Below, in pieces: positions 1 to 64,000 of a stretch of 64,000 nucleotides of DNA; within the stretch, counting starts at the first letter, position 1, and the number at the start of each line of letters is the position of its first letter. Source of the stretch: Catenuloplanes niger (GTDB lineage: Bacteria > Actinomycetota > Actinomycetes > Mycobacteriales > Micromonosporaceae); contig NZ_JAVDYC010000001.1 in assembly GCF_031458255.1 (NCBI RefSeq), positions 1,497,001 through 1,561,000 on the forward strand, in the 5' to 3' direction. The notes below the pieces were generated by a model. The model saw nothing but the letters and a program-made list of their open reading frames with translations, was not told the DNA's origin and made no database searches. A program made the position numbers and the translations under genes.

Positions 1-699
1 GCGGGTCGCCCACACCATGCCCCTCTCGATGATCGTCCGTACGCTCGGGTGTTCCAGCACGTCCAGGCTGTGCCCGGGGGTGGACACCACGATCCGGCCG
101 GCGCCCCAGAGCCGGGTCCAGACGGCCGGCGAGGTGACCGGCCGGTGCCACGGATGCCACTCCGGCGCCGGGTGCGTGGTGGTCGCGAGCACGTCGCTGA
201 GATCGTCGTGCAGCACCCAGTACTGCTCGGTCGTCAGGCCGAAGTCGTCCAGTCCCGCGGTGATCGGGTGCTCCCGGCCGAGCGCGGTGAACGTGATCCG
301 GTGCGGCAGGAAGTTGTCCTCCGGTCCGCCCGCGCACGCCTGTGGTTCCTTGCTCGGGTGCGTCGCGAACTGCCCGCCGACCAGCTGCAGGTAGTCCGAC
401 GACGCGCGGAACGAGTCCGCGATCCCGCCGTGCCATCCGGTGAACCCGGTCCCGGCCGCGACCGCCGCCCGCAGCCCCTTCACCTCGTCGGCCTTGATCT
501 CCGACATGGTCACGCACTGGACGATCAGGTCCGTGCGCGCCATCTCGTCCGCGTCCGCGTACACCGCGGTGTCCCCGGTGACCCGCACCTCGTAGCCGCC
601 GGCCTCCAGGAACGGCAGGAACAGATCGGTCGCCTCGACCGGCCGATGTCCCTCCCAGCCGCCCCGCAGCACCAGTGCCCTCACACGACGATCATTCAT
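1..699 (-). CDS. ThuA-like domain protein (C-terminus cut by window edge)
   Basis: The frame is open from its start at 699 to base 1, giving 233 residues; the stop lies outside. The protein begins MNDRRVRALVLRGGWEGHRP and carries the ThuA/trehalose-utilisation pattern: an early beta strand with GGWEGH, a central VAAGTGFTGWHGG segment, HPITAGLDDF, and a late GAGRIVVSTPGHSLDVL stretch. ThuA-like proteins have a class I glutamine amidotransferase-like fold and are usually tied to sugar metabolism, but their reaction is mostly unknown. ATG 699 is chosen over in-frame ATG 708 because a GGAG sits about 10 bases before 699, whereas it would be only 2 bases before 708. No neighbour on this side can be read. 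Confidence 0.8.
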   Translation of the reverse strand, partial: MNDRRVRALVLRGGWEGHRPVEATDLFLPFLEAGGYEVRVTGDTAVYADADEMARTDLIVQCVTMSEIKADEVKGLRAAVAAGTGFTGWHGGIADSFRASSDYLQLVGGQFATHPSKEPQACAGGPEDNFLPHRITFTALGREHPITAGLDDFGLTTEQYWVLHDDLSDVLATTTHPAPEWHPWHRPVTSPAVWTRLWGAGRIVVSTPGHSLDVLEHPSVRTIIERGMVWATR

Positions 700-838
700 G
701 ACCGCCATTCTCCGTCGCCCCGTCCCGTACCGCACCGGTCTTCCCGGACCACTCTTGCGGACCGCGCCGGGAGGTCGCGCGGGCACGGTCGTGGAGATCC
801 GCTGAGGGCGGCGGTCCCCGGCATGGCAGGCTGGGGGG

Positions 839-1324
839 ATGTGGGAGACCGCCCGGATGGCCGGGTACTTCGCGGCGCACGCGGTGTGGAGCGTGTCCGA
901 CGGTGCGACGCTGGTGCCGATGTACGGCTACGAGACGCCGGACGGCAAGCGCGGCCTCGACCGGTTTCCCGGCGATCTGCAGGCCGGCGCCGCCGCGGTG
1001 CAGGCGGCGCTGCGGGACAACGCGCGCGGCGCGGTGCACGCGGTGACGGTGCTGGACGCGTTCATCGACCTGCCGGACGGCAAGACCGACGCGCTGATCG
1101 TGGAAGCGGCCGGTCACACGGACGGTTTCCTGCTGCGCATGGCGATCCCCTACCGCCCGCAGGACGCGCCGGGTGGCTTCGCCGTGCACCGCCCCAAGTT
1201 CCTCGGGGTGACCGGCGCGCCCCAGGAGGAGTACCAGCGGGTGGCGGAGGCGTTCTTCCAGGGCGTCGACGCGCACGAGAAGGCCGGCCCGATCTGGGCC
1301 GCGCACCTCGACGAGTCCCGCTGA
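839..1324 (+). CDS. Hypothetical protein, 161 aa
   Basis: I do not recognise this family. It is a soluble protein of 161 residues with no signal peptide or membrane segment. It has alternating strands and helices (TLVPMYGYET, AVHAVTVLDAFIDLPDGKTDALIVEAAGH) and a short acidic-basic C-terminal helix. ATG 839 follows a G-rich stretch (AGGCTGGGGGG), which is a reasonable ribosome binding site; ATG 857 (MAGYFAAH) is the alternative. It ends 2 bases before the aldehyde dehydrogenase that runs the other way, so the two genes are convergent. Codon use is typical of the window. Confidence 0.75.
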   Translation: MWETARMAGYFAAHAVWSVSDGATLVPMYGYETPDGKRGLDRFPGDLQAGAAAVQAALRDNARGAVHAVTVLDAFIDLPDGKTDALIVEAAGHTDGFLLRMAIPYRPQDAPGGFAVHRPKFLGVTGAPQEEYQRVAEAFFQGVDAHEKAGPIWAAHLDESR

Positions 1325-1326
1325 CC

Positions 1327-2727
1327 TCAGCTCACGCCGATCGCCTTCGTCTCCAGGAACTCCTCGAAGCCCCAGAGGCCGGTCTCCCGCCCGAGACCGC
1401 TCTGCTTGTAGCCGCCGAGCGGCGCGTTCTGGAAGTAGTGCGCGCCGTTGACCGAGATCGTGCCGGTCCGCACCCGCCGGGCCACGCTCAGCGCCCGTTC
1501 CCGGTCCGCGCTCCAGACCGCGCCGTTGAGCCCGTAGACGCTGTTGTTCGCGACCCGCACGGCCTCGTCGTCGTCCGCGACCGGGATCACGCACACGACC
1601 GGGCCGAACACCTCCGTCTGCGCGATGGTGGAGTCCGGGTCGACGTCCGCGAGCAGCGTCTGCTGCACGTAGAAGCCGCGGGCCACGTCCGGCACGCCGC
1701 CGCCGACCACGACCCGGGCGCCCTCCGCCCGCGCGGTCGCGATCAGGCCGAGGATCCGGTCCCGGTGCGCGGCGGAGATCTGCGGGCCCTGCCGGGTGGC
1801 CGGGTCCGCCGGGTCGCCGACCTCGACGTCGCGCATCATCGCGGCCGCGAGCGCGATCCCCTCCTCGTAGCGGGAGCGGGGCAGCAGCAGGCGGCTGAGC
1901 ATGCCGCACATCTCGCCGGCGAACGCGCAGGACTGGCCGACCGTGGTGGCGACGGCCGCCCGGAGGTCACCGTCGTCGAGGACGATGTTCGCGGACTTGC
2001 CGCCGAGCTCGAGGACGAGTTTCTTGACCGTGCCGGCGGCCTGGGCCATGACCCGCCGGCCGACCGCGGTGGAGCCGGTGAACGAGACCATGTCCACCCG
2101 CGGGTCCTCGGTCAGCTGGACCGCGAGCGCCGGGCTGCTGGACGTCACCACGTTCACCACACCGGCCGGGATGTCGGTGCGCTCCGCGATCAGCCGGGCG
2201 ATGAACGTCGATCCCCACGGCGTCTCCGGTGCCGGGCGGACCACCACCGTGTTGCCGGCCGCGAGCGCCGGCAGCACCTTCTCGATCCACAGGAAGAACC
2301 CGCAGTTCCAGGTGAGCACGGCCGCGACCACGCCGACCGCCTCGCGCCGCAGGATCCCGGCGCCGTTCGGCAGCGGACGCTCGTAGCCGTACGTCTCCGC
2401 CAGCTCGGCCAGCTGCGCGGCCCGGGGCAGCATCGTGTCGACGGTCAGCCCGGTCGCGGTGACGGGCACGCCGAGCTCGGCGACGTCGATGCGCCGCAGT
2501 TCCTCGGCGTTCTCCCGGATGGCGTCGCCGAGCTGGGTGAGGCAGTGCCGGCGGAACGCGTGGTCGGTGGCCCAGTCCGTCCCGTCGAACGCGCGGCGGG
2601 CGGCGGCGATCGCGGCGTCCATGTCCGCGGCGGTCGCGTCCTCGGCGTACCCGATGATCTCTTCGGTCGTGGGGCTGATGTTGGCGAAGCGCGAGCCGGA
2701 CTCCACCAGTTTGCCGTCGATCAGCAT
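1327..2727 (-). CDS. NAD(P)-dependent aldehyde dehydrogenase
   Basis: The 466-residue protein is a full-length member of the aldehyde dehydrogenase superfamily, oxidising an aldehyde to an acid in the cytoplasm. Visible signatures are TWNCGFFLWIEKVLPALAAG (residues about 140-160), FTGSTAVGRRV for cofactor binding, the catalytic Glu in VLELGGKSANIV, the catalytic Cys in GEMCGMLSRLLLPRSR, EVFGPV and a C-terminal GGYKQSGLGRE. The nucleophile is preceded by GEM rather than the usual GQ-x, and an earlier GQSC lies seven residues upstream; alignment by the following SRLLLPRSR supports the second Cys. ATG 2727 has AGGGA about 10 bases upstream. It is divergent from an MmyB-type XRE gene that may regulate it. 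The substrate cannot be told from sequence. Confidence 0.93.
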   Translation of the reverse strand: MLIDGKLVESGSRFANISPTTEEIIGYAEDATAADMDAAIAAARRAFDGTDWATDHAFRRHCLTQLGDAIRENAEELRRIDVAELGVPVTATGLTVDTMLPRAAQLAELAETYGYERPLPNGAGILRREAVGVVAAVLTWNCGFFLWIEKVLPALAAGNTVVVRPAPETPWGSTFIARLIAERTDIPAGVVNVVTSSSPALAVQLTEDPRVDMVSFTGSTAVGRRVMAQAAGTVKKLVLELGGKSANIVLDDGDLRAAVATTVGQSCAFAGEMCGMLSRLLLPRSRYEEGIALAAAMMRDVEVGDPADPATRQGPQISAAHRDRILGLIATARAEGARVVVGGGVPDVARGFYVQQTLLADVDPDSTIAQTEVFGPVVCVIPVADDDEAVRVANNSVYGLNGAVWSADRERALSVARRVRTGTISVNGAHYFQNAPLGGYKQSGLGRETGLWGFEEFLETKAIGVS

Positions 2728-2855
2728 GCGGTCGTTCCCTTCGGAGGTGTGCGGGTCCGATCCTCGTGGCATCGCGCGGCCGGTGGCAGGGAGCGAAGAT
2801 CCAGGGAGAAAAAGGACCACCCCAGCGGTACGGCGTGCGCCCTACCGTGGACGGC

Positions 2856-3671
2856 ATGGACAACGCCCTCGGTGACTTCCTGCGCGCGCGGCGGGAGCTG
2901 GTGACGCCCGCCGAGGTGGGCCTGCCGCCGGGCAACGGGCCGCGCCGGGTGCCCGGCCTGCGCCGCGAGGAGGTGGCGATGCTGGCCGGCATCAGCATCG
3001 ACTACTACCTGCGCCTGGAGCGCGGCCGGGATCGCAGCCCGTCCGCGCGGGTGGCCGGCGCGCTCGCCTCGGTGCTGCTGCTGGACGAGGAGAGCACGGA
3101 GTATCTGATGACGCTGGCCGGTCGCGCCGCGCAGCCCACGCCGGCCCGCGACGAGGATCTGCCGCCGAGCCTCGCCGTGCTGGTGCGCACGCTCGAGGTG
3201 CCGTGCGTGGTGTTCAACCGGTACTGCGACGTGCTCGCCGCGAACCCGCTCGCCCGCGAGCTGGCGCCGTTCCTGCGACCGGGCGTGAACCTGCTGCGGA
3301 CGATCTTTCTGGGCGGGCCGGTCCCGCTGCACCACCCGGGGCCGGCGGATCTCACCGCGGGCGCGGTCGCGTACGTGCGTGCGCTGTGCGGCACGGACAC
3401 CGGCGACCCGCGGCTGGACGCGCTGATCGGCGAGCTGTCGCGCAAGAGCGTGCGGTTCCGCCGGCTGTGGGCCCGCCACGACGTGCACCGCGGCGGCAGC
3501 GGCACGATCGTGCTCCGGCATCCGGCGGCCGGTGACCTGGAGCTGATGACGGAGAAGCTGCTGGTGGCCGGCGCGCCGGGCCTGGAGGTGCTGGTGCTGC
3601 ACGCGCAACCCGGCTCCCGCTCGGCCGACGCGCTGGCCACGCTGCGGTCGGCACTCACCTACGTCGATTGA
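2856..3671 (+). CDS. XRE-family regulator with MmyB-like ligand-binding domain
   Basis: This 271-residue protein starts with a helix-turn-helix (LGDFLRARREL, then GLRREEVAMLAGISIDYYLRLERGRDRSPS). The rest matches the MmyB-like domain: FNRYCDVLAANPLARELAPF, a central helical part and a late strand AGDLELMTEKLLVAGAPGLEVLVLHAQPGS. Proteins of this layout are abundant in actinomycetes, and the C-terminal PAS-like half is thought to bind fatty acids or other small ligands. ATG 2856 is chosen because the XRE helix begins right after it; longer in-frame starts would overlap the neighbour's promoter. The 128-base gap to the divergent aldehyde dehydrogenase is the likely shared control region, so regulation of that gene is an inference from position. 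Confidence 0.9.
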   Translation: MDNALGDFLRARRELVTPAEVGLPPGNGPRRVPGLRREEVAMLAGISIDYYLRLERGRDRSPSARVAGALASVLLLDEESTEYLMTLAGRAAQPTPARDEDLPPSLAVLVRTLEVPCVVFNRYCDVLAANPLARELAPFLRPGVNLLRTIFLGGPVPLHHPGPADLTAGAVAYVRALCGTDTGDPRLDALIGELSRKSVRFRRLWARHDVHRGGSGTIVLRHPAAGDLELMTEKLLVAGAPGLEVLVLHAQPGSRSADALATLRSALTYVD

Positions 3672-3696
3672 CAAAGTTTGGCGACTCAACTTAACC
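3668..3696 (+). promoter_or_regulatory. Candidate sigma-70-type promoter for the GH5 cellulase
   Basis: A perfect TTGACA -35 box (3668-3673) is followed, after exactly 17 bases, by TTAACC (3691-3696), a weak -10 box. The -35 box overlaps the TGA stop of the preceding regulator gene. The cellulase start is 52 bases past the -10 box. Confidence 0.5.
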
Positions 3697-3747
3697 TCCG
3701 GCTGACCGGGTCTTCGCCCACGCCCGGAGGACAGGAGTCGCACGATC

Positions 3748-5805
3748 ATGACCATCAGGAGCCGGTGGCGAGCCGGTCTCACAGTCGGTGCCGCCGCGGT
3801 GCTGCTCGCCGGCGGCCTCGCCGTCGCGTCGAGCGCACAGGCCGCGGCCGGGTGCCGGGTGACCTATGCGGTGCCGTCGCAGTGGAACAGCGGGTTCACC
3901 GCGAACATCGCGGTCACCAACCTCGGCGACGCGATCGACGGCTGGACGCTGACCTGGTCGTTCCCGGGGAGCCAGTCGGTCACCCAGGCGTGGAACGCGA
4001 CGGTCACCCAGTCCGGCGCGGCGGTCACCGCGCGGAACGCGAGCTACAACGCGGCGCTCGGCACGGGCGCGTCGGTGAGCTTCGGCTTCAACGGCTCCTG
4101 GAGCGGCTCCAACCCGAGCCCGGCCACGTTCAGCCTCAACGGCACGACGTGCACCGGCTCGACGAATCCGACGAGCCCGGCGCCGACCGGGACGGGCGGC
4201 CCGAGCCCCACCCCGACCGCCACGCCCCGGCCCGGTGGCGACGCGATGGCGGCCGTCGCGGCCATGCAACCGGGATGGAACCTCGGCAACAGCTTCGACG
4301 CGGTCGGCGCGGACGAGACCGCCTGGGGCAACCCGCGGGTCACCGAGGCGCTGCTGGACAACGTGCGCGCGCAGGGCTTCAACAGCATCCGGATCCCGGT
4401 CACCTGGAGCAACCACCACGGCCCGGCCCCGGCCTACACCATCGACCCGGCGTGGCTGGCCCGGGTGCAGGAGGTGGTCGGCTGGGCGCTGGACGACGGC
4501 TTCTACGTGATGATCAACATTCACCACGACTCGTGGCAGTGGATCAACACGATGCCGGCCGACCGGGCCGGCGTCACCGCGCGCTACAACGCGCTCTGGA
4601 CGCAGCTCGCGGCCGCGTTCCGGGACGCGCCGGCGAAGCTGACGTTCGAGAGCGTGAACGAGCCGCAGTTCACCGGCTCGTCCGGGGACGCGCAGAACGC
4701 GGAGCTGCTCAACGAGCTGAACACGTCGTTCCACCGGATCGTGCGCGCGTCCGGCGGTGGCAACGCGACCCGGCTGTTGGTGCTGCCCACCCTGCACACG
4801 TCCGCAGAGCAGGCCCGGATCGACGAGCTGACCGCCACGTTCGCCGCGCTGAACGACCCGAACCTGATCGCCACCGTGCACTTCTACGGGTACTGGCCGT
4901 TCAGCGTGAACGTGGCCGGTGGCACCCGGTTCGACGCGACCACCCAGCAGGACCTGATCGACCAGTTCGACCGGGTCCACCGGGCGTTCGTGGCCAAGGG
5001 CATCCCGGTGATCATCGGTGAGTACGGGCTGCTCGGCTTCGACCGGCACACCGGCACGATCCAGCAGGGCGAGAAGCTGAAGTTCTTCGAGTTCCTCGGC
5101 TACTACGCCAAGCTGCGGAACATCACCACGATGCTCTGGGACAACGGCCAGCACCTCGGCCGGACCAGCTTCGTCTGGTCCGACCCGGAGCTGTGGGCGC
5201 AGATCAGATCGAGCTGGACGGTCCGGTCCGGCACCGCGTCGAGCGACCAGATCTACGTGCCGCGGACCGGCGCGATCACGGCGAAGTCGCTGACGCTGAA
5301 CCTGAACGGCACCACGTTCCAGGGGCTCACCGGCGCCGATTACACGCTCAACGGGAACACGCTGACGCTCAGCGCCGAGACCGTCACCCGGCTGGTCGGC
5401 AACCGCGCCTACGGCATCAACGCCACGCTGCAGGCCCGGTTCTCCACCGGCGTGCCGTGGCGGATCGACGTGATCACGTACGACCCGCCACTGCTGGCGA
5501 ACGCGACCGGCACCACCGCCGCGTTCGCGGTGCCCACCCAGTTCCGCGGTGACCAGCTCGCCACCATGGAGGCGAAGTACGCGGACGGCTCGTTCGCCGG
5601 CCCGCACAACTGGACCGCGTTCAAGGAGTTCGACGTGACGTTCGCGCCGGACTACGCCGGCAACCGCATCGTGCTCAAACCGGAGTTCTTCGCGGAGGTC
5701 ACCGACGGCGCCCGGGTGACGCTGACGTTCCACTTCTGGAGCGGCACCACGGTCACCTACCACGTGACGAGGTCCGGCACCTCGGTGACCGGCACGGTCG
5801 CGTAA
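3748..5805 (+). CDS. Secreted multimodular endoglucanase: CBM2-GH5-X2-CBM46
   Basis: This 685-residue protein hydrolyses beta-1,4-glucan (cellulose, possibly xyloglucan or mixed-linkage glucan) outside the cell. Order of parts: signal peptide (residues 1-33, ending SSAQAAA), CBM2 (about 34-135, opening [12 protein letters not shown] and closing FSLNGTTCT), Pro/Thr/Ser linker (136-165), GH5 barrel (about 167-470), an X2/Ig-like module (about 485-575, [20 protein letters not shown]-type), and a C-terminal CBM46-like module (about 580-685). GH5 landmarks are [15 protein letters not shown], the acid/base Glu305 in ESVNEPQ and the nucleophile Glu425 in [10 protein letters not shown]5-X2-CBM46 is known from Bacillus Cel5B; here a CBM2 is added in front. 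A perfect terminator hairpin follows. The gene stands alone, with its own promoter candidate. Confidence 0.93.
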
Positions 5806-5811
5806 CGCACG

Positions 5812-5848
5812 GCGGTGCGGCGGCGGAGAACCTCCGCCGCCGCACCGC
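5812..5848. terminator. Bidirectional terminator hairpin between GH5 and the propeller gene
   Basis: A perfect 17-base-pair stem (5812-5828 with 5832-5848) and a 3-base loop AAC lie between two convergent genes ending at 5805 and 5868. There is no T-run on either side, as is common for actinomycete terminators. Confidence 0.75.
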
Positions 5849-5867
5849 TCACCTCACGCGTAAGGCC

Positions 5868-7145
5868 TCAGCACGTCGAGACGAACGCGTGGCTGCTGCC
5901 GGCCCCCGAGCCCTCCGAGGAGACGGCCGCGCTCGACGGCAGGGCGCCGTTCTCCGGCACCGGCGGCATGACGTACCCGACGACCCGGTGGTCGTCCGTC
6001 AGCCCGGCCAGCTCGTAGAGCGTGCCCTCGGCGTCGTCCGGCCGCAGCGGCCGCACCTGGTCGCCGTCCAGCAGCACGGCGCCGGTCCCGCGGGCGAACA
6101 CGGCCGGCGGCTGCACCGTCGTGCCGGCCACCGCGCCGTCCGAGGCCACCGCGACCGGCCAGCGGATCTGCGACGGCAGCCGCTCGATCTGCTTGTCCGC
6201 GACGTGGTAGCGGAACGCGGACCCGTCCGAGACCAGCCCGACCACCCAGTTGCCGCGCATCGCGGTCGGGCGCACCCACTCCGCGCCCTGGGGCAGCGGC
6301 AGCAACTGCGGGTCGGCGTCGGCGGACGGCCAGATCACGCCGGTCCCGGTGCCACCCGCCGCGGTGATGTCCGTGGTCTCGCCGGTGCCGACCGTACCGA
6401 GCACGGCCTTGCCGTCGTCGCCGAACGCCACCACCTCACCGGACCGGTACGTCGCCGGCAGCCGCAGCGAGGTCGGCTCCGACTTCGCCACGTTCCACAC
6501 CACCGGCGTCTCGCCCACCTTGCCGCCGGCCACGTCACCGCTCTCGGAGATCGCCAGCGCCTGCGCGTCCTCGCCGGTGAGCTGCTTCGGCGTGGTGCCG
6601 GTGAACACCCACGCCTTCGACGTCTCGTCGATCCGATAGGACCAGGCGGCGAACGTACCCGCGGAGTTGATCTGGGTGGGGATCAGCACGCCGCCCTCAC
6701 CGACGCCGGCCATCGGCAGCTTGCCCACCTCGGTGCCGTTGTCGAACAGCGTCGGCGCCTGGTACTTGCCGTTCATGCCGACGACCCACCGGCCGCCGCG
6801 GTCGGCCGCGAGCGGCACGACGTTCCGCACCGCGAAGTCGGCGGTGGTACAGCCGGCACCGGACGGCGCCGACGACCCGTTCGGCGGCACGGCCTCCGCC
6901 GACGGCCCGGCTGCGAACGGCGACCCGGACGAGCCGCCGGTGCCCGGCAGCGCGGCGAAGCCCACGCCCGCCGTCACCGCCAGCACGGCCGCGAACGTGG
7001 CACCGCCCGCCACCGCCCGCGTCCGGCGCCGCCGGGTGCCGGCGACCATCGTGGCCGGCACGTCCACGTGGGCGTCCGCGGGGGGCTCCTCGGCCAGTGG
7101 CGACATCATCCGCCGGGCCTCCTCTTCCTCTTTGTCGATGTTCAT
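5868..7145 (-). CDS. Membrane-anchored beta-propeller-like protein coupled to an ECF sigma factor
   Basis: The 425-residue protein has a short acidic cytoplasmic N-terminus (DKEEEEARRMMSPLAEE), a basic stretch RRRRTRAVAGG, one transmembrane helix (about residues 45-65, ATFAAVLAVTAGVGFAAL) and a long outer domain of repeated strands with GxxxVxW-like turns (GRWVVGMNGKYQ, GDVAGGKVGETPVVW, GNWVVGLVSDGSAFRYH, GAVAGTTVQPPAVFARG, HRVVGYVMPP). That spacing suggests a six- or seven-bladed propeller. Its ATG shares the four-base ATGA overlap with the sigma gene stop, and a strong GGAGGT lies upstream. Sitting right after a sigma factor, it may act as an anti-sigma or envelope sensor, but it shows no zinc-type anti-sigma motif, so this role is inferred from position and topology only. 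Confidence 0.8.
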   Translation of the reverse strand: MNIDKEEEEARRMMSPLAEEPPADAHVDVPATMVAGTRRRRTRAVAGGATFAAVLAVTAGVGFAALPGTGGSSGSPFAAGPSAEAVPPNGSSAPSGAGCTTADFAVRNVVPLAADRGGRWVVGMNGKYQAPTLFDNGTEVGKLPMAGVGEGGVLIPTQINSAGTFAAWSYRIDETSKAWVFTGTTPKQLTGEDAQALAISESGDVAGGKVGETPVVWNVAKSEPTSLRLPATYRSGEVVAFGDDGKAVLGTVGTGETTDITAAGGTGTGVIWPSADADPQLLPLPQGAEWVRPTAMRGNWVVGLVSDGSAFRYHVADKQIERLPSQIRWPVAVASDGAVAGTTVQPPAVFARGTGAVLLDGDQVRPLRPDDAEGTLYELAGLTDDHRVVGYVMPPVPENGALPSSAAVSSEGSGAGSSHAFVSTC

Positions 7146-7657
7146 CGCGATACCTCCAGGGTCAGGCTCGGCATCCGCTCGCCGAGGATCCTGCGCATGG
7201 CGGTCAGGGCGTGCTTGGTCTGGGACTTGACGGTGCCCTCGGACACGCCGAGGACCTGCGCGGTGTCGGCCACGCTCTGGTCGCAGAGGAACCGCAGCAC
7301 CAGCACGGCCTGCTGGCTCGGGGTGATCCGGGCCAGCGCGGCCCGCAGCACCTGCCGCTCCTCCACGTTCACGGAGCCCGACTGCCGCTCGGGCGTGGTC
7401 TCGCCGAACAGGCGCACCTTCCACCATCCGCGGCGGCGCTCGTTGAGGAACGTGCGCACCAGGATCCGGTGCACGTACCCGTCGATGTTGTCCGCCCGCG
7501 ACACCCGGTTCCATCGCGAGTACACGGTGGTCAGCGTCTCCTGCACCAGGTCGTCCGCCTGATGCGTGTCGCCGCTGAGCAGGTACGCCCACCGGCGCAG
7601 CGCCGCCATCCGTCCGTGCACGTACGCGAGGTAATCGGCGTCCGTACTGTCGCTCAT
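7142..7657 (-). CDS. ECF sigma factor, SigE-like family
   Basis: The 171-residue protein has a region 2 (YVHGRMAALRRWAYLLSGDTHQADDLVQETLTTVYSRW) and a region 4 with helix-turn-helix (LRFLCDQSVADTAQVLGVSEGTVKSQTKHALTAMRR), the layout of the small SigE family of extracytoplasmic function sigma factors. It would direct RNA polymerase to a limited set of promoters. ATG 7657 is preferred because ACAGGAG lies 6 bases upstream; two earlier in-frame ATGs lack this. The last codons overlap the next gene (ATGA at 7142-7145), so the two proteins should be made together. The subtilisin gene is divergent upstream and may be a target, which is only a guess. Confidence 0.92.
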   Translation of the reverse strand: MSDSTDADYLAYVHGRMAALRRWAYLLSGDTHQADDLVQETLTTVYSRWNRVSRADNIDGYVHRILVRTFLNERRRGWWKVRLFGETTPERQSGSVNVEERQVLRAALARITPSQQAVLVLRFLCDQSVADTAQVLGVSEGTVKSQTKHALTAMRRILGERMPSLTLEVSR

Positions 7658-7901
7658 GTCCGCTCCTGTCGACATGTCACGAACTACAGACACGCCCTCG
7701 CCGCGCCCGGTTGTAGGCCGGCCAGAAGTTTTTCACGGCGGATCAAGACCACATTTTCCCGACGATACGGGCGCCACCTTCCCCGATCCCGCTCCGAGCC
7801 CGTCGGCAGACGCCGCCGACCAGCGCGTTCACCGGCACCGGCACCCGGTTCCCGGCAGCCGCTGTCAATCTCATCACTGTCGATATCGACCGAATCTCCC
7901 T

Positions 7902-7915
7902 AGCATGACCATGCT
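7902..7915. promoter_or_regulatory. Palindrome upstream of the subtilisin gene
   Basis: AGCATG-AC-CATGCT forms a 6+6 base inverted repeat 21 bases before the TTG start at 7937, next to the ribosome binding site. It could be an operator; no regulator is identified. Confidence 0.3.
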
Positions 7916-7936
7916 GCCTAGACAGGGAGGAATTCC

Positions 7937-10159
7937 TTGATATCGGTACGAAGAGGCCTGGTCGCCGCGGTCGTCACGCTGCTGGCCGTCGGCGCGAGCG
8001 CACCCGCGACCGCCGCCGAACCGGAGGGCACGGTGCTCGGCGCCGACGGCCCGCAGGCGATCGCCGGCTCCTACATCGTCTTCCTGAAGGACGCCGCGGT
8101 GGCCGCGGACGCGGTCCCCGGCACCGCGGCCGCGCTGGCCGGGCGGCACGGCGGCACCGTCGTCCGGACGTACCAGCACGCGGCCCGGGGGTTCGAGGCG
8201 CGCCTGACCGAGCGTGCGGCGCGCCGGCTGGCCGCCGACCCGGTGGTCGCGTCCGTGACCCAGAACGCCACGGTGACCGGCTCGGACGTGCAGTCCCCCA
8301 CGCCGTCCTGGGGCCTGGACCGGATCGACCAGCGCGCGCTGCCGGCCGATGACAGCTTCACCTACCCGGGCGTCGCGCCGGCGGTGACCGCGTACATCAT
8401 CGACGGCGGCATCAACCTCACGCACACGGAGTTCACCGGCCGGGTCCGCTCCGGGTGGGACTTCGTCGAGAACGACGCTGAGGCGAACGACTGTCGCGGG
8501 CACGGCACACACGTCGCCGGCACGGTCGGCGGCACCACGTACGGCGTGGCAAAGAACGTCGAACTGGTCGCGGTGCGGGTGCTCGACTGTGCGGGCAGCG
8601 GCTCGGTCGCCTCGGTGATCGCGGGCATCGACTGGGCCACCGCGGACCACGAGGCGGGCACCCCGGCCGTGGCGAACGTGAGCATCAACGCGGCGCGCCG
8701 CTTCCCCACCGAGGAGGCCGCGGTCAGCCGGTCCATCGCGGACGGCATCACCTACGTGATCTCGGCCGGCAACGACAACGGCGCGAACGCCTGCGACCGG
8801 ACGCCGGCCGGCGTGCCGGAGGCGATCACCGTGGGCGCCACCGGCCCGGACGACACCCGCGCGCCGTTCTCCAACGTCGGCACGTGCGTGGACCTGTTCG
8901 CGCCCGGCGTGGACATCCGCTCCGCCAACATCGGCGACGACACCGCGACCCGGCTGTGGAGCGGCACCTCGATGGCCGCGCCGCACGTCACCGGCGCGGC
9001 CGCGCTGATCCTGGCCGACCACCCGACGTACACGCCGGCCCAGGTCGCCGACGAACTGCTCGCCGAGGCCACGCCGAACGTGGTCGGCGACGCCGGCACC
9101 GGCTCACCGAACCGGCTGCTCTACGTCGACTCGACCGTGCCCGCGAACGACTTCTCGCTCGCGGCCACGCCCGCGGACGGCGACGTGGTCGCGGGCGGCA
9201 GCGCCACCGCCACGATCACCGGCACCGTCACCCGCGGCGCGGCACAGCAGGTCACGCTGAGCGCACGGGGACTGCCGGCCGGCGCGACCGCCACGTTCGC
9301 ACCCGCGACGATCGGCTCCGGCGGCACCTCCGAGCTGACCGTCACCACCACCGCGCGGACCGCGCCCGGCACGTACGACGTGCTGGTCGTCGGCACCGGC
9401 CCGAGCGCGACCCGGCCGGTCCGGTTCGCACTGACCGTCACGGCCGCGGCCGGCTGCGTCGGCGCCAGCGACCGCAACGTCTCCACCACCAGCGACCACC
9501 CGGTCGAGCTGCCGGTCACGATCGCCGGCTGCGGTGTGAACGCGGCCGCGAACAGCACGGTCGAGGTGCACATCGACCACACCTACGTCGCCGACCTCGA
9601 GGTGAAGCTGATCGCGCCGAGCGGCAACGAGTACAACCTGGTCAGCCGCACCGGCGACGACGCGCGGGACATCGACTACACGTTCACCCACGACCTGTCC
9701 GCGGAGCCGGCCGACGGCGTGTGGAAGCTGTCCGTGTTCGACAACGCGCCGAGCGGCATCGGCGAGACCGACTCCTGGGTGCTGAACCTGGCCGGCGAGG
9801 ACCTGCCGGCGCCGGCCTGCGGCGGCGTCTCCACCACGGACTACTCGTTCGTGGACATGGAGACGGTGCGGAGCCCGATCACGGTCACCGACTGCGCCCG
9901 GGCGCCCGCGAACAGCAGCTACGTCGAGGTGCGCATCCGGCACCCGCAGGAGCGCGACCTGGCCGTCTACCTGGTCGCGCCGGACGGCGAGCGGATCGAC
10001 CTGCAGATCAACCGCGCGTACTACTCGCCGAACTCGTTCCGTACCCACATCACCCGCGTGTCCGGCAAGCCGGCGAACGGCGTGTGGACGCTGCAGGTGT
10101 CGGACGACATCTGGGGCAACGAGCCGGGCACGCTGGAGGGCTGGCGGCTCACCCTGTAA
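7937..10159 (+). CDS. Secreted subtilisin-like serine protease with two P-domains
   Basis: This 740-residue exported protease has a signal peptide (1-27, cut near ATAAEP), an I9-type inhibitor propeptide (about 43-112, SYIVFLKDAAV to QNATVTG) and a peptidase S8 domain (about 130-395). The triad is Asp156 (YIIDGGI), His192 (GHGTHVAGTVGG) and Ser345 (SGTSMAAPHVTGAAA); the oxyanion Asn is in SAGNDN. Downstream are an Ig-like stalk (about 403-503) and two proprotein convertase P-like domains (about 510-620 and 628-740; both with the Asp-rich strand pattern HIDHTYVADLEVKLIAPSG / RHPQERDLAVYLVAPDG and SGxxPANGVWxLxVxD). TTG 7937 is used as start because AGGGAGG lies 9 bases before it. It probably degrades proteins outside the cell. 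The 3' end overlaps the convergent GNAT gene by 11 bases. Confidence 0.93.
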   Translation: MISVRRGLVAAVVTLLAVGASAPATAAEPEGTVLGADGPQAIAGSYIVFLKDAAVAADAVPGTAAALAGRHGGTVVRTYQHAARGFEARLTERAARRLAADPVVASVTQNATVTGSDVQSPTPSWGLDRIDQRALPADDSFTYPGVAPAVTAYIIDGGINLTHTEFTGRVRSGWDFVENDAEANDCRGHGTHVAGTVGGTTYGVAKNVELVAVRVLDCAGSGSVASVIAGIDWATADHEAGTPAVANVSINAARRFPTEEAAVSRSIADGITYVISAGNDNGANACDRTPAGVPEAITVGATGPDDTRAPFSNVGTCVDLFAPGVDIRSANIGDDTATRLWSGTSMAAPHVTGAAALILADHPTYTPAQVADELLAEATPNVVGDAGTGSPNRLLYVDSTVPANDFSLAATPADGDVVAGGSATATITGTVTRGAAQQVTLSARGLPAGATATFAPATIGSGGTSELTVTTTARTAPGTYDVLVVGTGPSATRPVRFALTVTAAAGCVGASDRNVSTTSDHPVELPVTIAGCGVNAAANSTVEVHIDHTYVADLEVKLIAPSGNEYNLVSRTGDDARDIDYTFTHDLSAEPADGVWKLSVFDNAPSGIGETDSWVLNLAGEDLPAPACGGVSTTDYSFVDMETVRSPITVTDCARAPANSSYVEVRIRHPQERDLAVYLVAPDGERIDLQINRAYYSPNSFRTHITRVSGKPANGVWTLQVSDDIWGNEPGTLEGWRLTL

Positions 10160-10739
10160 CGCGGTCCCCGGCGTGCGAGGCGAACCATTCGGTGGCGAGC
10201 ATCGCGAAGTCCAGCTCCGTGGTCCACTCGCCCTTGAAGAACTCGTTCTCGACCAGGCGCGCCTCCTGACGCATGCCCAGGCGGCGCGCCAGCTGGGCGG
10301 AGGCGACGTTGCGTTCGTCGATCCGCGCGATGATCCGGCGCAGGCCGAGCTCCTCGAAGCCGAGCCGGAGCATCGCGCGGGCGGCCTCGGTCGCGTACCC
10401 GTGGCCGCCGTAGGCCGGGTTGAGGATCCAGCCCACCTCGCCACCCGCGTGCAGCCGGCTGTGATAGAAGAGGATCACGTCGCCGATCAGCTCGCCGGTC
10501 GCGGCCAGCTCCATGCCGAGCGTGAGGTTCTGGCCCTCCGCGGTCAGCGCGTGGTTCGCGAAGACGCCCCTGATGCGGGCCTCGATGTCCGCCCGGCTCT
10601 GCGGTGCGAACGGGACGAACCGGCAGAGGTCGGGAATGCTGCGGTACGCGACGAGCGCATCGGTGTCCGCCATGCGCAGCGGCCGGAGGAGCAGCCGTTC
10701 GGTGCGGACCGGGTAGCTGGGGTGCAGTTCGGTTGGCAT
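10149..10739 (-). CDS. GNAT family N-acetyltransferase (RimJ/RimL type)
   Basis: The 196-residue protein opens with VRTERLLLRPLRMADTDALVAY, the hallmark of the RimJ/RimL-like GNAT branch. It carries the acetyl-CoA loop NPAYGGHGYATEAARAML (residues about 108-125) and the late motif ARIDERNVASAQLARRLGM. It would transfer an acetyl group from acetyl-CoA to an amine, such as a protein N-terminus or a drug; the acceptor is unknown. Length is normal for the family. It overlaps the end of the convergent protease gene by 11 bases and is followed on its own strand by nothing coupled. Confidence 0.9.
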   Translation of the reverse strand: MPTELHPSYPVRTERLLLRPLRMADTDALVAYRSIPDLCRFVPFAPQSRADIEARIRGVFANHALTAEGQNLTLGMELAATGELIGDVILFYHSRLHAGGEVGWILNPAYGGHGYATEAARAMLRLGFEELGLRRIIARIDERNVASAQLARRLGMRQEARLVENEFFKGEWTTELDFAMLATEWFASHAGDRVTG

Positions 10740-10819
10740 CGACTGAGATCCTGCCAGCTACCCCGGGCCGCTTCACAGTATTTCTCCGACGCGGGCTCTC
10801 TCTCCGACGCGGGCCCGTT

Positions 10820-11953
10820 CTACGACGCGGGCTCGCCGGACGGGCCCGCCAGTGCGACGCCGGCGCCGACCGGGGTGCCGAAGTTCGGCGTGCCGTCCGC
10901 GTTCCAGGTGAACCGCTGCGCGCGCGTGGAGCGGTTCATGTCGCAACCACCGGAGGCGGAGCTGTTCGCGTGGTAGACGATCCAGTCCTCGGTACCGTCC
11001 GGGCTGGTGAAGAAGCCGTTGTGGCCCGGGCCGTAGACGCCGGCCGCGTTGTTGCGCTGGAACACCGGCTGCGGCGACTTGACCCAGGACGCGGAGTTGA
11101 GCGGGTCGCCACCGTTCCAGGTGAGCAGGCCGAGCTTGTAGTCCGGCGTGGAACAGTGGCTGGCCGAATAGACGATGAACGTCCTGCCGTTGCGCTGCAG
11201 CACCTCCGCACCCTCGTTGACCGCACCGCCGACCGTCTCCCACGGGTAGGTGGGCGTGCTGAGGATCCGGCGCGTGCCGGCGGCGGTCCACGGGTTGGAC
11301 AGCGGGCGGATGAACATCGGCTGCGACCCGTTGTAGAACGTGCCGAGCAGGTAGAGCCGGCCGTTCAGCTGCAGGATGCTCGGGTCCAGCTCCCAGGTGT
11401 TGTCCTGGGCCGGGTCGAGCATCGAGGCCTTGAACGCGTACGGCCCCATCGGGTCGGTGCCGGCGCTCTCCAGCACGTGGATGCGCTGCGTGCCGAGGTT
11501 GTACGGCTCGCGGCCGGCCGTGTAGTAGAAGTACCACCGCGGGCCGTTCGGGCCGTTGAGCAGGAAGAACTCCGGGGCCCACATGGTGCCGGCGCCGTTC
11601 GGCCGGGTCAGCGTGAAGATCAGCGTGTCCGGCGCGGTCCGCAGGCCGCCGAGCGTGCGCGCCTTCCGCATCGTGACGGTGTTGTTCCACGTCGTGGTGG
11701 CCAGGTAGTAGTACCCGTCGTGGTAGGTGAGCCACGGGTCGGGGCCGCGGGTCTTGATCGGGTTGGTGAACGTGGCGGGGGCGGCGTCGGCCGGCTCCGT
11801 CGACGTGGCGTCGGCCGCGGGGGCGGCGTCGGCCTCGGTGGCCGCAGGGGCGGCGACGGCCGCGGGGGCGGCGTGGGCGGCGTGGGCCGGTGGTGCTCCG
11901 GCGAGGACCAGCAGGGCGGCGGCCACGGCGGCGATTCGCGAACGTGTGCGCAT
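10820..11953 (-). CDS. Secreted glycoside hydrolase family 43 enzyme
   Basis: The 377-residue protein has a signal peptide (1-23, MRTRSRIAAVAAALLVLAGA then AHA), an Ala/Thr/Pro-rich linker (to about 60) and a five-bladed GH43 propeller. Landmarks are NPIKTRGPDPWLTYHDGYYYLATTT (catalytic base Asp in DPW), APEFFLL, ELDPSIL (pKa-tuning Asp) and VNEGAEVLQRNG (catalytic acid Glu). GH43 enzymes act on arabinan, arabinoxylan or xylan side chains; the layout fits alpha-L-arabinofuranosidase types, without certainty. ATG 11953 is chosen because GACGGAG lies 8 bases before it and the signal peptide then has a normal length. A perfect LacI-type palindrome sits 30 bases upstream, so sugar-dependent repression is likely. 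Confidence 0.9.
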   Translation of the reverse strand: MRTRSRIAAVAAALLVLAGAPPAHAAHAAPAAVAAPAATEADAAPAADATSTEPADAAPATFTNPIKTRGPDPWLTYHDGYYYLATTTWNNTVTMRKARTLGGLRTAPDTLIFTLTRPNGAGTMWAPEFFLLNGPNGPRWYFYYTAGREPYNLGTQRIHVLESAGTDPMGPYAFKASMLDPAQDNTWELDPSILQLNGRLYLLGTFYNGSQPMFIRPLSNPWTAAGTRRILSTPTYPWETVGGAVNEGAEVLQRNGRTFIVYSASHCSTPDYKLGLLTWNGGDPLNSASWVKSPQPVFQRNNAAGVYGPGHNGFFTSPDGTEDWIVYHANSSASGGCDMNRSTRAQRFTWNADGTPNFGTPVGAGVALAGPSGEPAS

Positions 11954-11982
11954 GAGGGCTCCGTCGAGAGATCGAAACGTCA

Positions 11983-11996
11983 CGAAAACGTTTTCG
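11983..11996. promoter_or_regulatory. LacI-type operator palindrome before GH43 gene
   Basis: CGAAAACGTTTTCG is a perfect 14-base palindrome with the central CG typical of LacI-family sites in actinomycete sugar genes. A partial second copy (CGAAACGT) lies just beside it at 11973-11980. The nearest LacI-family gene is not in the window, so the regulator acts in trans. Confidence 0.6.
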
Positions 11997-12077
11997 AGGC
12001 CACCCTAGCATTCAATTGCGTCGATTCAAACATGCGCCCACACTGACGTTCATCAGTGACCGTCCGGCGCGGGGTTC

Positions 12078-12724
12078 ATGGCCATGCAGGTGTACCCGTG
12101 GACCGCGGCCGGTGACCTGACCCGGTGGCTGCGGACCGAAAACCTTTACTACCCGTCCTCGCGACACCACCACGGCGCCTGGATGCTGCCGCAGTACATC
12201 AAGGACCGTGACGGGCTCGCCATGTTCAACCGCGTCTGGAACGAGGCGAGCACCCGCTCGAGACGTACCGCCGGATCAGCGCGATCAGCCAGGCCGAGCT
12301 GAACCGGCGGCTCGGCGAGTACGCCCAGCACAACGTCACCCGGGACTACTCGAACCGCGCGGACTTCATGCCGTTCATCAGCGGCGTCTACGGTGCCGGG
12401 TTCCGCACCGCGTACCGGGGTGCGCCGGTCGAGGCGGTCGACGCGGGCCTGCGGCACCACCGGATCCCGGCGCGCTGGCACCGTCCGACTACGGCTACAC
12501 CAAGATCCGGCTCACGCCGGACACCGACGGTGGGTTGATCCGGCTGCACCTCAAGGGCCACGCGGAGACCGGCGCGACCGGCTGGACGTTCGGCTTCGTC
12601 GCGGTCCGCGACGGCGTGCCCCGGTACGGCCCGCTGACCCAGGGCACGGACGCGGCGGCGAGCCGACATCAATCCGGCCCACGGCACGTTCCCCGCGGAG
12701 CAGCTGGCGATCACCGGCGGCTGA
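12078..12724 (+). pseudogene. Decayed DUF6055-like gene with three frame changes
   Basis: Three reading frames carry successive parts of one protein. Frame A (12078-12248) reads AMQVYPW...GAWMLPQYIKDRDGLAMFNRVWNEA. Frame B (about 12260-12470) reads ETYRRISAISQAELNRRLGEYA then TRDYSNRADFMPF. Frame C (about 12478-12650) reads DYGYTKIRLTPDTDGGLIRLHLKGH. A return to frame B (about 12664-12724) reads DINPAHGTFPAEQLAITGG and stops. The order matches what I recall of DUF6055 secreted proteins. The N-terminal part is missing: an in-frame stop lies at 12057-12059. Repeats of GCCCGCCGACACC-like sequence follow (about 12769-12860). Either true decay or sequencing errors could explain the shifts; the missing 5' part favours decay. 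Confidence 0.65.
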
Positions 12725-12838
12725 TCCGGCGCGGCCCGGCGCGGCCCGGCGGGCGCCGCTCCGGCACCCGCCGACACCGCCGCGGTCACCCGCCCGCCGA
12801 CACCGCGGCGGATCACAGGCCCGCCACCCCGTCGTGGA

Positions 12839-13438
12839 TCACGGGCCCGCCGACACCGTTGTGGTCACCCGCACCAGCGCCGGCCGGGGTGGCACCGACC
12901 CGAACCCGAACCGCACCGGCGGTGACACCTCCGCGAGCCCGCCCAGGTCCGCACCGTTCCAGCCGGCCCGCACCTCGGTGATCGGCCGCAGGTCCTGCGC
13001 CCCGTACCATTCCCGCCGTCCGTTGCCGGCCGAGCCACGCGTGCGCACCCCCGGCAGCAGCATCCGCGCCGGACGGTCGATCACCGCGATCCAGGCCGGC
13101 ATCCGGGCCAGTGGCGGTGGCACGCCGCGCAACAGCACTCCCAGGACGCCGCGCCGCCCGGGCACGAAACACATCCGCAGCGGTCCGGCCTCGACCCGCC
13201 ACCGCGCACCGGTCGTCACCCGCACCGGCACCGTGCGCACCTCGTCGAACCGGTACGTCGCCCCGACGAACTCGGCCACCTCGCCGGACGGGGCCAGCAG
13301 GACCCGGTGCCCGTCCGGCCGCTCGACCATCACGTCCGAGAACGCGCCGAGCGGCGACCGGGGCCAGTGACCCAGCACGATCCGGGTCCCGGACCGGGTG
13401 CCGAGACCCGCGATCCACCCGTCGAATCTCCATCGCAT
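12839..13438 (-). CDS. Hypothetical protein, 199 aa
   Basis: I do not recognise this family. The protein starts MRWRFDGWIAGLGTRSGTRIVLGHWPRSPLGAFSDVMVERPDGHRVLLAP, consists mostly of short strands rich in Trp, Arg and Gly, and has no signal peptide or membrane helix. The run EFVGATYRFDEVRTVPVRV then RWRVEAGPLRMCFVPGRRG suggests a beta-barrel fold similar to uncharacterised actinomycete proteins. ATG 13438 starts 19 bases from the divergent RidA-like gene's ATG, so the two share a very short promoter region. The frame has normal codon bias for the region. Confidence 0.65.
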   Translation of the reverse strand: MRWRFDGWIAGLGTRSGTRIVLGHWPRSPLGAFSDVMVERPDGHRVLLAPSGEVAEFVGATYRFDEVRTVPVRVTTGARWRVEAGPLRMCFVPGRRGVLGVLLRGVPPPLARMPAWIAVIDRPARMLLPGVRTRGSAGNGRREWYGAQDLRPITEVRAGWNGADLGGLAEVSPPVRFGFGSVPPRPALVRVTTTVSAGP

Positions 13439-13456
13439 CCGTCATACCCTTCCCCG

Positions 13457-13843
13457 ATGGCAGAGCGACGCACCATCGTCAGCGGCTCCACGTTCGAGGA
13501 GCAGATCGGCTACGCCCGCGCCGTCGTGGACGGCGACCACGTCCACGTCTCCGGCACCACCGGCTTCGACTACGCCACGATGACGATCGCCGACGACGTG
13601 GTCGACCAGGCCGAACAGTGCCTCCGCAACATCACCGCCGCGCTGACCGAGGCCGGCTGCACCGCCGCCGACGTGGTCCGCGTGCGCTACTACTTCCCCG
13701 ACCGCGCCGACTTCGAGCCCTGCTGGCCCAGCTTCCGCCGCTACTTCGCCGGCGCCCGCCCGGCCGCCACCATGCTGGTCTGCGGGCTGGCCGACCCGCG
13801 CATGAAACTGGAGATCGAGGTGGACGCCCGCCGGCCCGGTTGA
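13457..13843 (+). CDS. RidA/YjgF-family protein
   Basis: The 128-residue protein matches the RidA (YjgF/YER057c) trimer fold: VDGDHVHVSGTTGFDYATM near residues 25-43, DQAEQCLRNITAALTEAGCTAADVVRVRYYFPDRADFE in the middle and RPAATMLVCGLADPRMKLEIEVDA at the end. Archetypal RidA removes reactive enamine/imine intermediates and needs an Arg in the PARS-like motif; here the aligned motif is PAAT, so the Arg seems to be Ala. That places it in one of the other Rid subfamilies, whose activity is less clear. ATG 13457 is chosen because it gives the usual length. It is convergent with the large kinase fusion, 22 bases away. Confidence 0.88.
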   Translation: MAERRTIVSGSTFEEQIGYARAVVDGDHVHVSGTTGFDYATMTIADDVVDQAEQCLRNITAALTEAGCTAADVVRVRYYFPDRADFEPCWPSFRRYFAGARPAATMLVCGLADPRMKLEIEVDARRPG

Positions 13844-13865
13844 GCGCGGCACCCGGAGTGGCCCG

Positions 13866-16800
13866 CTATTCGTGGGCCACGACGCGGTTGCGGCCCGCGG
13901 CCTTCGCGGCGTAGAGCGATTCGTCGGCCAGCTTGACCAGGGATTCGTGGCGGCCGACGCGATCCGGGACGACCGCGGCGACGCCGACGCTGACGGTGAC
14001 CACACCCGGCTCGGAGAGTTCGTGGCGGTGGCCGAGGGCCTCGACCGCGGCGCGCATCCGGTCGGCCACCACGATCGCGGTCTCCAGGTCGGCGCCGGGC
14101 AGCACGGCGGCGAACTCCTCGCCGCCGAAGCGCGCCACCGTGTCGGTGTCGCGGACGGCGCGGAGCAGCGTCCGGGCCACCGACCGCAGGCACTCGTCGC
14201 CGGCCGGATGGCCGTAGGAGTCGTTGAACAGCTTGAACCGGTCGACGTCGATCAGCGCGACGGCCAGCGACAGCCCGGGACGGACCGCGCGGCGCCAGGA
14301 CTCCTCCAGCACCTCGGCGAGGCGGCGGCGGTTGGCCAGGCCGGTCAGCGGGTCGGTGACGGCGAGCAGCTCCAGCTGCTCGTTCGCGGCGCGCAGGGCC
14401 TCGGTGCGCTCGGCCACCTTCCGTTCCAGGCTGGCGTAGAGCAGCGCGTTGTCCAGCGACACGGAGAGCTGGCCGGCGATCAGCCGCACCGCGTCGATGC
14501 CGGTGACGGCGAACGCGTCCCGGCCGTGCCGGCTCTCCAGCACCAGCAGCCCGCGTGGCGCGCCGCGGCTGAGGATCGGCACGATCAGGAGCGAGCAGCC
14601 GGGTACGGACCGCAGGTACGCGTCGCCGCGGAACCGGTCGTCGTCCGCGGTGTCCCCGATCAGCAGCGGTACGCCGGTGCGCTCGGCGTACCGGATCGCG
14701 GTCAGCGGCAGCCGGTCGCCCGCCTCGGCGAGCGGGATGACGTCCTCGTCCGGGCCGAGCAGGAACCAGCCGCCGGTCTCCACGTCGCGCAGCACCAGGC
14801 GGACGCCGGTCGCGCCGGTCAGCGCGGCGAGCACCTCGGCGACCCGCTCCTGCAGCCGGCCCACCCGGGTGGTGGAGCTGAGCGCCTGGGACGCGCGCAG
14901 CACCGCGAGCAGATCGACCGCGTCCGAGGTGATCGTGGCGCTGCCACCGGTGGCGGGTCGCGCGGCACGGCGCAGGAACGCGAACTCCGCGGTCAACCGG
15001 CGGCACGTGTCGATCGCGCCCCACTCGCCGTACCAGTGGAACGCGTCCCTGATCAGGCGCTCACCGGCGAAGCGCAGGCCCTCGGCCAGGTGGTAGCGGC
15101 CGGCCCGCTCCGCGATCAGCGCGCGGTGCCACGGTCGCCGCGGGCCGGCCAACTGCAACGCCTCGTCGTAGAGGCGGATCGCGCTGTCGAAGTCGCCGTC
15201 CACGGCCGCGCGTTCGGCCTCCACGCACAGGTGCAGGTGCGCGATGTTCGCCGGTCCCTGCGCCGCGCGCGCGGCCAGCCAGAACCGGTGCCGGTCCAGC
15301 TCGTCCAGCAGATCGGCGCGGTGCGGCACCCCCGGGCGCCTGAGCCGGGCGGTGAGCGCCAGGCAGCGCAGGAAACAGCCGGTCAGGCTCAGCGGGGTGG
15401 CGACGCCGACGCGCATCGCGTCCTCGGCGGACGTGGCGCGGTCCACCGCGTCGTCGTCCCCGAAGATCACCGCGGCCAGCGCCTCCGTGAAGATCAGGTG
15501 CGCGGCCGCGATCGGCACGTCCCGTACCCGCGCGAGGTAGTCGTCCCGGGCGAAGCCGGTGTCGCCGGTGCCGCGCAGCGTGTGGACCAGGTGCCGCCAG
15601 CACTCCAGGCCACCGCCGATCAGGTCGTTGCCGGTCCGCGCGGCCAGCGCGAGCCCCTGGTCGATCTCGGTGGCCAGGTCGTCGAGCGTGGCACCGCAGT
15701 CCATCAGCACCGGAACGCTCACCCAGTACGCCATGCACGCGCTGCCCTGGTCCCCGGCGCGCAGCAGGCCCTCGCGCGCCCGGCGGAGCTGGCGCAGCGC
15801 CTCCTCGAGCGGCTCGAACCACGGCAGCGCGGTCATCGCACACAGGTACCGGGCCTGGGACGTCGCCGGTTCGTACCCCCGGATCTCGCTCTCCGCCAGG
15901 ACCTCGAGCGCGGCGAGATATCCCGTGCGGTAGTCGTCGCGGGTGAGCACGGTGAGGAACATGACGTGCGCGGCCGGCCCGACCAGCTCCCGGCACGGCC
16001 CGCCGCGCACCCGCAGCCGAACCCCCTCGGACACCAGCCACGGTACGACGCCGGGCCGCGCCATGTACGCGCACAGCAGCAACTGGTTGATCAGCATGCC
16101 GGCCGCGGCCGTACCCGGGTCGGTGTTCTCCGGCAGTCCGTCCGGGGTGGACGCCCACGCGGAGACCAGGTCGACCGCGTCGTGCACCGCGGCCGCCGTC
16201 GCCGCCTCGTCCGGCACCGGGTGGCCGAGCGCGGCCAGCACGCTCAGGCCGAGCGCGCAGCCCTCGTCCGCCCGCCGGCGCATCATCAGGCTGCCGACCT
16301 GCAGCGTCGCGGCCGGAGCCAGCCGCAGCGGCGTGGCCGCGGCCGCGATCGCGCGGTAGGCGGCGTCCGCCTCGTCCAGCCGGGCCAGCCCGACGAGCGC
16401 GGCGTGCCGCTCCACGTCGACCGCGAGCCGGAGTTCGTCGTCACCGTCCGGCATCAGCTCGGCCGCGGCCGACAGCAGGGTCTCGGTGGCCGCGTAGTTC
16501 GAGAGCAGGCGGGCCTGTCCGGCCGCCGCGACCAGCAACCCGACCGCGCGCCGCCGCTCCGCCGGGTCCGTGACCGTCGCGCCGGCCAGCCGGTACTGCT
16601 CCGCCGCGAGCCCGCCGCAGCCGGGCCGGTCCGCGAGCTGCCGGGCCAGCCGCAGATGCCGGGCCGCGCGGTCCGCCGGGTCCCCCACGGTGTACGCGGC
16701 CTGCCGCACCCGGTCGTGCCGGAACCGCACGCCGTCCGTGCCCTCCGCGACCAGCAGCCCGTCCGTCAGCGCCGGCCCGAGCACGGTCTCCGGGTCGCCG

Positions 16801-18671
16801 CCGGTCAGCGCGGCCAGCACCGGGCCGGCGAGGTGACCGCCGAGACAGGCCAGGTCCGCGACCAGCTGCGCGGTGTCCGCGGGAAGTGCCGCGATCCGCG
16901 CGCCGAGCAGGCCGACCACGTCACCGTCGCCGATGTGGCGGCGCAGCGCTTCGGGATCCCAGCGCCACCCGTCCGGGCCGGGCGTCAGCACACCCTCCCG
17001 GCGCAGCGCGTTCACCAGCACCACCGTGTCGAACGGGTTGCCGCCGGTGCGCGCGGCGACCGCGGCCGCGAGCCCGGCCGCGTCCTCGGCCGGCAGCCGG
17101 AGCAGGTCGGTCAGCAGCACACCCACGTCCGCCTCGCCGAGGTTGGCCAGCTCCATCCGTACCGGCGGAACGGGCATCCGCTGCCAGCGGTCCAGCAGCG
17201 CGGTGAGCGGATGCGCCGGGTCCAGTTCCGCGTCCCGGTACGTGCCGACCAGCAGCAGCCCGGTCAGGTCGTCCGCGTCCACCACCTCGTCGATCAGGCC
17301 GAGCGGCGCCGGCCCGGCCCACTGGATGTCGTCGAGCACCAGCACCACCGGCCGGTCCGGGCGCGCCACCACCTGCAGCAGCTTCAGGCCGACGCGGGCG
17401 AGCCGGGCGGTGCCGGTGCGCGGGTCCGCCGGCTCGGTGGGCGCTCCGGCCGGCGACGGGTGGCCGGGGTCGTCATCGGCCGGGATGCCGAGCACGGTCC
17501 GGAAGTCCGGCACGATCTCCGCGAGCAGGCCGGCCTCGACCCCGAGCGCGTCGCGCAGCCGCCAGCGCGCCTCGATCAGCTCCTCCTCCGGCTCGGCCAG
17601 CAGCATGCGGGCGATGGTGGCGACCGCGAGACGGACCGGGCTGGCGTCCGCGCCGCGCCGGAGCGCGTCGAACGGGGCGGAGACGAACCAGCCGCCCGCG
17701 CCGGTCACCGTGGGCCGGAGCTGGTCGATCAGGCTGCTCTTCCCGACCCCCGGCGGGCCGGAGACCAACAGGCAGCGGGTACGGCCGGCGACCGCGTCCC
17801 GGAACGCCCCGCGCAGCGTCGCCAGCTCCTCGTCCCGGCCGACCAGGCGCGCCGGTGGGACGAGCCGCGCCGGGAAGTCGTGCTCACCGAGCGGGAACTC
17901 GGCGTCCGGGTGCGCGGCCAGCCGGCGCAGGTCGTACCGCAGCCCTTCGGCGCTCTGGTAGCGGCGGCCCGGCTCCTTCTCCAGCAGGCGCGCCACGATC
18001 GCGGCGAACGGCGCGGGCACGCCGGTCAGCGGCGCCGGTACGGCGGACAGGTGCAGCCGGATCAGGTCGAGCGGGTCGCCGTCCCGCCCGAACGGCGGCG
18101 TGCCGGACGCCAGTTCGTAGAGCGTGGCGCCGAGCGCGTACAGGTCCGCGCGCTGGTCGACCGGCCAGCCGGTGCGCCCGGTCTGCTCCGGCGCCAGGTA
18201 CGGCAGCGTGCCCTCGATCTCGGAGTGGTGGGTGAACTCGGGCCGGCCCTCCGCGACCGTGGTGGCCAGGCCGAAGTCGATCAGGATCGGCCGCCGGGGC
18301 TCACCGTCGGCCAGGACGTTCGCCGGGTTGAGGTCCTTGTGCACGACGCCGCGCGCGTGCACGCCGGCCACCGCCTCGGCCAGTTCGGTCGCGAAGCGCA
18401 GCAGCTCGGACGCGTCCATCGGCCGGTGCGCGCAGCTCTCCGCGAGCGTGGGCGCGTCGTACGCGATCAGCGCCAGCCGGTCCTCGTGCCCGTCCCCCGG
18501 CGCGACCTGCTGCACCCCCGGCAGTCCGGCCAGCCGGGCCAGGACCGTGCGCTCGTGCGCGATCCGCCGGGCACCGTGCGGGCCGCGCGGCGTCTTGAAC
18601 AGCACGCCCGGCTCGCCGGTCGCCCGGGCGATGCTCGTGCGCACGCTGTCGTAGATGACGCCGTCGCTCAT
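13866..18671 (-). CDS. Ser/Thr kinase-ATPase-GAF-diguanylate cyclase fusion, 1601 aa
   Basis: Four signalling modules are joined. A Hanks-type protein kinase fills about residues 1-265 (Lys26 region, VVHKDLNPANV at 109-119, LIDFG near 130, APEQTGRTGWPVDQRADLYALG). An AAA/STAND-like ATPase follows (Walker A SGPPGVGKSS at 304-313, Walker B VLVLDDIQWAG), then a long helical repeat region (about 650-1240), a GAF domain (about 1270-1405), a coiled coil (SLERKVAERTEALRAANEQLELL) and a GGDEF domain (1438-1601). The cyclase active site is GGEEF (1516-1520), and an RxxD inhibitory site (RDTD, 1507-1510) sits five residues before it, so product-inhibited c-di-GMP synthesis is predicted. The kinase-ATPase-GAF layout resembles cyanobacterial HstK-type kinases, which end in a histidine kinase instead. 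The gene is monocistronic, and no membrane segment is seen. Confidence 0.9.
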   Translation of the reverse strand: MSDGVIYDSVRTSIARATGEPGVLFKTPRGPHGARRIAHERTVLARLAGLPGVQQVAPGDGHEDRLALIAYDAPTLAESCAHRPMDASELLRFATELAEAVAGVHARGVVHKDLNPANVLADGEPRRPILIDFGLATTVAEGRPEFTHHSEIEGTLPYLAPEQTGRTGWPVDQRADLYALGATLYELASGTPPFGRDGDPLDLIRLHLSAVPAPLTGVPAPFAAIVARLLEKEPGRRYQSAEGLRYDLRRLAAHPDAEFPLGEHDFPARLVPPARLVGRDEELATLRGAFRDAVAGRTRCLLVSGPPGVGKSSLIDQLRPTVTGAGGWFVSAPFDALRRGADASPVRLAVATIARMLLAEPEEELIEARWRLRDALGVEAGLLAEIVPDFRTVLGIPADDDPGHPSPAGAPTEPADPRTGTARLARVGLKLLQVVARPDRPVVLVLDDIQWAGPAPLGLIDEVVDADDLTGLLLVGTYRDAELDPAHPLTALLDRWQRMPVPPVRMELANLGEADVGVLLTDLLRLPAEDAAGLAAAVAARTGGNPFDTVVLVNALRREGVLTPGPDGWRWDPEALRRHIGDGDVVGLLGARIAALPADTAQLVADLACLGGHLAGPVLAALTGGDPETVLGPALTDGLLVAEGTDGVRFRHDRVRQAAYTVGDPADRAARHLRLARQLADRPGCGGLAAEQYRLAGATVTDPAERRRAVGLLVAAAGQARLLSNYAATETLLSAAAELMPDGDDELRLAVDVERHAALVGLARLDEADAAYRAIAAAATPLRLAPAATLQVGSLMMRRRADEGCALGLSVLAALGHPVPDEAATAAAVHDAVDLVSAWASTPDGLPENTDPGTAAAGMLINQLLLCAYMARPGVVPWLVSEGVRLRVRGGPCRELVGPAAHVMFLTVLTRDDYRTGYLAALEVLAESEIRGYEPATSQARYLCAMTALPWFEPLEEALRQLRRAREGLLRAGDQGSACMAYWVSVPVLMDCGATLDDLATEIDQGLALAARTGNDLIGGGLECWRHLVHTLRGTGDTGFARDDYLARVRDVPIAAAHLIFTEALAAVIFGDDDAVDRATSAEDAMRVGVATPLSLTGCFLRCLALTARLRRPGVPHRADLLDELDRHRFWLAARAAQGPANIAHLHLCVEAERAAVDGDFDSAIRLYDEALQLAGPRRPWHRALIAERAGRYHLAEGLRFAGERLIRDAFHWYGEWGAIDTCRRLTAEFAFLRRAARPATGGSATITSDAVDLLAVLRASQALSSTTRVGRLQERVAEVLAALTGATGVRLVLRDVETGGWFLLGPDEDVIPLAEAGDRLPLTAIRYAERTGVPLLIGDTADDDRFRGDAYLRSVPGCSLLIVPILSRGAPRGLLVLESRHGRDAFAVTGIDAVRLIAGQLSVSLDNALLYASLERKVAERTEALRAANEQLELLAVTDPLTGLANRRRLAEVLEESWRRAVRPGLSLAVALIDVDRFKLFNDSYGHPAGDECLRSVARTLLRAVRDTDTVARFGGEEFAAVLPGADLETAIVVADRMRAAVEALGHRHELSEPGVVTVSVGVAAVVPDRVGRHESLVKLADESLYAAKAAGRNRVVAHE

Positions 18672-18871
18672 CGACGACCCGATCGGCGGGCGAGCCCGGA
18701 TCGTGAGGGAAAACGCGACGCCGCCCGCGGCCCACCCGCGCCGGGCGGACCCGGGCGGGCACGGAGCACCGGGCGGGCACCACCTGCCGCGCCGCGGACC
18801 GGCGCCGCCCGGGCCGGTCGAGGACCGGCGCTCCCGGGCGAGCCGCGGACCGGCGCCGGCTGGCCGAGTGG
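18672..18871. other. GC-rich gap with short repeats
   Basis: This 200-base gap lies upstream of the kinase fusion and downstream of the reductase-like gene (both on the minus strand). It is over 80 percent GC by eye and contains repeated CGGACCGGCGC-like and CCGGGCGGGCAC words that could fold and end transcription. No coding frame is convincing. Confidence 0.4.
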
Positions 18872-19450
18872 TCAGTTGACGACCGCGAAGCCGCCGGTCC
18901 AGGTGATCTTCTCGGCCGCGGCCAGCGTGATCTGCAGGAAGGCGAGCGCCTCGAGCTCACGGGCGCGCTTGAGGCTGCCCGCGTCGACCGCCGTGAGCCC
19001 GCCGCCCTGCACGAGCGCGGCGACCGCGGCCTTCGCGTCCGCGTCGTCGCCGGCGATCAGCACGGTGGTGGTCGCGACGCCGCCGACCGAGCCGGACACC
19101 ACCGTACCGCCGAACGTGGTGTTGAAGGCCTTGACCACGCGCGACTCCGGCAGCGCGGCCGCGATCTCGGCGGCGGCGGAACCGTCGGCCGGCGTGACCA
19201 GGCCGTCGAACGTCTCGAAGTCGACCGGGTTGGTCAGGTCGACCACGACCTTGCCGGCCAGCTCGGCACGGCGGGCCCGGACGATGCCGGCGACCGCCGC
19301 GTACGGCACGGCCAGCACCACGATGTCACCGGTGACCGCACGGTCCGCGTCCGAGCTGTTGAACAGCTCGACCGAGTTGCCGCCCTTGGCCGCGAGGCCC
19401 GAGACGGCCTGCCCCATGTTGCCGCTGCCGATGATGCTGACGTGTGCCAT
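18872..19450 (-). CDS. NADPH-dependent F420 reductase-like oxidoreductase
   Basis: The 192-residue protein is a short Rossmann-fold dehydrogenase: VSIIGSGNMGQAVSGLAAKGGNSVELFNSSD at the N-terminus is the dinucleotide loop (GxGxxG variant). VVVLAVPYAAVAGIV, VVVDLTNPVDFETFDGLVTP, VVKAFNTTFGG and a C-terminal AGSLKRARELEALAFLQI complete the pattern of the F420H2:NADP oxidoreductase-like family (NAD_F420-binding group). These move hydride between NADP and F420 or act on unknown substrates. It is divergent from a MarR regulator over an 87-base gap with two matching operator boxes, so MarR control with an inducer is very likely. Confidence 0.88.
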   Translation of the reverse strand: MAHVSIIGSGNMGQAVSGLAAKGGNSVELFNSSDADRAVTGDIVVLAVPYAAVAGIVRARRAELAGKVVVDLTNPVDFETFDGLVTPADGSAAAEIAAALPESRVVKAFNTTFGGTVVSGSVGGVATTTVLIAGDDADAKAAVAALVQGGGLTAVDAGSLKRARELEALAFLQITLAAAEKITWTGGFAVVN

Positions 19451-19472
19451 GACGATCTCCCTCGATCCACTT

Positions 19473-19488
19473 GGTTGTTGCTACAACC
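19473..19488. promoter_or_regulatory. MarR operator box 1
   Basis: GGTTGT-TGCT-ACAACC, a 6+6 inverted repeat with a 4-base spacer, lies 23 bases from the reductase start. It is nearly identical to box 2, 28 bases further on. Confidence 0.75.
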
Positions 19489-19500
19489 ATTGCACACTCA

Positions 19501-19516
19501 AGTTGTCGCTACAACC
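19501..19516. promoter_or_regulatory. MarR operator box 2
   Basis: AGTTGT-CGCT-ACAACC repeats box 1 with two changes and lies 21 bases before the marR start. Two boxes in a divergent gap are the usual arrangement for self-repression plus repression of the neighbour. Confidence 0.75.
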
Positions 19517-19537
19517 ATCCGTGGCACAATTGTGGGT

Positions 19538-20041
19538 ATGGACACCCGCTGGCTCACCCGCGAACAGCTGTCGACCTGGGTGCGGCTGCTCGCCGTGATC
19601 GAGCTGCTGCCCGGCGTCCTCGACTCGCAGCTGCGCCGCGACGCGCAACTCACCCACTTCGACTACTACGTGCTCGCGATGCTCTCCGAGGCGGAGAACC
19701 ACACGCTGCGGATGACCGCACTCGCCGAGCGCACCGCCGCCACCCTGGCCCGGCTGTCGCACGTGGTGCAGCGCCTGGAGTCGCGCGGCCTGGTCGAACG
19801 CTTCCCCTGCCCGCTCGACAAACGGGCCACCAACGCGCGCCTCTCGGACGCCGGCTGGGCGAAGGTCCAGGAGGCCGCGCCCGGCCACGTCGAGACCGTG
19901 CGCCAGCACGTGATCGACGCGCTCACCCCGGAGCAGATGTCCCAGCTCCACGAGATCACCGAGGCGATCATCGGCCGCCTCGACCCGGACGGCCGCCGCG
20001 CCGTCCTGCACCGGCACTACGACGAGCCGCCCCTTGCCTGA
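19538..20041 (+). CDS. MarR-family transcriptional regulator
   Basis: The 167-residue protein has the MarR winged-helix plan: a long first helix (LSTWVRLLAVIELLPGVLDSQLRR), LTHFDYYVLAMLSEAENHTLRMTALAERTAATLARLSHVVQRLESRGLVERFPCPLDKRATNARLSDAGW for the DNA-binding part and wing, and a C-terminal dimer helix. It probably binds the two GTTGT-N4-ACAAC boxes just upstream to repress itself and the divergent F420/NADP reductase-like gene. The inducer is unknown. ATG 19538 is the only start that leaves the operator outside the gene. It may be cotranscribed with the haemoglobin gene 29 bases on. Confidence 0.93.
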   Translation: MDTRWLTREQLSTWVRLLAVIELLPGVLDSQLRRDAQLTHFDYYVLAMLSEAENHTLRMTALAERTAATLARLSHVVQRLESRGLVERFPCPLDKRATNARLSDAGWAKVQEAAPGHVETVRQHVIDALTPEQMSQLHEITEAIIGRLDPDGRRAVLHRHYDEPPLA

Positions 20042-20070
20042 CGGCGGCCGCCGATGAACCATCGACAGAC

Positions 20071-20439
20071 ATGACGCTGTACGAGTCCATCGGGGGCGAA
20101 GCCGCGGTACGGGCCGCCGTCGACGAGTTCTACCGGCGGGTCCTGAACGATCCGGACCTGGCCGGATACTTCGCCGGGGTGGACGTGGCCCGGCTCAAGG
20201 CGCACCAGCGCGCGTTCCTCGCGGTCGCGGTCGGCGGCCCGGCGGCGTACCCGGGGCGGTCCATGTCGGACGCGCACGCCGGGCTCGGCATCACCGACGC
20301 GGACTTCGACGCGGTGGTCGCGCACCTGGCCGGCACGCTGACCGGCCTGGGCGTCCCGGCGCACGAGACCGCGCAGATCGAGGCCGCGCTGGCCCCGCTG
20401 CGCGCCGACATTGTCGAGGACCGGATGAGCACCGGGTGA
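20071..20439 (+). CDS. Truncated haemoglobin (group I-like)
   Basis: The 122-residue protein starts MTLYESIGGEAAVRAAVDEFYRRVLNDPDLAGYFAGVD, the usual opening of truncated globins with the B10 Tyr in EFYRRV. It has KAHQRAFLAVAVGGPAAYPGRSMSDAHAGLGI, where the His in DAHAGLGI is the proximal heme ligand. Group I members bind oxygen and often detoxify nitric oxide to nitrate. Length is normal. It lies 29 bases after marR and 37 bases before a LysE-type gene on the same strand, so the three could form one transcript. Confidence 0.92.
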   Translation: MTLYESIGGEAAVRAAVDEFYRRVLNDPDLAGYFAGVDVARLKAHQRAFLAVAVGGPAAYPGRSMSDAHAGLGITDADFDAVVAHLAGTLTGLGVPAHETAQIEAALAPLRADIVEDRMSTG

Positions 20440-20476
20440 GCTGGTGATCGAGCGGTGCGCGGCGCACGCTGGTCTG

Positions 20477-21100
20477 ATGATCGACTGGGCCGGTTTCATC
20501 CCCGCCGCACTGCTCGTCTCGCTGATCCCCGGCGCGAACCAGCTGCTCGGCCTCAGCAACGCGGTCCGGCACGGCCCGCTCCGCGCACTGGCCGGCGTGG
20601 GTGGCCGGCTGGCCGCGTTCGTCGTCCTGATCGGCCTGGTCGTCGCCGGCCTCGGCGCGATCCTGGCCGCGTCCGCGACCGCGCTCGAAGTGATCAAATG
20701 GGTCGGCGTGGTCTACCTCGCCTGGCTCGGCGTCACCAGCCTGCGCGGCGCGATGCGCGCCGAGGCCCAGCACGCCGAGGCGACCACCCGGCACGGCGTC
20801 TGGCCGATCATCACGCACGAGTTCGCCGTCGCGATCAGCAACCCGAAGGCGCTGCTGCTCTTCGCCGCGCTGCTCCCCCAGTTCACCGACACCACCGCGC
20901 CCGGCGCGAACCTCAACATCGCGCTGCTCGGCGCCGCCTACCTGCTGATCGAGCTGCTGGTCGGCCTCCTCTACATCGCCGCCGGCCACCGCATCGGCGC
21001 CACCGGCATCCCGGCCCGCACCCAGCGCCGCGTCGCCGTCGGCACCGGCGTCACGTTCCTCGGCATGTCCGCCCTCCTCGCCGCCGACGACCTGACCTGA
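20477..21100 (+). CDS. LysE/RhtB-family exporter
   Basis: The 207-residue membrane protein has about six hydrophobic helices and the family opening DWAGFIPAALLVSLIPGANQLLGLSNAVRHG (the PGPNxL-like motif is PGANQL). Other landmarks are GVVYLAWLGVTSLRG and the mid-protein EFAVAISNPKALLLFAALLPQF. LysE family members export amino acids or similar small molecules by proton exchange. ATG 20477 is used; a GTG at 20444 is in frame but adds an odd polar extension. It may share a transcript with the two genes before it. Confidence 0.88.
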   Translation: MIDWAGFIPAALLVSLIPGANQLLGLSNAVRHGPLRALAGVGGRLAAFVVLIGLVVAGLGAILAASATALEVIKWVGVVYLAWLGVTSLRGAMRAEAQHAEATTRHGVWPIITHEFAVAISNPKALLLFAALLPQFTDTTAPGANLNIALLGAAYLLIELLVGLLYIAAGHRIGATGIPARTQRRVAVGTGVTFLGMSALLAADDLT

Positions 21101-21495
21101 CCGTCCCCGCACCGGCCCCGCGGATCCACCCGCCGCACTCGCGCCACCAGCGCTACGACCCCAGGCCGGTCCGGCAGGCACGACCGACGCCCCGACGCCC
21201 CGACGCCCCGACGCCCCGGCGGCCCGCTTCCGCGAGCGGGCCGCCGGGGCGCTGTGCGGGATCGGTGCGAATCTCCGCGCACACGCGAGCCCACCGGTCC
21301 GCCGCGACGTCGCCGCCGTCCCGCACGTCGCCGCCGTCCCGCACGTCCCCGGCATCACCAGCATCACCAGCATCACCAGCATCACCGGCATCACCGGCAT
21401 CACCGGCATCACCGGCATCACCGGCGCGAGCCTGGCCGGCTCGTCGACATGCCGCGCTCCGCCGCCCGCACCCGGCCAACGCCCGCAAGCCGCGC
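21101..21495. repeat. Repeat-rich intergenic stretch
   Basis: After lysE, two short tandem arrays stand out. One is a run of CCCGACGCC-like 9-base units at about 21186-21220. The other is eight exact-phase 9-base units (G/A)GCATCACC at 21351-21422: four copies G,A,A,A then four copies with G. Both arrays keep the reading frame because of their 9-base period, yet no start and ribosome binding site fit. The stretch leads into the remains of a DUF4265 gene on the minus strand. Confidence 0.7.
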
Positions 21496-21789
21496 TCAGG
21501 ACCTTTCCGAACGCCACCAACGGTCGGTCCCACATCCCACCTCGAAGTGCCACCAGCCCTGCGACTCACCATCGGCCAGCACCCGCTGGATCGCCCCGAA
21601 ATCGGCATCGGCGGGAGCGTCGAAGGCCACGAACGGCAACTCCGCACCGAAAACCTCACCGCCCAGGCCGAACCGGGCGAACGCGGCGTGGACGGCCGAC
21701 GCACTCGGCCCCAGCGGACCCGACGGCACCGGCAGGACCCGGACGACGCAGTGCCCGGACGACCGCACCCGGCCCGTCGCCCGGAGCAC
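21496..21789 (-). pseudogene. DUF4265-like remnant, N-terminally truncated
   Basis: The 97-codon open frame reads GHCVVRVLPVPSGPLGPSASAVHAAFARFGLGGEVFG, then LPFVAFDAPADADFGAIQRVLADGESQGWWHFEVGCGTDRW. This matches the central and C-terminal part of DUF4265 proteins as I remember them (about 140-150 residues), but the N-terminal third is missing. In its place lies low-complexity DNA with repeated GGAAAGCCGGCC words (about 21807-21840). It could still be expressed as a short protein, but loss of the front makes a remnant more likely. Confidence 0.5.
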
Positions 21790-21876
21790 CCCGCAGCCGC
21801 CGGCTGGAAAGCCGGCCGGAAAGCCGGCCGGAAAGGCGTGTGCCGGCGGCGGGCGGCGGGCTGGGGGTGACGGTGG

Positions 21877-22410
21877 TCAGGCCGGGATCTCGGCGGTGGC
21901 GGTGAGGACGGCGCGGGCCAGGATGTGGTCGGCCATGGTGAAGCCGAGGACCGCCGGGGTCGCGTCGGCCGGCACGCCGATGGAGTCGACCGCGAGCGCG
22001 TGGACGACGATCACGTAGCGGTGCGGGCCGTGGCCGGCCGGCGGGGCGGCGCCGACGAAGCGGGCCAGGCGGGCGTCGTTGGGCAGCTGGAACGCGGGCT
22101 GCGGGAGGCCGGAGCCGGTGTCGTCGCCCGCGCCCTCGGGGAGGTCGGTGACGGATGCCGGGATGTCCGCGACGGCCCAGTGCCAGAAGCCGGAGCCGGT
22201 GGGCGCGTCCGGGTCGTAGACGGTGACGGCGTAGCTCCTGGTGGCCTCGGGCGCGCCGGCCCAGGACAGCTGCGGTGAGACGTCCTTGCCGCCGGGCACG
22301 CCGAAGAGGCCGGACATCTGGGCGGCGCCGAGCGTGCCGCCGTCGGTGACCGTGGTGCTGGTGACCGTGAACGTGCCCGCCTCGGGGAGGCGGGCGAACG
22401 GGTCGTTCAT
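21877..22410 (-). CDS. YbhB/YbcL-type PEBP family protein
   Basis: The 177-residue protein carries the phosphatidylethanolamine-binding signature: GKDVSPQLSWAGAPEATRSYAVTVYDPDAPTGSGFWHWAVADIPASVTDLPEGAG and HRYVIVVHALAVD. DPDAPT and the HW pair form the ligand pocket. Bacterial members are cytoplasmic or periplasmic proteins of unclear role, often called Raf kinase inhibitor-like. ATG 22410 has GGAAGGAA about 8 bases upstream. It is divergent from a GntR regulator across an 84-base AT-rich gap, so GntR may control it. Confidence 0.93.
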   Translation of the reverse strand: MNDPFARLPEAGTFTVTSTTVTDGGTLGAAQMSGLFGVPGGKDVSPQLSWAGAPEATRSYAVTVYDPDAPTGSGFWHWAVADIPASVTDLPEGAGDDTGSGLPQPAFQLPNDARLARFVGAAPPAGHGPHRYVIVVHALAVDSIGVPADATPAVLGFTMADHILARAVLTATAEIPA

Positions 22411-22459
22411 GAGGGGTTCCTTCCGGAGGGCTGTCAACACAATCGACTCTAACACCGAA

Positions 22460-22467
22460 AATCGATT
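22460..22467. promoter_or_regulatory. AATCGATT palindrome in the PEBP-gntR gap
   Basis: A perfect 8-base palindrome sits in an unusually AT-rich divergent gap, with a related AATCGACT at 22441-22448. A GntR operator is plausible but unproven. Confidence 0.35.
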
Positions 22468-22494
22468 ATCCGTCAAATGGTCTACGATAAGGCC

Positions 22495-23235
22495 ATGGCT
22501 GAGGCGAAGCAGATGCTCTCCGGGCGGATCTACACCGAGCTGCGGGAGGCGATCCTGCGCGGCGACTTCGCGCCCGGCGCCGCGCTCAAGCCACAGGAGC
22601 TGGCCGGGGCGCACGGCGTCAGCCTCGCGGTGGTGCGGGAGGCGCTGGTCCGGCTGGTCGGCGACGGGCTCGCGGACCGGCTCACCAACCGCGGCTTCGC
22701 CGTGCCGGAGCGCTCCGACCAGCGCTGGCAGGACGTCGCCGAGGCGCGCCGCACGCTGGAACCGGCCACGCTACGGCTGGCGATCGCGCGCGGTGACCTG
22801 GATTGGGAGGCCCGCGTCCGCGCCGCCCATCACCGGCTCGCGCGTACCCCGGCCCTCGACCCGGCCGGCGCCCCCGGCGGCGAGGTGCACGGCAAGACCA
22901 TCGGCCCGGGCGGCAAGGCGGGCGGCCCGGGCGGTGAGGCGAGCGGCAAGGGCGTCGGTGAGGCGACGCGGGTCAACCCGGAGTGGTCGCGGGCGCATCG
23001 CGACTTCCACCGGACGCTACTGGAGGGCTGCGGCAACGCGGTGCTGCTGGCGACGTTCGACCGGTTGTGGCTGGCCAGCGAGCTGGTGCGCGCGTGGGCG
23101 GCCGGGCGCGCGCCGGACCGGGACCACGTGGGCGAGCACCGCCGGCTGGAGGAGGCCACGCTGGCCCGCGACGCCGACACCGCCGCCGCCCTCCTGGAAC
23201 GGCACCTGTCGCTGACCGCCGCCAGCCTCCGCTGA
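22495..23235 (+). CDS. GntR/FadR-type regulator with a Gly-rich insertion
   Basis: The 246-residue protein has a GntR winged helix (GRIYTELREAILRGDFAPGAALKPQELAGAHGVSLAVVREALVRLVGDGLADRLTNRGFAV, residues 7-70) and an FCD-type helical ligand domain (QDVAEARRTLEPATLRLAIARGD ... HRDFHRTLLEGCGNAVLLATFDRLWLASELVRAW ... HRRLEEATLARDADTAAALLERHL). Between FCD helices, about residues 120-155, lies a flexible insert of GG-x-GG units (GGEVHGKTIGPGGKAGGPGGEASGKGV read in pieces) not expected in the family. The likely target is the divergent PEBP gene. ATG 22495 is chosen as it follows GATAAGG; GTG/ATG codons further up fall inside the control region. A U-tract terminator follows. Confidence 0.88.
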   Translation: MAEAKQMLSGRIYTELREAILRGDFAPGAALKPQELAGAHGVSLAVVREALVRLVGDGLADRLTNRGFAVPERSDQRWQDVAEARRTLEPATLRLAIARGDLDWEARVRAAHHRLARTPALDPAGAPGGEVHGKTIGPGGKAGGPGGEASGKGVGEATRVNPEWSRAHRDFHRTLLEGCGNAVLLATFDRLWLASELVRAWAAGRAPDRDHVGEHRRLEEATLARDADTAAALLERHLSLTAASLR

Positions 23236-23272
23236 GGACCGTCACCGGCCCGGCGCACGGTCCGGGGTTTTT
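23236..23272 (+). terminator. Rho-independent terminator after gntR
   Basis: GGACCGT (23236-23242) pairs with ACGGTCC (23257-23263) across a 14-base loop that can itself pair, followed by GGGG and TTTTT (23268-23272). It starts right after the TGA stop and is the only clear hairpin with a T-run in this part. Confidence 0.75.
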
Positions 23273-23381
23273 CGTGACCACCCGCGCGACGTGCAGGGAG
23301 GCCGCCCGCGGCCGACCGGTGCCCGCGGGAGCACCGGGAACGTGACCACGCCGGAAGCGGGAAAGGAATGTGCCCGGTTTG

Positions 23382-24227
23382 TCAGCAGAGTGTCGGCGGG
23401 CCGACCGGTTCCGGCGTGGGCAGCGGGAGCAGCTCCGGGACGCGGGCGCGGACCTCGTCGTGGAAGCGGCGGGCCAGGTCGGGGGCGTCCGCGTTGTCCG
23501 GGGTGTGGATGAAGACGGTGGGTGAGCGGCCCTCGCGCAGCCAGGTCGCGGCGGTGGCGACCCAGCGCTGCCAGCCGTCGGCCGTCTCGCCGGGGTTGTC
23601 GCGGCCGAGGTAGCGGACGATCGGGTGGCCGGTCAGCGCGGACGCCCGCAGCGGCATGCGCGGCTTCTTCGTCCACGCCTCGCGCTCGGCGTCGCTGGTC
23701 GGGCGTTTCGCGAAGAACGCGGTGGTGTCGAACGGGACCCACTCGACGCCGAGCGGTGCCAGTGCCGCCTCCAGCGGTGCCGGATCGTCGAAGAACCCCT
23801 GGTGGCGCACCTCGACCGCGTACCGGTAACCGGTCGGCAGGCGCCGCAGGAAGGACGACAGCGCCGGTACGTCCGCGGGAGCGAACGAGCCGGGCAGCTG
23901 GATCCAGAGTGCGTGGACGCGCGGGCCGAGCGGCTCGATCGCGGTCAGGAACTGCGCCAGCGGCGGGAACGCGGCGGCGGAGAGGCGGTGTTCGTGGGTG
24001 ACCGGCTTCGGCAGTTTCAGCACGAACCGGAACGACTCGGGCGTCTCCGCGGCCCACACCTCGGTCGTCTCCCGCGCCGGGGTGGCGTAGAACGTGGTGT
24101 TGCCCTCGACCGCGTCGCACCAGCCGGCGTAGGCGCGCAGCCGCTCGCCCGCGCTGGACGGGTGTGGCAGGAAGCGGCCCTGCCAGGGCTTGAGGGTCCA
24201 CATCGCGCATCCGACCGAAAGACGCAT
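23382..24227 (-). CDS. DUF72 family protein
   Basis: The 281-residue protein follows the DUF72 (YecE-like) TIM-barrel pattern: MRLSVGCAMWTLKPWQGRFLP, then AYAGWCDAVEGNTTFYATPARETTEVWAAETPESFRFVLKLPKPVTHEHRL, HALWIQLPGSFAPADVPALSSFLRRLP, YAVEVRHQGFFDD and the end TVFIHTPDNADAPDLARRFHDEV. The function of this family is unknown; members lie near DNA repair or envelope genes in other bacteria. ATG 24227 sits inside a 14-base-pair perfect hairpin and has no ribosome binding site, so the message may be leaderless, or translation may be controlled by that fold. A GTG at 24251 is the alternative start. Confidence 0.9.
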   Translation of the reverse strand: MRLSVGCAMWTLKPWQGRFLPHPSSAGERLRAYAGWCDAVEGNTTFYATPARETTEVWAAETPESFRFVLKLPKPVTHEHRLSAAAFPPLAQFLTAIEPLGPRVHALWIQLPGSFAPADVPALSSFLRRLPTGYRYAVEVRHQGFFDDPAPLEAALAPLGVEWVPFDTTAFFAKRPTSDAEREAWTKKPRMPLRASALTGHPIVRYLGRDNPGETADGWQRWVATAATWLREGRSPTVFIHTPDNADAPDLARRFHDEVRARVPELLPLPTPEPVGPPTLC

Positions 24228-24256
24228 GGGGTGCACCGTACAACGGTGCACCCCAT
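24226..24256. promoter_or_regulatory. Perfect hairpin covering the DUF72 start codon
   Basis: ATGGGGTGCACCGT (24226-24239) and ACGGTGCACCCCAT (24243-24256) are exact reverse complements with a 3-base loop. It lies between the stop of the HAAS membrane gene (24262) and the start of the DUF72 gene (24227), both on the minus strand. It could be a terminator, a dyad operator or a fold hiding the start codon. Confidence 0.65.
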
Positions 24257-24261
24257 CGATC

Positions 24262-25200
24262 TCAGACGGCGGCCGGGATGCCGCGGCGGGCGCGCTCGGC
24301 CCGGACCGCGATCTCCACGATGTCCCAGACCGTGGCGATCGCGAACGTCGCGATCACCACCATGGTCGCGACGTAGAGCGCGTCGCTGCCGGGCGCGAGG
24401 CCGGGGAACTCCGGGTTGAAGATCCGGTCCTGCACCGCCAGCCAGATCACCGGCACGGCCGTGAGCAGCGCGAGCACGGCGTTCACGGCGGCGGTCGCCC
24501 GGGTGTAGGCGCCGGTGCGGAAGACCTGGATCGCCCAGACGATCTCCAGGACCAGGACCGCGACGAGGTACGGCCACCAGAACGACCAGTTGGCCGGGTC
24601 CAGCACCGGCACGTCGGTGAACGTGAACTGCTGCAGCACCAGACCGGCGATGAGCAGCACCGGCCAGACCACGTTCGGCACGAGCCGGGTGTGCGCGACG
24701 CGGCCCGACTCGTACTCCGGGAGGTCGTCGAGGGTCCACGGCCGGCGCAGCGAATCGGTCACGCCGAGCCGCTCCAGCAGCGCGAACGTGCCCGTGGCCC
24801 AGAAGCCCAGGTGCGCGCCGACCGTGATGACCGAGGTGACCACACCGCCGATGACCTTGCCGATCGCGGGGTCGTCCATCAGCTGCACCACCGCGGTGAC
24901 GGTCACGACGATCGGGAGCACCACGGTGTAGAGCGCGATCATCGTGCGGCGCCAGGCCGGGTAGATCTCCGGACCTATCAGCTGGTGACGCCGGCCGCTG
25001 TATCGGTCGGCGAGCCGGTCCGGGTCGCCGAGCTCCATCAGCGCTCCCCGGGTCGCGGCGTCGGGCGCTTGACCGGCGTCGACGCGCGCCTCGACCGCGT
25101 CCTCGATGGAGGCGCGCAGCTCACGGTCGATGTCCGCGCGCTGGCCCTCCGGGATGCGGCGCAGCGCGGTGCTCACGTAACGGTCGATGAGGGTGGTCAT
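24262..25200 (-). CDS. HAAS-domain multi-pass membrane protein
   Basis: The 312-residue protein starts with a HAAS-type helical prefix (LIDRYVSTALRRIPEGQRADIDRELRASIEDAVEAR and a ...LMELGDPDRLADRYSGR end, residues 1-72). About seven hydrophobic helices follow, such as RTMIALYTVVLPIVVTVTAVVQL, VVWPVLLIAGLVLQQFTF and YVATMVVIATFAIATVWDIVEI. HAAS domains are found next to PadR regulators and are thought to pass signals to membrane partners. The padR gene lies 12 bases upstream on the same strand, so PadR control of this protein is expected. Its transport or signalling role is not known. Confidence 0.88.
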   Translation of the reverse strand: MTTLIDRYVSTALRRIPEGQRADIDRELRASIEDAVEARVDAGQAPDAATRGALMELGDPDRLADRYSGRRHQLIGPEIYPAWRRTMIALYTVVLPIVVTVTAVVQLMDDPAIGKVIGGVVTSVITVGAHLGFWATGTFALLERLGVTDSLRRPWTLDDLPEYESGRVAHTRLVPNVVWPVLLIAGLVLQQFTFTDVPVLDPANWSFWWPYLVAVLVLEIVWAIQVFRTGAYTRATAAVNAVLALLTAVPVIWLAVQDRIFNPEFPGLAPGSDALYVATMVVIATFAIATVWDIVEIAVRAERARRGIPAAV

Positions 25201-25212
25201 GTCCGGCTCCTT

Positions 25213-25536
25213 CTACAGGTCGTTGATGGCGGCGTCGAGGCGGGACCACTCGGTGCGGAGCGCTTTCGCGACCGCGTCGCCCCGCGGGGTGGTGGTGTAG
25301 AACTTGCGCGGCCGGGCCTCGTCCGTGTTCCACGCGCTGGTGAGCAGCCCCTGCGCCTCCAGGCGGCGCAGCAGCGGGTAGAGCGTGTTCGCCTCCACCT
25401 CGAAGCCGGCCGAGGCCAGCGTCTCCAGCAGCGAATATCCGTAGCCCGGCGTGCGCAGCACGGTGAGGCTCGCGACGACGACCGTGCCACGGCGCAGCTC
25501 CTGCAGGTGGCCCGCGAGCGCCGGATCCATTGTCAT
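25213..25536 (-). CDS. PadR-family regulator paired with the HAAS gene
   Basis: The 107-residue protein is a short PadR winged-helix repressor: LQELRRGTVVVASLTVLRTPGYGYSLLETLASAGFEVEANTLYPLLRRLEAQGLLTSAWNTDEARPRKFYTTTPRGDAVAKALRTEWSRLDAAINDL. The GYGYxLL and NTLYPLLRRLExxGLL parts are typical. PadR proteins repress membrane-protein or transporter genes and respond to small molecules. Start at ATG 25536; ATG 25530 is equally possible. A GTGTG-TCT-CACAC dyad lies just before the gene, a likely self-operator. The next gene on this strand is the HAAS membrane protein. Confidence 0.9.
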   Translation of the reverse strand: MTMDPALAGHLQELRRGTVVVASLTVLRTPGYGYSLLETLASAGFEVEANTLYPLLRRLEAQGLLTSAWNTDEARPRKFYTTTPRGDAVAKALRTEWSRLDAAINDL

Positions 25537-25549
25537 GCCAGAAACGATA

Positions 25550-25562
25550 GTGTGTCTCACAC
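25550..25562. promoter_or_regulatory. PadR operator candidate
   Basis: GTGTG-TCT-CACAC lies 14 bases before the padR start at 25536 in a short AT-richer patch, as expected for an autoregulated padR promoter. Confidence 0.5.
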
Positions 25563-25719
25563 ACCATTGCAAGCACCTACAGCACAGTGCGACGCCCGGC
25601 GACTGGCGCGCCGCGCTCATCGCGTAGATACTTGTCGATGCTTCCTGGGCCGGGAGCGGTGGGGCGCCGGGCAGCCCTCGCCGCAGGTTCGTGTCCGCGA
25701 CTCGCTAAGGAACCCACCC

Positions 25720-27030
25720 ATGAGACTTCGTCACGTCCTGGCCGTCGCGCTGGTCGCGCTGATGGCCGCGGTCGGCCTGGCCACGCCCGCGTCGGCGGCC
25801 TCGCTCACCGAGATCACGTCGTTCGGGGCAAACCCCAGCAACCTGCGCATGTACGTGTACGTGCCCGACAACCTCGCCGCGCGACCGGGCCTGCTGGTCG
25901 CGGTCCACTACTGCACCGGCACCGGCCCCGCGTTCTTCAGCGGCAGCCAGTTCGACGAGCTCGCCGAACGCCACGGCTACATCGTGATCTATCCGTCGGT
26001 GACGCGGTCGAGCCAGTGCTTCGACGTCGCCTCGCCGCAGGCGCTGACCCGCGGCGGCGGCAGCGACCCGGTCGGCATCAAGTCGATGGTCGACTACGTG
26101 CGGGCCCGCTACCCGGTGGACGCGTCGAAGATCGGGGTGACCGGGGTGTCCAGCGGCGCGATGATGACGAACGTGCTGCTCGGCGTGTACCCGGACGTCT
26201 TCGTCGCCGGCGCCGCGTTCTCCGGTGTGCCGTTCGGGTGCTTCGCCACCACGAACGGGTCGGAGTGGAACAGCGACTGCGCCAACGGGCTGATCACCAA
26301 GACCCCTCAGCAGTGGGGTGACCTGGTACGCAACGCATACCCGGGATACGCCGGGCCGCGGCCGCGCATGCAGACCTGGCACGGCACGAACGACGAGGTG
26401 CTGCGCTACCCGAACTTCGGCGAGCAGATCAAGCAGTGGACGAACGTGCTGGGCGTGTCCCAGACACCGGCCTACACGGACACGCCGCAGTCCGGATACA
26501 CCCGCACCCGCTACGGCGGCACCGGCGACCGGGCGCCGGTCGAGGCGATCAGCATGAGCGGGGTGTCGCACAACCTGCCGGTCGACGCGGCCGCCGCCAT
26601 CCACTTCATGGGCCTGGACACGCCGGTGTCCCCCACCACGCCGGCACCGACCACGCCGGCGCCGACCACACCGGGTCCGACCACACCGGCGCCGACCACG
26701 CCCGCGCCGGCCGGTCCCTGCCAGGTCACCTACGCGGTCAACTCGTGGAACAGCGGCCTCACCGCGTCCGTGTCGATCAAGAACACCGGCACGGCCACGG
26801 TCGACGGCTGGACACTGGCGTTCACGCTCCCGGCCGGCCAGACCGTGACGAACTCGTGGAACGCCACGGTCAGCCCCGCGAGCGGCGCGCTCACCGCCCG
26901 CAACGTCTCCTACAACGGCACGCTCACCGCCGGAGCCACGCAGACGTTCGGCTTCCAGGCCACCCACTCGGGCAGCCCGGCGAAGCCGGCCACGTTCACG
27001 CTCAACGGCACGGCCTGCACGGTCGCCTAG
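25720..27030 (+). CDS. Secreted CE1-type esterase (PHB depolymerase/acetyl xylan esterase-like) with CBM2
   Basis: The 436-residue protein has a signal peptide (1-27, ending PASAA), an alpha/beta-hydrolase of the esterase_phb/CE1 type (about 28-305), a repeated PTTPAP linker (about 307-332) and a C-terminal CBM2 (about 334-436, CQVTYAVNSWNSGL to FTLNGTACTVA). The nucleophile is Ser144 in GVSSG, with Asp in HGTNDEVL and His in SGVSHN completing the triad. Such enzymes remove acetyl or feruloyl groups from xylan; the CBM2 supports plant cell wall work rather than storage-polymer breakdown. It is a single-gene unit followed by a duplicated hairpin. ATG 25720 follows CTAAGGAACC. Confidence 0.9.
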   Translation: MRLRHVLAVALVALMAAVGLATPASAASLTEITSFGANPSNLRMYVYVPDNLAARPGLLVAVHYCTGTGPAFFSGSQFDELAERHGYIVIYPSVTRSSQCFDVASPQALTRGGGSDPVGIKSMVDYVRARYPVDASKIGVTGVSSGAMMTNVLLGVYPDVFVAGAAFSGVPFGCFATTNGSEWNSDCANGLITKTPQQWGDLVRNAYPGYAGPRPRMQTWHGTNDEVLRYPNFGEQIKQWTNVLGVSQTPAYTDTPQSGYTRTRYGGTGDRAPVEAISMSGVSHNLPVDAAAAIHFMGLDTPVSPTTPAPTTPAPTTPGPTTPAPTTPAPAGPCQVTYAVNSWNSGLTASVSIKNTGTATVDGWTLAFTLPAGQTVTNSWNATVSPASGALTARNVSYNGTLTAGATQTFGFQATHSGSPAKPATFTLNGTACTVA

Positions 27031-27041
27031 GGTTACGGTGC

Positions 27042-27067
27042 GTCCCGCCGGGCACGTCCGGCGGGAC
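27042..27067 (+). terminator. Terminator hairpin, first copy
   Basis: GTCCCGCCGG and CCGGCGGGAC pair perfectly around a 6-base loop GCACGT, 12 bases after the esterase stop codon. Confidence 0.75.
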
Positions 27068-27073
27068 CGGTGC

Positions 27074-27099
27074 GTCCCGCCGGGCACGTCCGGCGGGAC
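27074..27099 (+). terminator. Terminator hairpin, second copy
   Basis: The same 26-base hairpin is repeated exactly, 32 bases downstream of the first, with flanking GGTGC also copied. This is a tandem duplication of the terminator. Confidence 0.75.
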
Positions 27100-27129
27100 G
27101 CCGTCGCCCTGGGAACGGATGTCGCCCGC

Positions 27130-27756
27130 ATGAGAACGCCCGCCCTCGTCTCCTCCGCCGCCGCGCCCGTGCTGCTGATCGGCGGCTGGCTGCTCGCCGA
27201 GTCCCGGCAGCCGCCCGGCTTCGATCCGCTCCGCGACGCGATCAGCGACCTGGCCGCACTCGACGCGGCCGACCGGCAGATCATGACGGCGGCGCTGCTC
27301 GGTGTCGGCCTCGCGCACCTGGTCACCGCGGCCGGCCTGACCGAGGTCTCCCGCGCCGGCCGACTGCTGATCGCGGCGGGCGGGATCGCCACCGCCCTGG
27401 TGGGCGTGTTCCCGCTGCCGGCCGGCGACGGCGGCTCCACGGCACACACCGTGGCGGCGACGGTCGCGTTCACCGCCCTCGCGGTGTGGCCGTTCACCGG
27501 CGGCTCCCGGACCGGGCTGCTGCGGCGGCCGGCCACCCTCGCCGCCGGTACGGTACTGCTCGCGCTCGTCGCCTGGTTCGGCGCGACGCTGGCGGTCGGC
27601 GGCCCGCTCGGACTGGCCGAACGCACCGCCGCCGCGGCCCAGGCGCTCTGGCCGTTCGTGGTGGCGCTCAGCATCCGCACGCGTTCCGAGCAGCCGGAAT
27701 CGTACCCGCCGGGTGGCTCTTCCCAAGTGGTCGATCGGCTGAACGGCTCCCCGTAG
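27130..27756 (+). CDS. DUF998 family membrane protein
   Basis: The 208-residue protein has about six hydrophobic helices: SSAAAPVLLIGGWLLAE, IMTAALLGVGLAHLVTAAGL, LLIAAGGIATALVGVFPL, AHTVAATVAFTALAVWPF, TVLLALVAWFGATLAVGG and AAQALWPFVVALSI. It also has the DUF998 motif PPGFDPLRDAISDLAA between the first two helices. DUF998 proteins are common in actinomycetes and have no proven function. The gene is followed after 65 bases by the NACHT gene on the same strand; a shared transcript is possible but not implied by spacing. Confidence 0.88.
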   Translation: MRTPALVSSAAAPVLLIGGWLLAESRQPPGFDPLRDAISDLAALDAADRQIMTAALLGVGLAHLVTAAGLTEVSRAGRLLIAAGGIATALVGVFPLPAGDGGSTAHTVAATVAFTALAVWPFTGGSRTGLLRRPATLAAGTVLLALVAWFGATLAVGGPLGLAERTAAAAQALWPFVVALSIRTRSEQPESYPPGGSSQVVDRLNGSP

Positions 27757-27789
27757 CATTACCGTGCGCCACGGGTAGGCTACGAACGA

Positions 27790-27825
27790 ATGAGACCGCG
27801 GTCGATGCTGGAGGTCAGCCAGTGA
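27790..27825 (+). CDS. Possible 11-codon leader frame overlapping the NACHT start
   Basis: ATG at 27790 opens an 11-residue frame (MRPRSMLEVSQ) whose TGA overlaps the GTG start of the NACHT gene (GTGA, 27822-27825). It contains the GGAGG ribosome binding site of the larger gene. It may couple translation or may be chance; its size gives little evidence. Confidence 0.2.
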   Translation: MRPRSMLEVSQ

Positions 27826-30800
27826 CGGGTAGCGCGCGGGTCTCGTTCGGCATCTGGAGCGACCGCGTGGTGGCCGCCGAACGGTTGCAGTCCGACCTGG
27901 GCGAGTCCGGCGTGCACGCGATCACCGTCGGCGGTGACACCGGCACACCGATCGAGTGCCTGGTCGTGCTGACCCAGAAACCGCAGCTGGCACCGGGTGA
28001 GCTGGCCACGCTGACCCGGCTGGCGAATCGCGCGAAGATCACCATCGCGATCGACGGACACCGGCCCGGCGTGGACGACACGCCGCCGTGGCCGCGGGAT
28101 GCCACGCTGCACTGGGGTGGCCACTACCCGGATCTGTCGCGGGTGGCGGAGGCGCTGGTCGACCTGGTCCGTCCGCCGGGCCTGCTCTCCACCGCGTTGC
28201 CGGCCTTTCTGCCCACGTCCACGCCGCTGCCCGGCATTCCGCTGGCCGCCGGCATGCACGACCTGATCGAGCAGTTGCGGCGCCCGGAGGCACCTCGCCT
28301 GGTCTCGCTCACCCGCAGCCTGTACGACGAGTTGCTGCACGCGCCCCGAGCGCGGAGCCGCAACGAGTACGACCTGTTCCGGCTGGTGCGCTGGGCGGCG
28401 CAGGAGAAGCACCGGCCGTTCATCAACACCCGCCTGACCCGTTCGGAGAAGCCGTCGATCCGCCCGGAACGGCCGCGCTCGCTGGACGAGGTGCTGGACG
28501 ATCTCCGCACCCGCCGGCTGGTCATGTTGCTGGGCGAGCCCAGCACCGGGAAGAGCCAGCAGCTGCGGTACTTCGACGCACGTTCGGCGCTCCGCTCGAT
28601 CCAGCAGCAGGACGGCGGCCCGCGGGCGCCCGGTTCGTTCTACGTCGCGCTCTCGGCCCAGCCGTCGCAGCCGGACATCTCGATGGAGTGGCTGGCCCGG
28701 CAGTGGTCGATGATCGCCGACACCACGCGCTGGCACGATCTGCCCACGTTCCTGGCGGACGGCGGCACGGTGCTGCTGGACGGACTCAACGAGGGCGGCA
28801 TCCGCTCACTGCCGCTGCGCGAGTGGATGTACCGGTGGCGGGACGTCATCACGCAGCTCTTCGAGACCGGCGCGCTCAAGGTGGTGGTCAGCTGCCGGAC
28901 GCGTGACCAGCTCATCCAGATGAGGGAGCCCGCGACCGAGGTCAGCCTGCGGCCGCTGTCGACCGACGACATCGTGGCGATCGCCACCCAGGCCGACCCG
29001 CGGATCGCGCGACGCCTGAAGAACGCGCTGGCCGAGGACGCCCGGATCGCCGACCTGTACGCGAGCCCGTTCCGGCTGCGAAAGTTCCTCGAGTCGGGCG
29101 CGGACGACATCGTCGGCACCGAGGCTCGCCTGTTCGGGCTGGTCATCGTGGCCGCGATCCTGCGTGATCTCGATCAGGACAACCCGCACGGTGATCTCAT
29201 CTCGGACTCGGCCGCGGCCCGGTTGCGCGCCGGCTCCGTCACGGACGACGGCAACCCGTGGCTGGAGCTGGAGACCATCCCGATGATCAAGGCGTTCGCG
29301 GCGCTGGCCAAGCGGCTGACGTTCCCCACCACGCCGGGCGGGACCGCACGACTGACGATGGCGCCGTCCAGGGCCATCGAGGTGCTCGCGGACGCGCTCG
29401 CCGAGGCGCGGTACGACCCGGCGAAGGCACCGCTGGCGCTGGACGCGGCGAAGGACTTCGACATCCTCCAGGAGCAGCGCGGCGAGGTCCGGTTCATCCA
29501 CCCGTCCCTGCAGCACCTGTTCGCCGCGTCCGGCTGCACGGACGAGGAGATCGTCGCGCTGGCCGAACAGGAGCGGCAGTCGTCCGCGCACCGGCCGGCC
29601 GCACCGCACCGCTGGTCCCCCGGGCGTCTGCCACCGTACGCCGACCACCGGTACGGAGAGCTCTTCAAGTTCGCGGCGCAGCTCCGGCCGGACGTGCCGC
29701 GGCTGCTGCTGCGGGTGGACCCGGTGCTCGCCGCCCGGACGTACCTCGCGGCGGGGCTCGACGCGGAGAACGGCATCGACGAGATCCGCGCGACGCTGGC
29801 GAACAGCCTGGTCGACGAGGTGCAACGACCGCGGCGAGCCGCGATCACGGCCGCGCTGGGCGAACTGGGGTGGCGCCTGCCGACGCCCGGCTTCCGCGGG
29901 TCGGAGGCGCTGGCCGTGGTGCCGGCCGGTGAGTGGCACCTCGGCCACCGGGACCGGCAGGGCACGCCCGAGGTGGACACCGACAGCGAGACGCGCACGG
30001 TCCGCCTCGGCAGTTTCCGGATCTCCCGGTTCCCGGTCTCGAACCTCGAGTACCGGACGTTCGTGGAGGCCGGTGGATACGACGACAAGGCCTGGTGGAC
30101 GCCCGAGGGCTGGCAGTGGGTGACGAACTCCCGCGCCGTCGAGCAGTCCGTGGTCGAGTGGCTGCGCCGGCAGAACATCCTGAACCGCGATCTCAGCCAG
30201 ATCGTCCGGCTGTTGCGCGAGCGGCGGGCCACGCCGGCCTCCGCGGCCGCGTTGCTGCGGTTCGCGCGGCTGTCCGAATCGGAGATCGTCGACTACGTCC
30301 GCTCGCAACAGGACCGGCCGATCCGCAGCCCCGGGGCCTGGGACACCCCCGCGCTGAGCAACCCGTTGCAGCCGGTCGTGGGCGTGTCGTGGTTCGAGGC
30401 GAACGCGTTCTGCGCCTGGCTCACCGACCAGTACGGCAAGACCGTCCGGCTGCCCTCGGAGAACGAGTGGGAGGCCGCCTGCCTGCACTCCCTCGGCCTG
30501 ACCGACTGTGCCGCGGTGGCCGGGACGATCGGCACCGACTTCGGCAACACCATGGAGTCCGGTTTCCAGGCCACCACGCCGATCAGGACGTACGCGACCA
30601 CCACGCAGGAGGTCCGGCGGCTGCCGGTGGAGATGCTGGGCAACGTGTTCGAGTGGAACTTCGACTACTACGCACCCGGTCATCACAATCGGCGCATCCT
30701 GAAAGGCGGCTCATGGCGGCACGAGGCGTGGCGGGCCCACCCCGCCTATCGTGGGCGGGGAGTGGTGGACGCCCAGAACAACGACGTCGGTTTCCGCTAC

Positions 30801-30833
30801 GTGATGGAGGGAGCCGATCATGAGCGTCGCTGA
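27822..30833 (+). CDS. NACHT-type STAND NTPase fused to an FGE-sulfatase-like domain
   Basis: The 1003-residue soluble protein has an N-terminal alpha/beta domain of unknown family (1-110, FGIWSDRVVAAERLQSDLGES ... CLVVLTQKPQL ... ITIAIDGHRPG), a NACHT-like NTPase (Walker A GEPSTGKS at 238-245; Walker B VLLDGLNEGG with Asp320; VVVSCRTRDQL after it), a helical arm (about 400-690) and a C-terminal formylglycine-generating-enzyme-like fold (about 693-1003: LAVVPAGEWHLGHRD, FRISRFPVSNLEYRTFVEAGGY, GVSWFEANAFCAWLTDQYGKTVRLPSENEWE, LGNVFEWNFDYY, RRILKGGSWRHEAWRAHPAYRG, NNDVGFRYV). STAND-FGE fusions occur in predicted bacterial conflict systems, where the C-type-lectin-like domain may sense ligands. 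GTG 27822 has GGAGG 7 bases upstream. A 72-residue gene overlaps its 3' end. Confidence 0.87.
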   Translation: MTGSARVSFGIWSDRVVAAERLQSDLGESGVHAITVGGDTGTPIECLVVLTQKPQLAPGELATLTRLANRAKITIAIDGHRPGVDDTPPWPRDATLHWGGHYPDLSRVAEALVDLVRPPGLLSTALPAFLPTSTPLPGIPLAAGMHDLIEQLRRPEAPRLVSLTRSLYDELLHAPRARSRNEYDLFRLVRWAAQEKHRPFINTRLTRSEKPSIRPERPRSLDEVLDDLRTRRLVMLLGEPSTGKSQQLRYFDARSALRSIQQQDGGPRAPGSFYVALSAQPSQPDISMEWLARQWSMIADTTRWHDLPTFLADGGTVLLDGLNEGGIRSLPLREWMYRWRDVITQLFETGALKVVVSCRTRDQLIQMREPATEVSLRPLSTDDIVAIATQADPRIARRLKNALAEDARIADLYASPFRLRKFLESGADDIVGTEARLFGLVIVAAILRDLDQDNPHGDLISDSAAARLRAGSVTDDGNPWLELETIPMIKAFAALAKRLTFPTTPGGTARLTMAPSRAIEVLADALAEARYDPAKAPLALDAAKDFDILQEQRGEVRFIHPSLQHLFAASGCTDEEIVALAEQERQSSAHRPAAPHRWSPGRLPPYADHRYGELFKFAAQLRPDVPRLLLRVDPVLAARTYLAAGLDAENGIDEIRATLANSLVDEVQRPRRAAITAALGELGWRLPTPGFRGSEALAVVPAGEWHLGHRDRQGTPEVDTDSETRTVRLGSFRISRFPVSNLEYRTFVEAGGYDDKAWWTPEGWQWVTNSRAVEQSVVEWLRRQNILNRDLSQIVRLLRERRATPASAAALLRFARLSESEIVDYVRSQQDRPIRSPGAWDTPALSNPLQPVVGVSWFEANAFCAWLTDQYGKTVRLPSENEWEAACLHSLGLTDCAAVAGTIGTDFGNTMESGFQATTPIRTYATTTQEVRRLPVEMLGNVFEWNFDYYAPGHHNRRILKGGSWRHEAWRAHPAYRGRGVVDAQNNDVGFRYVMEGADHERR

Positions 30834-31038
30834 GCACGCGGGCGGCAAACCGGGCGACGACCAGATGCACGGCGGCGCGCACGACGTGGTCGGCGAGATC
30901 GCCACGCTGACCGACAGCGTTCCGCCCGCGGCCGACGACGAGATCCTGGCGAAACTGGAGATCCTGGCACGGACGTTCTCACCCGCGGAGGTCTTCGCGG
31001 TGCTGGTCCGCTTCGACACACCTGACCTGCTCGGATAG
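30820..31038 (+). CDS. Small partner protein of the NACHT-FGE gene, 72 aa
   Basis: The protein reads MSVAEHAGGKPGDDQMHGG, then an acidic middle and a C-terminal amphipathic part (DEILAKLEILARTFSPAEVFAVLVRFDTPDLLG). It overlaps the end of the NACHT gene by 14 bases and has GGAGG 7-11 bases before its ATG, so translation is probably coupled. I know no family for it. Small effector-associated or regulator proteins coded next to STAND NTPases are the closest parallel; whether it is an effector, adaptor or inhibitor cannot be told. Confidence 0.7.
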   Translation: MSVAEHAGGKPGDDQMHGGAHDVVGEIATLTDSVPPAADDEILAKLEILARTFSPAEVFAVLVRFDTPDLLG

Positions 31039-31176
31039 AGATCCGAACGTCTTTTTGCCGCCGTCGGCACGTATCCCCGGGTCCGATTTACCCGTTTGCC
31101 CGATAGCAGAGAGTGCGACGTGCCTCCATTGTGCACGGTGTCATCGCGCCGCTCGGTGTCGCCAACGGAGGTTTAC

Positions 31177-32013
31177 GTGCTCCATCCGCCCGGTCTGCAC
31201 CGACGCATGCACCGGCTGCTCCCGCCCGGTCGCGCCGCGCTCTGGCTGCCGCTGGACGACGGTCTCATCTCCGGGCCCGAGCATCACCTGCGCGACGTAC
31301 GCACGCTGCTCACGCCGGACGTCGTCGGGCACCTGACCGCGGTGCTCGGCTTCCGGGGCGCGCTCGCGGCCGCGGCCGACCGGCTGATCGACACGCCCGT
31401 GGTGATGAACCTCAGCGCCAGCACCACGCGGCACGAGCACACCCGGAAGATGCCGGTCGGCACCGTGGCCGACGCGGTCCGCGCCGGCGCGGACGCGATC
31501 GCCTGCCACGTCAACGTCACCTCGCCGTTCGAGGACGAAGGACTGGACCAGCTGTCCCGCCGGATCACCGAGGCGGACCTGCTCGGCGTGCCGGTCGTCG
31601 CGATGATCTACCCGCGGGCCCGCCACCCGGACGGCACCGACGACAACCACCTGCGGCTGCGCCAGGAGGACCCGGAGCGGTTCGCGGCACTGGTCCGGCA
31701 CTGCGCGCGGATCGCGATGGAGCTCGGCGCGAACGCCATCAAGACCATCTACACGGGTACGCCGGAGACGTTCCGGACCGTGGTCGAGTCGGCCATGGGG
31801 GTGCCGGTGCTGATCGCGGGTGAGGCGCTGGTGGACCCGAACGAGGCACTGGAGCGCGCGCGTGGCGCGGTGAAGGCGGGCGCGTCCGGCGTCGCGTTCG
31901 GGCGGCAGATCTTCGAGCGCGACGACGCCGGGCCGTTCGTGACCCGGCTGCGGGCCGCGCTCGACGACGTCGCGCCCCTGTCGATCGGCGTGCCCGCGCC
32001 GGCCCCGATGTAA
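31177..32013 (+). CDS. DhnA-type class I aldolase (FbaB/LsrF family)
   Basis: The 278-residue protein is a TIM-barrel aldolase of the DeoC/FbaB/LsrF group: LWLPLDDGLISGPEHHL, VMNLSAST, VADAVRAGADAIACHVNV, VPVVAMIYPR, MELGANAIKTIYTG with the Schiff-base Lys189, VPVLIAGE and AGASGVAFGRQIFE with the phosphate-binding loop. Members cleave or form sugar phosphates or, like LsrF and archaeal AroA', use related ketoses. GTG 31177 is the start because GGAGG stands 5 bases before it; earlier in-frame starts lack a ribosome binding site. It is convergent with the acyltransferase-toroid gene, 4 bases away. Confidence 0.88.
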   Translation: MLHPPGLHRRMHRLLPPGRAALWLPLDDGLISGPEHHLRDVRTLLTPDVVGHLTAVLGFRGALAAAADRLIDTPVVMNLSASTTRHEHTRKMPVGTVADAVRAGADAIACHVNVTSPFEDEGLDQLSRRITEADLLGVPVVAMIYPRARHPDGTDDNHLRLRQEDPERFAALVRHCARIAMELGANAIKTIYTGTPETFRTVVESAMGVPVLIAGEALVDPNEALERARGAVKAGASGVAFGRQIFERDDAGPFVTRLRAALDDVAPLSIGVPAPAPM

Positions 32014-32017
32014 CCGG

Positions 32018-33676
32018 CTACGTGGCGGGCTCCGGGCGGTGGACGCCGCGGGGGCGGTAGCCGAGGCCGGGTGCGACGCCGGCCAGGTCGGCGAGGAACC
32101 AGATGACCGCGAGCCACATCTCGGTGCCCTGAAGGCCGGGGACGGTGGCGCGGTCGCCGCGGGTGGACGGGTGCGGGGCCCGGAAGCCGAAGCCGGCGCC
32201 GTCGGTCCAGTGGCCGAGCGCGTCCCGGAGCAGCCGGGTGGCCAGCGCGGTGACCTCGCCGGCCCGGTAGCCGGCGGCGCGGGTCAGCCACAGCGGGTGG
32301 GCGACGTCGAGCACGTTGCAGGCGTTCTGGTGCTCGGGGCGGAAGAAGCGCGCGTCGCGGGCGTGCCGCAGGACCGTGTCCACCACCCGTTCCGGGTACG
32401 GGACGGGCAGGCCCCACTGCGCGAACGTGCCCCGGGACGCGCGGTAGAAGCCGTTGACGATCTGGAGCAGGCCGTCGGCGGGGGCGGGCGTGCCCCACAT
32501 CCCGGTGTGCGGGTCCGCGTGCATCAGCAGCCAGCCGGTGACCGTCTCCCGTGGACCGCGGATTCCCCGGCGCGCGTTCCGGTGCAGCGCGGTGCCGAGG
32601 ATGTCCACCCAGTGGCCGGCGCCCCACGCGTTCGTGTGCCACGGTTGGCGCTCCAGGCCCTCGACGATCGTGGCCGCGGTCGCGTCGGCGACCACCACGA
32701 TCGGCTCGGGGAACTCGCTGCCGAGCAGATCCAGCGCGTAACCGGCGGACAGCACGTGATAGCCGGCCGGTTCGTCGAAAAGACCGGCTCCGGGGGTACG
32801 GGGTGAGCCGCGCTCGTCCAGCTCGCCGACCAGCCCGGTCCGCGGGTCCTGCCAGCGGCGCAGCCGGTCGGCCTGCTCGGCGGCGGGGAGCTGGCCGGGG
32901 GCGCGGGACAGCAGCAGGTCGGCGATCTCGATCGCGTCGCACTGTGCCCGTACCGTCGGCGGGGTGCCGGGGGTGTCCGTGAAGAGACCGCGGCCGGCGT
33001 CCCAGCAGCGGGCCAGCACGTCGTCGGCCTGGGCGCGGGCGCGCTCGGCGAACCCGGCGACGGCCGACGCGAGGTCCGTGCCGGCCGACGCGAGGTCCGT
33101 GCCGGCCGGCCGCGAGGCGGGGACCCGCCAACGGATCACCCGGGCCGGATTACCGCCGACGACCGCGCCCGCGGGTACGTCCCGGGTGACGATCGCACCG
33201 GCCGCGAGCACGCTGCGATCACCGACGGTCACCCCGTCCAGCACGACGACGTGCGAACCGATCCAGACGTCGTCGCCGATCGTGATGCCCTTGCTGGTGA
33301 GCGGCTGCCGGAAGACCTCGACGTCCGGGTCGTCCATCGTGTGGTTGAACGCCAGGATCGAGGTGTGCGCACCGATCCGCACCGCGTTGCCGAGCGTGAC
33401 GTCGCCGCGTACCACGGCATAGGGGTTGATCGAGCAGTCGCGCCCGGTGCGCAGCGTGCCGGTCAGGTAGGCGCCGGCCGCCACGTAGCTGCGGTCGCCG
33501 AGCCGCAGCTCGTCCGGGTGCACCGACGCGTGCTCGGAGACGAAGCAGCCCGCGCCGATCGTGCCGCCGAGACTCCGCTGGTACGTGTGCTGCCGCGCCC
33601 TCGCCGCGTCGTCCGCACGGTCCGTGAACAGCCACGGTGAGTAGTCGTAGTCGCGCGGCTGCTGCCCCTCGGTCAT
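32018..33676 (-). CDS. Hexapeptide-repeat acyltransferase fused to an alpha/alpha-toroid domain
   Basis: The 552-residue protein has a left-handed beta-helix N-terminal half (about 35-195: ASVHPDELRLGDRSYVAAGAYLTG ... VRIGAHTSILAFNHTMDD ... GITIGDDVWIGSHVVVLDGVTVGDRSVLAAGAIVTRDVPAGAVVGGNPARVI). This is the pattern of trimeric O-acetyltransferases with the catalytic His in FNHTMDD. After a linker with a doubled AGTDLAS unit comes a helical domain (about 215-540) with repeated helix pairs and Trp/His-rich turns (ERQPWHTNAWGAGHWVDILG, PEHQNACNVLDVAHPLWL), like (alpha/alpha)6 sugar-processing or terpenoid-type toroids. The fused protein probably modifies a sugar or secondary metabolite. ATG 33676 has AGGCGGG upstream. 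Confidence 0.82.
   Translation of the reverse strand: MTEGQQPRDYDYSPWLFTDRADDAARARQHTYQRSLGGTIGAGCFVSEHASVHPDELRLGDRSYVAAGAYLTGTLRTGRDCSINPYAVVRGDVTLGNAVRIGAHTSILAFNHTMDDPDVEVFRQPLTSKGITIGDDVWIGSHVVVLDGVTVGDRSVLAAGAIVTRDVPAGAVVGGNPARVIRWRVPASRPAGTDLASAGTDLASAVAGFAERARAQADDVLARCWDAGRGLFTDTPGTPPTVRAQCDAIEIADLLLSRAPGQLPAAEQADRLRRWQDPRTGLVGELDERGSPRTPGAGLFDEPAGYHVLSAGYALDLLGSEFPEPIVVVADATAATIVEGLERQPWHTNAWGAGHWVDILGTALHRNARRGIRGPRETVTGWLLMHADPHTGMWGTPAPADGLLQIVNGFYRASRGTFAQWGLPVPYPERVVDTVLRHARDARFFRPEHQNACNVLDVAHPLWLTRAAGYRAGEVTALATRLLRDALGHWTDGAGFGFRAPHPSTRGDRATVPGLQGTEMWLAVIWFLADLAGVAPGLGYRPRGVHRPEPAT
33063..33104. repeat. 21-base tandem duplication in the acyltransferase linker
   Basis: A 21-base unit (33063-33083) is repeated exactly at 33084-33104 and codes for a doubled seven-residue step in the linker between the two domains. 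Confidence 0.85.
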
Positions 33677-33841
33677 GCCGTACCCGCCTCTCTCCCTCCA
33701 CCGAGTCTCGTCGATCTTGCGTGGTGTGGCCAGGGGCGCGCGTCGATCATGCGTCCTGCCAGGGCCGTCGGCGGTCACGCTGCGATCATGCGAGGGCACT
33801 GCTAGGTTCGACCGAGCGACATCGATTTCTACGGGAGACGG

Positions 33842-36427
33842 ATGATCGGCTCAAGCCGGCGCAGACCTCAGGCGACCGACCGCCTGCTGCTGAAACTCGC
33901 CCTTCTGACCCTCGGCCCGGCCGCCGTCTGGCTCTTCCTGCTGCTCTTCTCCGCCTCCCCCGCCCAGGCCGCACCGGGCTCCGGCACCGGACCGCCGATC
34001 ACGGTGGGTGACGCGGCGGCGGAGGTAACGGACATCGTGACGACCCTGCCGCCCGTCACGCCCGCGACGGCACCGGCCGGCGAGACCACCCGGGAACAGC
34101 ACCACGCCGGCGGCGAGACAACCGCGGCGGCGGTGCCGAACGGGAAGCGGGCAGCGTCCGAGCCGGCACCGGCCGCGAAGGTGACCGCGCCGGTCACAGA
34201 AGTGCCCATCCCCGCCACGAAAGAAGCTGCCCCGGTCACGGAAGAGGCCGCGCCGGACACGGAGCCGGCTCCGCCCGCCGCAGAACAGGACGCCCCAGCC
34301 ACGGAAGAGGCTGCGCCCGCCGCGGAACAGGCTGTACCGGCCGCGGAACAGGCCGCCCCGGTCGTGGATGTGGTCGAGACGACCACGGAGGTGGCTGAAA
34401 CGGCCACAGAGGTGGCCGCATCCGCCGGGAACGCGGCTGACATGGCCGGCGCGGCCACGGACGTGAGCGCACCGGTTACGAACGCAGCAAGCACAGCCAC
34501 AACCAGCACCGCCTCGGACGTGACCGCACCCGTCACGAATGCAGGCAGCACAACCACGACCAGCGCGGCCATGGATGTGGGCGCACCCGTCACGAACGCG
34601 GCAAGCACAGCCACGAACAACGCCGCCACGGACGCGACCGCACCCGTCACGAAGACAGCCCGCGCGGCCACGACCAGCGCGGTCACGGCCGCGGATGCAC
34701 CCGTACCTGTCACGAATGCAGCCGGCAGAGCCGCGGGCGCGACCACCGCGCGTCCTGACTCGGCCGGCGCCGCCTCGGGCGCGTCCGCACCGGCTCCGGA
34801 CGTGGCCGGCGACGTGGTCGGCGACACGCTCACGTCCACGATCGAGGCCGTCGGCACGCCGCTGACCGGTACCGCGGGTGACGCGGTGGTCGGGTCCGCC
34901 GCCGAGCCGGTCGCATCGCTGATCGCCACGACGGACGACGTCGTGATCACGCCCGTCGCCGAACCACTCACACCGCCGATCACCACGACGGCTCGCAGCC
35001 TGGTCGCACCCGTCACCGAAGCCGTCCGGGCGCCGGTCGATCCGGTGGTGACGGTCGTGGCGGAGCCGCTCCTCGCGGCCACCGGACGTCACGTGACACC
35101 CGCGAGCGGCACGGCCACGGCACCGGCCGGTGCGGTACTCGAACAGCCGATGGCGACGCCCGCGGTCAACGCGATCACGGCAGGGACCGACGCGGCGCTC
35201 AGCCTGACCGAGGCGACACCCGCAACCACCGCGGCCACGGCAGCAGCCGACGCGGCACTCGGACAGCGAGTAACCACGCCCGCGACCACCGCGATCACGA
35301 CAGCAGCCGACGCGGCACTCGGACAACCGGCGGCCACGCCCGCAACCATCACGACAGCGGCCGACGCGGCGCTCGGACGACGAGTAACCACGCCCGTGAT
35401 CGGCGCGGTTGCGGCGGCGGTCGGGGTGGTGCCTGCGCATCCGGTGGCGCGGTCCGCGACCGGCGTGGTCACGGCCGTGGGCGGTGTGGCGTCGGTGCGG
35501 CCGGCGGTGGTGCCGGCCGGGGATGTGCTCGCGGCCGTTCTCCCGCCGGTTGCCGGGACTGTCGCCGTGCCGCCGGTGAGGTCCGTGATCGCGCCGGCGG
35601 CCGAGCCGGTGGTCATGGCCCTGCGGGGCACGACCCACCTGATCTCCGGCGTCGCCGCGCGCACGATCGTGTGGACCGGCGCCGTCGTGGCGGCGACGGT
35701 GACGCCGGTCGCCCAGGCGGTCGCAACACCGGTCGGGCTGGCCGCCGTCGCCACGGTCGCGACCGTGCGGGCGGCCACGCACGCGTCGGCCCACACCGTC
35801 GCCCGGGCCGTGACCACGGTCCGCGCCGCATACGCGGCCCAAGCCGCATACGCCGCCCAGGCAGCCCAAGCCGCATACGCCGCCCAGGCCGCATACGCCG
35901 CCCAGGCCGCATACCTGGCCGAGGCCGCGCACGCGGCCCGAGCCGGTTTGACAGCCCACGCCGCGACGCCGCCCGCGCCCGGAACCCCGGCCGGCACGGC
36001 ACCGCACGACACCGCGTCGCGCCACGCGCCCGGCCCGGGCCGGGCCTGGTCGCCGGACCCGGGCCGCCGGTGGTGGCCGGCGATGGAGCCGCGTCGCCCG
36101 GCCCCGGTACGCGGTGCGCAGACCGCGGCCCGCCCGTCCTGCGCTCCCGCCGCGCCGATCGGGTCGGCGGGGGCGGTGGCGGTGGCGGGCCGCGCCGTAC
36201 CGTCGCCGGATGGTTCCGGTGGGGGTGAAGGCCCGGTGGGGCCGCCGACCGGTGGTGCGGTGCCGGGATCGGCCCACGGTCTGCGCGGCGGGGATCAGCC
36301 GGGTTCGCCGCTGGCGGACGCGGCGGCCGGCCCGGCCGCGCTGGACACCCGCGCGGAGTTCGCGCCCCGCCCGGCCGACCAGCACCGTGACTCACGGGTG
36401 ATCGAGGTTCCCGACTCACCTGGGTGA
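33842..36427 (+). CDS. Ala/Thr/Pro-rich low-complexity exported protein, 861 aa
   Basis: The N-terminus has a basic start and a hydrophobic segment (residues about 20-44, LLKLALLTLGPAAVWLFLLLFSASPAQAA), a signal peptide or anchor. The rest is low complexity: acidic AAP/AAEQ repeats (about 100-175), repeated APVTNAAST units (about 200-300), a Val/Ala/Pro region with A-AADAALGQR repeats (about 435-530), a 6-residue AAYAAQ helical repeat (about 662-695) and a Pro/Gly/Arg-rich tail. No catalytic domain is seen. A surface or spore-coat-like role is an inference from composition and from its place beside two response regulators and the SapB-like operon. ATG 33842 has GGGAGACGG upstream. Codon use fits the genome. 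Confidence 0.72.
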   Translation: MIGSSRRRPQATDRLLLKLALLTLGPAAVWLFLLLFSASPAQAAPGSGTGPPITVGDAAAEVTDIVTTLPPVTPATAPAGETTREQHHAGGETTAAAVPNGKRAASEPAPAAKVTAPVTEVPIPATKEAAPVTEEAAPDTEPAPPAAEQDAPATEEAAPAAEQAVPAAEQAAPVVDVVETTTEVAETATEVAASAGNAADMAGAATDVSAPVTNAASTATTSTASDVTAPVTNAGSTTTTSAAMDVGAPVTNAASTATNNAATDATAPVTKTARAATTSAVTAADAPVPVTNAAGRAAGATTARPDSAGAASGASAPAPDVAGDVVGDTLTSTIEAVGTPLTGTAGDAVVGSAAEPVASLIATTDDVVITPVAEPLTPPITTTARSLVAPVTEAVRAPVDPVVTVVAEPLLAATGRHVTPASGTATAPAGAVLEQPMATPAVNAITAGTDAALSLTEATPATTAATAAADAALGQRVTTPATTAITTAADAALGQPAATPATITTAADAALGRRVTTPVIGAVAAAVGVVPAHPVARSATGVVTAVGGVASVRPAVVPAGDVLAAVLPPVAGTVAVPPVRSVIAPAAEPVVMALRGTTHLISGVAARTIVWTGAVVAATVTPVAQAVATPVGLAAVATVATVRAATHASAHTVARAVTTVRAAYAAQAAYAAQAAQAAYAAQAAYAAQAAYLAEAAHAARAGLTAHAATPPAPGTPAGTAPHDTASRHAPGPGRAWSPDPGRRWWPAMEPRRPAPVRGAQTAARPSCAPAAPIGSAGAVAVAGRAVPSPDGSGGGEGPVGPPTGGAVPGSAHGLRGGDQPGSPLADAAAGPAALDTRAEFAPRPADQHRDSRVIEVPDSPG
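35827..35912. repeat. 18-base repeats coding AAYAAQ units
   Basis: Units of GCATACGCCGCCCAGGCC and close variants are repeated about five times, giving a regular Ala/Tyr/Gln helix. Confidence 0.8.
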
Positions 36428-36443
36428 TCGTTCCCAACCGGTT

Positions 36444-36464
36444 CCGGCCCTGGTCAAGGGCCGG
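36444..36464 (+). terminator. Terminator hairpin after the low-complexity gene
   Basis: CCGGCCCT pairs with AGGGCCGG around GGTCA, 17 bases after the stop codon and 71 bases before the next start. Confidence 0.55.
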
Positions 36465-36534
36465 TGATCGGTCTCGCCTGACGGACTTTCGACGCCGGCG
36501 CACGTCGCCGGTGAGGCGTGATGGGAGCGAACCG

Positions 36535-37134
36535 ATGATTCGCACAATGATCTTCTCGAACCATGTGCTGCTGCGCGAGTCCCTGCACGCGGTGCTGTCC
36601 ACGGAGCTGGAGGTGACGTCCGTGGGTGGTGACGACGGCGAGGTGCTGACGGCGGCACACAAGATCAGGCCGGAAGTGATCGTGGTGGATCTGGACGGGC
36701 CGGGGCGGCAGGGGCTGCGGACCGTGCGGCTGCTGGTGGCGGAGCTGCCGGAGTGTGCGGTGGTGGCGCTGACCGGGCGGCACACGCCGCATGCGCTGCG
36801 GGCCGCGCTGACCGCGGGCGCGCGCGGGTTCGCGTCGCGGGAGCAGCCGCCGGCCGAGCTGGTGGATCTGATCCGGCGGGTCGGGCGCGGCGAGCGGATG
36901 ATTCATCCGGGTACCGCGCTGGCGACGCTCGCCGCGATGCACAATCCACTGTCCGCGCGGGAGCGGGACGTGCTGCGTCTCGCGGCGCGTGGGATGCCCG
37001 GTGCGGCGATTGCGTCCGAACTTTTTCTGTCCGAAGGAACAATTCGGAACTATCTATCTTCAGCGGTACGGAAACTGAACTGCAGAAATCGGTTGGAAGC
37101 GGCCCGTCTCGCCGAGGAGGCCGGTTGGATCTGA
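36535..37134 (+). CDS. NarL/LuxR-family response regulator 1
   Basis: The 199-residue protein has a receiver-like domain (1-120: MIRTMIFSNHVLLRESLHAVL, phosphoacceptor-like Asp in VIVVDLDGP, VVALTGRHT, RAALTAGARGF) and a LuxR-type helix-turn-helix (LSARERDVLRLAARGMPGAAIASELFLSEGTIRNYLSSAVRKLNCRNRLEAARLAEEAGWI), like DesR/RamR-type actinomycete regulators. The stretch coding for the helix-turn-helix (about 37010-37110) is much richer in A and T and uses codons such as CTA, ACA, AGA and TCA that are rare elsewhere here. ATG 36535 follows GGGAGCG. A perfect hairpin follows. It may control the convergent lanthipeptide operon. Confidence 0.9.
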   Translation: MIRTMIFSNHVLLRESLHAVLSTELEVTSVGGDDGEVLTAAHKIRPEVIVVDLDGPGRQGLRTVRLLVAELPECAVVALTGRHTPHALRAALTAGARGFASREQPPAELVDLIRRVGRGERMIHPGTALATLAAMHNPLSARERDVLRLAARGMPGAAIASELFLSEGTIRNYLSSAVRKLNCRNRLEAARLAEEAGWI

Positions 37135-37153
37135 CGCATCGGCACAGCTCAAC

Positions 37154-37182
37154 GGCCGGGTCGCGACAAAAGCGACCCGGCC
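37154..37182 (+). terminator. Terminator hairpin after response regulator 1
   Basis: GGCCGGGTCGC and GCGACCCGGCC form a perfect 11-base-pair stem with a 7-base loop GACAAAA, 20 bases after the stop codon. Confidence 0.75.
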
Positions 37183-37227
37183 GGGCGACAACCTTCCGAC
37201 AGTGACGCCAAAGGGTTACACCCGGGT

Positions 37228-37295
37228 TTGGACGCGCTCCCAACCGATCCTCTGTGCTTGAATGTGAACGGGTATTGCCATGTGGTTAACCCGTT
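37228..37295. promoter_or_regulatory. Operator-like dyads before response regulator 2
   Basis: Two inverted repeats lie in the 189-base gap: TTGGACGCGCTCCCAA (37228-37243, imperfect) and AACGGGT...ACCCGTT (37267-37273 and 37289-37295, perfect 7+7). The gap is AT-rich relative to its surroundings. These are candidate binding sites for the regulator itself or for other factors. Confidence 0.4.
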
Positions 37296-37323
37296 GTGTC
37301 GATCTGTCGATAAGGGGCCCGGC

Positions 37324-37938
37324 GTGGTGCGCATTCTGCTGGCGATGCCGCAGGGGCTGCTGCGTGGCGCGCTGAGATACGTGCTGTCCACGCATCCGGA
37401 CATGGACGTGGTCGCGGAGCGCGACGCGGTCGACGCCACGATCGAGGCGGTGCGGTCCGACCCGCCGGACGTGACGGTGCTCGACCTCGAGCTGCTCAAC
37501 GGGCCGGGGCAGGACCCGGCCGGCGTGGCCCGCGCCGCGCACTCGGAGCTGCCGGACAGCAAGATCCTGGTGTTGGTCGACCCGCGCCGGCCCGGCGTCG
37601 CCTCGCAGATCGCCACGGTCTCGCCGACGATCGGGTTCCTGGCGCAGACCGCGTCGCCGGAGCGGATGGTGGACGCGGTGCGCCGGCTGGCCGCGGGTGA
37701 GCCGGTGGTGGACGCGGACCTGCTGGTCGCGGCGCTGACGCCGACGTCGCCGCTGACCGACCGGGAGCTGCGCGTGCTGGAGGTGGCCGCGCTCGGCACG
37801 CCGGTGAAGGACATCGCGCGCACGCTGTCGCTGTCACCGGGTACGGTGCGCAACCACCTGTCCCGGATCATCGCGAAGACCGGCGCCCGCAACCGGATCG
37901 AGGCCATCCACCTGGCCAAGGAGAAGGGCTGGATCTGA
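37324..37938 (+). CDS. NarL/LuxR-family response regulator 2 (RamR-like position)
   Basis: The 204-residue protein resembles regulator 1: receiver (VVRILLAMPQGLLRGALRYVLSTHPDMDVVAERD, phosphoacceptor-like Asp in VTVLDLELL, KILVLVDPRRPG) and LuxR helix-turn-helix (LTDRELRVLEVAALGTPVKDIARTLSLSPGTVRNHLSRIIAKTGARNRIEAIHLAKEKGWI). GTG 37324 is used because AAGGGG lies 6 bases upstream; GTG 37327 is the alternative. In Streptomyces the ram/amf lanthipeptide operon is switched on by RamR, a regulator of this type coded next to it, so the same role is likely here. Its last 105 bases are overlapped by the convergent ABC transporter gene. Confidence 0.9.
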   Translation: MVRILLAMPQGLLRGALRYVLSTHPDMDVVAERDAVDATIEAVRSDPPDVTVLDLELLNGPGQDPAGVARAAHSELPDSKILVLVDPRRPGVASQIATVSPTIGFLAQTASPERMVDAVRRLAAGEPVVDADLLVAALTPTSPLTDRELRVLEVAALGTPVKDIARTLSLSPGTVRNHLSRIIAKTGARNRIEAIHLAKEKGWI

Positions 37939-39540
37939 CATCTCGCGGTACGCGGCGGACGTGCGCAGCAGTTCCGTGTGCGTGCTGAGCAGCGGTGCGG
38001 CGCCGTCGAAGAGCAGCACGTGCCGGCCGCGCGCGGCGGAGGCGAGCCGGTGTGCGATCACCACGAGCGCACCCGGCCGGGCCGCGAACGCGGCCTCCGC
38101 ACGGGCCTCCGCGACCGGGTCGAGGTGGCAGGTCGCCTCGTCCAGGATGGCCAGCGGCGCGGGTGACAGCCACGCCCGGACGAGTGCGATCAGCTGCTTC
38201 TCGCCGGCCGAGAGGGTGGCCGGGTCGATCAGGCCGTCCAGTCCGCCGAGCCGGTCGATCAGCGGCCAGGCGCCGAGCGCGGCGATCCCGCGCAGCACCG
38301 GCGCGTCCGGGGCCAGGTAGCGCAGGTTCTCCAGCACGGTGCCGGTGAAGACGTACGCCTCCTGCGGCAGCAGCACGCGGTCGGCGCAGCGCACGTCACC
38401 CTGCTGCGGCGCGATCAGGCCGGCCATCAGCGCGGCCAGGGTGGACTTGCCGATGCCGCTCGCGCCCACGATGACGAGGTGCTCGCCCGGGTCGACGTCC
38501 AGGTCGAAGCGGTCGAGCACGGGCGCGGCGGCCGGGCCGTACCGGAACGTGACGCCACGCATGCGCAGCAGGCCGCGGTCCGGGGCCGGGGCCGGCTGCG
38601 ACTGCGGCGCGGGCCGCTCCAGGATGCGGCGCAGCGTGACGCCGTAGCGCAGGCCGCCCTGGGCGAGGCCGTGCATCAGCAGGTGCAGCGCGGGCACCAG
38701 CGCCTGCCGCACGTAGACCATGGCGCCGAGCAGCACACCGGCGCCGATCCCGCGGCCGGTCAGCCAGGGCGCGGCGGTCAGCAGCACGATCAGCGGTCCC
38801 CAGCCGCCGACCGCGAGGCAGGCGCCGCGGAGTGCCCCGGCCGTGCCGAGCGCACGCTCCGCCCGGGACTGGGCGTCGACCGCGTCCGCGACCACCCCGG
38901 TCGCCCAGTCGCCGGCACCGGCCGCGGTCACGTCCCGGTGCGCGCGCAGCATCGGCTCCGCGGTCGCGGCCAGGTCCTCGTCCGCACGCACATAGGACAG
39001 TTGGCGCCGCGCCAGGCGCGGCAGGAGCAGCGCGAACAACCCCAGACCGAGCAGCAGCGGTACGGCGACCAGCCCGGCCAGCACCGGCGCCAGCGCGAGG
39101 AGACCGGCGATCGCGGCGGCCAGGCTGAACACGAAGCCGCGCACGGTGGTGAGCAGCCCGGCGAGCGTGTCCCGGACCACCTCCACCTGACGGGTCAGCT
39201 TGGCCACGGCCGCGCGGTCCGGCCGGGCCGCGCCGCGCAGCGCGTCGGTCACCACCCGGCGCACCAGCCGGTCCCGGAACGGTTCGACCACGTCCCCGAG
39301 CCGGCGGTACGCGACCCGTGCGCCGGCCGCGCCCACGCACGCGGCCAGCCCGTAGCCGCCGAGCCAGGCCAGCCCGGTGCCGACGTCACCGGCGAGGAAG
39401 CCGTCGTCGATCGCGCGCGCGGTGGCGTATCCGCTGATCAGCGCGGGCGCGGTCTCGGCCAGCGACGCGACGGCCAGGCCGGCGACGGCACGCCGGTCCC
39501 GCCAGAGCTCCTGCCGCGTGTAGCGGGTGGCCGCGCCCAT
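37834..39540 (-). CDS. Lanthipeptide-operon ABC transporter, second half (RamB/AmfB-like)
   Basis: The 568-residue half-transporter has an N-terminal six-helix membrane domain (about 1-300) and an ATPase domain (about 330-545): Walker A VGASGIGKST, Q-loop LPQEAYVF, signature LSAGEKQ in place of LSGGQ, Walker B LAILDEATCHLD with the catalytic Glu, and switch His in IAHRLAS. With its partner it should export the modified SapB-like peptide. Its start overlaps the partner's stop by one base (TGATG). The last 34 residues after AAYREMSD come from reading into the antisense of response regulator 2, so the native stop has probably been lost. Confidence 0.9.
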   Translation of the reverse strand: MGAATRYTRQELWRDRRAVAGLAVASLAETAPALISGYATARAIDDGFLAGDVGTGLAWLGGYGLAACVGAAGARVAYRRLGDVVEPFRDRLVRRVVTDALRGAARPDRAAVAKLTRQVEVVRDTLAGLLTTVRGFVFSLAAAIAGLLALAPVLAGLVAVPLLLGLGLFALLLPRLARRQLSYVRADEDLAATAEPMLRAHRDVTAAGAGDWATGVVADAVDAQSRAERALGTAGALRGACLAVGGWGPLIVLLTAAPWLTGRGIGAGVLLGAMVYVRQALVPALHLLMHGLAQGGLRYGVTLRRILERPAPQSQPAPAPDRGLLRMRGVTFRYGPAAAPVLDRFDLDVDPGEHLVIVGASGIGKSTLAALMAGLIAPQQGDVRCADRVLLPQEAYVFTGTVLENLRYLAPDAPVLRGIAALGAWPLIDRLGGLDGLIDPATLSAGEKQLIALVRAWLSPAPLAILDEATCHLDPVAEARAEAAFAARPGALVVIAHRLASAARGRHVLLFDGAAPLLSTHTELLRTSAAYREMSDPALLLGQVDGLDPVAGAGLRDDPGQVVAHRTR

Positions 39541-41357
39541 CAGCCGGCACCGCGCCCACCGCCGGCGACGGGCCGCGACCCGGTCCGCACCCCGTGCCGG
39601 CCCGGCCGGGCGGCCGGCGGCGTCTCGCCGGACGTGCGCGGTGCCGCCACCGGGGACGCACCGGCGAAGACCGCGCGGTAGGCCGGGTCGGCCCAGAGCA
39701 CCCGGTGCGGGGCGAACGCGCGCAGCCGGCCGCCGTCGAGCCAGGCGACCAGGTCGGCGCGGGCGGCGGTGGCCCGGCGGTGGGTGACCAGCAGCCGGGT
39801 GACGCCGTGCGCGTGCCGGGTCAGGGCCGCGCCGATCCGCGCCTCGGTCACGCTGTCCACACTGGACGACGCGTCGTCCAGCACCAGCAGCCGGGCGCCG
39901 TGCAGCGCGCGGGCCAGGCCGAGCCGCTGCGCCTCGCCGCCGGACATCGGCGCGTCCGCCAGCGGCGTGTCGTACCCGCGGGGAAGCCGCCGGACGTAGT
40001 CGTCGATGGCGGCGACGCGGGCGGCCTCGGCGACGAAGCCGGGGTCGCGGCCCATCGCGATCGCGTCGCCGATCGTGCGGCCGGCCAGCGCCGGCCGCTC
40101 GAAGCCGTAGCCGACCGCGACCGCGAGCGCGTCCCGGGACAGCGCGGGCAGCGGCACGCCGTCGAGCCGGACCGTGCCCTCGTCCGGGTCGCGCAGCCGC
40201 CCGGCGACCGCGGCGAACGTGGACTTGCCGGCCCCGGACCGGCCGACCACCGCGACCACGGCGCCGCCGGGCACGGCCAGCGTGAGCCGGTCCAGCAGCA
40301 CCCGCCCGTCCTCGGCCCGGACCGTGACGCCCTCGAGACGCAGCTCCCCCACTCCATGATCAACGTGTCCGGCGGGCCGGATCGGGGACGTCCCGGTGCG
40401 GGCCGGGGGCAGGTGACGGGCGCCGTGCGGGCGGGGGCGCTCAGTGATGATCTCGGCGGCGCGGGTGGCGCCGCTGCGCGCGCGGACCAGGCGGTTGAGC
40501 GTGCCCAGGATCGCGCCGAGGCCGGCGCCGAGGGCCGCGTACTGCAGCGCCGCGATCAGCTCGCCGGGCGTGAGCCGGCCGGCGGTGAGCAGCACGCCGG
40601 CGACCGCGACCACGACGATCTGGGTGAGCGGCCCGAGCACCGCGGTCCGGCCGGCCGCGACCGCGAGCGCGGACCACGTACCCCGGCCGTGTTTCCCCAG
40701 CTCGGGCAGGGGCCGCAGGACGCGGCGGATCTCGGTCTCCGCGGTACCGGCCGCCGCGATCGTGCGTGCGCCGGTCATCGCCTCGGCGAGCAGCGCCGCG
40801 ATGTCGCCCTGCACGCGCTGGTAGCCGCGGGCGAACGTGGACGCGCTGAGCACGAATCCGCGCAGCAGCGCGGTGAGCAGCAGCAACCCGGCGACGAGCG
40901 CGACCGCGAGCCACGGGTCGATCAGCGCGAGCGCGACCAGGCTGCCGATCGGTGGCAGCACGGAGACGAGACCGCCGATGGTGGCGCCGACCGCGGACCC
41001 GGCGTCCGCGGCCTGGGTGCCGAGCCGCGCGACCAGGTCACCGGCCGGGCGGCCGATCGGGTGCGGGAGCGTGAAGATCCGGCTGAGCAGCGCGCGGCGC
41101 AGGTGCGCGGTGGCGCGGGCGGTGCCGGTGGCGGCGGCGAGGTCGGTGAGCACGTCCGCGACCGCGGCGACGACGACCAGCGCGGCCGTGATGCCGATCC
41201 AGGCGTGCGCGGAGCCGGCGAACACCGCGTCGACCGTGCGGCCGATCGCGGCGGGGACGAGCAGCGCCGCGACCGCGCCGATGATCGACGCGACCGCCAG
41301 CAGGACCGCGTGACCGCCGGCCGCGCGCACGCAGCCGAGCAGGATGCGGTTCGTCAT
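39540..41357 (-). CDS. Lanthipeptide-operon ABC transporter, first half (RamA/AmfA-like)
   Basis: The 605-residue half-transporter has six membrane helices (about 10-310) and an ATPase (about 340-560): Walker A VGRSGAGKSTF, signature MSGGEAQRLGLARAL, Walker B LLVLDDASSSVD and switch His in VTHRRAT. The residue after the Walker B Asp is Asp, not the usual catalytic Glu. Together with the weak signature of the second half, this points to a heterodimer with one weak ATP site. A Pro/Arg/Gly-rich tail (about 575-605) follows. The gene starts 81 bases after the precursor gene, past a perfect hairpin. In Streptomyces, RamAB is thought to export SapB. Confidence 0.9.
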   Translation of the reverse strand: MTNRILLGCVRAAGGHAVLLAVASIIGAVAALLVPAAIGRTVDAVFAGSAHAWIGITAALVVVAAVADVLTDLAAATGTARATAHLRRALLSRIFTLPHPIGRPAGDLVARLGTQAADAGSAVGATIGGLVSVLPPIGSLVALALIDPWLAVALVAGLLLLTALLRGFVLSASTFARGYQRVQGDIAALLAEAMTGARTIAAAGTAETEIRRVLRPLPELGKHGRGTWSALAVAAGRTAVLGPLTQIVVVAVAGVLLTAGRLTPGELIAALQYAALGAGLGAILGTLNRLVRARSGATRAAEIITERPRPHGARHLPPARTGTSPIRPAGHVDHGVGELRLEGVTVRAEDGRVLLDRLTLAVPGGAVVAVVGRSGAGKSTFAAVAGRLRDPDEGTVRLDGVPLPALSRDALAVAVGYGFERPALAGRTIGDAIAMGRDPGFVAEAARVAAIDDYVRRLPRGYDTPLADAPMSGGEAQRLGLARALHGARLLVLDDASSSVDSVTEARIGAALTRHAHGVTRLLVTHRRATAARADLVAWLDGGRLRAFAPHRVLWADPAYRAVFAGASPVAAPRTSGETPPAARPGRHGVRTGSRPVAGGGRGAG

Positions 41358-41378
41358 GACGCCCCCAGATATGGGCCC

Positions 41379-41402
41379 GCCCCGGCGCATGCGCGCCGGG
41401 GC
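41379..41402 (-). terminator. Attenuator-like hairpin between precursor and transporter genes
   Basis: GCCCCGGCGC and GCGCCGGGGC form a perfect 10-base-pair stem with a 4-base loop, 37 bases after the precursor stop and 22 bases before the transporter start. A leaky terminator here would give more precursor message than transporter message, a common feature of lantibiotic operons. Confidence 0.65.
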
Positions 41403-41438
41403 AGGACCGTGCGGGTATGTGGTGCGTGAGCCGGAGGC

Positions 41439-41564
41439 TCAGTTGCAGGTGGTGACGCTCAGCGAGCTGTCGCCGCAGAGCAGCAGGCTGGCCTGGCTCC
41501 CGCCGCCCCCGCCGCCGCCGGTCGCGTCCTCGATGTCCATGCCCTGGAGGTCGAGCAGCGTCAT
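41439..41564 (-). CDS. SapB/AmfS-like class III lanthipeptide precursor, 41 aa
   Basis: The peptide is MTLLDLQGMDIEDAT, seven glycines, then SQASLLLCGDSSLSVTTCN. The core is nearly the same as that of Streptomyces SapB (RamS), with two S-xx-S-xxx-C units: Ser23/Ser26/Cys30 and Ser33/Ser36/Cys40. LanKC would phosphorylate and dehydrate the Ser residues and close labionin or lanthionine rings. The leader has the class III LLDLQ motif that binds the enzyme. The seven-glycine linker between leader and core is unusual. Mature SapB lowers surface tension so hyphae can grow into the air; the same role is inferred. ATG 41564 has AGAAGG 9 bases upstream; upstream TTG and GTG codons are in frame. Confidence 0.9.
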   Translation of the reverse strand: MTLLDLQGMDIEDATGGGGGGGSQASLLLCGDSSLSVTTCN

Positions 41565-41634
41565 GCTCAACACCTTCTCTCTCTGTCGTTCTGACGGGTG
41601 ACTGTTCTTTTCTTTCTTCCGCGCGCCGGAAGTC

Positions 41635-44190
41635 TCATGCCGGTGCTCCGGCGGGTACGGCCGTGCGTGGCGCGGGCGCGACGGCGGTGGTCGGTGCGAG
41701 CAGCGGCAGCGCGGTGCGCTCCGGATCGCGGGCCATGGTCAGCGCGAGCAGCACGCCCGCGGACCCGGTGGCCAGGTCGGTGGAGAGCCGCAGCAGCTGC
41801 TCCCCGGGGAAGGCCAGATGCTCGCCGTACGGCAACGCGTGCCAGGCCAGCGCACCGGCCTGCCGGGCCAGCGCGGGTGCGTCCGCGACGATGCCGGCGG
41901 CGACCCGTGCGGCGAGGTAGGCGACGATCCCGGCGCGGCCGGCGAACAGGCCGGACTGCGCGTAGAACGGGGATCGGGCGGCCAGGCGGATCGCGGCGGA
42001 CGCGTCCCGGAAGGCCTCGTCGTCCGGCCGGTACCGCAGGTAGCGGTCGAGCCCGATGCCGATGCCGACGCTGCCGTGCGCGAGGTACGGCATGGTCCGC
42101 CACCCCTCGTTCACGTGCATCGTGCCGTCGTCGGTGAGCACGCAGGTGTGCAGGTCACGGCGGAGCGCGCGGGCGGCCAGGTCGAGCAGGGCCGGGTCGC
42201 GTGTGGTCTCGTACCGGTGCAGGAAGAACAGGGCGGGGCCGGTCCAGCCGCGCGTCAGGCCCGCGTAGGGGTGCGCGCGCCCGCTGGTCTCCGCGGGTGG
42301 CGGCGCCGCGTCGAGCCGGTCCGCGAGCAGCTGCAACACCTCGTCCGCGCGGTCCCGCACGCCGAACCGGTCCAGGCTCAGACCCACCCCGGCGAGGCCG
42401 CTGACCAGGTCATGGTTGAGTTCGCGCCACGGCTCGGCCAGGCAGATGTCCAGCAGGGACCGTGCGTCGCCGGTACGGCCGAGCGCGTCCAGCGCGAACG
42501 CGACGCCGTGCAGCCCGTCCCACAGGCCGAGGCGGCTGCCGGACGGCGGCGGCGCGACCCGGTCGGCCAGCCACTGCTCGTGCTCGGGGAACCGGCCGGC
42601 GCCGCAGGTGTGCAGCGTCCACAGCACGCCGGCCGCGCCGTACCCGAGGCTCAGCCCGCCGCTGCGGAACTGCTCGATGTCGCCCGGGAACAGCCGGTCG
42701 TCGCGGGCCGGCGTGGCGGTGGCCAGGATGCCGGTGGCGATCCGGTCGCGGTCCAGCGTGACCGGCCGGGCCGGTGCCGCGTCCGCGCCACGGATGGTCC
42801 GCACCGCGTCGTCCAGATAGGAGTCCGGCACGTCCGGGAACCGGGACCTGATGATCGTGGCGAAGTGCGCGGCCTTCTCCGGCGCCAGCCGCAGCACCGC
42901 GGTGAGCGGCAGGAACAACGCGAGTCGCAGGCAGGCCAGCGCGTACTCGTCGACCGCGAACCCGGTCCGGTCACGCGGCGCCGCGAACGCCTGGTTGCGC
43001 AGCGCGGGCCGGGCGTCCTCGGTGCCGTCCCGGGCCGCCTCGAAGTCGAGCAGCGTGATCCGGTCGTCCGGGCACACCATCACGTTGAACAGGTGCAGGT
43101 CGCCGTAGACCACGCCGCGCCGGTGGATCTCGCGGAGCACGCGGTCCACCTGGGCGTGCACGTCCAGCGCCCAGCTGGTGAACGCGCGCAGGTCGTCGTC
43201 GGTCACGTCCGGCCGGGTGAGCGGGTAACGCCGGACCAGCGCCTTGTTGAGCGGCTCGCCCTCGATCAGGTCCAGGGCGAGGAAGTAGTGGTCGCCGAGG
43301 CGGAACTCGTCGTGCACCCGGGCGAGCTGCGGCACGTCCGCGAGCCGGCGGAGCATGTCGCGCTCCCGGCGCAGGCGGGTGACCGCGTCCGCGCCGGTGG
43401 CGTCCAGCCCGGCGTGCGGGCGCGCCTCCTTCAGCACGACGCTGTCGCCGGTGCGGGTGTCCCGGCCGGTGTAGAGCCCACCGCCGTTGGAGAAGTGCAA
43501 CACCTTCTCGATCGCGTACGGTACGGCGGCGACCTTCGCGGCGCCGCGCGCTTCGAGGTGCGGGCGGAGGAACGCGGGCAGTTCGACCCAGGCCGGAACC
43601 TTGAAGACCGGTTCGCGGCGGTCCGGGACGAGCGTGCCGGTGGCGTCCTCGATCGCGGGGACGACCTTGCCGGACTCGTCGAGGCAGTAGCGGGCCGCGA
43701 ATCCGCCGTAGCGGACGTAGACCGGGCCCTCGCCGTAGCGCAGGTCGGAGAGGATGTACGGCCCCTCCCGGCCGGCCAGCAGCGCGCTCAGGTCCGCGCA
43801 GACCGCCTCGAGCTCGGTCTCGTCGTGCGGGTAGACGGTGACGAACTTGCCGCTGCTGCCCCGGCCGGCGTACTTGCTGTTGCGCATGAGCAGCATCTGC
43901 GGGCCGCGCAGGAACTTGAACCCGATCCCCCGGGCGGTGCAGTAGTCCCAGACGAGTGCGAGCACCTCGGCCGCGTCCTCACGGCGTGCGGAGATGTGCA
44001 CCTTCCAACCCTGTGCCGGCAGCCGGTCGCCATCCGGCCCGACCACGGTCCAGTCGTCCTGCGCGGCGCGCTTCCAGCCGGCCGGGAGAACCAGCTCCTC
44101 GCCGTACTCGACGGTCCGGGCCTTGGTGTTGGTGAGGGCGTCGTAGAAGAGCGGATCGACAGCGCAGTAGGAGTCGTATCGCTCGTCCAT
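41635..44190 (-). CDS. Class III lanthipeptide synthetase LanKC (RamC/AmfT-like)
   Basis: The 851-residue enzyme has three parts. The N-terminal lyase domain covers about 1-215 (KVHISARREDAAEVLALVWDYC, FKFLRGPQMLLMRNSKYAGRGSSGKFVTVYP). The kinase domain covers about 220-500, with Lys254 in VVLKEARP, the catalytic loop YGDLHLFNVM (Asp364, Asn369) and metal Asp382 in LLDFEAARD. The LanC-like cyclase domain covers about 520-851 (SGGLSLGYGAAGVLWTLHTCG, GLWDGLHGVAFALDALG, TRGWTGPALFFLHRYE, GLFAGRAGIVAYLAAR). Class III cyclases lack the zinc ligands, and I see none here. It phosphorylates and eliminates Ser residues of the precursor and helps close rings. The precursor gene lies 70 bases downstream, and transporter genes follow. 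ATG 44190 is preceded by GAGGGGGCAG. Confidence 0.95.
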   Translation of the reverse strand: MDERYDSYCAVDPLFYDALTNTKARTVEYGEELVLPAGWKRAAQDDWTVVGPDGDRLPAQGWKVHISARREDAAEVLALVWDYCTARGIGFKFLRGPQMLLMRNSKYAGRGSSGKFVTVYPHDETELEAVCADLSALLAGREGPYILSDLRYGEGPVYVRYGGFAARYCLDESGKVVPAIEDATGTLVPDRREPVFKVPAWVELPAFLRPHLEARGAAKVAAVPYAIEKVLHFSNGGGLYTGRDTRTGDSVVLKEARPHAGLDATGADAVTRLRRERDMLRRLADVPQLARVHDEFRLGDHYFLALDLIEGEPLNKALVRRYPLTRPDVTDDDLRAFTSWALDVHAQVDRVLREIHRRGVVYGDLHLFNVMVCPDDRITLLDFEAARDGTEDARPALRNQAFAAPRDRTGFAVDEYALACLRLALFLPLTAVLRLAPEKAAHFATIIRSRFPDVPDSYLDDAVRTIRGADAAPARPVTLDRDRIATGILATATPARDDRLFPGDIEQFRSGGLSLGYGAAGVLWTLHTCGAGRFPEHEQWLADRVAPPPSGSRLGLWDGLHGVAFALDALGRTGDARSLLDICLAEPWRELNHDLVSGLAGVGLSLDRFGVRDRADEVLQLLADRLDAAPPPAETSGRAHPYAGLTRGWTGPALFFLHRYETTRDPALLDLAARALRRDLHTCVLTDDGTMHVNEGWRTMPYLAHGSVGIGIGLDRYLRYRPDDEAFRDASAAIRLAARSPFYAQSGLFAGRAGIVAYLAARVAAGIVADAPALARQAGALAWHALPYGEHLAFPGEQLLRLSTDLATGSAGVLLALTMARDPERTALPLLAPTTAVAPAPRTAVPAGAPA

Positions 44191-44426
44191 CTCTGCCCCC
44201 TCTCGGCCGTTCGGCTGTTGACATGGACCAGAGTGGCCTATCGACAGGGGTCTCCTGAAGTGCTGCGCGTCATGCGATGCACGCCTGATCTGCACCGGAA
44301 GTCATGACAAAACGCTGGTTTAAGCCGCCCCGTCCTGGCTATGGGCGCGCGAGCACCGGAGCGGCTTCTTGTCGTACCCGTTGGATAGGTTCCCGGGGAC
44401 TTCGCTTCCGACGAAAGGTCTCCCCG

Positions 44427-45860
44427 ATGCCGGCCGACACCACATACCTCGAGCTCTCCGAGGACTCCGGCAGTGCGCACAAGTTCTACGAGGTGACCGT
44501 CGACGGCACCGACCTGACCATCCGCTATGGACGCATCGGCGACCACGGGCAGGTGAAGCGGTCGTCGTTCCCGACCACGGACAAGGCGAGGTCCGAGGCC
44601 GCCAAGAAGATCGGGGAGAAGGTCCGGAAGGGGTACGCGCCGGCCGTCGCCGGCGGCCGGCAGAAGCGCTCGGTCACCCGCCGCCAGATCGTCAGCACCC
44701 GCTCCACCGCGAAGGCCGCGCCGATCCTCTGGCGTTACTCGTCGGGCAGCGCCGCGTTCGGCATCTTCGTCGACGACGACGTGTGCATGGTGGGCAACGA
44801 GAGCGGCATGATCACCACGCTCGGCCACGACGCCTCGGTGCAGCGCCAGTTCCGCCTGCCGGACGGCGTGAAGTGCATCGTGGCCGACGACGGCTGGATC
44901 TACGCGGGCTGCGACGACGGCAACGTCTACGACCTCTCCGGCAAGATCCCCCGCCTGGCGTACGCGATCGATCCCGGCATCGACATCTACTGGCTGGACA
45001 TCCACGACGGCGTGCTCGGCGTCTCCGACGCGCGCGGCGGCATCTCCGCCATCGACCACGAGGACGAGTTCCTCTGGCAGCGTCCCGGCCGCGGCACCTC
45101 CGCCTGGATGGTCCGCTGCGACGCCGACGCCCTGCACCACGGCCACTCCGCGGGCGTGACCAGCTACGACTGGCGCACCGGCGCGGAGCTGTGGCACACC
45201 GGCACCGGCGGCCCGGTCCTGTTCGGCTGGCAGGAGCCCGGCAAGCTGTACGCGGGAACCGCCCGCAGCCAGGTCGTCGAGCTCGGCAAGAACGGCACCC
45301 ACCACCGGACGTACCAGTGCGACGCCGCCGTCTTCTCCTGCGCCGCCTCCCCCGACGGCCGCTTCGTCTTCGCCGGTGACAGCGCCTCCTCCGTCTACTG
45401 CTTCGCCGCCGACGGCACCCGCCTGTGGAAGCTCGCCACCGGCTGCGGCTCCGCCTACTCCATGCAGTACCACGACGAGCGCCTCTACATCGTCACCACG
45501 AATGGCACCCTGGCCTGCATCGACGCCAGCGAGACCGCCATCTCGGCCGCGATGGGCGGCAGCGTCCCGCAGCCGGTCGACGTCAAGGTGCCACCGGCCA
45601 TGCCCACGGTCGCCCCGTCCACCACCGTCGAGACCGTCCACGACCTCGCCGACGCCGCCGGCGACGTCGTCGTCGAGTGCGTCGAGGACGCCGGCCGCCT
45701 CCGCATCCGCGTCGTCTCCGCCGGCTACGACCACAACTGGCAGGTCCAGTTCCCCAAGGGCATCCGCGAGCCCGGCGCCCGCTACGTCGTCTCCGGCATC
45801 CGCGAGGCCGCCCGCGGCGGCTTCTACCGCGCCTACGGCGACATCCGCCGCCTCCGCTGA
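44427..45860 (+). CDS. WGR domain fused to a PQQ/WD-like beta-propeller
   Basis: The 477-residue protein starts with a WGR domain (about 5-75: TTYLELSEDSGSAHKFYEVTVDGTDLTIRYGRIGDHGQVKRSSFPTTDKARSEAAKKIGEKVRKGY, with YGRIG in place of WGRIG). A basic linker and a propeller follow (about 95-395; blades such as DDVCMVGNESGMITTLGHD, GWIYAGCDDGNVYDLSG, DGRFVFAGDSASSVYCFAADGTRLW), then a C-terminal domain (about 410-477, VVECVEDAGRLRIRVVSAGYDHNWQVQFPKGIRE). WGR binds nucleic acid ends in PARPs and occurs with MolR-type proteins in bacteria. No enzyme domain is seen, so a sensing or scaffold role is likely. A 16-base-pair terminator follows. Confidence 0.85.
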   Translation: MPADTTYLELSEDSGSAHKFYEVTVDGTDLTIRYGRIGDHGQVKRSSFPTTDKARSEAAKKIGEKVRKGYAPAVAGGRQKRSVTRRQIVSTRSTAKAAPILWRYSSGSAAFGIFVDDDVCMVGNESGMITTLGHDASVQRQFRLPDGVKCIVADDGWIYAGCDDGNVYDLSGKIPRLAYAIDPGIDIYWLDIHDGVLGVSDARGGISAIDHEDEFLWQRPGRGTSAWMVRCDADALHHGHSAGVTSYDWRTGAELWHTGTGGPVLFGWQEPGKLYAGTARSQVVELGKNGTHHRTYQCDAAVFSCAASPDGRFVFAGDSASSVYCFAADGTRLWKLATGCGSAYSMQYHDERLYIVTTNGTLACIDASETAISAAMGGSVPQPVDVKVPPAMPTVAPSTTVETVHDLADAAGDVVVECVEDAGRLRIRVVSAGYDHNWQVQFPKGIREPGARYVVSGIREAARGGFYRAYGDIRRLR

Positions 45861-45872
45861 CCTTCCCCCTCC

Positions 45873-45912
45873 GCCGCAGGTTGCCGCGCCCGGTCTCGCG
45901 GCAACCTGCGGC
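45873..45912. terminator. Terminator hairpin after the WGR gene
   Basis: GCCGCAGGTTGCCGCG (45873-45888) and its exact reverse complement (45897-45912) form a 16-base-pair stem with an 8-base loop, 12 bases after the stop codon. Confidence 0.85.
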
Positions 45913-46681
45913 CCCACCACCACCCGCACACCCCCGGCCACCCATCGCCGCACGCCGCTCACAGCCGCCGCGCTCCGTCTCACACCGCGCTCCGTCTCAC
46001 GCCGCGCTCCGTCTCACAACGCGTGCCGCGTCGGGGGCTTCGTCTCGCGTTGCGTGCGGCCGCCGTGTGATCTCCCGCACGCCACGGGACACGCCGCGCT
46101 CCTCCCGGGGCTGGTGGTGTCGGCGCGGCGCCCTGATACCGGGCCTCACCAGGGTTTTTGCGATGTGCCGCCGACCGTGCCCCCGCTTGCTTTCCCGCCA
46201 TCGACGGATCGCACCGTGGCCGTCCTGAGCCCTCAAGCGGGGGCTACGTCAGGACATTTGGTGATTTATCCCGATCGTGCGACGCGAGCGGTCGGAAGCC
46301 GCCGAGTGTCCCGCGTGCGGGATGCGATCGTCCACCGTGCAGGGAGCGCGGATCTGTACAACGAAAGTGATTTCCCCGCAGCCGACTCTCCGCGACCGCC
46401 TTCCCGCGGCCGACTTCCCACGAGCGGCTTCCCGCGGCCGACTTCCCACGGCCGACTTCCCACGAGCGGCTTCCCGCGAGCGGAGCGGCCGCCCGTGCCG
46501 CCGAGATCTGTGTGCCCGCGGCGACGCGGACCTCGTGCCTATGTCGGGCATGTCGCGTTACATCCGGCGGGTGGTGTGACATCGAGCCCCCGGTCGGCAG
46601 CGACGTCGAAGTGGTGCTGAGACGAAGCGGCCGCCGCTCGTGCCGTGAGGCACGGGCGGCGGCCGCCAGCGGTGACGTAGG
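45913..46681. other. 770-base non-coding stretch with repeats and a possible transposase zinc-ribbon remnant
   Basis: The stretch lies between two convergent genes. It holds three exact copies of CCGCGCTCCGTCTCAC at 17-base spacing (45968-46017) and a 28-base unit repeated in full and then in truncated forms (46400-46483). The block at about 46240-46380 is richer in A and T. In one plus-strand frame it reads EAAECPACGMRSSTVQGARIC (about 46295-46357), like the zinc ribbon of ISL3-type transposases, but with no start or continuation. Otherwise I see no gene. Confidence 0.5.
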
Positions 46682-48535
46682 TCAGGCGTTCTTCTGGTCA
46701 GCCAGCGCCTGGGCCTGGACCGGCCAGTTGGGCACGCTGGTGGTGGCCCGGATCCCGGCCGCGGTCAACGCGGCACGAACCCCGGCCTCACCGGCTGCCG
46801 CCAGCGCGGCGTAGGTGGTGATGCCCGCTGCCTGCAGTGCCTGCGCGGACTTCGGGCCGAGGCCCGCGATCTTCGTCAGGTTGTCCACCGACGCCGTGGC
46901 GGGCGGGGCCGGCACGACCACCGGCTCCGGGTCTGCGGCAACCACCGGCTCCGGGTCGGCAGCCGGCGCGGTCTCCGGCTCCGGAACGACCACCGACGCG
47001 GCCTCCGGCTCCGGAACGACCACCGGGGCAGTCGCCGGCGTGGCGGCGACGATCGACGCCGTATCCGCCGTGGCGGAAGACACCGGGGTGACCGGCTCGA
47101 CCGGCCCAACCGCGGTGACCGGCTCGATCGGCGCGACCGGCTCGATCGCGGTAACCGGCTCAGACGCGGTAACCGGCTCGACCGGCGCAACCGGCTCAAC
47201 CGGTGCAACCGGTGCAACCGGTGCAACCGGCGTCGTCGGTACGGAGGCGGCGGCCGGTGCGGCCTTTGCCGCGCGCGTCGCCTTCGCGGCGGGCGCTGCC
47301 TTCGCGGCCGGGGCTGCCTTCTTGGCTGCGGGTGTCCGCTTGGCGGCGGTCTTCCGCGCCGGCGTGGCCTTGGCGGGTGCCGCGACCGGCGTGGTCTCGG
47401 TCGTGGCCGGCTCCTCGGTCGTGGCGGGTGCCACGACCGGGGTGGTGTCCGCGCCGGACGCCAGGTCAGCGTCGTTCACGGGCTTGGCCGGCTCGTCACC
47501 GGCGACGACAGCGGAGTCCGTGCCGCCGGAGACCGCCGTCGCCGCGGAGCCGGGTTCGGCGGTCGCCGCCGGCTTCGCGTCCGACGTGGCGGACTCGGCA
47601 TCCGACGTGGCGGACTCGGCGGCCGCCGGTGCCGCGACCGCGGCCGACGGGGCCACGGTCTCGGTGGTGGACGGCGTGGTCGTCGCGGTTCCCGAGTCGA
47701 CGATGCCCGCCTCCGGCAACGGCGGCGTGACGCTCTTCCCGGACCCGCCGGTCGCGACGGATGACGACACCGGCGCGTCGGTCGAGGCCGGCTCCGTGAC
47801 CGACGTGGACGTGGAGTCGGCGGCGATGCCCGCCTCCGGCAACGGCGGCGTCGCACCCGCACCCGACGCGGTGTCCGCGGCGGACGAGGGAGACGAGGGG
47901 GACGACACGGCCGAGACCGGCTTCGCGACCTCGTCATCCGCGGGCGCCGTCTCCGGCGCGTCCGCGCCGGCCGGCACCGTGATCGCGGGCTCCGCCACCG
48001 CCGTCGTCGCGGCCGACTCGCCAGCCCCCGCAGGCGTCGCGGCGGACTCGCCAGCCCCCGCAGGCGTCGCGGCGGACTCGCCAGCCCCCGCAGGCGTCGC
48101 GGCGGACTCCTGGCCCGCCGCCGACGCGGCGGAATCCTCGCTCACCACGGCCTTCGCGGCGGCATCCTTCGCCGTGGGCGTCGCGGCGGAGTCCGCCGTC
48201 GTCCCGGTGGCCGGTGCCGCGGCGGCCGGGGCCGACGCGTCGGTGTCCTTGGTCGCGGTACCGGAAACGGCGGCGGCGCTGGACGCCTCGGTGACGGCCG
48301 GCGTGGCCGGGTTCGCCTCCGTGGCACCGGACGAGGTGGTGTCAGAAACAGTGGTGGCGTCGGTTATGGTGGTAGCCGAAACCGACGAATCCGAAGTGTC
48401 CGAAGAATCCGTCTTGACGGGCTTGGTAGTCGGGACCGGAGCGCCGGAGCCCGAAGGCTTGCGGAGCCGGCCCACCAGCCACCAGGCAATGACAACGCCC
48501 GCGATTCCCAGGGCGAGGTAGATGAGATTCCGCAT
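46682..48535 (-). CDS. Membrane-anchored low-complexity protein with C-terminal helix-hairpin-helix
   Basis: The 617-residue protein starts with one membrane helix (residues 1-24, [22 protein letters not shown]) and a basic stop, RLRKPSG. A long Ala/Thr/Pro/Glu region follows with three exact [10 protein letters not shown] units, two PPLPEAGI units, a Lys/Ala histone-H1-like run (about 418-450, [21 protein letters not shown]) and Pro/Val/Glu repeats (about 455-540). The last 75 residues form a helix-hairpin-helix domain ([46 protein letters not shown]) of the kind that binds DNA without sequence preference. Membrane-tethered DNA binding or nucleoid contact is an inference. ATG 48535 has GGGAGG 6 bases upstream. 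Confidence 0.8.
48015..48104. repeat. Three exact 30-base tandem repeats
   Basis: Units at 48015-48044, 48045-48074 and 48075-48104 are identical and code on the minus strand for three [10 protein letters not shown] decapeptides. Exact identity suggests recent expansion. Confidence 0.9.
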
Positions 48536-48677
48536 GAAAAGCCTCCCGATATACGGAGGCGGCATTGTAGCAACGGCGATGCCGGACCCCGACACGCAGA
48601 GGTCGTCCGGTCCACCCGGCCTTGACCAGGCACAGCAGCGGAATCGACCGGCGGGCACGACGCTGTAGCGTGGCCGG

Positions 48678-49361
48678 ATGCCGTTCAGGGTTCTCGGTGC
48701 CGACGCGTACAAGGGCGGCTGGGTCGGTGTCCTGCTCGATCAGGACCGCGTCGAGGTCGGCGCCGCGCCGGGGATCGCGGCGCTGGTCGCGTGGGCCGGT
48801 CCGCTGGACGTGGTCGGCATCGACATCCCGATCGGGTTGCCGGACGCCACGCGCCGCCGCGCCGACCGGGAGGCCCGGGCGCAGCTCGGCCGCCGGGCGT
48901 CGTCGGTGTTCAACACGCCGGTGCGGGCCGCGCTGAGCTGCGCCGACTACGCCGCCGCCAACGCGGAGAACCGGCGGCTGGCCGGTGAGGGGATGTCCGC
49001 GCAGGCGTACCGGCTGGGTCCGCGGATCTTGGATGTGGACGCGTGGCTGCGCGGCGGCGGGCACCCGCGGACGATCGAGGTCCACCCCGAGCTGTCCTTC
49101 GCCCGGATGGCCGGTGGCCCGCTGCCGGACAGCAAGAAGACCTGGTCCGGCGCGATGCAGCGGGCGGAGCTGCTCCGGCGGCACGGCGTCCGTCTCCCTA
49201 GCGACATCGGCCCGGCCGGCCGGCTGGTGCCGGTCGACGACGTGCTGGACGCGGCCGCGGTGGCGTGGACCGCGCGCCGGGCCGCGGCGGGCGAGGCGCG
49301 GTGCGTACCCGCGGAGCCGGAGATCTTCAGCGACGGCCTGCCGGCCGCGATCTGGTCATGA
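48678..49361 (+). CDS. DUF429 family protein
   Basis: The 227-residue protein has the DUF429 pattern: VLGADAYKGGWVGVLLD, DVVGIDIPIGLPDATRRRADREARAQLGRRASSVFNTPVRAAL, QAYRLGPRILDVDAWL, RTIEVHPELSFARMAG and DDVLDAAAVAWTARRAAAG. The acidic residues in GADAYKGGW and GIDIPIGLP recall an RNase H-like fold, so a nuclease-like activity has been proposed for this family, but none is proven to my knowledge. ATG 48678 starts right after GTGGCCGG. It is divergent from the helix-hairpin-helix membrane protein. Confidence 0.9.
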   Translation: MPFRVLGADAYKGGWVGVLLDQDRVEVGAAPGIAALVAWAGPLDVVGIDIPIGLPDATRRRADREARAQLGRRASSVFNTPVRAALSCADYAAANAENRRLAGEGMSAQAYRLGPRILDVDAWLRGGGHPRTIEVHPELSFARMAGGPLPDSKKTWSGAMQRAELLRRHGVRLPSDIGPAGRLVPVDDVLDAAAVAWTARRAAAGEARCVPAEPEIFSDGLPAAIWS

Positions 49362-49367
49362 GAACAA

Positions 49368-49450
49368 CACCGGAACGCCGCGACCCGGCCGAGAGAGAAG
49401 CACCGGAACGCCGCGGCCCGGGCATGGAAGCCGCACACCGGAACGCCGCG
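49368..49450. repeat. Three 15-base repeats after DUF429
   Basis: CACCGGAACGCCGCG occurs exactly at 49368-49382, 49401-49415 and 49436-49450, filling the gap between two convergent genes. It may mark a small dispersed repeat; no stem-loop is obvious. Confidence 0.75.
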
Positions 49451-49453
49451 CGC

Positions 49454-50635
49454 TCAGCCGCCGACGCGGACCACGCGGGCCCAGGGCGGCGTGGCCACCC
49501 ACTTCTCGGACGGCCGGGGAAACAGTCCCACCACGGTACGGGCGGCCGGGCGCGCGGACGGCCACGGCGTCTGACCGTCGGTGAGCAGCACGATCACGTC
49601 CGGCCGGCGTTCCAGCGCGGCCGCGACGCCGGCGCGCATGTCCGTGCCGCCGCCCCCGACCAGCGGGATGTCCCGCTCCCGGCAGAACCGCCCGACCGTG
49701 GCCACGGTCGCGTCGCAGGACATCACGGTGACCAGGTCGCGCCGGCCGCCGAGCGCGCGGCCGATCGCGGTCACCTCCAGCAGCGCGCTGCCGAGTTCGC
49801 GGTCCGAGACCGAGGCGGACGTGTCGACGACCACGCACACGGACGGCGGACGGCGGCGCAGCGCGGGCAGCACCACGCCGGGCAGGCTGGTGGCGCGCCG
49901 GCCCGGCCGCTGGTAGGTGTAGTCCTCCCCCACGCCGGCCGCGCTCGCCGCCGACCGCACCGCGGAGCCGAGCAGTTCCCGCCACGGCTGCGGCGGGTGG
50001 AACACCTGCTCGGCCCAGCGCTTCCAGCCGTCCGGCGCGTCGCCGGGCGCGCCCACGATGCCGTGCGCGACCCGGAACCGGACCGCGTCGCGTTCCTCCG
50101 TGGTCAGTCCGCGCGCACCGGCCGGCCCGAGGTCCCACGGCCGGGCGCCACCGTCCGCGCCGCTGCCGCAATCGAGCCACGCGAACGGCTGGGTGCGCGC
50201 GCCGAACGTGAACCGGCGCAGGTAGAACTCCATCACCTCGCCGGCTTCCAGTCCGAGCGACTCCGGGCGCACCGCGTCCGGCGGCATCGGCAGCGCCGCG
50301 TCGTACACGTCGTCGTTGATCTCCGCGTCCGCCGCGATGTTCATCCGCAGCCGCTCGCCGGGGCCGTCCACACCGTGTTCCGCGGCGTAGGCGTCGCCCC
50401 GCCCGTGGTGGTCGCGCAGCAGGTGCGACACCTCGTGCACCCAGACGCCGGCCAGGTCGGGCACGGTGCGGCGGTCCACGAACGCGGGCGAGACGTAGCA
50501 GCGCCAGTGCCGGTCCACCGCCATCGTCGGGGTGGCCGGCGACTCCACCACGTGCAGCGCGAACAGCGCGGCCGCCAGGTAGGGGCGTTCACGCACCGCG
50601 TGCAGCCGCGCGGCGTAGAGCTTCTCCAGGTCCAT
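49454..50635 (-). CDS. VWA-like and metallopeptidase-domain protein (DUF2201 type)
   Basis: The 393-residue protein joins a predicted zinc metallopeptidase domain (about 1-270, with WVHEVSHLLRDHHGRGD carrying HEVSH and a third His/Asp ligand nearby, and AADAEINDD) to a VWA-like domain (about 265-393: SVCVVVDTSASVSDRELG with the DxSxS metal site, VTVMSCDATV, GGGGTDMRAG, DVIVLLTDGQTPWP). This is the layout of the DUF2201/VMAP-type proteins that pair with MoxR ATPases. Its ATG overlaps the stop of the MoxR gene by one base (TGATG), so the two are made together. The complex may remodel or cleave target proteins; the target is unknown. Confidence 0.9.
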   Translation of the reverse strand: MDLEKLYAARLHAVRERPYLAAALFALHVVESPATPTMAVDRHWRCYVSPAFVDRRTVPDLAGVWVHEVSHLLRDHHGRGDAYAAEHGVDGPGERLRMNIAADAEINDDVYDAALPMPPDAVRPESLGLEAGEVMEFYLRRFTFGARTQPFAWLDCGSGADGGARPWDLGPAGARGLTTEERDAVRFRVAHGIVGAPGDAPDGWKRWAEQVFHPPQPWRELLGSAVRSAASAAGVGEDYTYQRPGRRATSLPGVVLPALRRRPPSVCVVVDTSASVSDRELGSALLEVTAIGRALGGRRDLVTVMSCDATVATVGRFCRERDIPLVGGGGTDMRAGVAAALERRPDVIVLLTDGQTPWPSARPAARTVVGLFPRPSEKWVATPPWARVVRVGG

Positions 50636-51834
50636 CAGGCCGCCACCGCCCGCCGGGACAACGAGACCGTGCCGGCCAGCCGGTCGATCAGCGCGGGCAC
50701 GTCCCACTCCTCGCGGCGCAGCGCGGCGAGCGTGGTCGCGGGCACCACCACCAGGTCCGGCGGGCCGGTCTCGGCCGCGCGGGCGAGCAGTGCCCAGGCC
50801 GCGTCCCAGCGTTCCCGGGTCGGCCGGTCCCGTACCGCGGAGATCACGCTGTCCAGCACGGCCTGGCGCAGGTCCCCGCGTTCCGGCAGCGGTGCGCCCG
50901 CCGGGTCGGCCAGCAGCGTCTCCGGGCCGGGCAGGTCCAGCCGGTCCAGGCCGGCCAGCAGTTCGAGGCCCGGTCCGTCGCCGACCGTGCCCCGGACCAG
51001 CATCGACAGCACCTCGCGGGACGTGCCGGCCGCGGTGGCGAACGCGATCAGCCGCAGCGCCATGTCCCAGCTGCGCGGCGACGGCCAGGCACCGCCGCGG
51101 GCCTGGTCCGCGCCGGGCAGCCGGTGCACCAGGCCCGGCCGTGCCGTGAGGAACGCCTGCACGGCCCGCCGGGCGTAGGCGACCGCCTCCGGCAGCCGCG
51201 CGCGGTCCAGCCGGGGCAGCACCGCGCGCGGCCACACGCCGCCGAGCCCGCGGACCACCACCGCGGCGTCGTGCGTCCACCGCAGATGGACGAACCGGTT
51301 CGCCAGCGGGGGGCTGAGTTCCCAGCCGTCCGCCGCGGAGCCGCGCGGGTTCGCCGCGGCCACGATCCGCACGCCGGGCGGCAGCGTCAGCGCGCCCACC
51401 CGCCGTTCCAGCACCAGCCGCAGCAGCGCGGCCTGCACCGCCGGCGGCGCGGTCGACAGCTCGTCCAGGAACAGCAGCCCGCGGCCGGCCTCGACCAGCC
51501 GCACCGCCCAGTCCGGCGGCGCCATCGGCACGCCCCGGACGGCCGGATCGTCGCCCACCACCGGCAGCCCGGCGAAGTCGGACGGCTCGTGCACGCTCGC
51601 GATCACCGTGGTCAGCGGCAGGCCGAGGTCCGCCGCCAGCTGCGTCAGCCCGGCGGTCTTCCCGATCCCCGGCTCACCCCACAGCAGCACCGGCAGGTCC
51701 GCCGCGACCGCCAGCGTCAGCGCGTCCAGTTGCACGTCGCGCCGCTCCTCCGTTGCCGTGTCGCCGAGCAGCGCGAGCAGTTCCGCCGCGGTGCCGAGTT
51801 GGTCGTCGTTGCGCATCCGTGTCATCACCCTCAT
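50635..51834 (-). CDS. MoxR-type AAA+ ATPase
   Basis: The 399-residue ATPase has Walker A LLWGEPGIGKTAGL (about 52-60), the Walker B motif GLLFLDELSTAPPAVQAALLRLVLERRVG, sensor 1 VAAANP and an arginine-finger region SPPLANRFVHLRWTH. This is the MoxR/RavA branch used as a chaperone with VWA proteins. The C-terminal half is helical. The VWA-metallopeptidase gene follows with a one-base overlap. Several in-frame starts are close together (ATG 51834, 51825, 51816), and none has a clear ribosome binding site, so the exact N-terminus is uncertain. Confidence 0.92.
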   Translation of the reverse strand: MRVMTRMRNDDQLGTAAELLALLGDTATEERRDVQLDALTLAVAADLPVLLWGEPGIGKTAGLTQLAADLGLPLTTVIASVHEPSDFAGLPVVGDDPAVRGVPMAPPDWAVRLVEAGRGLLFLDELSTAPPAVQAALLRLVLERRVGALTLPPGVRIVAAANPRGSAADGWELSPPLANRFVHLRWTHDAAVVVRGLGGVWPRAVLPRLDRARLPEAVAYARRAVQAFLTARPGLVHRLPGADQARGGAWPSPRSWDMALRLIAFATAAGTSREVLSMLVRGTVGDGPGLELLAGLDRLDLPGPETLLADPAGAPLPERGDLRQAVLDSVISAVRDRPTRERWDAAWALLARAAETGPPDLVVVPATTLAALRREEWDVPALIDRLAGTVSLSRRAVAA

Positions 51835-51968
51835 CTCTCAAAAGATCAAATTCCTTCGCCGGTACGGTGGCGTCAGCACTCGTTCCGGCGGGCGTCCGCG
51901 TTCCGGAGGCGCCGGGTCCCGCGCTCGGAGCGGCGGCATCCGCTGTCTCGCGGGCGCCGGCCACCCGG

Positions 51969-53504
51969 TCAGCGGTGTCTCCGCCGGGGGCGGTGCCGGG
52001 TGTGGCCGCGGTCGACGGCGTACCGCCAGTCGGTGCGTGGCCGCAGCTGGTGGTCCGGGTCGCCGAGGTCGGCCGGCCCGGTGACCGCCCGGTACCGGGC
52101 GTAGGTCGCGCGGTGCTCCACGGCCGCGTCCAGCTCGTCCCGCAGCGGCCCGCCGGGCAGCACCGCGGCCGGGCCGAGCAGGTCCTCGACGTCGCGCAGC
52201 GCGCCCTCGGTGTCGCCGTGGTCCAGGCGGGCCCGCACGTCGTCCAGGCCCGCCGGGCGCCGGTGCAGCTCGTGGACGACGCGCAGACAGGGCAGCGGCG
52301 TGCCGGTCAGGGCGGCCAGCGTCTCCTCCCGGCGAAGCGTGGCGTCGTCGTGGTCGAGCGGCCGCAGCACGCCGTCCACCAGCCCGATCCGGTGGTCGGC
52401 GCCGCGGCAGCGCACCACGCGTACCCGCGCGGGGTTCGCCGTTGCTCCCACAACCGGTTCCGCGGCGACCCAGCCGGGGACGAGCGCGGCCGCGACCAGC
52501 GGATGCAGCTCGTCCGGCGTGATCAGGCCGGCGCGCAGCAACGTGAGGTCCGGTGGTTCCCAGACCGCCGCCTCCGGCAGCACCGGCAGGCCGCGGCCGG
52601 TGCCCGCGGTCAGGCGCGGCGGCGCCCCGGCCGCGCGGTGCAGCACCAGCCGCTCGCCGGCCCCGGCCCGGATCGCGATCGCGCGGTCGCCGGCCCGCCC
52701 CTCGGCCCGCAGCAGGATCGCCGCCTCGGCCGCCCACCGGTCGACCGCGCATCCCCGCGCCCGCAGCCGATCCGGCAGGCCGGGTACTGACGTCTCGATC
52801 CCACCCACGGCACCGACCACCGCGGCGAGCGTGGCCGGGCCTCCGCGCCGCACCGGCCCACCGCCGCGCGGCGCGGCCGACACGGCCCCCGAGCCGGTCA
52901 CCGCAGCCAGCGCGGCCGGATCAGCCGGGGCGGCCGGATCAGCCGGGGCGGCCGGATCAGCCGGGGCGGCCGGAAAGTCCGGTGTGGACGGCAGGCCGGC
53001 ACGGAGGCGGAGCTCCGGGGCGTGGTGCGCGTGCCAGAGGTGCCGGTGGAGGTCGAGGCGGAAGCGCGGGTGCGGGTGCGGGTGCGGGTGCCGGCCGGCG
53101 TGGCCGCCCGGCCAGACCGCGAGGCTGATCCGCTGGCCCGCGTCGGCCCACGCCGGCGCCGTGCGCGCGACCAGCCACAGTGGACCGGCGGCGGTCGGGT
53201 ACCGGGCGAGGCCGATCGTCAGCGCGGGCCGGAGCAGCCCGTCGGGCGCGATCCGGGGCAGGTGCCAGCGCAGCAGATCGGGAGCCAGGTGCCGGAGGTC
53301 GGCGCGGATCGCGGCGGCGAGGTCGGCGCCGTGGGTGCGGCCGAGCTCGCGGAGGTCGAGGTCCACGTCGACGCGGGCCGCCGCGCAGGCGCCCGCCCAG
53401 TCGCCGGCGCGACGGCGCGCACCAGCGGACATGATCATCGAGGGCGGCACCGCAAAGGCCCGGACGCGCCGCCAGAGGTCCGTGTTCACCGCGCGGGAGC
53501 GCAT
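51969..53504 (-). CDS. Unknown protein of the MoxR-VWA cluster, 511 aa
   Basis: I do not know this family. The protein has a DLWRRVRAFAVPPSMI start, a His-rich stretch (GRHPHPHPHPRFRLDLHRHLWHAHHAPE, about 130-160, read in pieces), a repeated PAAPADP linker (about 175-195) and a long Arg/Ala/Asp-rich C-terminal half with strands such as GERLVLHRAAGAPPRL, ARVRVVRCRGADHRIGLVDGVL, and helices near the end. It lies upstream of the MoxR gene on the same strand with a 134-base gap. As third gene of such a cluster it could be the substrate adaptor or partner. ATG 53504 is chosen because GAAGG stands 9 bases before it. Confidence 0.7.
   Translation of the reverse strand: MRSRAVNTDLWRRVRAFAVPPSMIMSAGARRRAGDWAGACAAARVDVDLDLRELGRTHGADLAAAIRADLRHLAPDLLRWHLPRIAPDGLLRPALTIGLARYPTAAGPLWLVARTAPAWADAGQRISLAVWPGGHAGRHPHPHPHPRFRLDLHRHLWHAHHAPELRLRAGLPSTPDFPAAPADPAAPADPAAPADPAALAAVTGSGAVSAAPRGGGPVRRGGPATLAAVVGAVGGIETSVPGLPDRLRARGCAVDRWAAEAAILLRAEGRAGDRAIAIRAGAGERLVLHRAAGAPPRLTAGTGRGLPVLPEAAVWEPPDLTLLRAGLITPDELHPLVAAALVPGWVAAEPVVGATANPARVRVVRCRGADHRIGLVDGVLRPLDHDDATLRREETLAALTGTPLPCLRVVHELHRRPAGLDDVRARLDHGDTEGALRDVEDLLGPAAVLPGGPLRDELDAAVEHRATYARYRAVTGPADLGDPDHQLRPRTDWRYAVDRGHTRHRPRRRHR
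52918..52971. repeat. Three exact 18-base repeats in the MoxR-cluster protein
   Basis: GGATCAGCCGGGGCGGCC is repeated without change at 52918-52935, 52936-52953 and 52954-52971, coding for Pro-Ala-Ala-Pro-Ala-Asp steps in a linker. Confidence 0.9.
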
Positions 53505-53689
53505 CAGCACTCACCTTCGGTGAAGCGGGCCCCCAATCTGCGAAGAGTAGAGGTCTTCATCGCCGCGAACGCTATCAGCGCGCGCAAGCCGTTTTCCGGC
53601 ACCGGCCCGGGCCTGGCCGACGCCCACGCGCGCCTCCGGCGGCCGACCACGTACTACGCCGGTCCATGTACCCCGATGGGCTAAGTACC

Positions 53690-53718
53690 TTGACTGTCAC
53701 AGTACTAGGCCATACATT
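53690..53718 (+). promoter_or_regulatory. PadR promoter with internal operator
   Basis: TTGACT (53690-53695) and TACATT (53713-53718) are 17 bases apart, a good sigma-70-type promoter. Between them and overlapping the -35 box lies ACTGT-C-ACAGT (53693-53703), a perfect 5+5 dyad placed where a repressor would block polymerase. The padR start follows 7 bases after the -10 box, so the message would be leaderless or nearly so. Confidence 0.65.
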
Positions 53719-53725
53719 AGTCGTC

Positions 53726-54055
53726 ATGAGCACGAGCAAGGTCACCTCCGATCTGCTGCGTGGCAACACGGACACGATGATCCTGAAGCTGCTGACCGAG
53801 TCGGATCGGTACGGCTACGAGATCGTCAAGGTCATCGCGGAGCGCTCGCAGGGCGAGTACCAGCTGAAGGAAGCCACGATGTATTCGAGCGTCCGGCGGC
53901 TCGAGGCGGACGGCGACATCACCTGGTACTGGGGCGACGAGTCGCAGGGCGGCCGTCGCAAGTACTTCCGGATCACCGACAAGGGGCGCGAGACCTACGC
54001 CCGCAACAAAGCCAACTGGGAGTACGCGAAACGCGTGCTCGACACCCTGATGTGA
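53726..54055 (+). CDS. PadR-family regulator of the pentapeptide/ABC cassette
   Basis: The 109-residue protein is a PadR winged helix: LLRGNTDTMILKLLTESDRYGYEIVKVIAERSQGEYQLKEATMYSSVRRLEADGDITWYWGDESQGGRRKYFRITDKGRETYARNKANWEYAKRVLDTLM. It resembles the LmrR/PadR-s1 types that sense drugs and control transporter genes. It would bind the dyad in its own promoter and so control the HAAS-pentapeptide and ABC genes that follow at short distance. The start is fixed by the promoter position. Confidence 0.93.
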   Translation: MSTSKVTSDLLRGNTDTMILKLLTESDRYGYEIVKVIAERSQGEYQLKEATMYSSVRRLEADGDITWYWGDESQGGRRKYFRITDKGRETYARNKANWEYAKRVLDTLM

Positions 54056-54069
54056 GGGCGACGACGCAG

Positions 54070-54927
54070 ATGACCGACAAGATCGACGAGTACGTGAACG
54101 GCGTGTTCGCCCCCTACGAGGGCGCGCGGAGCGTCGGCGACCTGAAGCGCGACCTCCTGGCCGACCTGCACGAACGGTTCCGTGAGCTGCGCGCCGAGGG
54201 CAAGGACGAGGCGACCGCGCTGGCGCTGACCATCGACAGCATCGGCGACATCGAGCAGACCGTCCGCGAGGTGTCCAACCTGTCCCGGGTGCTCGAGCGG
54301 CAGACCGTGACGCGCTTCGACGGCACCGACTCGGCCGGTGGCGACTTCGCCGGCGTCATCACCCGTAACGGCCGGTTCGACGGCAGCGCGCTGCGCGGTG
54401 CCGACTTCTCCCACGCCGACCTGACCGGCAGCACGTTCCGGGGCAGCGACGTGGCGGAGGCGAACTTCGACGGTGCGAACCTGACCGACGTCACCATGAC
54501 GGCGAGCGAGTTCACCCGTGCCACGTTCCGTGGCGCGATCCTGGTGCGCACCGACTTCAGCACGTCCGGGCTCAACGACATCGTCATCGCGGACAGCGCG
54601 CTGACCGACGTCAAGTTCCGGTCGACCGACGTCCGGCGCGTGGTGTTCGAGCGTTGCACCTTCACCGGCGTCGATTTCACCTATTCCGACCTGCGCAAAC
54701 TCAGTTTCGACGGTGCGGCGCTGACCAGCGTCCGGTTCGACCGGGCCGGGCTGGAGGGCGCCTCCTTCCGCGGCGCGATCCTGCGCGACGTCTCCTTCCG
54801 CGCCTGGTCCCGCAAGTACCGCAACGCGCTGCGCACCGTCGACTTCACCGGCGCGCGGATGGACAAGCTCACCTATGCCGGGCTCAAGGGTTACGGCCTC
54901 GCGCCCGCCGACGTGATCGTCGAGTAG
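54070..54927 (+). CDS. HAAS prefix fused to pentapeptide repeats
   Basis: The 285-residue protein has an N-terminal HAAS-like helical prefix (about 1-75: TDKIDEYVNGVFAPYEGARSVGDLKRDLLADLHERFRELRAEG ... ALTIDSIGDIEQTVREV) and then pentapeptide-repeat rungs (about 90-260; A(D/N)F/LxG steps such as ALRGADFSHADLTGSTFRGSDVAEANFDGANL and FTYSDLRKLSFDGAALTSVRFDRAGLEGASFRGAILRDVSF). Pentapeptide proteins can mimic DNA and protect gyrase (MfpA, Qnr), but many do other work. The fusion with HAAS, normally linked to membrane parts, is unusual. It lies 14 bases after padR. ATG 54070 is used with GAGGG 10 bases before it; GTG 54052 would overlap the padR stop. Confidence 0.85.
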   Translation: MTDKIDEYVNGVFAPYEGARSVGDLKRDLLADLHERFRELRAEGKDEATALALTIDSIGDIEQTVREVSNLSRVLERQTVTRFDGTDSAGGDFAGVITRNGRFDGSALRGADFSHADLTGSTFRGSDVAEANFDGANLTDVTMTASEFTRATFRGAILVRTDFSTSGLNDIVIADSALTDVKFRSTDVRRVVFERCTFTGVDFTYSDLRKLSFDGAALTSVRFDRAGLEGASFRGAILRDVSFRAWSRKYRNALRTVDFTGARMDKLTYAGLKGYGLAPADVIVE

Positions 54928-54952
54928 GGACAACCATGAGAGCAGGGCGGCC

Positions 54953-55702
54953 ATGATACGAATCAGCGGACTGCGCAAGTCCTACGGCGCACTGGACGTG
55001 CTCCGGGGCGTCGACCTGGAGGTGGCGCCGGGCAGCGTGTTCGCGCTCCTCGGCTCCAACGGCGCCGGCAAGACCACGATCGTGCGGATCCTCGCCACGC
55101 TGCTGAGACCGGACGCGGGGACCGCGACCGTCAACGGGTTCGACGTCGTCGCGCAGCCGGCCCGGGTGCGCGAGTCGATCAGCCTGACCGGCCAGTTCGC
55201 CGCGGTCGACGAGATCCTCACCGGCCGGGAGAACCTCGTCATGATCGCCAGGCTGCGGCGGGTGGCCGATCCGCGGCGGGTCGCCGACGACCTGCTGGCC
55301 CGGTTCAGCCTGACCGACGCGGGCGGCCGGCCGGTCGGGACGTACTCCGGTGGCATGCGGCGCCGGCTGGACATCGCGATGAGCCTGATCGGGGATCCGG
55401 CGGTGATCTTCCTCGACGAGCCGACCACCGGCCTGGACCCGGAGGCCCGGATCGAGGTGTGGGACGAGATCCAGAAGCTGGCCGGCGGTGGCACCACGGT
55501 CTTCCTCACCACGCAGTACCTGGAGGAGGCGGAGAAGCTCGCCGACCGGATCGCGATCCTGCACCGGGGAACCGTGGTCGTCGACGGCACGCTGGCCGCG
55601 CTGCGTGAGCTGCTCCCGCCGGCCAAAACGGAGCTGGTGGAACGGCAGCCCACGCTCGAGGAGATCTTCCTGTCCGTCGTCGGCGCGAAGGAGCGGCCAT
55701 GA
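54953..55702 (+). CDS. ABC transporter ATPase (DrrA-like)
   Basis: The 249-residue ATPase has Walker A LLGSNGAGKTTIVR, Q-loop LTGQFAAVDEILTG, the signature YSGGMRRRLDIAMSL, Walker B AVIFLDEPTTGLDPEAR and switch His region replaced by FLTTQYLEEAEKLADRI (Gln instead of His, as in DrrA-type drug exporters). The C-terminal LVERQPTLEEIFLSVVG is the DrrA end. It energises the ABC-2 permease that follows with an ATGA overlap. With PadR upstream, an antibiotic or lipid export role is likely. Confidence 0.94.
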   Translation: MIRISGLRKSYGALDVLRGVDLEVAPGSVFALLGSNGAGKTTIVRILATLLRPDAGTATVNGFDVVAQPARVRESISLTGQFAAVDEILTGRENLVMIARLRRVADPRRVADDLLARFSLTDAGGRPVGTYSGGMRRRLDIAMSLIGDPAVIFLDEPTTGLDPEARIEVWDEIQKLAGGGTTVFLTTQYLEEAEKLADRIAILHRGTVVVDGTLAALRELLPPAKTELVERQPTLEEIFLSVVGAKERP

Positions 55703-56457
55703 CCACGCACTTTCTCGGCGACACCTCGGTGATGCTCGGCCGCTCGATGCGGCACATCACCCGCAGCATGGACACGATCATCACCGTCACGATCATGCCG
55801 ATCGCGTTCCTGCTGCTGTTCCGCTACGTCTTCGGCGGTGCGATCCAGGCCGGCACGGACAACTACGTCAACTACCTGATGCCCGGGATCCTGCTGATCG
55901 CGATCGCCAGCGGCATCTCGTACACCGCGTTCCGCCTGTTCAACGACATGCGGAGCGGCATCTTCGAGCGGTTCCACTCGATGCCGATCGCCCGCTCGGC
56001 CGCGCTCTGGGGGCACGTGCTGACCTCGCTGGTCTCCAACGGCATCTCGGTGGCCGTGATCGTGCTCGCCGGGCTGGCCATCGGCTTCCGGTCCACGGCC
56101 GGGGTGCTCTCCTGGCTCGCCGTCGTGGGCATCCTGGCACTGTTCACGCTGGCGCTGACCTGGGTCGCGGTGATCGCCGGGCTGTCCGCCTCCACGGTGG
56201 ACGGTGCGAGCGCGTTCTCGTACCCGATCATCTTCCTGCCGTTCGTCAGTTCCGCGTTCGTCCCGACGGACACGATGCCCGGCCCGGTCCGCGCGTTCGC
56301 CGAGCACCAGCCGGTCACCGCGATCGTGGACACGATCCGCGCGCTGCTGGACCGGCAGCCGGTCGGCACCGGCATCTGGACCGCGCTCGCCTGGTGCGCC
56401 GGCGTCACGGTCGTCGCCTACCTGGCCGCGATGGTGGTCTACCGCCGGAAGGTCTGA
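55699..56457 (+). CDS. ABC-2 type permease (DrrB-like)
   Basis: The 252-residue membrane protein has six helices, including TIITVTIMPIAFLLLFRYVFGGAI, YVNYLMPGILLIAIASGISYTAFRLFNDMRSGIFERFHSMPIARSAALWGHVLTSL, LSWLAVVGILALFTLALTWVAVIAGL and a late AFVPTDTMPGPVRAFAEHQPVTAIVDTIRALL. The GIFERFHSMPI stretch is the ABC-2 hallmark of DrrB-type subunits. It overlaps the ATPase gene by 4 bases (ATGA). A 9-base-pair terminator hairpin follows. Confidence 0.93.
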   Translation: MTTHFLGDTSVMLGRSMRHITRSMDTIITVTIMPIAFLLLFRYVFGGAIQAGTDNYVNYLMPGILLIAIASGISYTAFRLFNDMRSGIFERFHSMPIARSAALWGHVLTSLVSNGISVAVIVLAGLAIGFRSTAGVLSWLAVVGILALFTLALTWVAVIAGLSASTVDGASAFSYPIIFLPFVSSAFVPTDTMPGPVRAFAEHQPVTAIVDTIRALLDRQPVGTGIWTALAWCAGVTVVAYLAAMVVYRRKV

Positions 56458-56464
56458 CCGGGGT

Positions 56465-56496
56465 GTCCCGCGGGTCGCCGACGCGATCCGCGGGAC
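56465..56496. terminator. Hairpin between the convergent ABC and dehydratase genes
   Basis: GTCCCGCGG (56465-56473) and CCGCGGGAC (56488-56496) pair perfectly around a 14-base loop, 7 bases past each gene's stop region. It probably ends transcription from both sides. Confidence 0.65.
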
Positions 56497-56503
56497 GTCG
56501 CGG

Positions 56504-57625
56504 TCACCGCTGGTGGATCTCCGCGCGGTCCACGGTCCAGGCGCGGGCCCGCTCGCTGATGGTCACGCCGAGCCCGGGCCGGGTGGACAGGTGGATGCGG
56601 CCGTCGCGGATGGCCGGCCGCTCGTCGAAGAGCGGGTGCAGCCAGTCGAAGTGCTCGACCCAGGGCTCGTGCGGGTACGCGGCCGCCAGGTGCACGTGGA
56701 TCTCCATCGCGAAGTGCGGCGCGAGCGTGAGGTGGTGCTGCTCGGCGAGCGCGGCCAGGCGCAGGAACTGGGTGATGCCGCCGATCCGGGGCGCGTCCGG
56801 CTGGATCACGTCGACCGCGCCGTGCCGGATCAGCTCCGCGTGCTCGCCGACGCTGGTCAGCATCTCGCCGGAGGCGATCGCGGTGTCCAGCGAGCGGGCC
56901 AGTTCGGCGTGGCCGGCCGCGTCGTACGCGTCGAGCGGCTCCTCGATCCAGACCAGCCCGAACTCCTCCAGCGCGCGGCCCATCCGCTGTGCGGTCGGCC
57001 GGTCCCACTGCTGGTTCGCGTCGACCATCAGCGGCACGTCGTCGCCGAGCCGGGAGCGCACCTCCCGTACCCGTGCGAGGTCGGTTTCGGGGTCCGGGTG
57101 CCCGACTTTGATCTTGATGCCGCCGACGCCGAGCGCCAGGTTCCGGGTGGCGTTGTCGATCACCTCGGCGACCGGCGCGTGCAGGAACCCGCCCGAGGTG
57201 TCGTAGCAGCGCACCGAGTCGCGGTAGGCGCCGAGCAGTTTCGCCAGCGGCAGGCCGGCCCGCCGGGCCTTCAGGTCCCAGAGCGCCACGTCGAGCGCGG
57301 CGATCGCCTGGGTGGCCGCGCCGCTGCGGCCGACCGACGCGCCCGCCCACACCAGCTTGGTCCAGAGCCGGCCGATGTCGTTCGGGTCCTCGCCGATCAG
57401 GTCCGGCGCGATCTCGACCGCGTGCGCGAACTGCGCGGGACCGCCGGCCCGCTTGGCGTAGCCGAAGCCGGTGCCGGTGTGCCCGTCCGCCGTGCCGATC
57501 TCCGCGAACAGCATCATCACCTCGGTCATCGGGCGCTGCCGCCCGGTGAGCACCTTGGCGTCGCTGATCGCGGCCGGCAACGGCAACCGGACGGTGGACA
57601 GGGTCACGCGCTCGATGCGATCCAT
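56504..57625 (-). CDS. Enolase-superfamily aldarate dehydratase (galactarate/L-talarate dehydratase-like)
   Basis: The 373-residue enzyme belongs to the mandelate racemase subgroup: GIKIKVG provides the K-x-K base, metal ligands are Asp in LMVDANQQWD, Glu in IEEPLDAYD and Glu in ASGEML, and the second base His is in APHFAMEIHVHLAAAYPHEPW. The tail LAAAYPHEPWVEHFDWLHPLF ... TRPGLGVTIS is the same as I recall for L-talarate/galactarate dehydratases. It would turn galactarate or talarate into 5-keto-4-deoxy-glucarate. The KdgD gene is next to it with a one-base overlap (TGATG), which fits the pathway. ATG 57625 has AAGG 7 bases before it. Confidence 0.87.
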   Translation of the reverse strand: MDRIERVTLSTVRLPLPAAISDAKVLTGRQRPMTEVMMLFAEIGTADGHTGTGFGYAKRAGGPAQFAHAVEIAPDLIGEDPNDIGRLWTKLVWAGASVGRSGAATQAIAALDVALWDLKARRAGLPLAKLLGAYRDSVRCYDTSGGFLHAPVAEVIDNATRNLALGVGGIKIKVGHPDPETDLARVREVRSRLGDDVPLMVDANQQWDRPTAQRMGRALEEFGLVWIEEPLDAYDAAGHAELARSLDTAIASGEMLTSVGEHAELIRHGAVDVIQPDAPRIGGITQFLRLAALAEQHHLTLAPHFAMEIHVHLAAAYPHEPWVEHFDWLHPLFDERPAIRDGRIHLSTRPGLGVTISERARAWTVDRAEIHQR

Positions 57626-58530
57626 CACCGCACCTTTCTGATCAGGTCCGCCAGCGCGGTCCGCTCCGCGGCGGTCAGATCCGTCAACGGCGGCCGGACC
57701 CGCCCACCGTCCCGGCCCACCTCGGTCAGCCCGGCCTTGATGATCGAGACGGCGTAGCCCTTGCTGCGGTCGCGGATGTCCAGGTACGGCAGGACGAACG
57801 CGTTCAGCATCGCGTAGACGGCCGTCCGGTCCTGCGCGCGCACGGCCGCGAAGAAGCGCAGCGCGAACTCGGGCAGGAAGTTGTAGAGCGCGGACGAGTA
57901 CGTGCTCACGCCGAGCTGCAGCAGCGGCAGCGCGAACGTCTCCGCGGTCGGCAACCCGCCGATGTAGACCAGCCGCTCCCCCACCCGGGCGTACGTCCTG
58001 GTCATCCGCTCGATGTCGCCGACGCCGTCCTTCAGCCCGATCAGGTTCGGGTGCCGCTCGGCCAGCGCCGCGACCGTCACGTCGTCGAAGACCGCGTTGG
58101 CCCGGCTGTAGACGATCACGCCCAGATCGACCGCCGCGCAGACCGCGTCCACGTGCGCGGCGAGGCCCGCCTGACTGGCCTCGGTGAGGTACGGCGGCAT
58201 CAGCAGCAGCCCGGCCGCGCCGTCCTCCGCCGCGGCCCGTGCCTGCGCGACCGCCCGCGCGGTGCCGCCGGTGGCCGGCGCGATCACCGGGAGCCGCCCG
58301 CCCACCTCCCGCACCGCGGCGCGGACCACCGCGCGCGTCTCCGCGGACGTGAGCGAGAAGCCCTCGCCGGTGCCGCCGGCCGCGAACAGCCCGGCCACCC
58401 CGAACCCGGCCTGCCAGGCCAGGTGCTCGCGGTAGCGGGTCTCGTCGAAGGCCAGCCGGTCGTCGAAGTGGGTGACCGGGAAGGACAGCAGTCCGGTCGT
58501 CAGCCGGGCCGCCAGTTCGGTGGGCCGCAT
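57625..58530 (-). CDS. kdgD: 5-dehydro-4-deoxyglucarate dehydratase (KdgD-like)
   Basis: The 301-residue enzyme is a member of the dihydrodipicolinate synthase superfamily: [84 protein letters not shown] and the Schiff-base Lys in [13 protein letters not shown]. KdgD removes water and CO2 from 5-keto-4-deoxyglucarate to give 2-oxoglutarate semialdehyde. Its pairing with an aldarate dehydratase on the same strand and a divergent TctCBA transporter supports the role. ATG 58530 is used; GTG 58539 is the alternative. Confidence 0.9.
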
Positions 58531-58628
58531 GCAGCCCACGGTAGGAAGCGGCGAGCGGGCCTGTCTAAGAGCGTTTTCGCATCACCCGATGCCACCAAGG
58601 TATCGATCAATGCCATAAGAGATTTGGA

Positions 58629-58636
58629 CATGCATG
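58629..58636. promoter_or_regulatory. CATGCATG palindrome in the aldarate divergent gap
   Basis: An 8-base palindrome lies within a 164-base, AT-richer divergent gap between kdgD and tctC, inside GGACATGCATGGATGTAC. It may be an operator for a regulator not present nearby. Confidence 0.3.
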
Positions 58637-58694
58637 GATGTACGGACTTACGTTCGGGAGACAGTGACCCACCTCACAGGAGGTCGGATACGCC

Positions 58695-59681
58695 ATGACA
58701 CACCGAATCCGGGCGGCGGCGGCCGTCCTCACCCTTGCGCTCGCCGGCTGCGGCGGGAACCTCGGCACCGGGTCCACCGACGGCGACTTCCCGAGCCGGG
58801 CGATCACGCTGCTGGTCGGCCAGGACGCCGGCGGCAGCACCGACCTGATCGCCCGCGCGCTCGCCGACCGGCTCCCGGACGAGCTCGGGCAGCCGGTCAC
58901 GGTCCAGAACCGGCCCGGCGCGAACGGCGCGGTCGCCGCGAAGGAGGTGGCCGCGGCGAAGCCGGACGGGTACACGCTGTTCGTCTTCCCGGGCACGCTC
59001 GCCTACATCACGCCGCTCGCGGTCTCGCCCGCGGAGGCGGTCGACATCACCGCGTACGACGTGGTCACCGGCATCTCGCAGGACGACTTCGTGCTGGTCG
59101 CGAACCCGGACACCGGCTTCCGGACGGTCGCGGACATCGTCGGCGCGCGGCGGCCGATCACGTACGGCACCACCGGCGTCGGCACCGGCAGCCAGCTCAC
59201 CCAGGCGTTGCTGTTCGCGCAGACCACCGGCGTGCGGGCGACCGCGGTGCCGTTCGACGGCGGCGCGCCGACGCTCACCGCGGTGCTCGGCGGGCAGGTC
59301 GACGTCGCGTCGATCCAGCTCGGCGAGGCGCAGGAGCAGATCAGGGCCGGCGCGGTGACGCCGATCGTGACGTTCGCCCGGACCCGCCCGTCGTACCTGC
59401 CGGACACGCCGACCGCGGTCGAGGCCGGCTACGACGTACCGGTGCAGCAGTCGCGGGCGATCGCGGTGCCGAAGGGCACGCCACCGGAGATCGTCGAGCG
59501 GCTGCGCGGCGCGTTCGGCACCGCGTTCGCGGCGCAGGCGTACCGGGACTTCAACGCCACCCGCCTGCTGACGCCGAACGAGGTGGACGGGCCGACGCTG
59601 GTCGGCCAGTGGACCGGATCGCTGCGGACCTACCGCGACCTGGTCACCAAGTACGACATCGACCTCAGCGGTACGCCGTGA
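58695..59681 (+). CDS. tctC: Tripartite tricarboxylate-type transporter, solute-binding lipoprotein (TctC)
   Basis: The 328-residue protein is a lipoprotein (signal 1-18, lipobox LALAGCGG) of the Bug/TctC family: FPSRAITLLVGQDAGGSTDLIARALADRL, PVTVQNRPGANGAVAAKEVAAAKPDGYTLFVF, TYGTTGVGTGSQLTQALLFAQ, VPFDGGAPTLTAVLGGQVDVASI and LPDTPTAVEAGYDV. It binds a carboxylate outside the membrane and passes it to TctB and TctA, coded next. Beside the aldarate enzymes, the ligand is likely galactarate or a similar aldarate. AGGAGG lies 11 bases before the ATG. The stop overlaps the tctB start (GTGA). Confidence 0.92.
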   Translation: MTHRIRAAAAVLTLALAGCGGNLGTGSTDGDFPSRAITLLVGQDAGGSTDLIARALADRLPDELGQPVTVQNRPGANGAVAAKEVAAAKPDGYTLFVFPGTLAYITPLAVSPAEAVDITAYDVVTGISQDDFVLVANPDTGFRTVADIVGARRPITYGTTGVGTGSQLTQALLFAQTTGVRATAVPFDGGAPTLTAVLGGQVDVASIQLGEAQEQIRAGAVTPIVTFARTRPSYLPDTPTAVEAGYDVPVQQSRAIAVPKGTPPEIVERLRGAFGTAFAAQAYRDFNATRLLTPNEVDGPTLVGQWTGSLRTYRDLVTKYDIDLSGTP

Positions 59682-60121
59682 GAGCGGCCGGCGTCGGGAC
59701 GAACCTGGCCGTGGCCGGGGCCGTCACGACGCTCGGCGCGGCCGCGCTGGCCGGGGCGATCGCGCTCGGCACCGGCCGTCCCGCACAGCCCGGCCCCGGC
59801 GCCTGGCCGGCCGTGCTCGGCGGCGCGCTCGTGCTGCTCGGCATCGCGCTCGGCCTGCGCGCCCGCGTCACCGGCGACGCGGAACGCTTCACCCGCGGCG
59901 CGCTGCCGGTGCTGACCGCGCTGGCCGGCATGGCCGGGTTCGCCGCGGTGGTCGGCGTGGTCGGCTTCGAGATCCCGGCCGCGCTGCTGGCGTTCGTCTG
60001 GCTGCGCCTCCTCGGCCGCACGTCGTGGCTGCTCGCCACGCTGCTCAGCCTCGGCCTGGTGACCGCGCTCTACCTGCTCTTCGTGGCCGCGCTGGACGTG
60101 ACCGTCCCGCACCTGTTCTAG
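59678..60121 (+). CDS. tctB: Tripartite tricarboxylate-type transporter, small membrane subunit (TctB)
   Basis: The 147-residue protein has four hydrophobic helices (LAVAGAVTTLGAAALAGAIALG, AWPAVLGGALVLLGIALGL, VLTALAGMAGFAAVVGVVGFEIPAALLAFVWL, WLLATLLSLGLVTALYLLFVAAL) and the PGPGAWPAVLG motif common in TctB. GTG 59678 overlaps the tctC stop by four bases, and the end is followed 15 bases later by tctA. It is the small subunit of the aldarate-type importer. Confidence 0.9.
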   Translation: MRAAGVGTNLAVAGAVTTLGAAALAGAIALGTGRPAQPGPGAWPAVLGGALVLLGIALGLRARVTGDAERFTRGALPVLTALAGMAGFAAVVGVVGFEIPAALLAFVWLRLLGRTSWLLATLLSLGLVTALYLLFVAALDVTVPHLF

Positions 60122-60136
60122 CCCGGGAGGTCGTCC

Positions 60137-61726
60137 GTGGGTGACGTGCTCGGCGGGTTCGCGGTCGTCCTCGAACCGGCGAACCTGCTCTACTGCCTGA
60201 TCGGCGTGCTCATCGGCATGCTGATCGGCGTGCTGCCCGGTCTCGGGCCGGCCGCCACGATCGCGATGCTGCTGCCGGTCACGTTCGGCCTGGAACCGGT
60301 CACCGCGATCATCATGCTGGCCGGCATCTTCTACGGCGCCCAGTACGGCGGCACCATCACGTCCGTGCTGCTCCGGCTGCCCGGCGAGGCGTCCTCCGTG
60401 GTCACCGTGTTCGACGGCCACGCGCTCGCCCGGCAGGGCAAGGCCGGGACCGCGCTGGGCATCGCCGCGATCGGGTCGTTCGTCGGCGGCACCGCGTCGA
60501 TCGTGGCGCTGTCCCTGGTCGCACCGTTCGTGGCCGGGTTCGCGCTGGACTTCGGCCCGCCGGAGTACACGATGCTGGCGCTGCTCGGCATCCTGCTGGT
60601 CGCCACCATCTCCGCCGGCGGGCGGTTGAAGGCGCTGGTCGCGGCCGCGGTCGGGCTGCTGCTGGCGACGGTCGGGCGGGACGGGTTCACCGGCGCGGAA
60701 CGGTTCACGTTCGAGAGCCTCGCGCTGGCGGACGGCATCGACTTCGTACCGGTGGCGATGGGGTTGTTCGGTCTCGGGGAGATCCTCTACAGCCTGGAGG
60801 AGCGGCAGCGGTCCCCGGAGGCGCCCGCGCGCGTCGCCAACGTGTGGCCGAGCGGCGCCGAGCTGCGGCAGGCGAGCGGCGCGATCGGGCGCGGGTCGGT
60901 GCTCGGGTTCGCCCTCGGCGTGCTTCCCGGCGGCGGGGCCGTGCTGTCCTCGATGGCCGCGTACGCGCTGGAGAAACGCCGGTCGAGGACGCCGGAGCGG
61001 TTCGGCAACGGCGCGATCGAGGGGGTGGCCGCGCCGGAGACCGCGAACAACGCGGCCGCCACCTCGTCGTTCATCCCGCTGCTGTCGCTCGGCATCCCGG
61101 CGAACGCGACCATGGCGGTGATCTTCGGGGCGCTGCTGATCCAGGGCGTGGCGCCCGGCCCGCAGCTGGTCACGCAGAACCCGGAGTTGTTCTGGGGCGT
61201 GGTGAACAGCATGTACGTCGGCAACGTACTGCTGCTGATCATGAGTATTCCGCTGGTCGGGCTGTTCGTGCGGATCCTGCGCGTGCCGCCCGCGGTGCTC
61301 GCGCCGGTCACCGTGCTGATCACGCTGATCGGCGCGTACACGGTGAACAACAGCGTCTTCGACATCGGCCTGGTGGTCGCGTTCGGCGCGCTCGGCTACC
61401 TGATGCGCAAGCTCGGCTTCGACCCGGGCCCGCTGGTGCTCGCGTTCGTGCTCGGCTCGTTGCTGGAGAGCTCGCTGCGCCGGTCACTGCTGCTCTTCGG
61501 CGGCGACCCGGCCGGGTTCCTGACCCGCCCGATCGCCGCGGTACTGCTGGCCGCGCTGGTCGCGGTGACGGTGCTGCCGCTCGTCACCCGGCTGCGGCGC
61601 GGCCGGCCGGCGACCCCGGACGACGCGCACCGGGCCCCGGCGGACCCGGGCGACGCGCACCAGGTCCCGGCGACCCCGCGCGACGCGAACGATGCCCCGG
61701 CGGACCCGACGCGAACCGAACGCTGA
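60137..61726 (+). CDS. tctA: Tripartite tricarboxylate-type transporter, large membrane subunit (TctA)
   Basis: The 529-residue protein has about twelve helices and the TctA hallmarks GVLIGMLIGVLPGLGPAATIAMLLPVTFGLEP, IFYGAQYGGTITSVLLRLPGEASSVVTVFDGHALARQGKAGTALG, GALEG-like and NGAIEGVAAPETANNAAATSSFIPLLSLGIPANATMAVIFGAL, and NPELFWGVVNSMYVGN. The last 35 residues are a hydrophilic tail of repeated DAHxAPADP/ATP units, unusual for the family. GTG 60137 has GGGAGG 7 bases before it. It moves the ligand caught by TctC across the membrane using an ion gradient. Confidence 0.93.
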   Translation: MGDVLGGFAVVLEPANLLYCLIGVLIGMLIGVLPGLGPAATIAMLLPVTFGLEPVTAIIMLAGIFYGAQYGGTITSVLLRLPGEASSVVTVFDGHALARQGKAGTALGIAAIGSFVGGTASIVALSLVAPFVAGFALDFGPPEYTMLALLGILLVATISAGGRLKALVAAAVGLLLATVGRDGFTGAERFTFESLALADGIDFVPVAMGLFGLGEILYSLEERQRSPEAPARVANVWPSGAELRQASGAIGRGSVLGFALGVLPGGGAVLSSMAAYALEKRRSRTPERFGNGAIEGVAAPETANNAAATSSFIPLLSLGIPANATMAVIFGALLIQGVAPGPQLVTQNPELFWGVVNSMYVGNVLLLIMSIPLVGLFVRILRVPPAVLAPVTVLITLIGAYTVNNSVFDIGLVVAFGALGYLMRKLGFDPGPLVLAFVLGSLLESSLRRSLLLFGGDPAGFLTRPIAAVLLAALVAVTVLPLVTRLRRGRPATPDDAHRAPADPGDAHQVPATPRDANDAPADPTRTER

Positions 61727-61812
61727 GCCCGGGCAGGCACCGTCCCGGTTCGCGACCCGATCGCGACGTCGTCACCGCGGAACCCGGACCCGGCGCGGGC
61801 AGCGTCGCGGGC

Positions 61813-62922
61813 ATGCGAGTCGTCACCTCACTGGACGGGCTGCGCGGGCTGGCCGTCGCCGGCGTGCTGCTGTTCCACACCGGTCACCTGCCGGGCGGGT
61901 TCCTCGGCGTGGACCTGTTCTTCGCGCTGTCCGGTTACCTGATCACCGCGCAGCTGCTGCGCACCCCGGACCTCACCCTGACCGAGTTCTGGGAGCGGCG
62001 GATCCGGCGGCTGTTCCCGGCGCTGCTGGTGCTGCTGACCGTGACCGTCCTGCTGGTGTGGGCGTTCGGGTCGGAACGGTTGCGGCGCACGACGCTGACG
62101 GACGGACCGTGGGCGCAGGCGAGCCTGGTCAACTGGCACCTGCTCGCGGAGTCGGCCGGCTACTGGGACCGGTTCGGCGAACCCCGGGTCTTCGCGCATC
62201 TGTGGAGCATCGCGGTGGAGGAACAGTTCTATCTGGGGTGGCCGGTGGCGGTGCTGATCGCGGGCCGCCGCCGGACCGGGTGGGTGGCGGCGACGGGTGC
62301 GGTCGTCTCGTTGCTCGTGGCGGTCGCGCTGGTCGATCCGGCCGATCCGAGTCGCGTCTACACCGGCACCGACACCCGCGCGTTCGCCCTGCTGCTGGGC
62401 GCGCTGGCCGCCGCGGTGCCGGTGCCGGCGAGAACCCCGGCGGCCGTGCCGTCCGCCCTGCTCGCGGCCGGGATCGGGGCGGCCTGGCTGCTGACCGACG
62501 ACGCCGGCGACCCGGCCGGGCTGTTCCTCTACTCGCTGGCCGCGTCCGCGTTGATCGCGCTGTGCGTGCACGACGAACGCACACCGGTCGCCCGGGCGCT
62601 GTCCTGGCGGCCGCTGCGCTGGGCCGGCGGCATCTCGTACGGCCTCTACCTGTGGCACTGGCCGGTCATCGTGCTGCTGCCACCGGACCGGGCCGGCCTG
62701 GACGGCTGGGCCTGGACCGCGGTCGTCACGTCCGTCTCGGTCGGCGCGGCCATGCTGTCGAAACACCTGGTCGAGGAACCGGTCCGGTTCCGTGCCCGGT
62801 GGGCGCGGGGACGCACCGGAGCGGCCGTCCTCGCCGCCGCCATGCTGGTGCCGGCCGCGCTGTGGTGGCTGGTGCCGGAACCCGCGCCGGCCCGGGTCGA
62901 CGTCACCGACCTGCCCCGATGA
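61813..62922 (+). CDS. Membrane acyltransferase 3 family protein
   Basis: The 369-residue protein starts SLDGLRGLAVAGVLLFHTGHLPGGFLGVDLFFALSGYLITAQLL, the signature of the acyltransferase 3 family with the key His in LLFHTG. It also has TEFWERRIRRLFPALL, HLWSIAVEEQFYLGWPVAV and the C-terminal SYGLYLWHWPVIVLL ... VEEPVRF. It lacks the SGNH domain seen in OatA-like members. It probably O-acylates a sugar, wall polymer or metabolite. The start follows a 5' stretch that is not coding. The 3' end overlaps the convergent lipoprotein gene by 20 bases. Confidence 0.9.
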   Translation: MRVVTSLDGLRGLAVAGVLLFHTGHLPGGFLGVDLFFALSGYLITAQLLRTPDLTLTEFWERRIRRLFPALLVLLTVTVLLVWAFGSERLRRTTLTDGPWAQASLVNWHLLAESAGYWDRFGEPRVFAHLWSIAVEEQFYLGWPVAVLIAGRRRTGWVAATGAVVSLLVAVALVDPADPSRVYTGTDTRAFALLLGALAAAVPVPARTPAAVPSALLAAGIGAAWLLTDDAGDPAGLFLYSLAASALIALCVHDERTPVARALSWRPLRWAGGISYGLYLWHWPVIVLLPPDRAGLDGWAWTAVVTSVSVGAAMLSKHLVEEPVRFRARWARGRTGAAVLAAAMLVPAALWWLVPEPAPARVDVTDLPR

Positions 62923-63403
62923 CCGGGCAGTCGCGCACGGTGCCCGACTCCGGCGACGGGATGGTCAACGACACCCGGACCCGGATGTCGCGGGGCTCGC
63001 CGCGCTGCACCGCGACGCCGACCGCGGTGCACACGATCTGGTCGATGCCGCGCGAGGTCACCTCGTAGCCGGCGAGCGGCACGGCCAGGTGCATCAGTCC
63101 CGGCGAGGTGGTGACCACCACGCGCGTCACCCCGCCGGCGGACGTGATCTCGGTGTGCACGTCGCCGTCCCGCGGCGGGCCGGCCAGCAGCAACGCCAGC
63201 GCCTCCGGGACGGTGCCCAGCCGGCCGGTCTCGCGCAGCTGCGGGACGAGCCGCCCGGCGTCGTCGACGAAGTACAGCGTCACGCCCGGCGCCACCCCGG
63301 TCGGCGCGTCGCCCGCCGCGACCGGGTCCGACGCGGGCACCCCGCACCCGGCCAGCAGCAGCGCGGCCGACAGCACGGCCGGCAACGGCCGGTGGCGTCT
63401 CAT
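62903..63403 (-). CDS. GerMN/LpqB-like small lipoprotein
   Basis: The 166-residue protein is a predicted lipoprotein (lipobox ALLLAGCGV, Cys about residue 20) with a GerMN-type domain: GVTLYFVDDAGRLVPQLRETGRLGTVPEALALLLAGPPRDGDVHTEI, VTRVVVTTSPGLMHLAVPLAGYEV and IDQIVCTAV. In MtrAB-LpqB systems a GerMN lipoprotein modulates the sensor kinase. Here it overlaps the kinase stop (ATGA at 63400-63403), so the kinase and lipoprotein are made together. The domain is shorter than LpqB, with no propeller. Confidence 0.87.
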   Translation of the reverse strand: MRRHRPLPAVLSAALLLAGCGVPASDPVAAGDAPTGVAPGVTLYFVDDAGRLVPQLRETGRLGTVPEALALLLAGPPRDGDVHTEITSAGGVTRVVVTTSPGLMHLAVPLAGYEVTSRGIDQIVCTAVGVAVQRGEPRDIRVRVSLTIPSPESGTVRDCPVIGAGR

Positions 63404-64000
63404 CGATCCTCCGTGGGGTGCAGGGGCAGCCGGAGCGTGAACAGCGCGCCGGCGCCGGTGTCGGCGGCGGTGAGGTCACCGCCGTGCAGGCGCGCGTTCT
63501 CCCGCGCCAAGGCCAGACCGAGACCGCTGCCGGGGGTACGGGTCCGGGCCGGATCGCGTTTCCAGAAGCGCTCGAACAGGTGCGGGAGCACGTCCGCCGG
63601 CAGTCCCGGCCCGGCGTCGGCGACCGACAGCAGCGCGTGCCCGGCGTCGGCGGTGACCCGGATCCGGACCGGCGGCCGGCCGTGCCGGAGCGCGTTGCCG
63701 ACCAGGTTCGCCACGATCACGTCGACCCGGCGGTGATCCAGCCGGGCCCGGACGCGGTCCGGTGCGGACAGGTCCACCGCGGCGGTCCAGCCACGGGCGC
63801 GCAGGCAGTCCCGTACCGTCTCGCCGAGATCCGCGTCCTCGAGGCGCAGCCGGGCGGTGCCGGCGTCGAAGCGGGACACCTCCACCAGATCCTCGACCAG
63901 GCGGGTGAGCCGGCCCACCTCGGTGATCGCCATCTGGGCCGACTCGCGCGCGTCCGGTTCCAGGTCACGGGTCGTGGCCTCCAGCACGTCCACCACCGCG
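63400..64000 (-). CDS. Two-component sensor histidine kinase (N-terminus beyond the window)
   Basis: Only the last 199 residues are present. After the phosphoacceptor helix (AVVDVLEATTRDLEPD; the His box itself lies just outside) come MAITEVGRLTRLVEDLVEVSRFDAG, the N box VDVIVANLVGNALRHG, the G1 box VADAGPGLP, the F box LFERFWKRDPARTR and the G2 box GSGLGLALARENARLHGG, all intact. It would act with a response regulator coded further along the minus strand's upstream side. The stop overlaps the start of the GerMN lipoprotein gene. Confidence 0.93.
   Translation of the reverse strand, partial: AVVDVLEATTRDLEPDARESAQMAITEVGRLTRLVEDLVEVSRFDAGTARLRLEDADLGETVRDCLRARGWTAAVDLSAPDRVRARLDHRRVDVIVANLVGNALRHGRPPVRIRVTADAGHALLSVADAGPGLPADVLPHLFERFWKRDPARTRTPGSGLGLALARENARLHGGDLTAADTGAGALFTLRLPLHPTEDR

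What the first reader, a model, noticed from the sequence alone, without database searches (positions are those of the whole stretch)
41439..41564. SapB-like class III lanthipeptide precursor with a seven-glycine leader-core linker
The 41-residue gene sits between LanKC and two ABC half-transporters, the exact order of ram/amf loci. The core SQASLLLCGDSSLSVTTCN keeps both S-xx-S-xxx-C units of SapB, with only small changes. What is new to me is the run of seven glycines just before the core; known SapB-type leaders do not have such a flexible spacer. It may change where the leader is cut or how far the core reaches into LanKC.
Basis: partly seen in the sequence, partly recalled or inferred. 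Interest (0 to 1): 0.85.

Follow-up and report, generated by a model that had tools for sequence, protein, structure and literature searches.

The report
Ordinary SapB-type peptide gene, glycine-rich hinge
This is a small gene for a known kind of bacterial surface peptide (SapB-like), and the run of seven glycines that looked new turns out to be a common, length-variable feature of the same gene in related bacteria.

Summary
A 41-codon gene on the minus strand (41564-41439) encodes MTLLDLQGMDIEDAT-GGGGGGG-SQASLLLCGDSSLSVTTCN, between a class III LanKC and two ABC half-transporters. It scores far above the curated cut-offs for RamS (PF19402, 65.7 bits) and SapB/AmfS-family lanthipeptide (NF033212, 68.4 bits). 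The SapB-like reading is supported.

The claimed novelty is not. All five genomes held of the genus (taken as Catenuloplanes from a contig match) carry a Gly tract here: 4, 6, 6, 7, 7. Plantactinospora has 7-8 in six of seven genomes read, Actinoplanes-group rows up to 8, Micromonospora mostly 3, some Streptomyces SapB-type leaders 4-5. Of 117 distinct SapB-type precursors read, 94 have at least 3 Gly directly before the core, 23 at least 5, 8 at least 7.

The tract does not lengthen the leader: 15 residues from LDLQ to the first core Ser, against a mean of 15.2. The genome has no C39 double-glycine protease but has two full-length M1 metallopeptidases, the AplP family.

Most likely this is a standard SapB-type morphogen whose free leader-core hinge is glycine-rich. 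Interest is low.

The parts
41439..41564 (-). SapB/RamS-type class III lanthipeptide precursor, 41 aa plus stop; leader 1-22 (LLDLQ at 3-7, Gly 16-22), core 23-41
   Evidence: 5 of 5 congeners
41499..41519 (-). seven glycine codons of the leader-core hinge (residues 16-22)
   Evidence: coordinates by arithmetic from the 41564 start
41635..44190 (-). class III lanthionine synthetase LanKC (RamC-like: lyase, kinase and LanC-like cyclase)
   Evidence: NF038151 1045.3 bits, cut-off 575; RamC_N PF25816 269.9 bits; matches solved LanKC chains such as 8sao_B
39540..41390 (-). ABC half-transporter 1, no peptidase domain found
   Evidence: ABC_membrane and ABC_tran
37834..39540 (-). ABC half-transporter 2, no peptidase domain found
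   Evidence: ABC_tran; kept at this place in the loci except L099
37228..37938 (+). convergent LuxR-type regulator in the RamR/AmfR position; receiver domain below the Pfam cut-off
   Evidence: GerE 56.7 bits; Response_reg 15.5 bits, cut-off 30.2; same place in relatives
36424..37134 (+). second LuxR-type response regulator beside the first
   Evidence: GerE 61.5 bits, Response_reg 40.1 bits; adjacent in 11 of 14 Micromonosporaceae relatives

Best explanation
It is an ordinary SapB/RamS-family class III lanthipeptide precursor of a Catenuloplanes species. The LLDLQ helix of the leader docks on LanKC (inferred from the ThurKC structure). The rest of the leader, including the Gly tract, is a flexible hinge that lets the core visit the kinase, lyase and cyclase sites. 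Four Ser in two S-xx-S-xxx-C units are dehydrated and two rings close (inferred from SapB). The peptide is exported by the two half-transporters. The leader is probably removed by an unclustered M1 (AplP-like) metallopeptidase that cuts and then trims residue by residue, so the product may be a ladder differing in N-terminal Gly. The Gly tract is a length-variable GGN stretch that changed length repeatedly, while the spacer as a whole stays within 12-20 residues. Shown here: family membership, gene order, Gly-tract distribution, spacer length, no C39 hit, two M1 proteases. Inferred: binding, modification, export, cleavage, function.
For: RamS and NF033212 matches. One LanKC over cut-off in the genome. 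Gly tract in 5 of 5 congeners, 4, 6, 6, 7, 7, and in relatives. Same gene order in most of 19 loci compared. Spacer 15 aa against mean 15.19, SD 2.23, n = 114 distinct. State 'five or more Gly' changed at least 9 times on the LanKC FastTree of 88 rows, 6 forced by starred branches. No C39 peptidase hit in the genome, while the search rings in 8 of 14 controls. Two M1 PepN-like proteins at 944.9 and 934.5 bits, cut-off 591.2, with GAMEN and HExxH-18-E. ThurKC: density reported for leader Met-22 to Asp-10, not for the last part (PMC10604976, passages). AplP cuts then trims (PMC10885120, passages).
Against: No chemistry or expression data. The cleavage motifs the review quotes for AplP (E-I/L-L/Q, S-A-S/T) are not present as such; the leader has D-L-Q. 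M1 aminopeptidases of this model ring in 8 of 14 control genomes (1 over cut-off), so their presence is weak evidence. Seven Gly is in the upper tail (8 of 117 have 7 or more), and long tracts are clustered on the tree (0 of 500 shuffles as low), so a functional effect is not excluded.
Confidence: 0.93

Rival explanations
1. The Gly tract is a selected device that sets how far the core reaches into LanKC or where the leader is cut.
For: Runs of 7-8 Gly occur in Catenuloplanes, Plantactinospora and the Actinoplanes group. Across 114 distinct precursors long Gly runs go with a shorter non-Gly spacer (Spearman -0.57; variance of the total 4.96 against 9.89 for the sum of the parts; -0.36 in 46 LQS/LQT rows, -0.68 in 68 LQG/LQA rows).
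Against: Total spacer is average. Congeners range from 4 to 7 Gly with the same core. On independent pairs of the LanKC tree the compensation is not significant: 6 starred pairs; at the best of six thresholds 2.3 go the same way, 0 the other, 3.7 do not differ; at the next threshold 1.0 against 0.6.
Confidence: 0.12
2. The end of the tract is a double-glycine site cut by a C39 peptidase transporter.
For: About one third of lanthipeptide precursors end the leader in GG (PMC7268733, passage); the durhapeptin paper marks G-X as a transporter-protease site (PMC13380574, figure legend).
Against: No peptidase domain found in either half-transporter and no C39 match in the whole genome at E <= 0.001, while the same search rings in 8 of 14 control genomes.
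Confidence: 0.04
3. Pseudogene or chance open frame.
For: Only that the gene is very small.
Against: Same core in 5 of 5 congeners, full coverage of two family models, intact cluster.
Confidence: 0.01

Closest known systems
SapB precursor RamS and the ramCSAB-ramR locus (Streptomyces coelicolor)
   Same: Family model, LDLQ leader motif, two S-xx-S-xxx-C units, LanKC - precursor - ABC - ABC order, adjacent LuxR-type regulator
   Different: Gly tract in place of a mixed linker; Q for R and V for I in the core (RamS letters recalled; RamS-like rows such as L053 read have one Gly)
AmfS-type precursors (amf locus)
   Same: LDLQ leader; AmfS-type rows L052, L055, L059 and L062 have GGGG before the core (that they are AmfS-type is by resemblance recalled)
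   Different: Different core (STVSLLSCVSAASVLLCL type)
SapB-type precursors of Plantactinospora, the Actinoplanes group and Micromonospora
   Same: Same core type with a Gly tract, mostly 3 to 8, before it
   Different: Several Micromonospora loci carry two or three tandem precursors; the window has one
ThurKC/ThurA1, Bacillus thuringiensis class III system
   Same: Leader helix bound by LanKC; end of the leader not resolved (PMC10604976, passages)
   Different: Firmicutes system with its own two-component protease

Membership tests
SapB/RamS-family class III lanthipeptide | Match over the curated cut-off of RamS PF19402 or NF033212 | tested here: met
   65.7 bits against 24.3; 68.4 against 25
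SapB/RamS-family class III lanthipeptide | Two S-xx-S-xxx-C units in the core | tested here: met
   S23-S26-C30 and S33-S36-C40, read
SapB/RamS-family class III lanthipeptide | LxLQ leader motif | tested here: met
   LLDLQ at 3-7
SapB/RamS-family class III lanthipeptide | Adjacent class III synthetase LanKC | tested here: met
   NF038151 1045.3 bits
ram/amf-type locus | LanKC - precursor - ABC - ABC with adjacent LuxR-type regulator | tested here: met
   arrangement of the known loci from passages of PMC13380574
SapB | Four dehydrations, two rings, surface activity, aerial growth phenotype | not testable with these tools
   needs mass spectrometry and genetics
C39 double-glycine leader | C39 peptidase domain in the exporter or genome | tested here: not met
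AplP-type (M1) leader processing | Full-length M1 metallopeptidase in the genome | tested here: met
   two over cut-off, motifs; common in controls too (8 of 14 ring, 1 over cut-off)
AplP-type (M1) leader processing | Cleaves this leader | not testable with these tools
   quoted cleavage motifs are not present as such

The most novel reading that the evidence does not exclude
The SapB-type leader hinge is under selection for length rather than sequence: a slippage-prone Gly-codon tract buffers losses elsewhere in the hinge. In Catenuloplanes the trimming aminopeptidase leaves part of the tract on the product, so the secreted morphogen is a ladder of Gly-extended SapB forms.
Probability: 0.2. 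Interest if true: 0.35.

Novelty: new member of a known kind. Interest (0 to 1): 0.1.

Why it matters
It adds little that is new. It shows that a SapB-type locus with a nearly invariant core is widespread in Micromonosporaceae, and that the residues just before the core vary from no Gly to eight Gly. That is useful for leader engineering and for choosing masses to look for in extracts.

Tried and rejected
C39 double-glycine cleavage: rejected, no such peptidase found in the genome. Extra reach of the core: rejected, spacer average. Pure GGC microsatellite: not supported. Tract codons over precursors with runs of four or more are GGC 141, GGT 41, GGG 12, GGA 9, against GGC 198, GGG 51, GGT 23, GGA 11 in five window genes, so GGC is no more frequent than in those genes (69% against 70%); slippage is inferred from length differences only. 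Length compensation: clear across rows but not significant on independent pairs, six thresholds tried. Papers: string search for core letters, 0 papers; Catenuloplanes with lanthipeptide, 5 papers with one mention of the genus each, listing only. I met no paper that discusses a poly-Gly hinge in SapB-type leaders in searches, of which I opened passages of five papers. The original SapB and AmfS papers are not held.

Full report
What is there. The interval 41439-41564 holds, on the minus strand, a 41-codon gene MTLLDLQGMDIEDATGGGGGGGSQASLLLCGDSSLSVTTCN. A GAAGG-type ribosome site precedes the ATG (AGAGAGAGAAGGTGTTGAGC); the alternative GTG at 41573 overlaps it. The gene scores 65.7 bits to RamS PF19402 (cut-off 24.3) and 68.4 bits to the SapB/AmfS model NF033212 (cut-off 25). 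Upstream is LanKC (1045.3 bits to NF038151), the only one over that model's cut-off in the genome. Downstream are two ABC half-transporters in which no peptidase domain was found, then two LuxR-type regulators on the other strand.

Where it comes from. The window is bases 1497001-1561000 of a 9.74 Mb single-contig genome. The genus search covered five genomes, the own one included. Contig 9 of congener G003 has 543678 bases, as has the contig of Catenuloplanes japonicus NRRL B-16061 that holds the same precursor (L124). The genus is therefore taken as Catenuloplanes, an inference. In the same way g34 is taken as Plantactinospora (G331 contig 93 and L140, 19244 bases), g4 as the Actinoplanes group (G077 and L152, 365109 bases) and g23 as Micromonospora (G264 and L129, 714350 bases). 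Group f21/g70 is taken as Streptomyces because its members G707 and G525 fall among named Streptomyces rows of the LanKC tree.

Is the glycine run new? No. All 5 of 5 congeneric genomes have a Gly tract before an identical core: 7 (window), 7, 6, 6 and 4. In the family, PF19402 rings in 151 of 354 genomes. I fetched the precursor loci of 63 of those 151 and read 62 in full; for one (L075) my start rule kept only a fragment. Plantactinospora has 7 or 8 Gly in six of seven genomes read; the seventh (L074) has a Gly/Cys-rich stretch without a long run. Actinoplanes-group rows reach 7 and 8 (L071, L070). Micromonospora rows have mostly 3 (L105 has one). In the class-wide draw PF19402 rings in 48 of 394 genomes, of which 30 loci were fetched, the own one included. 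Streptomyces-group rows include GGGGG (L038, L041) and AmfS-type rows GGGG (L052, L055, L059, L062), while RamS-like rows have a single Gly (L046, L049, L053). A row with another core has ten (L064). Among 80 named loci (the best 80 of 191 relatives), 98 SapB-type precursors carry 1 Gly (11), 2 (3), 3 (71), 4 (3), 5 (7), 6 (1) and 7 (2) directly before the core. Over all loci fetched by then, 117 distinct SapB-type precursors gave 0 (2), 1 (14), 2 (7), 3 (63), 4 (8), 5 (12), 6 (3), 7 (4), 8 (4). That pattern demands a SapB-type core, so AmfS-type precursors are left out. Seven is in the upper tail but is not unique.

Does it change the reach of the core? Counting from the end of LQ to the core Ser, the window has 15 residues; a count of 114 distinct precursors with a stricter start rule gives mean 15.19, SD 2.23, range 12-20. 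The run replaces other linker residues rather than adding length. Across rows, Gly run and non-Gly spacer are negatively correlated (Spearman -0.57), which would fit selection on length, but the rows are related, and on independent pairs of the LanKC tree the effect is not significant. That tree (FastTree) used 88 rows: 90 LanKC with at least 700 query positions matched in one open frame, in loci over 5 kb that hold a SapB-type precursor, less two identical sequences; loci such as L093, whose LanKC matches in two pieces, fell out. Each row bears the longest tract of its locus. The tree needs 9 changes between five or more and fewer than five, 6 of them forced by starred branches. This is also fewer than in any of 500 shuffles (mean 14.2), so tract length changes repeatedly but is still inherited by lineage.

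How it probably works. In ThurKC density is reported for leader residues Met-22 to Asp-10, said to be all but the last ten, with a helix from Met-22 to Lys-14 (PMC10604976, passages). By analogy LLDLQ docks and the Gly tract lies in the free hinge. The LanKC here keeps a DFE kinase motif (LLDFE) in the alignment to a solved LanKC-like chain. For leader removal, the genome has no C39 peptidase match at E <= 0.001 but two M1 metallopeptidases over the PepN cut-off with GAMEN and HExxH-18-E motifs. [quoted passage not shown] AplP-like enzymes are not universal: one failed on a Firmicutes precursor (PMC8960859, passages). A Gly ladder is the form of heterogeneity to expect if such trimming applies. 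Function as a surface-active morphogen is inferred from SapB and AmfS. The genome also encodes two proteins with chaplin-domain matches just over the cut-off (23.8 and 23.2 bits against 21).

Gene order in relatives. In 19 loci, LanKC - precursor(s) - T1 - T2 with a convergent LuxR gene close by holds in all but three: L099 has no transporter match beside the precursor, and in L093 and L094 the regulators lie 3.1-3.6 kb away. The fit to the ram/amf arrangement is good; that arrangement is described in PMC13380574 (passages), which also says that NCBI lists more than 4,000 SapB/AmfS-family sequences.

Verdict. The one feature called new is common in its genus and family.

Noticed in passing
window 37834-37938: The second ABC transporter gene and the convergent LuxR regulator overlap tail to tail by 105 bases. 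The overlap is 71-171 bases in 13 of 16 Micromonosporaceae loci compared (window included; 8 bases in L095, no regulator within 1.5 kb in L093 and L094), while six Streptomyces or f21 loci have a gap of 13-101 bases.
   Followed up: partly
window 36424-37134: A second LuxR-type response regulator sits beside the RamR-position one in 11 of 14 Micromonosporaceae relatives (not adjacent in L101 and L123, locus ends in L096), and was not matched beside it in the five Streptomyces or f21 loci.
   Followed up: partly
genome G000:C1, L207:3123-4775 minus strand (about 8.488-8.490 Mb): A LanC-like open frame (PF05147, 76.8 bits) with weak LanKC-model pieces in and next to it: a divergent or decayed lanthionine-synthetase-like gene outside the window.
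   Followed up: partly
L208 and L209 (genome about 4.363 Mb and 6.051 Mb): Two proteins with chaplin-domain matches just over the cut-off, one with chaplin-like repeats and one with a single domain and an LPVTG motif near its end, in a genome with a SapB-type locus.
   Followed up: partly
L100, L101, L123 and other loci: Micromonospora and some Actinoplanes-group loci carry two or three tandem SapB-type precursors with slightly different leaders and last residues.
   Followed up: no
window 44304-45860: A WGR-domain protein with beta-propeller-like matches lies divergently next to LanKC; matched there in all four congeners and not in the other 15 loci.
   Followed up: no
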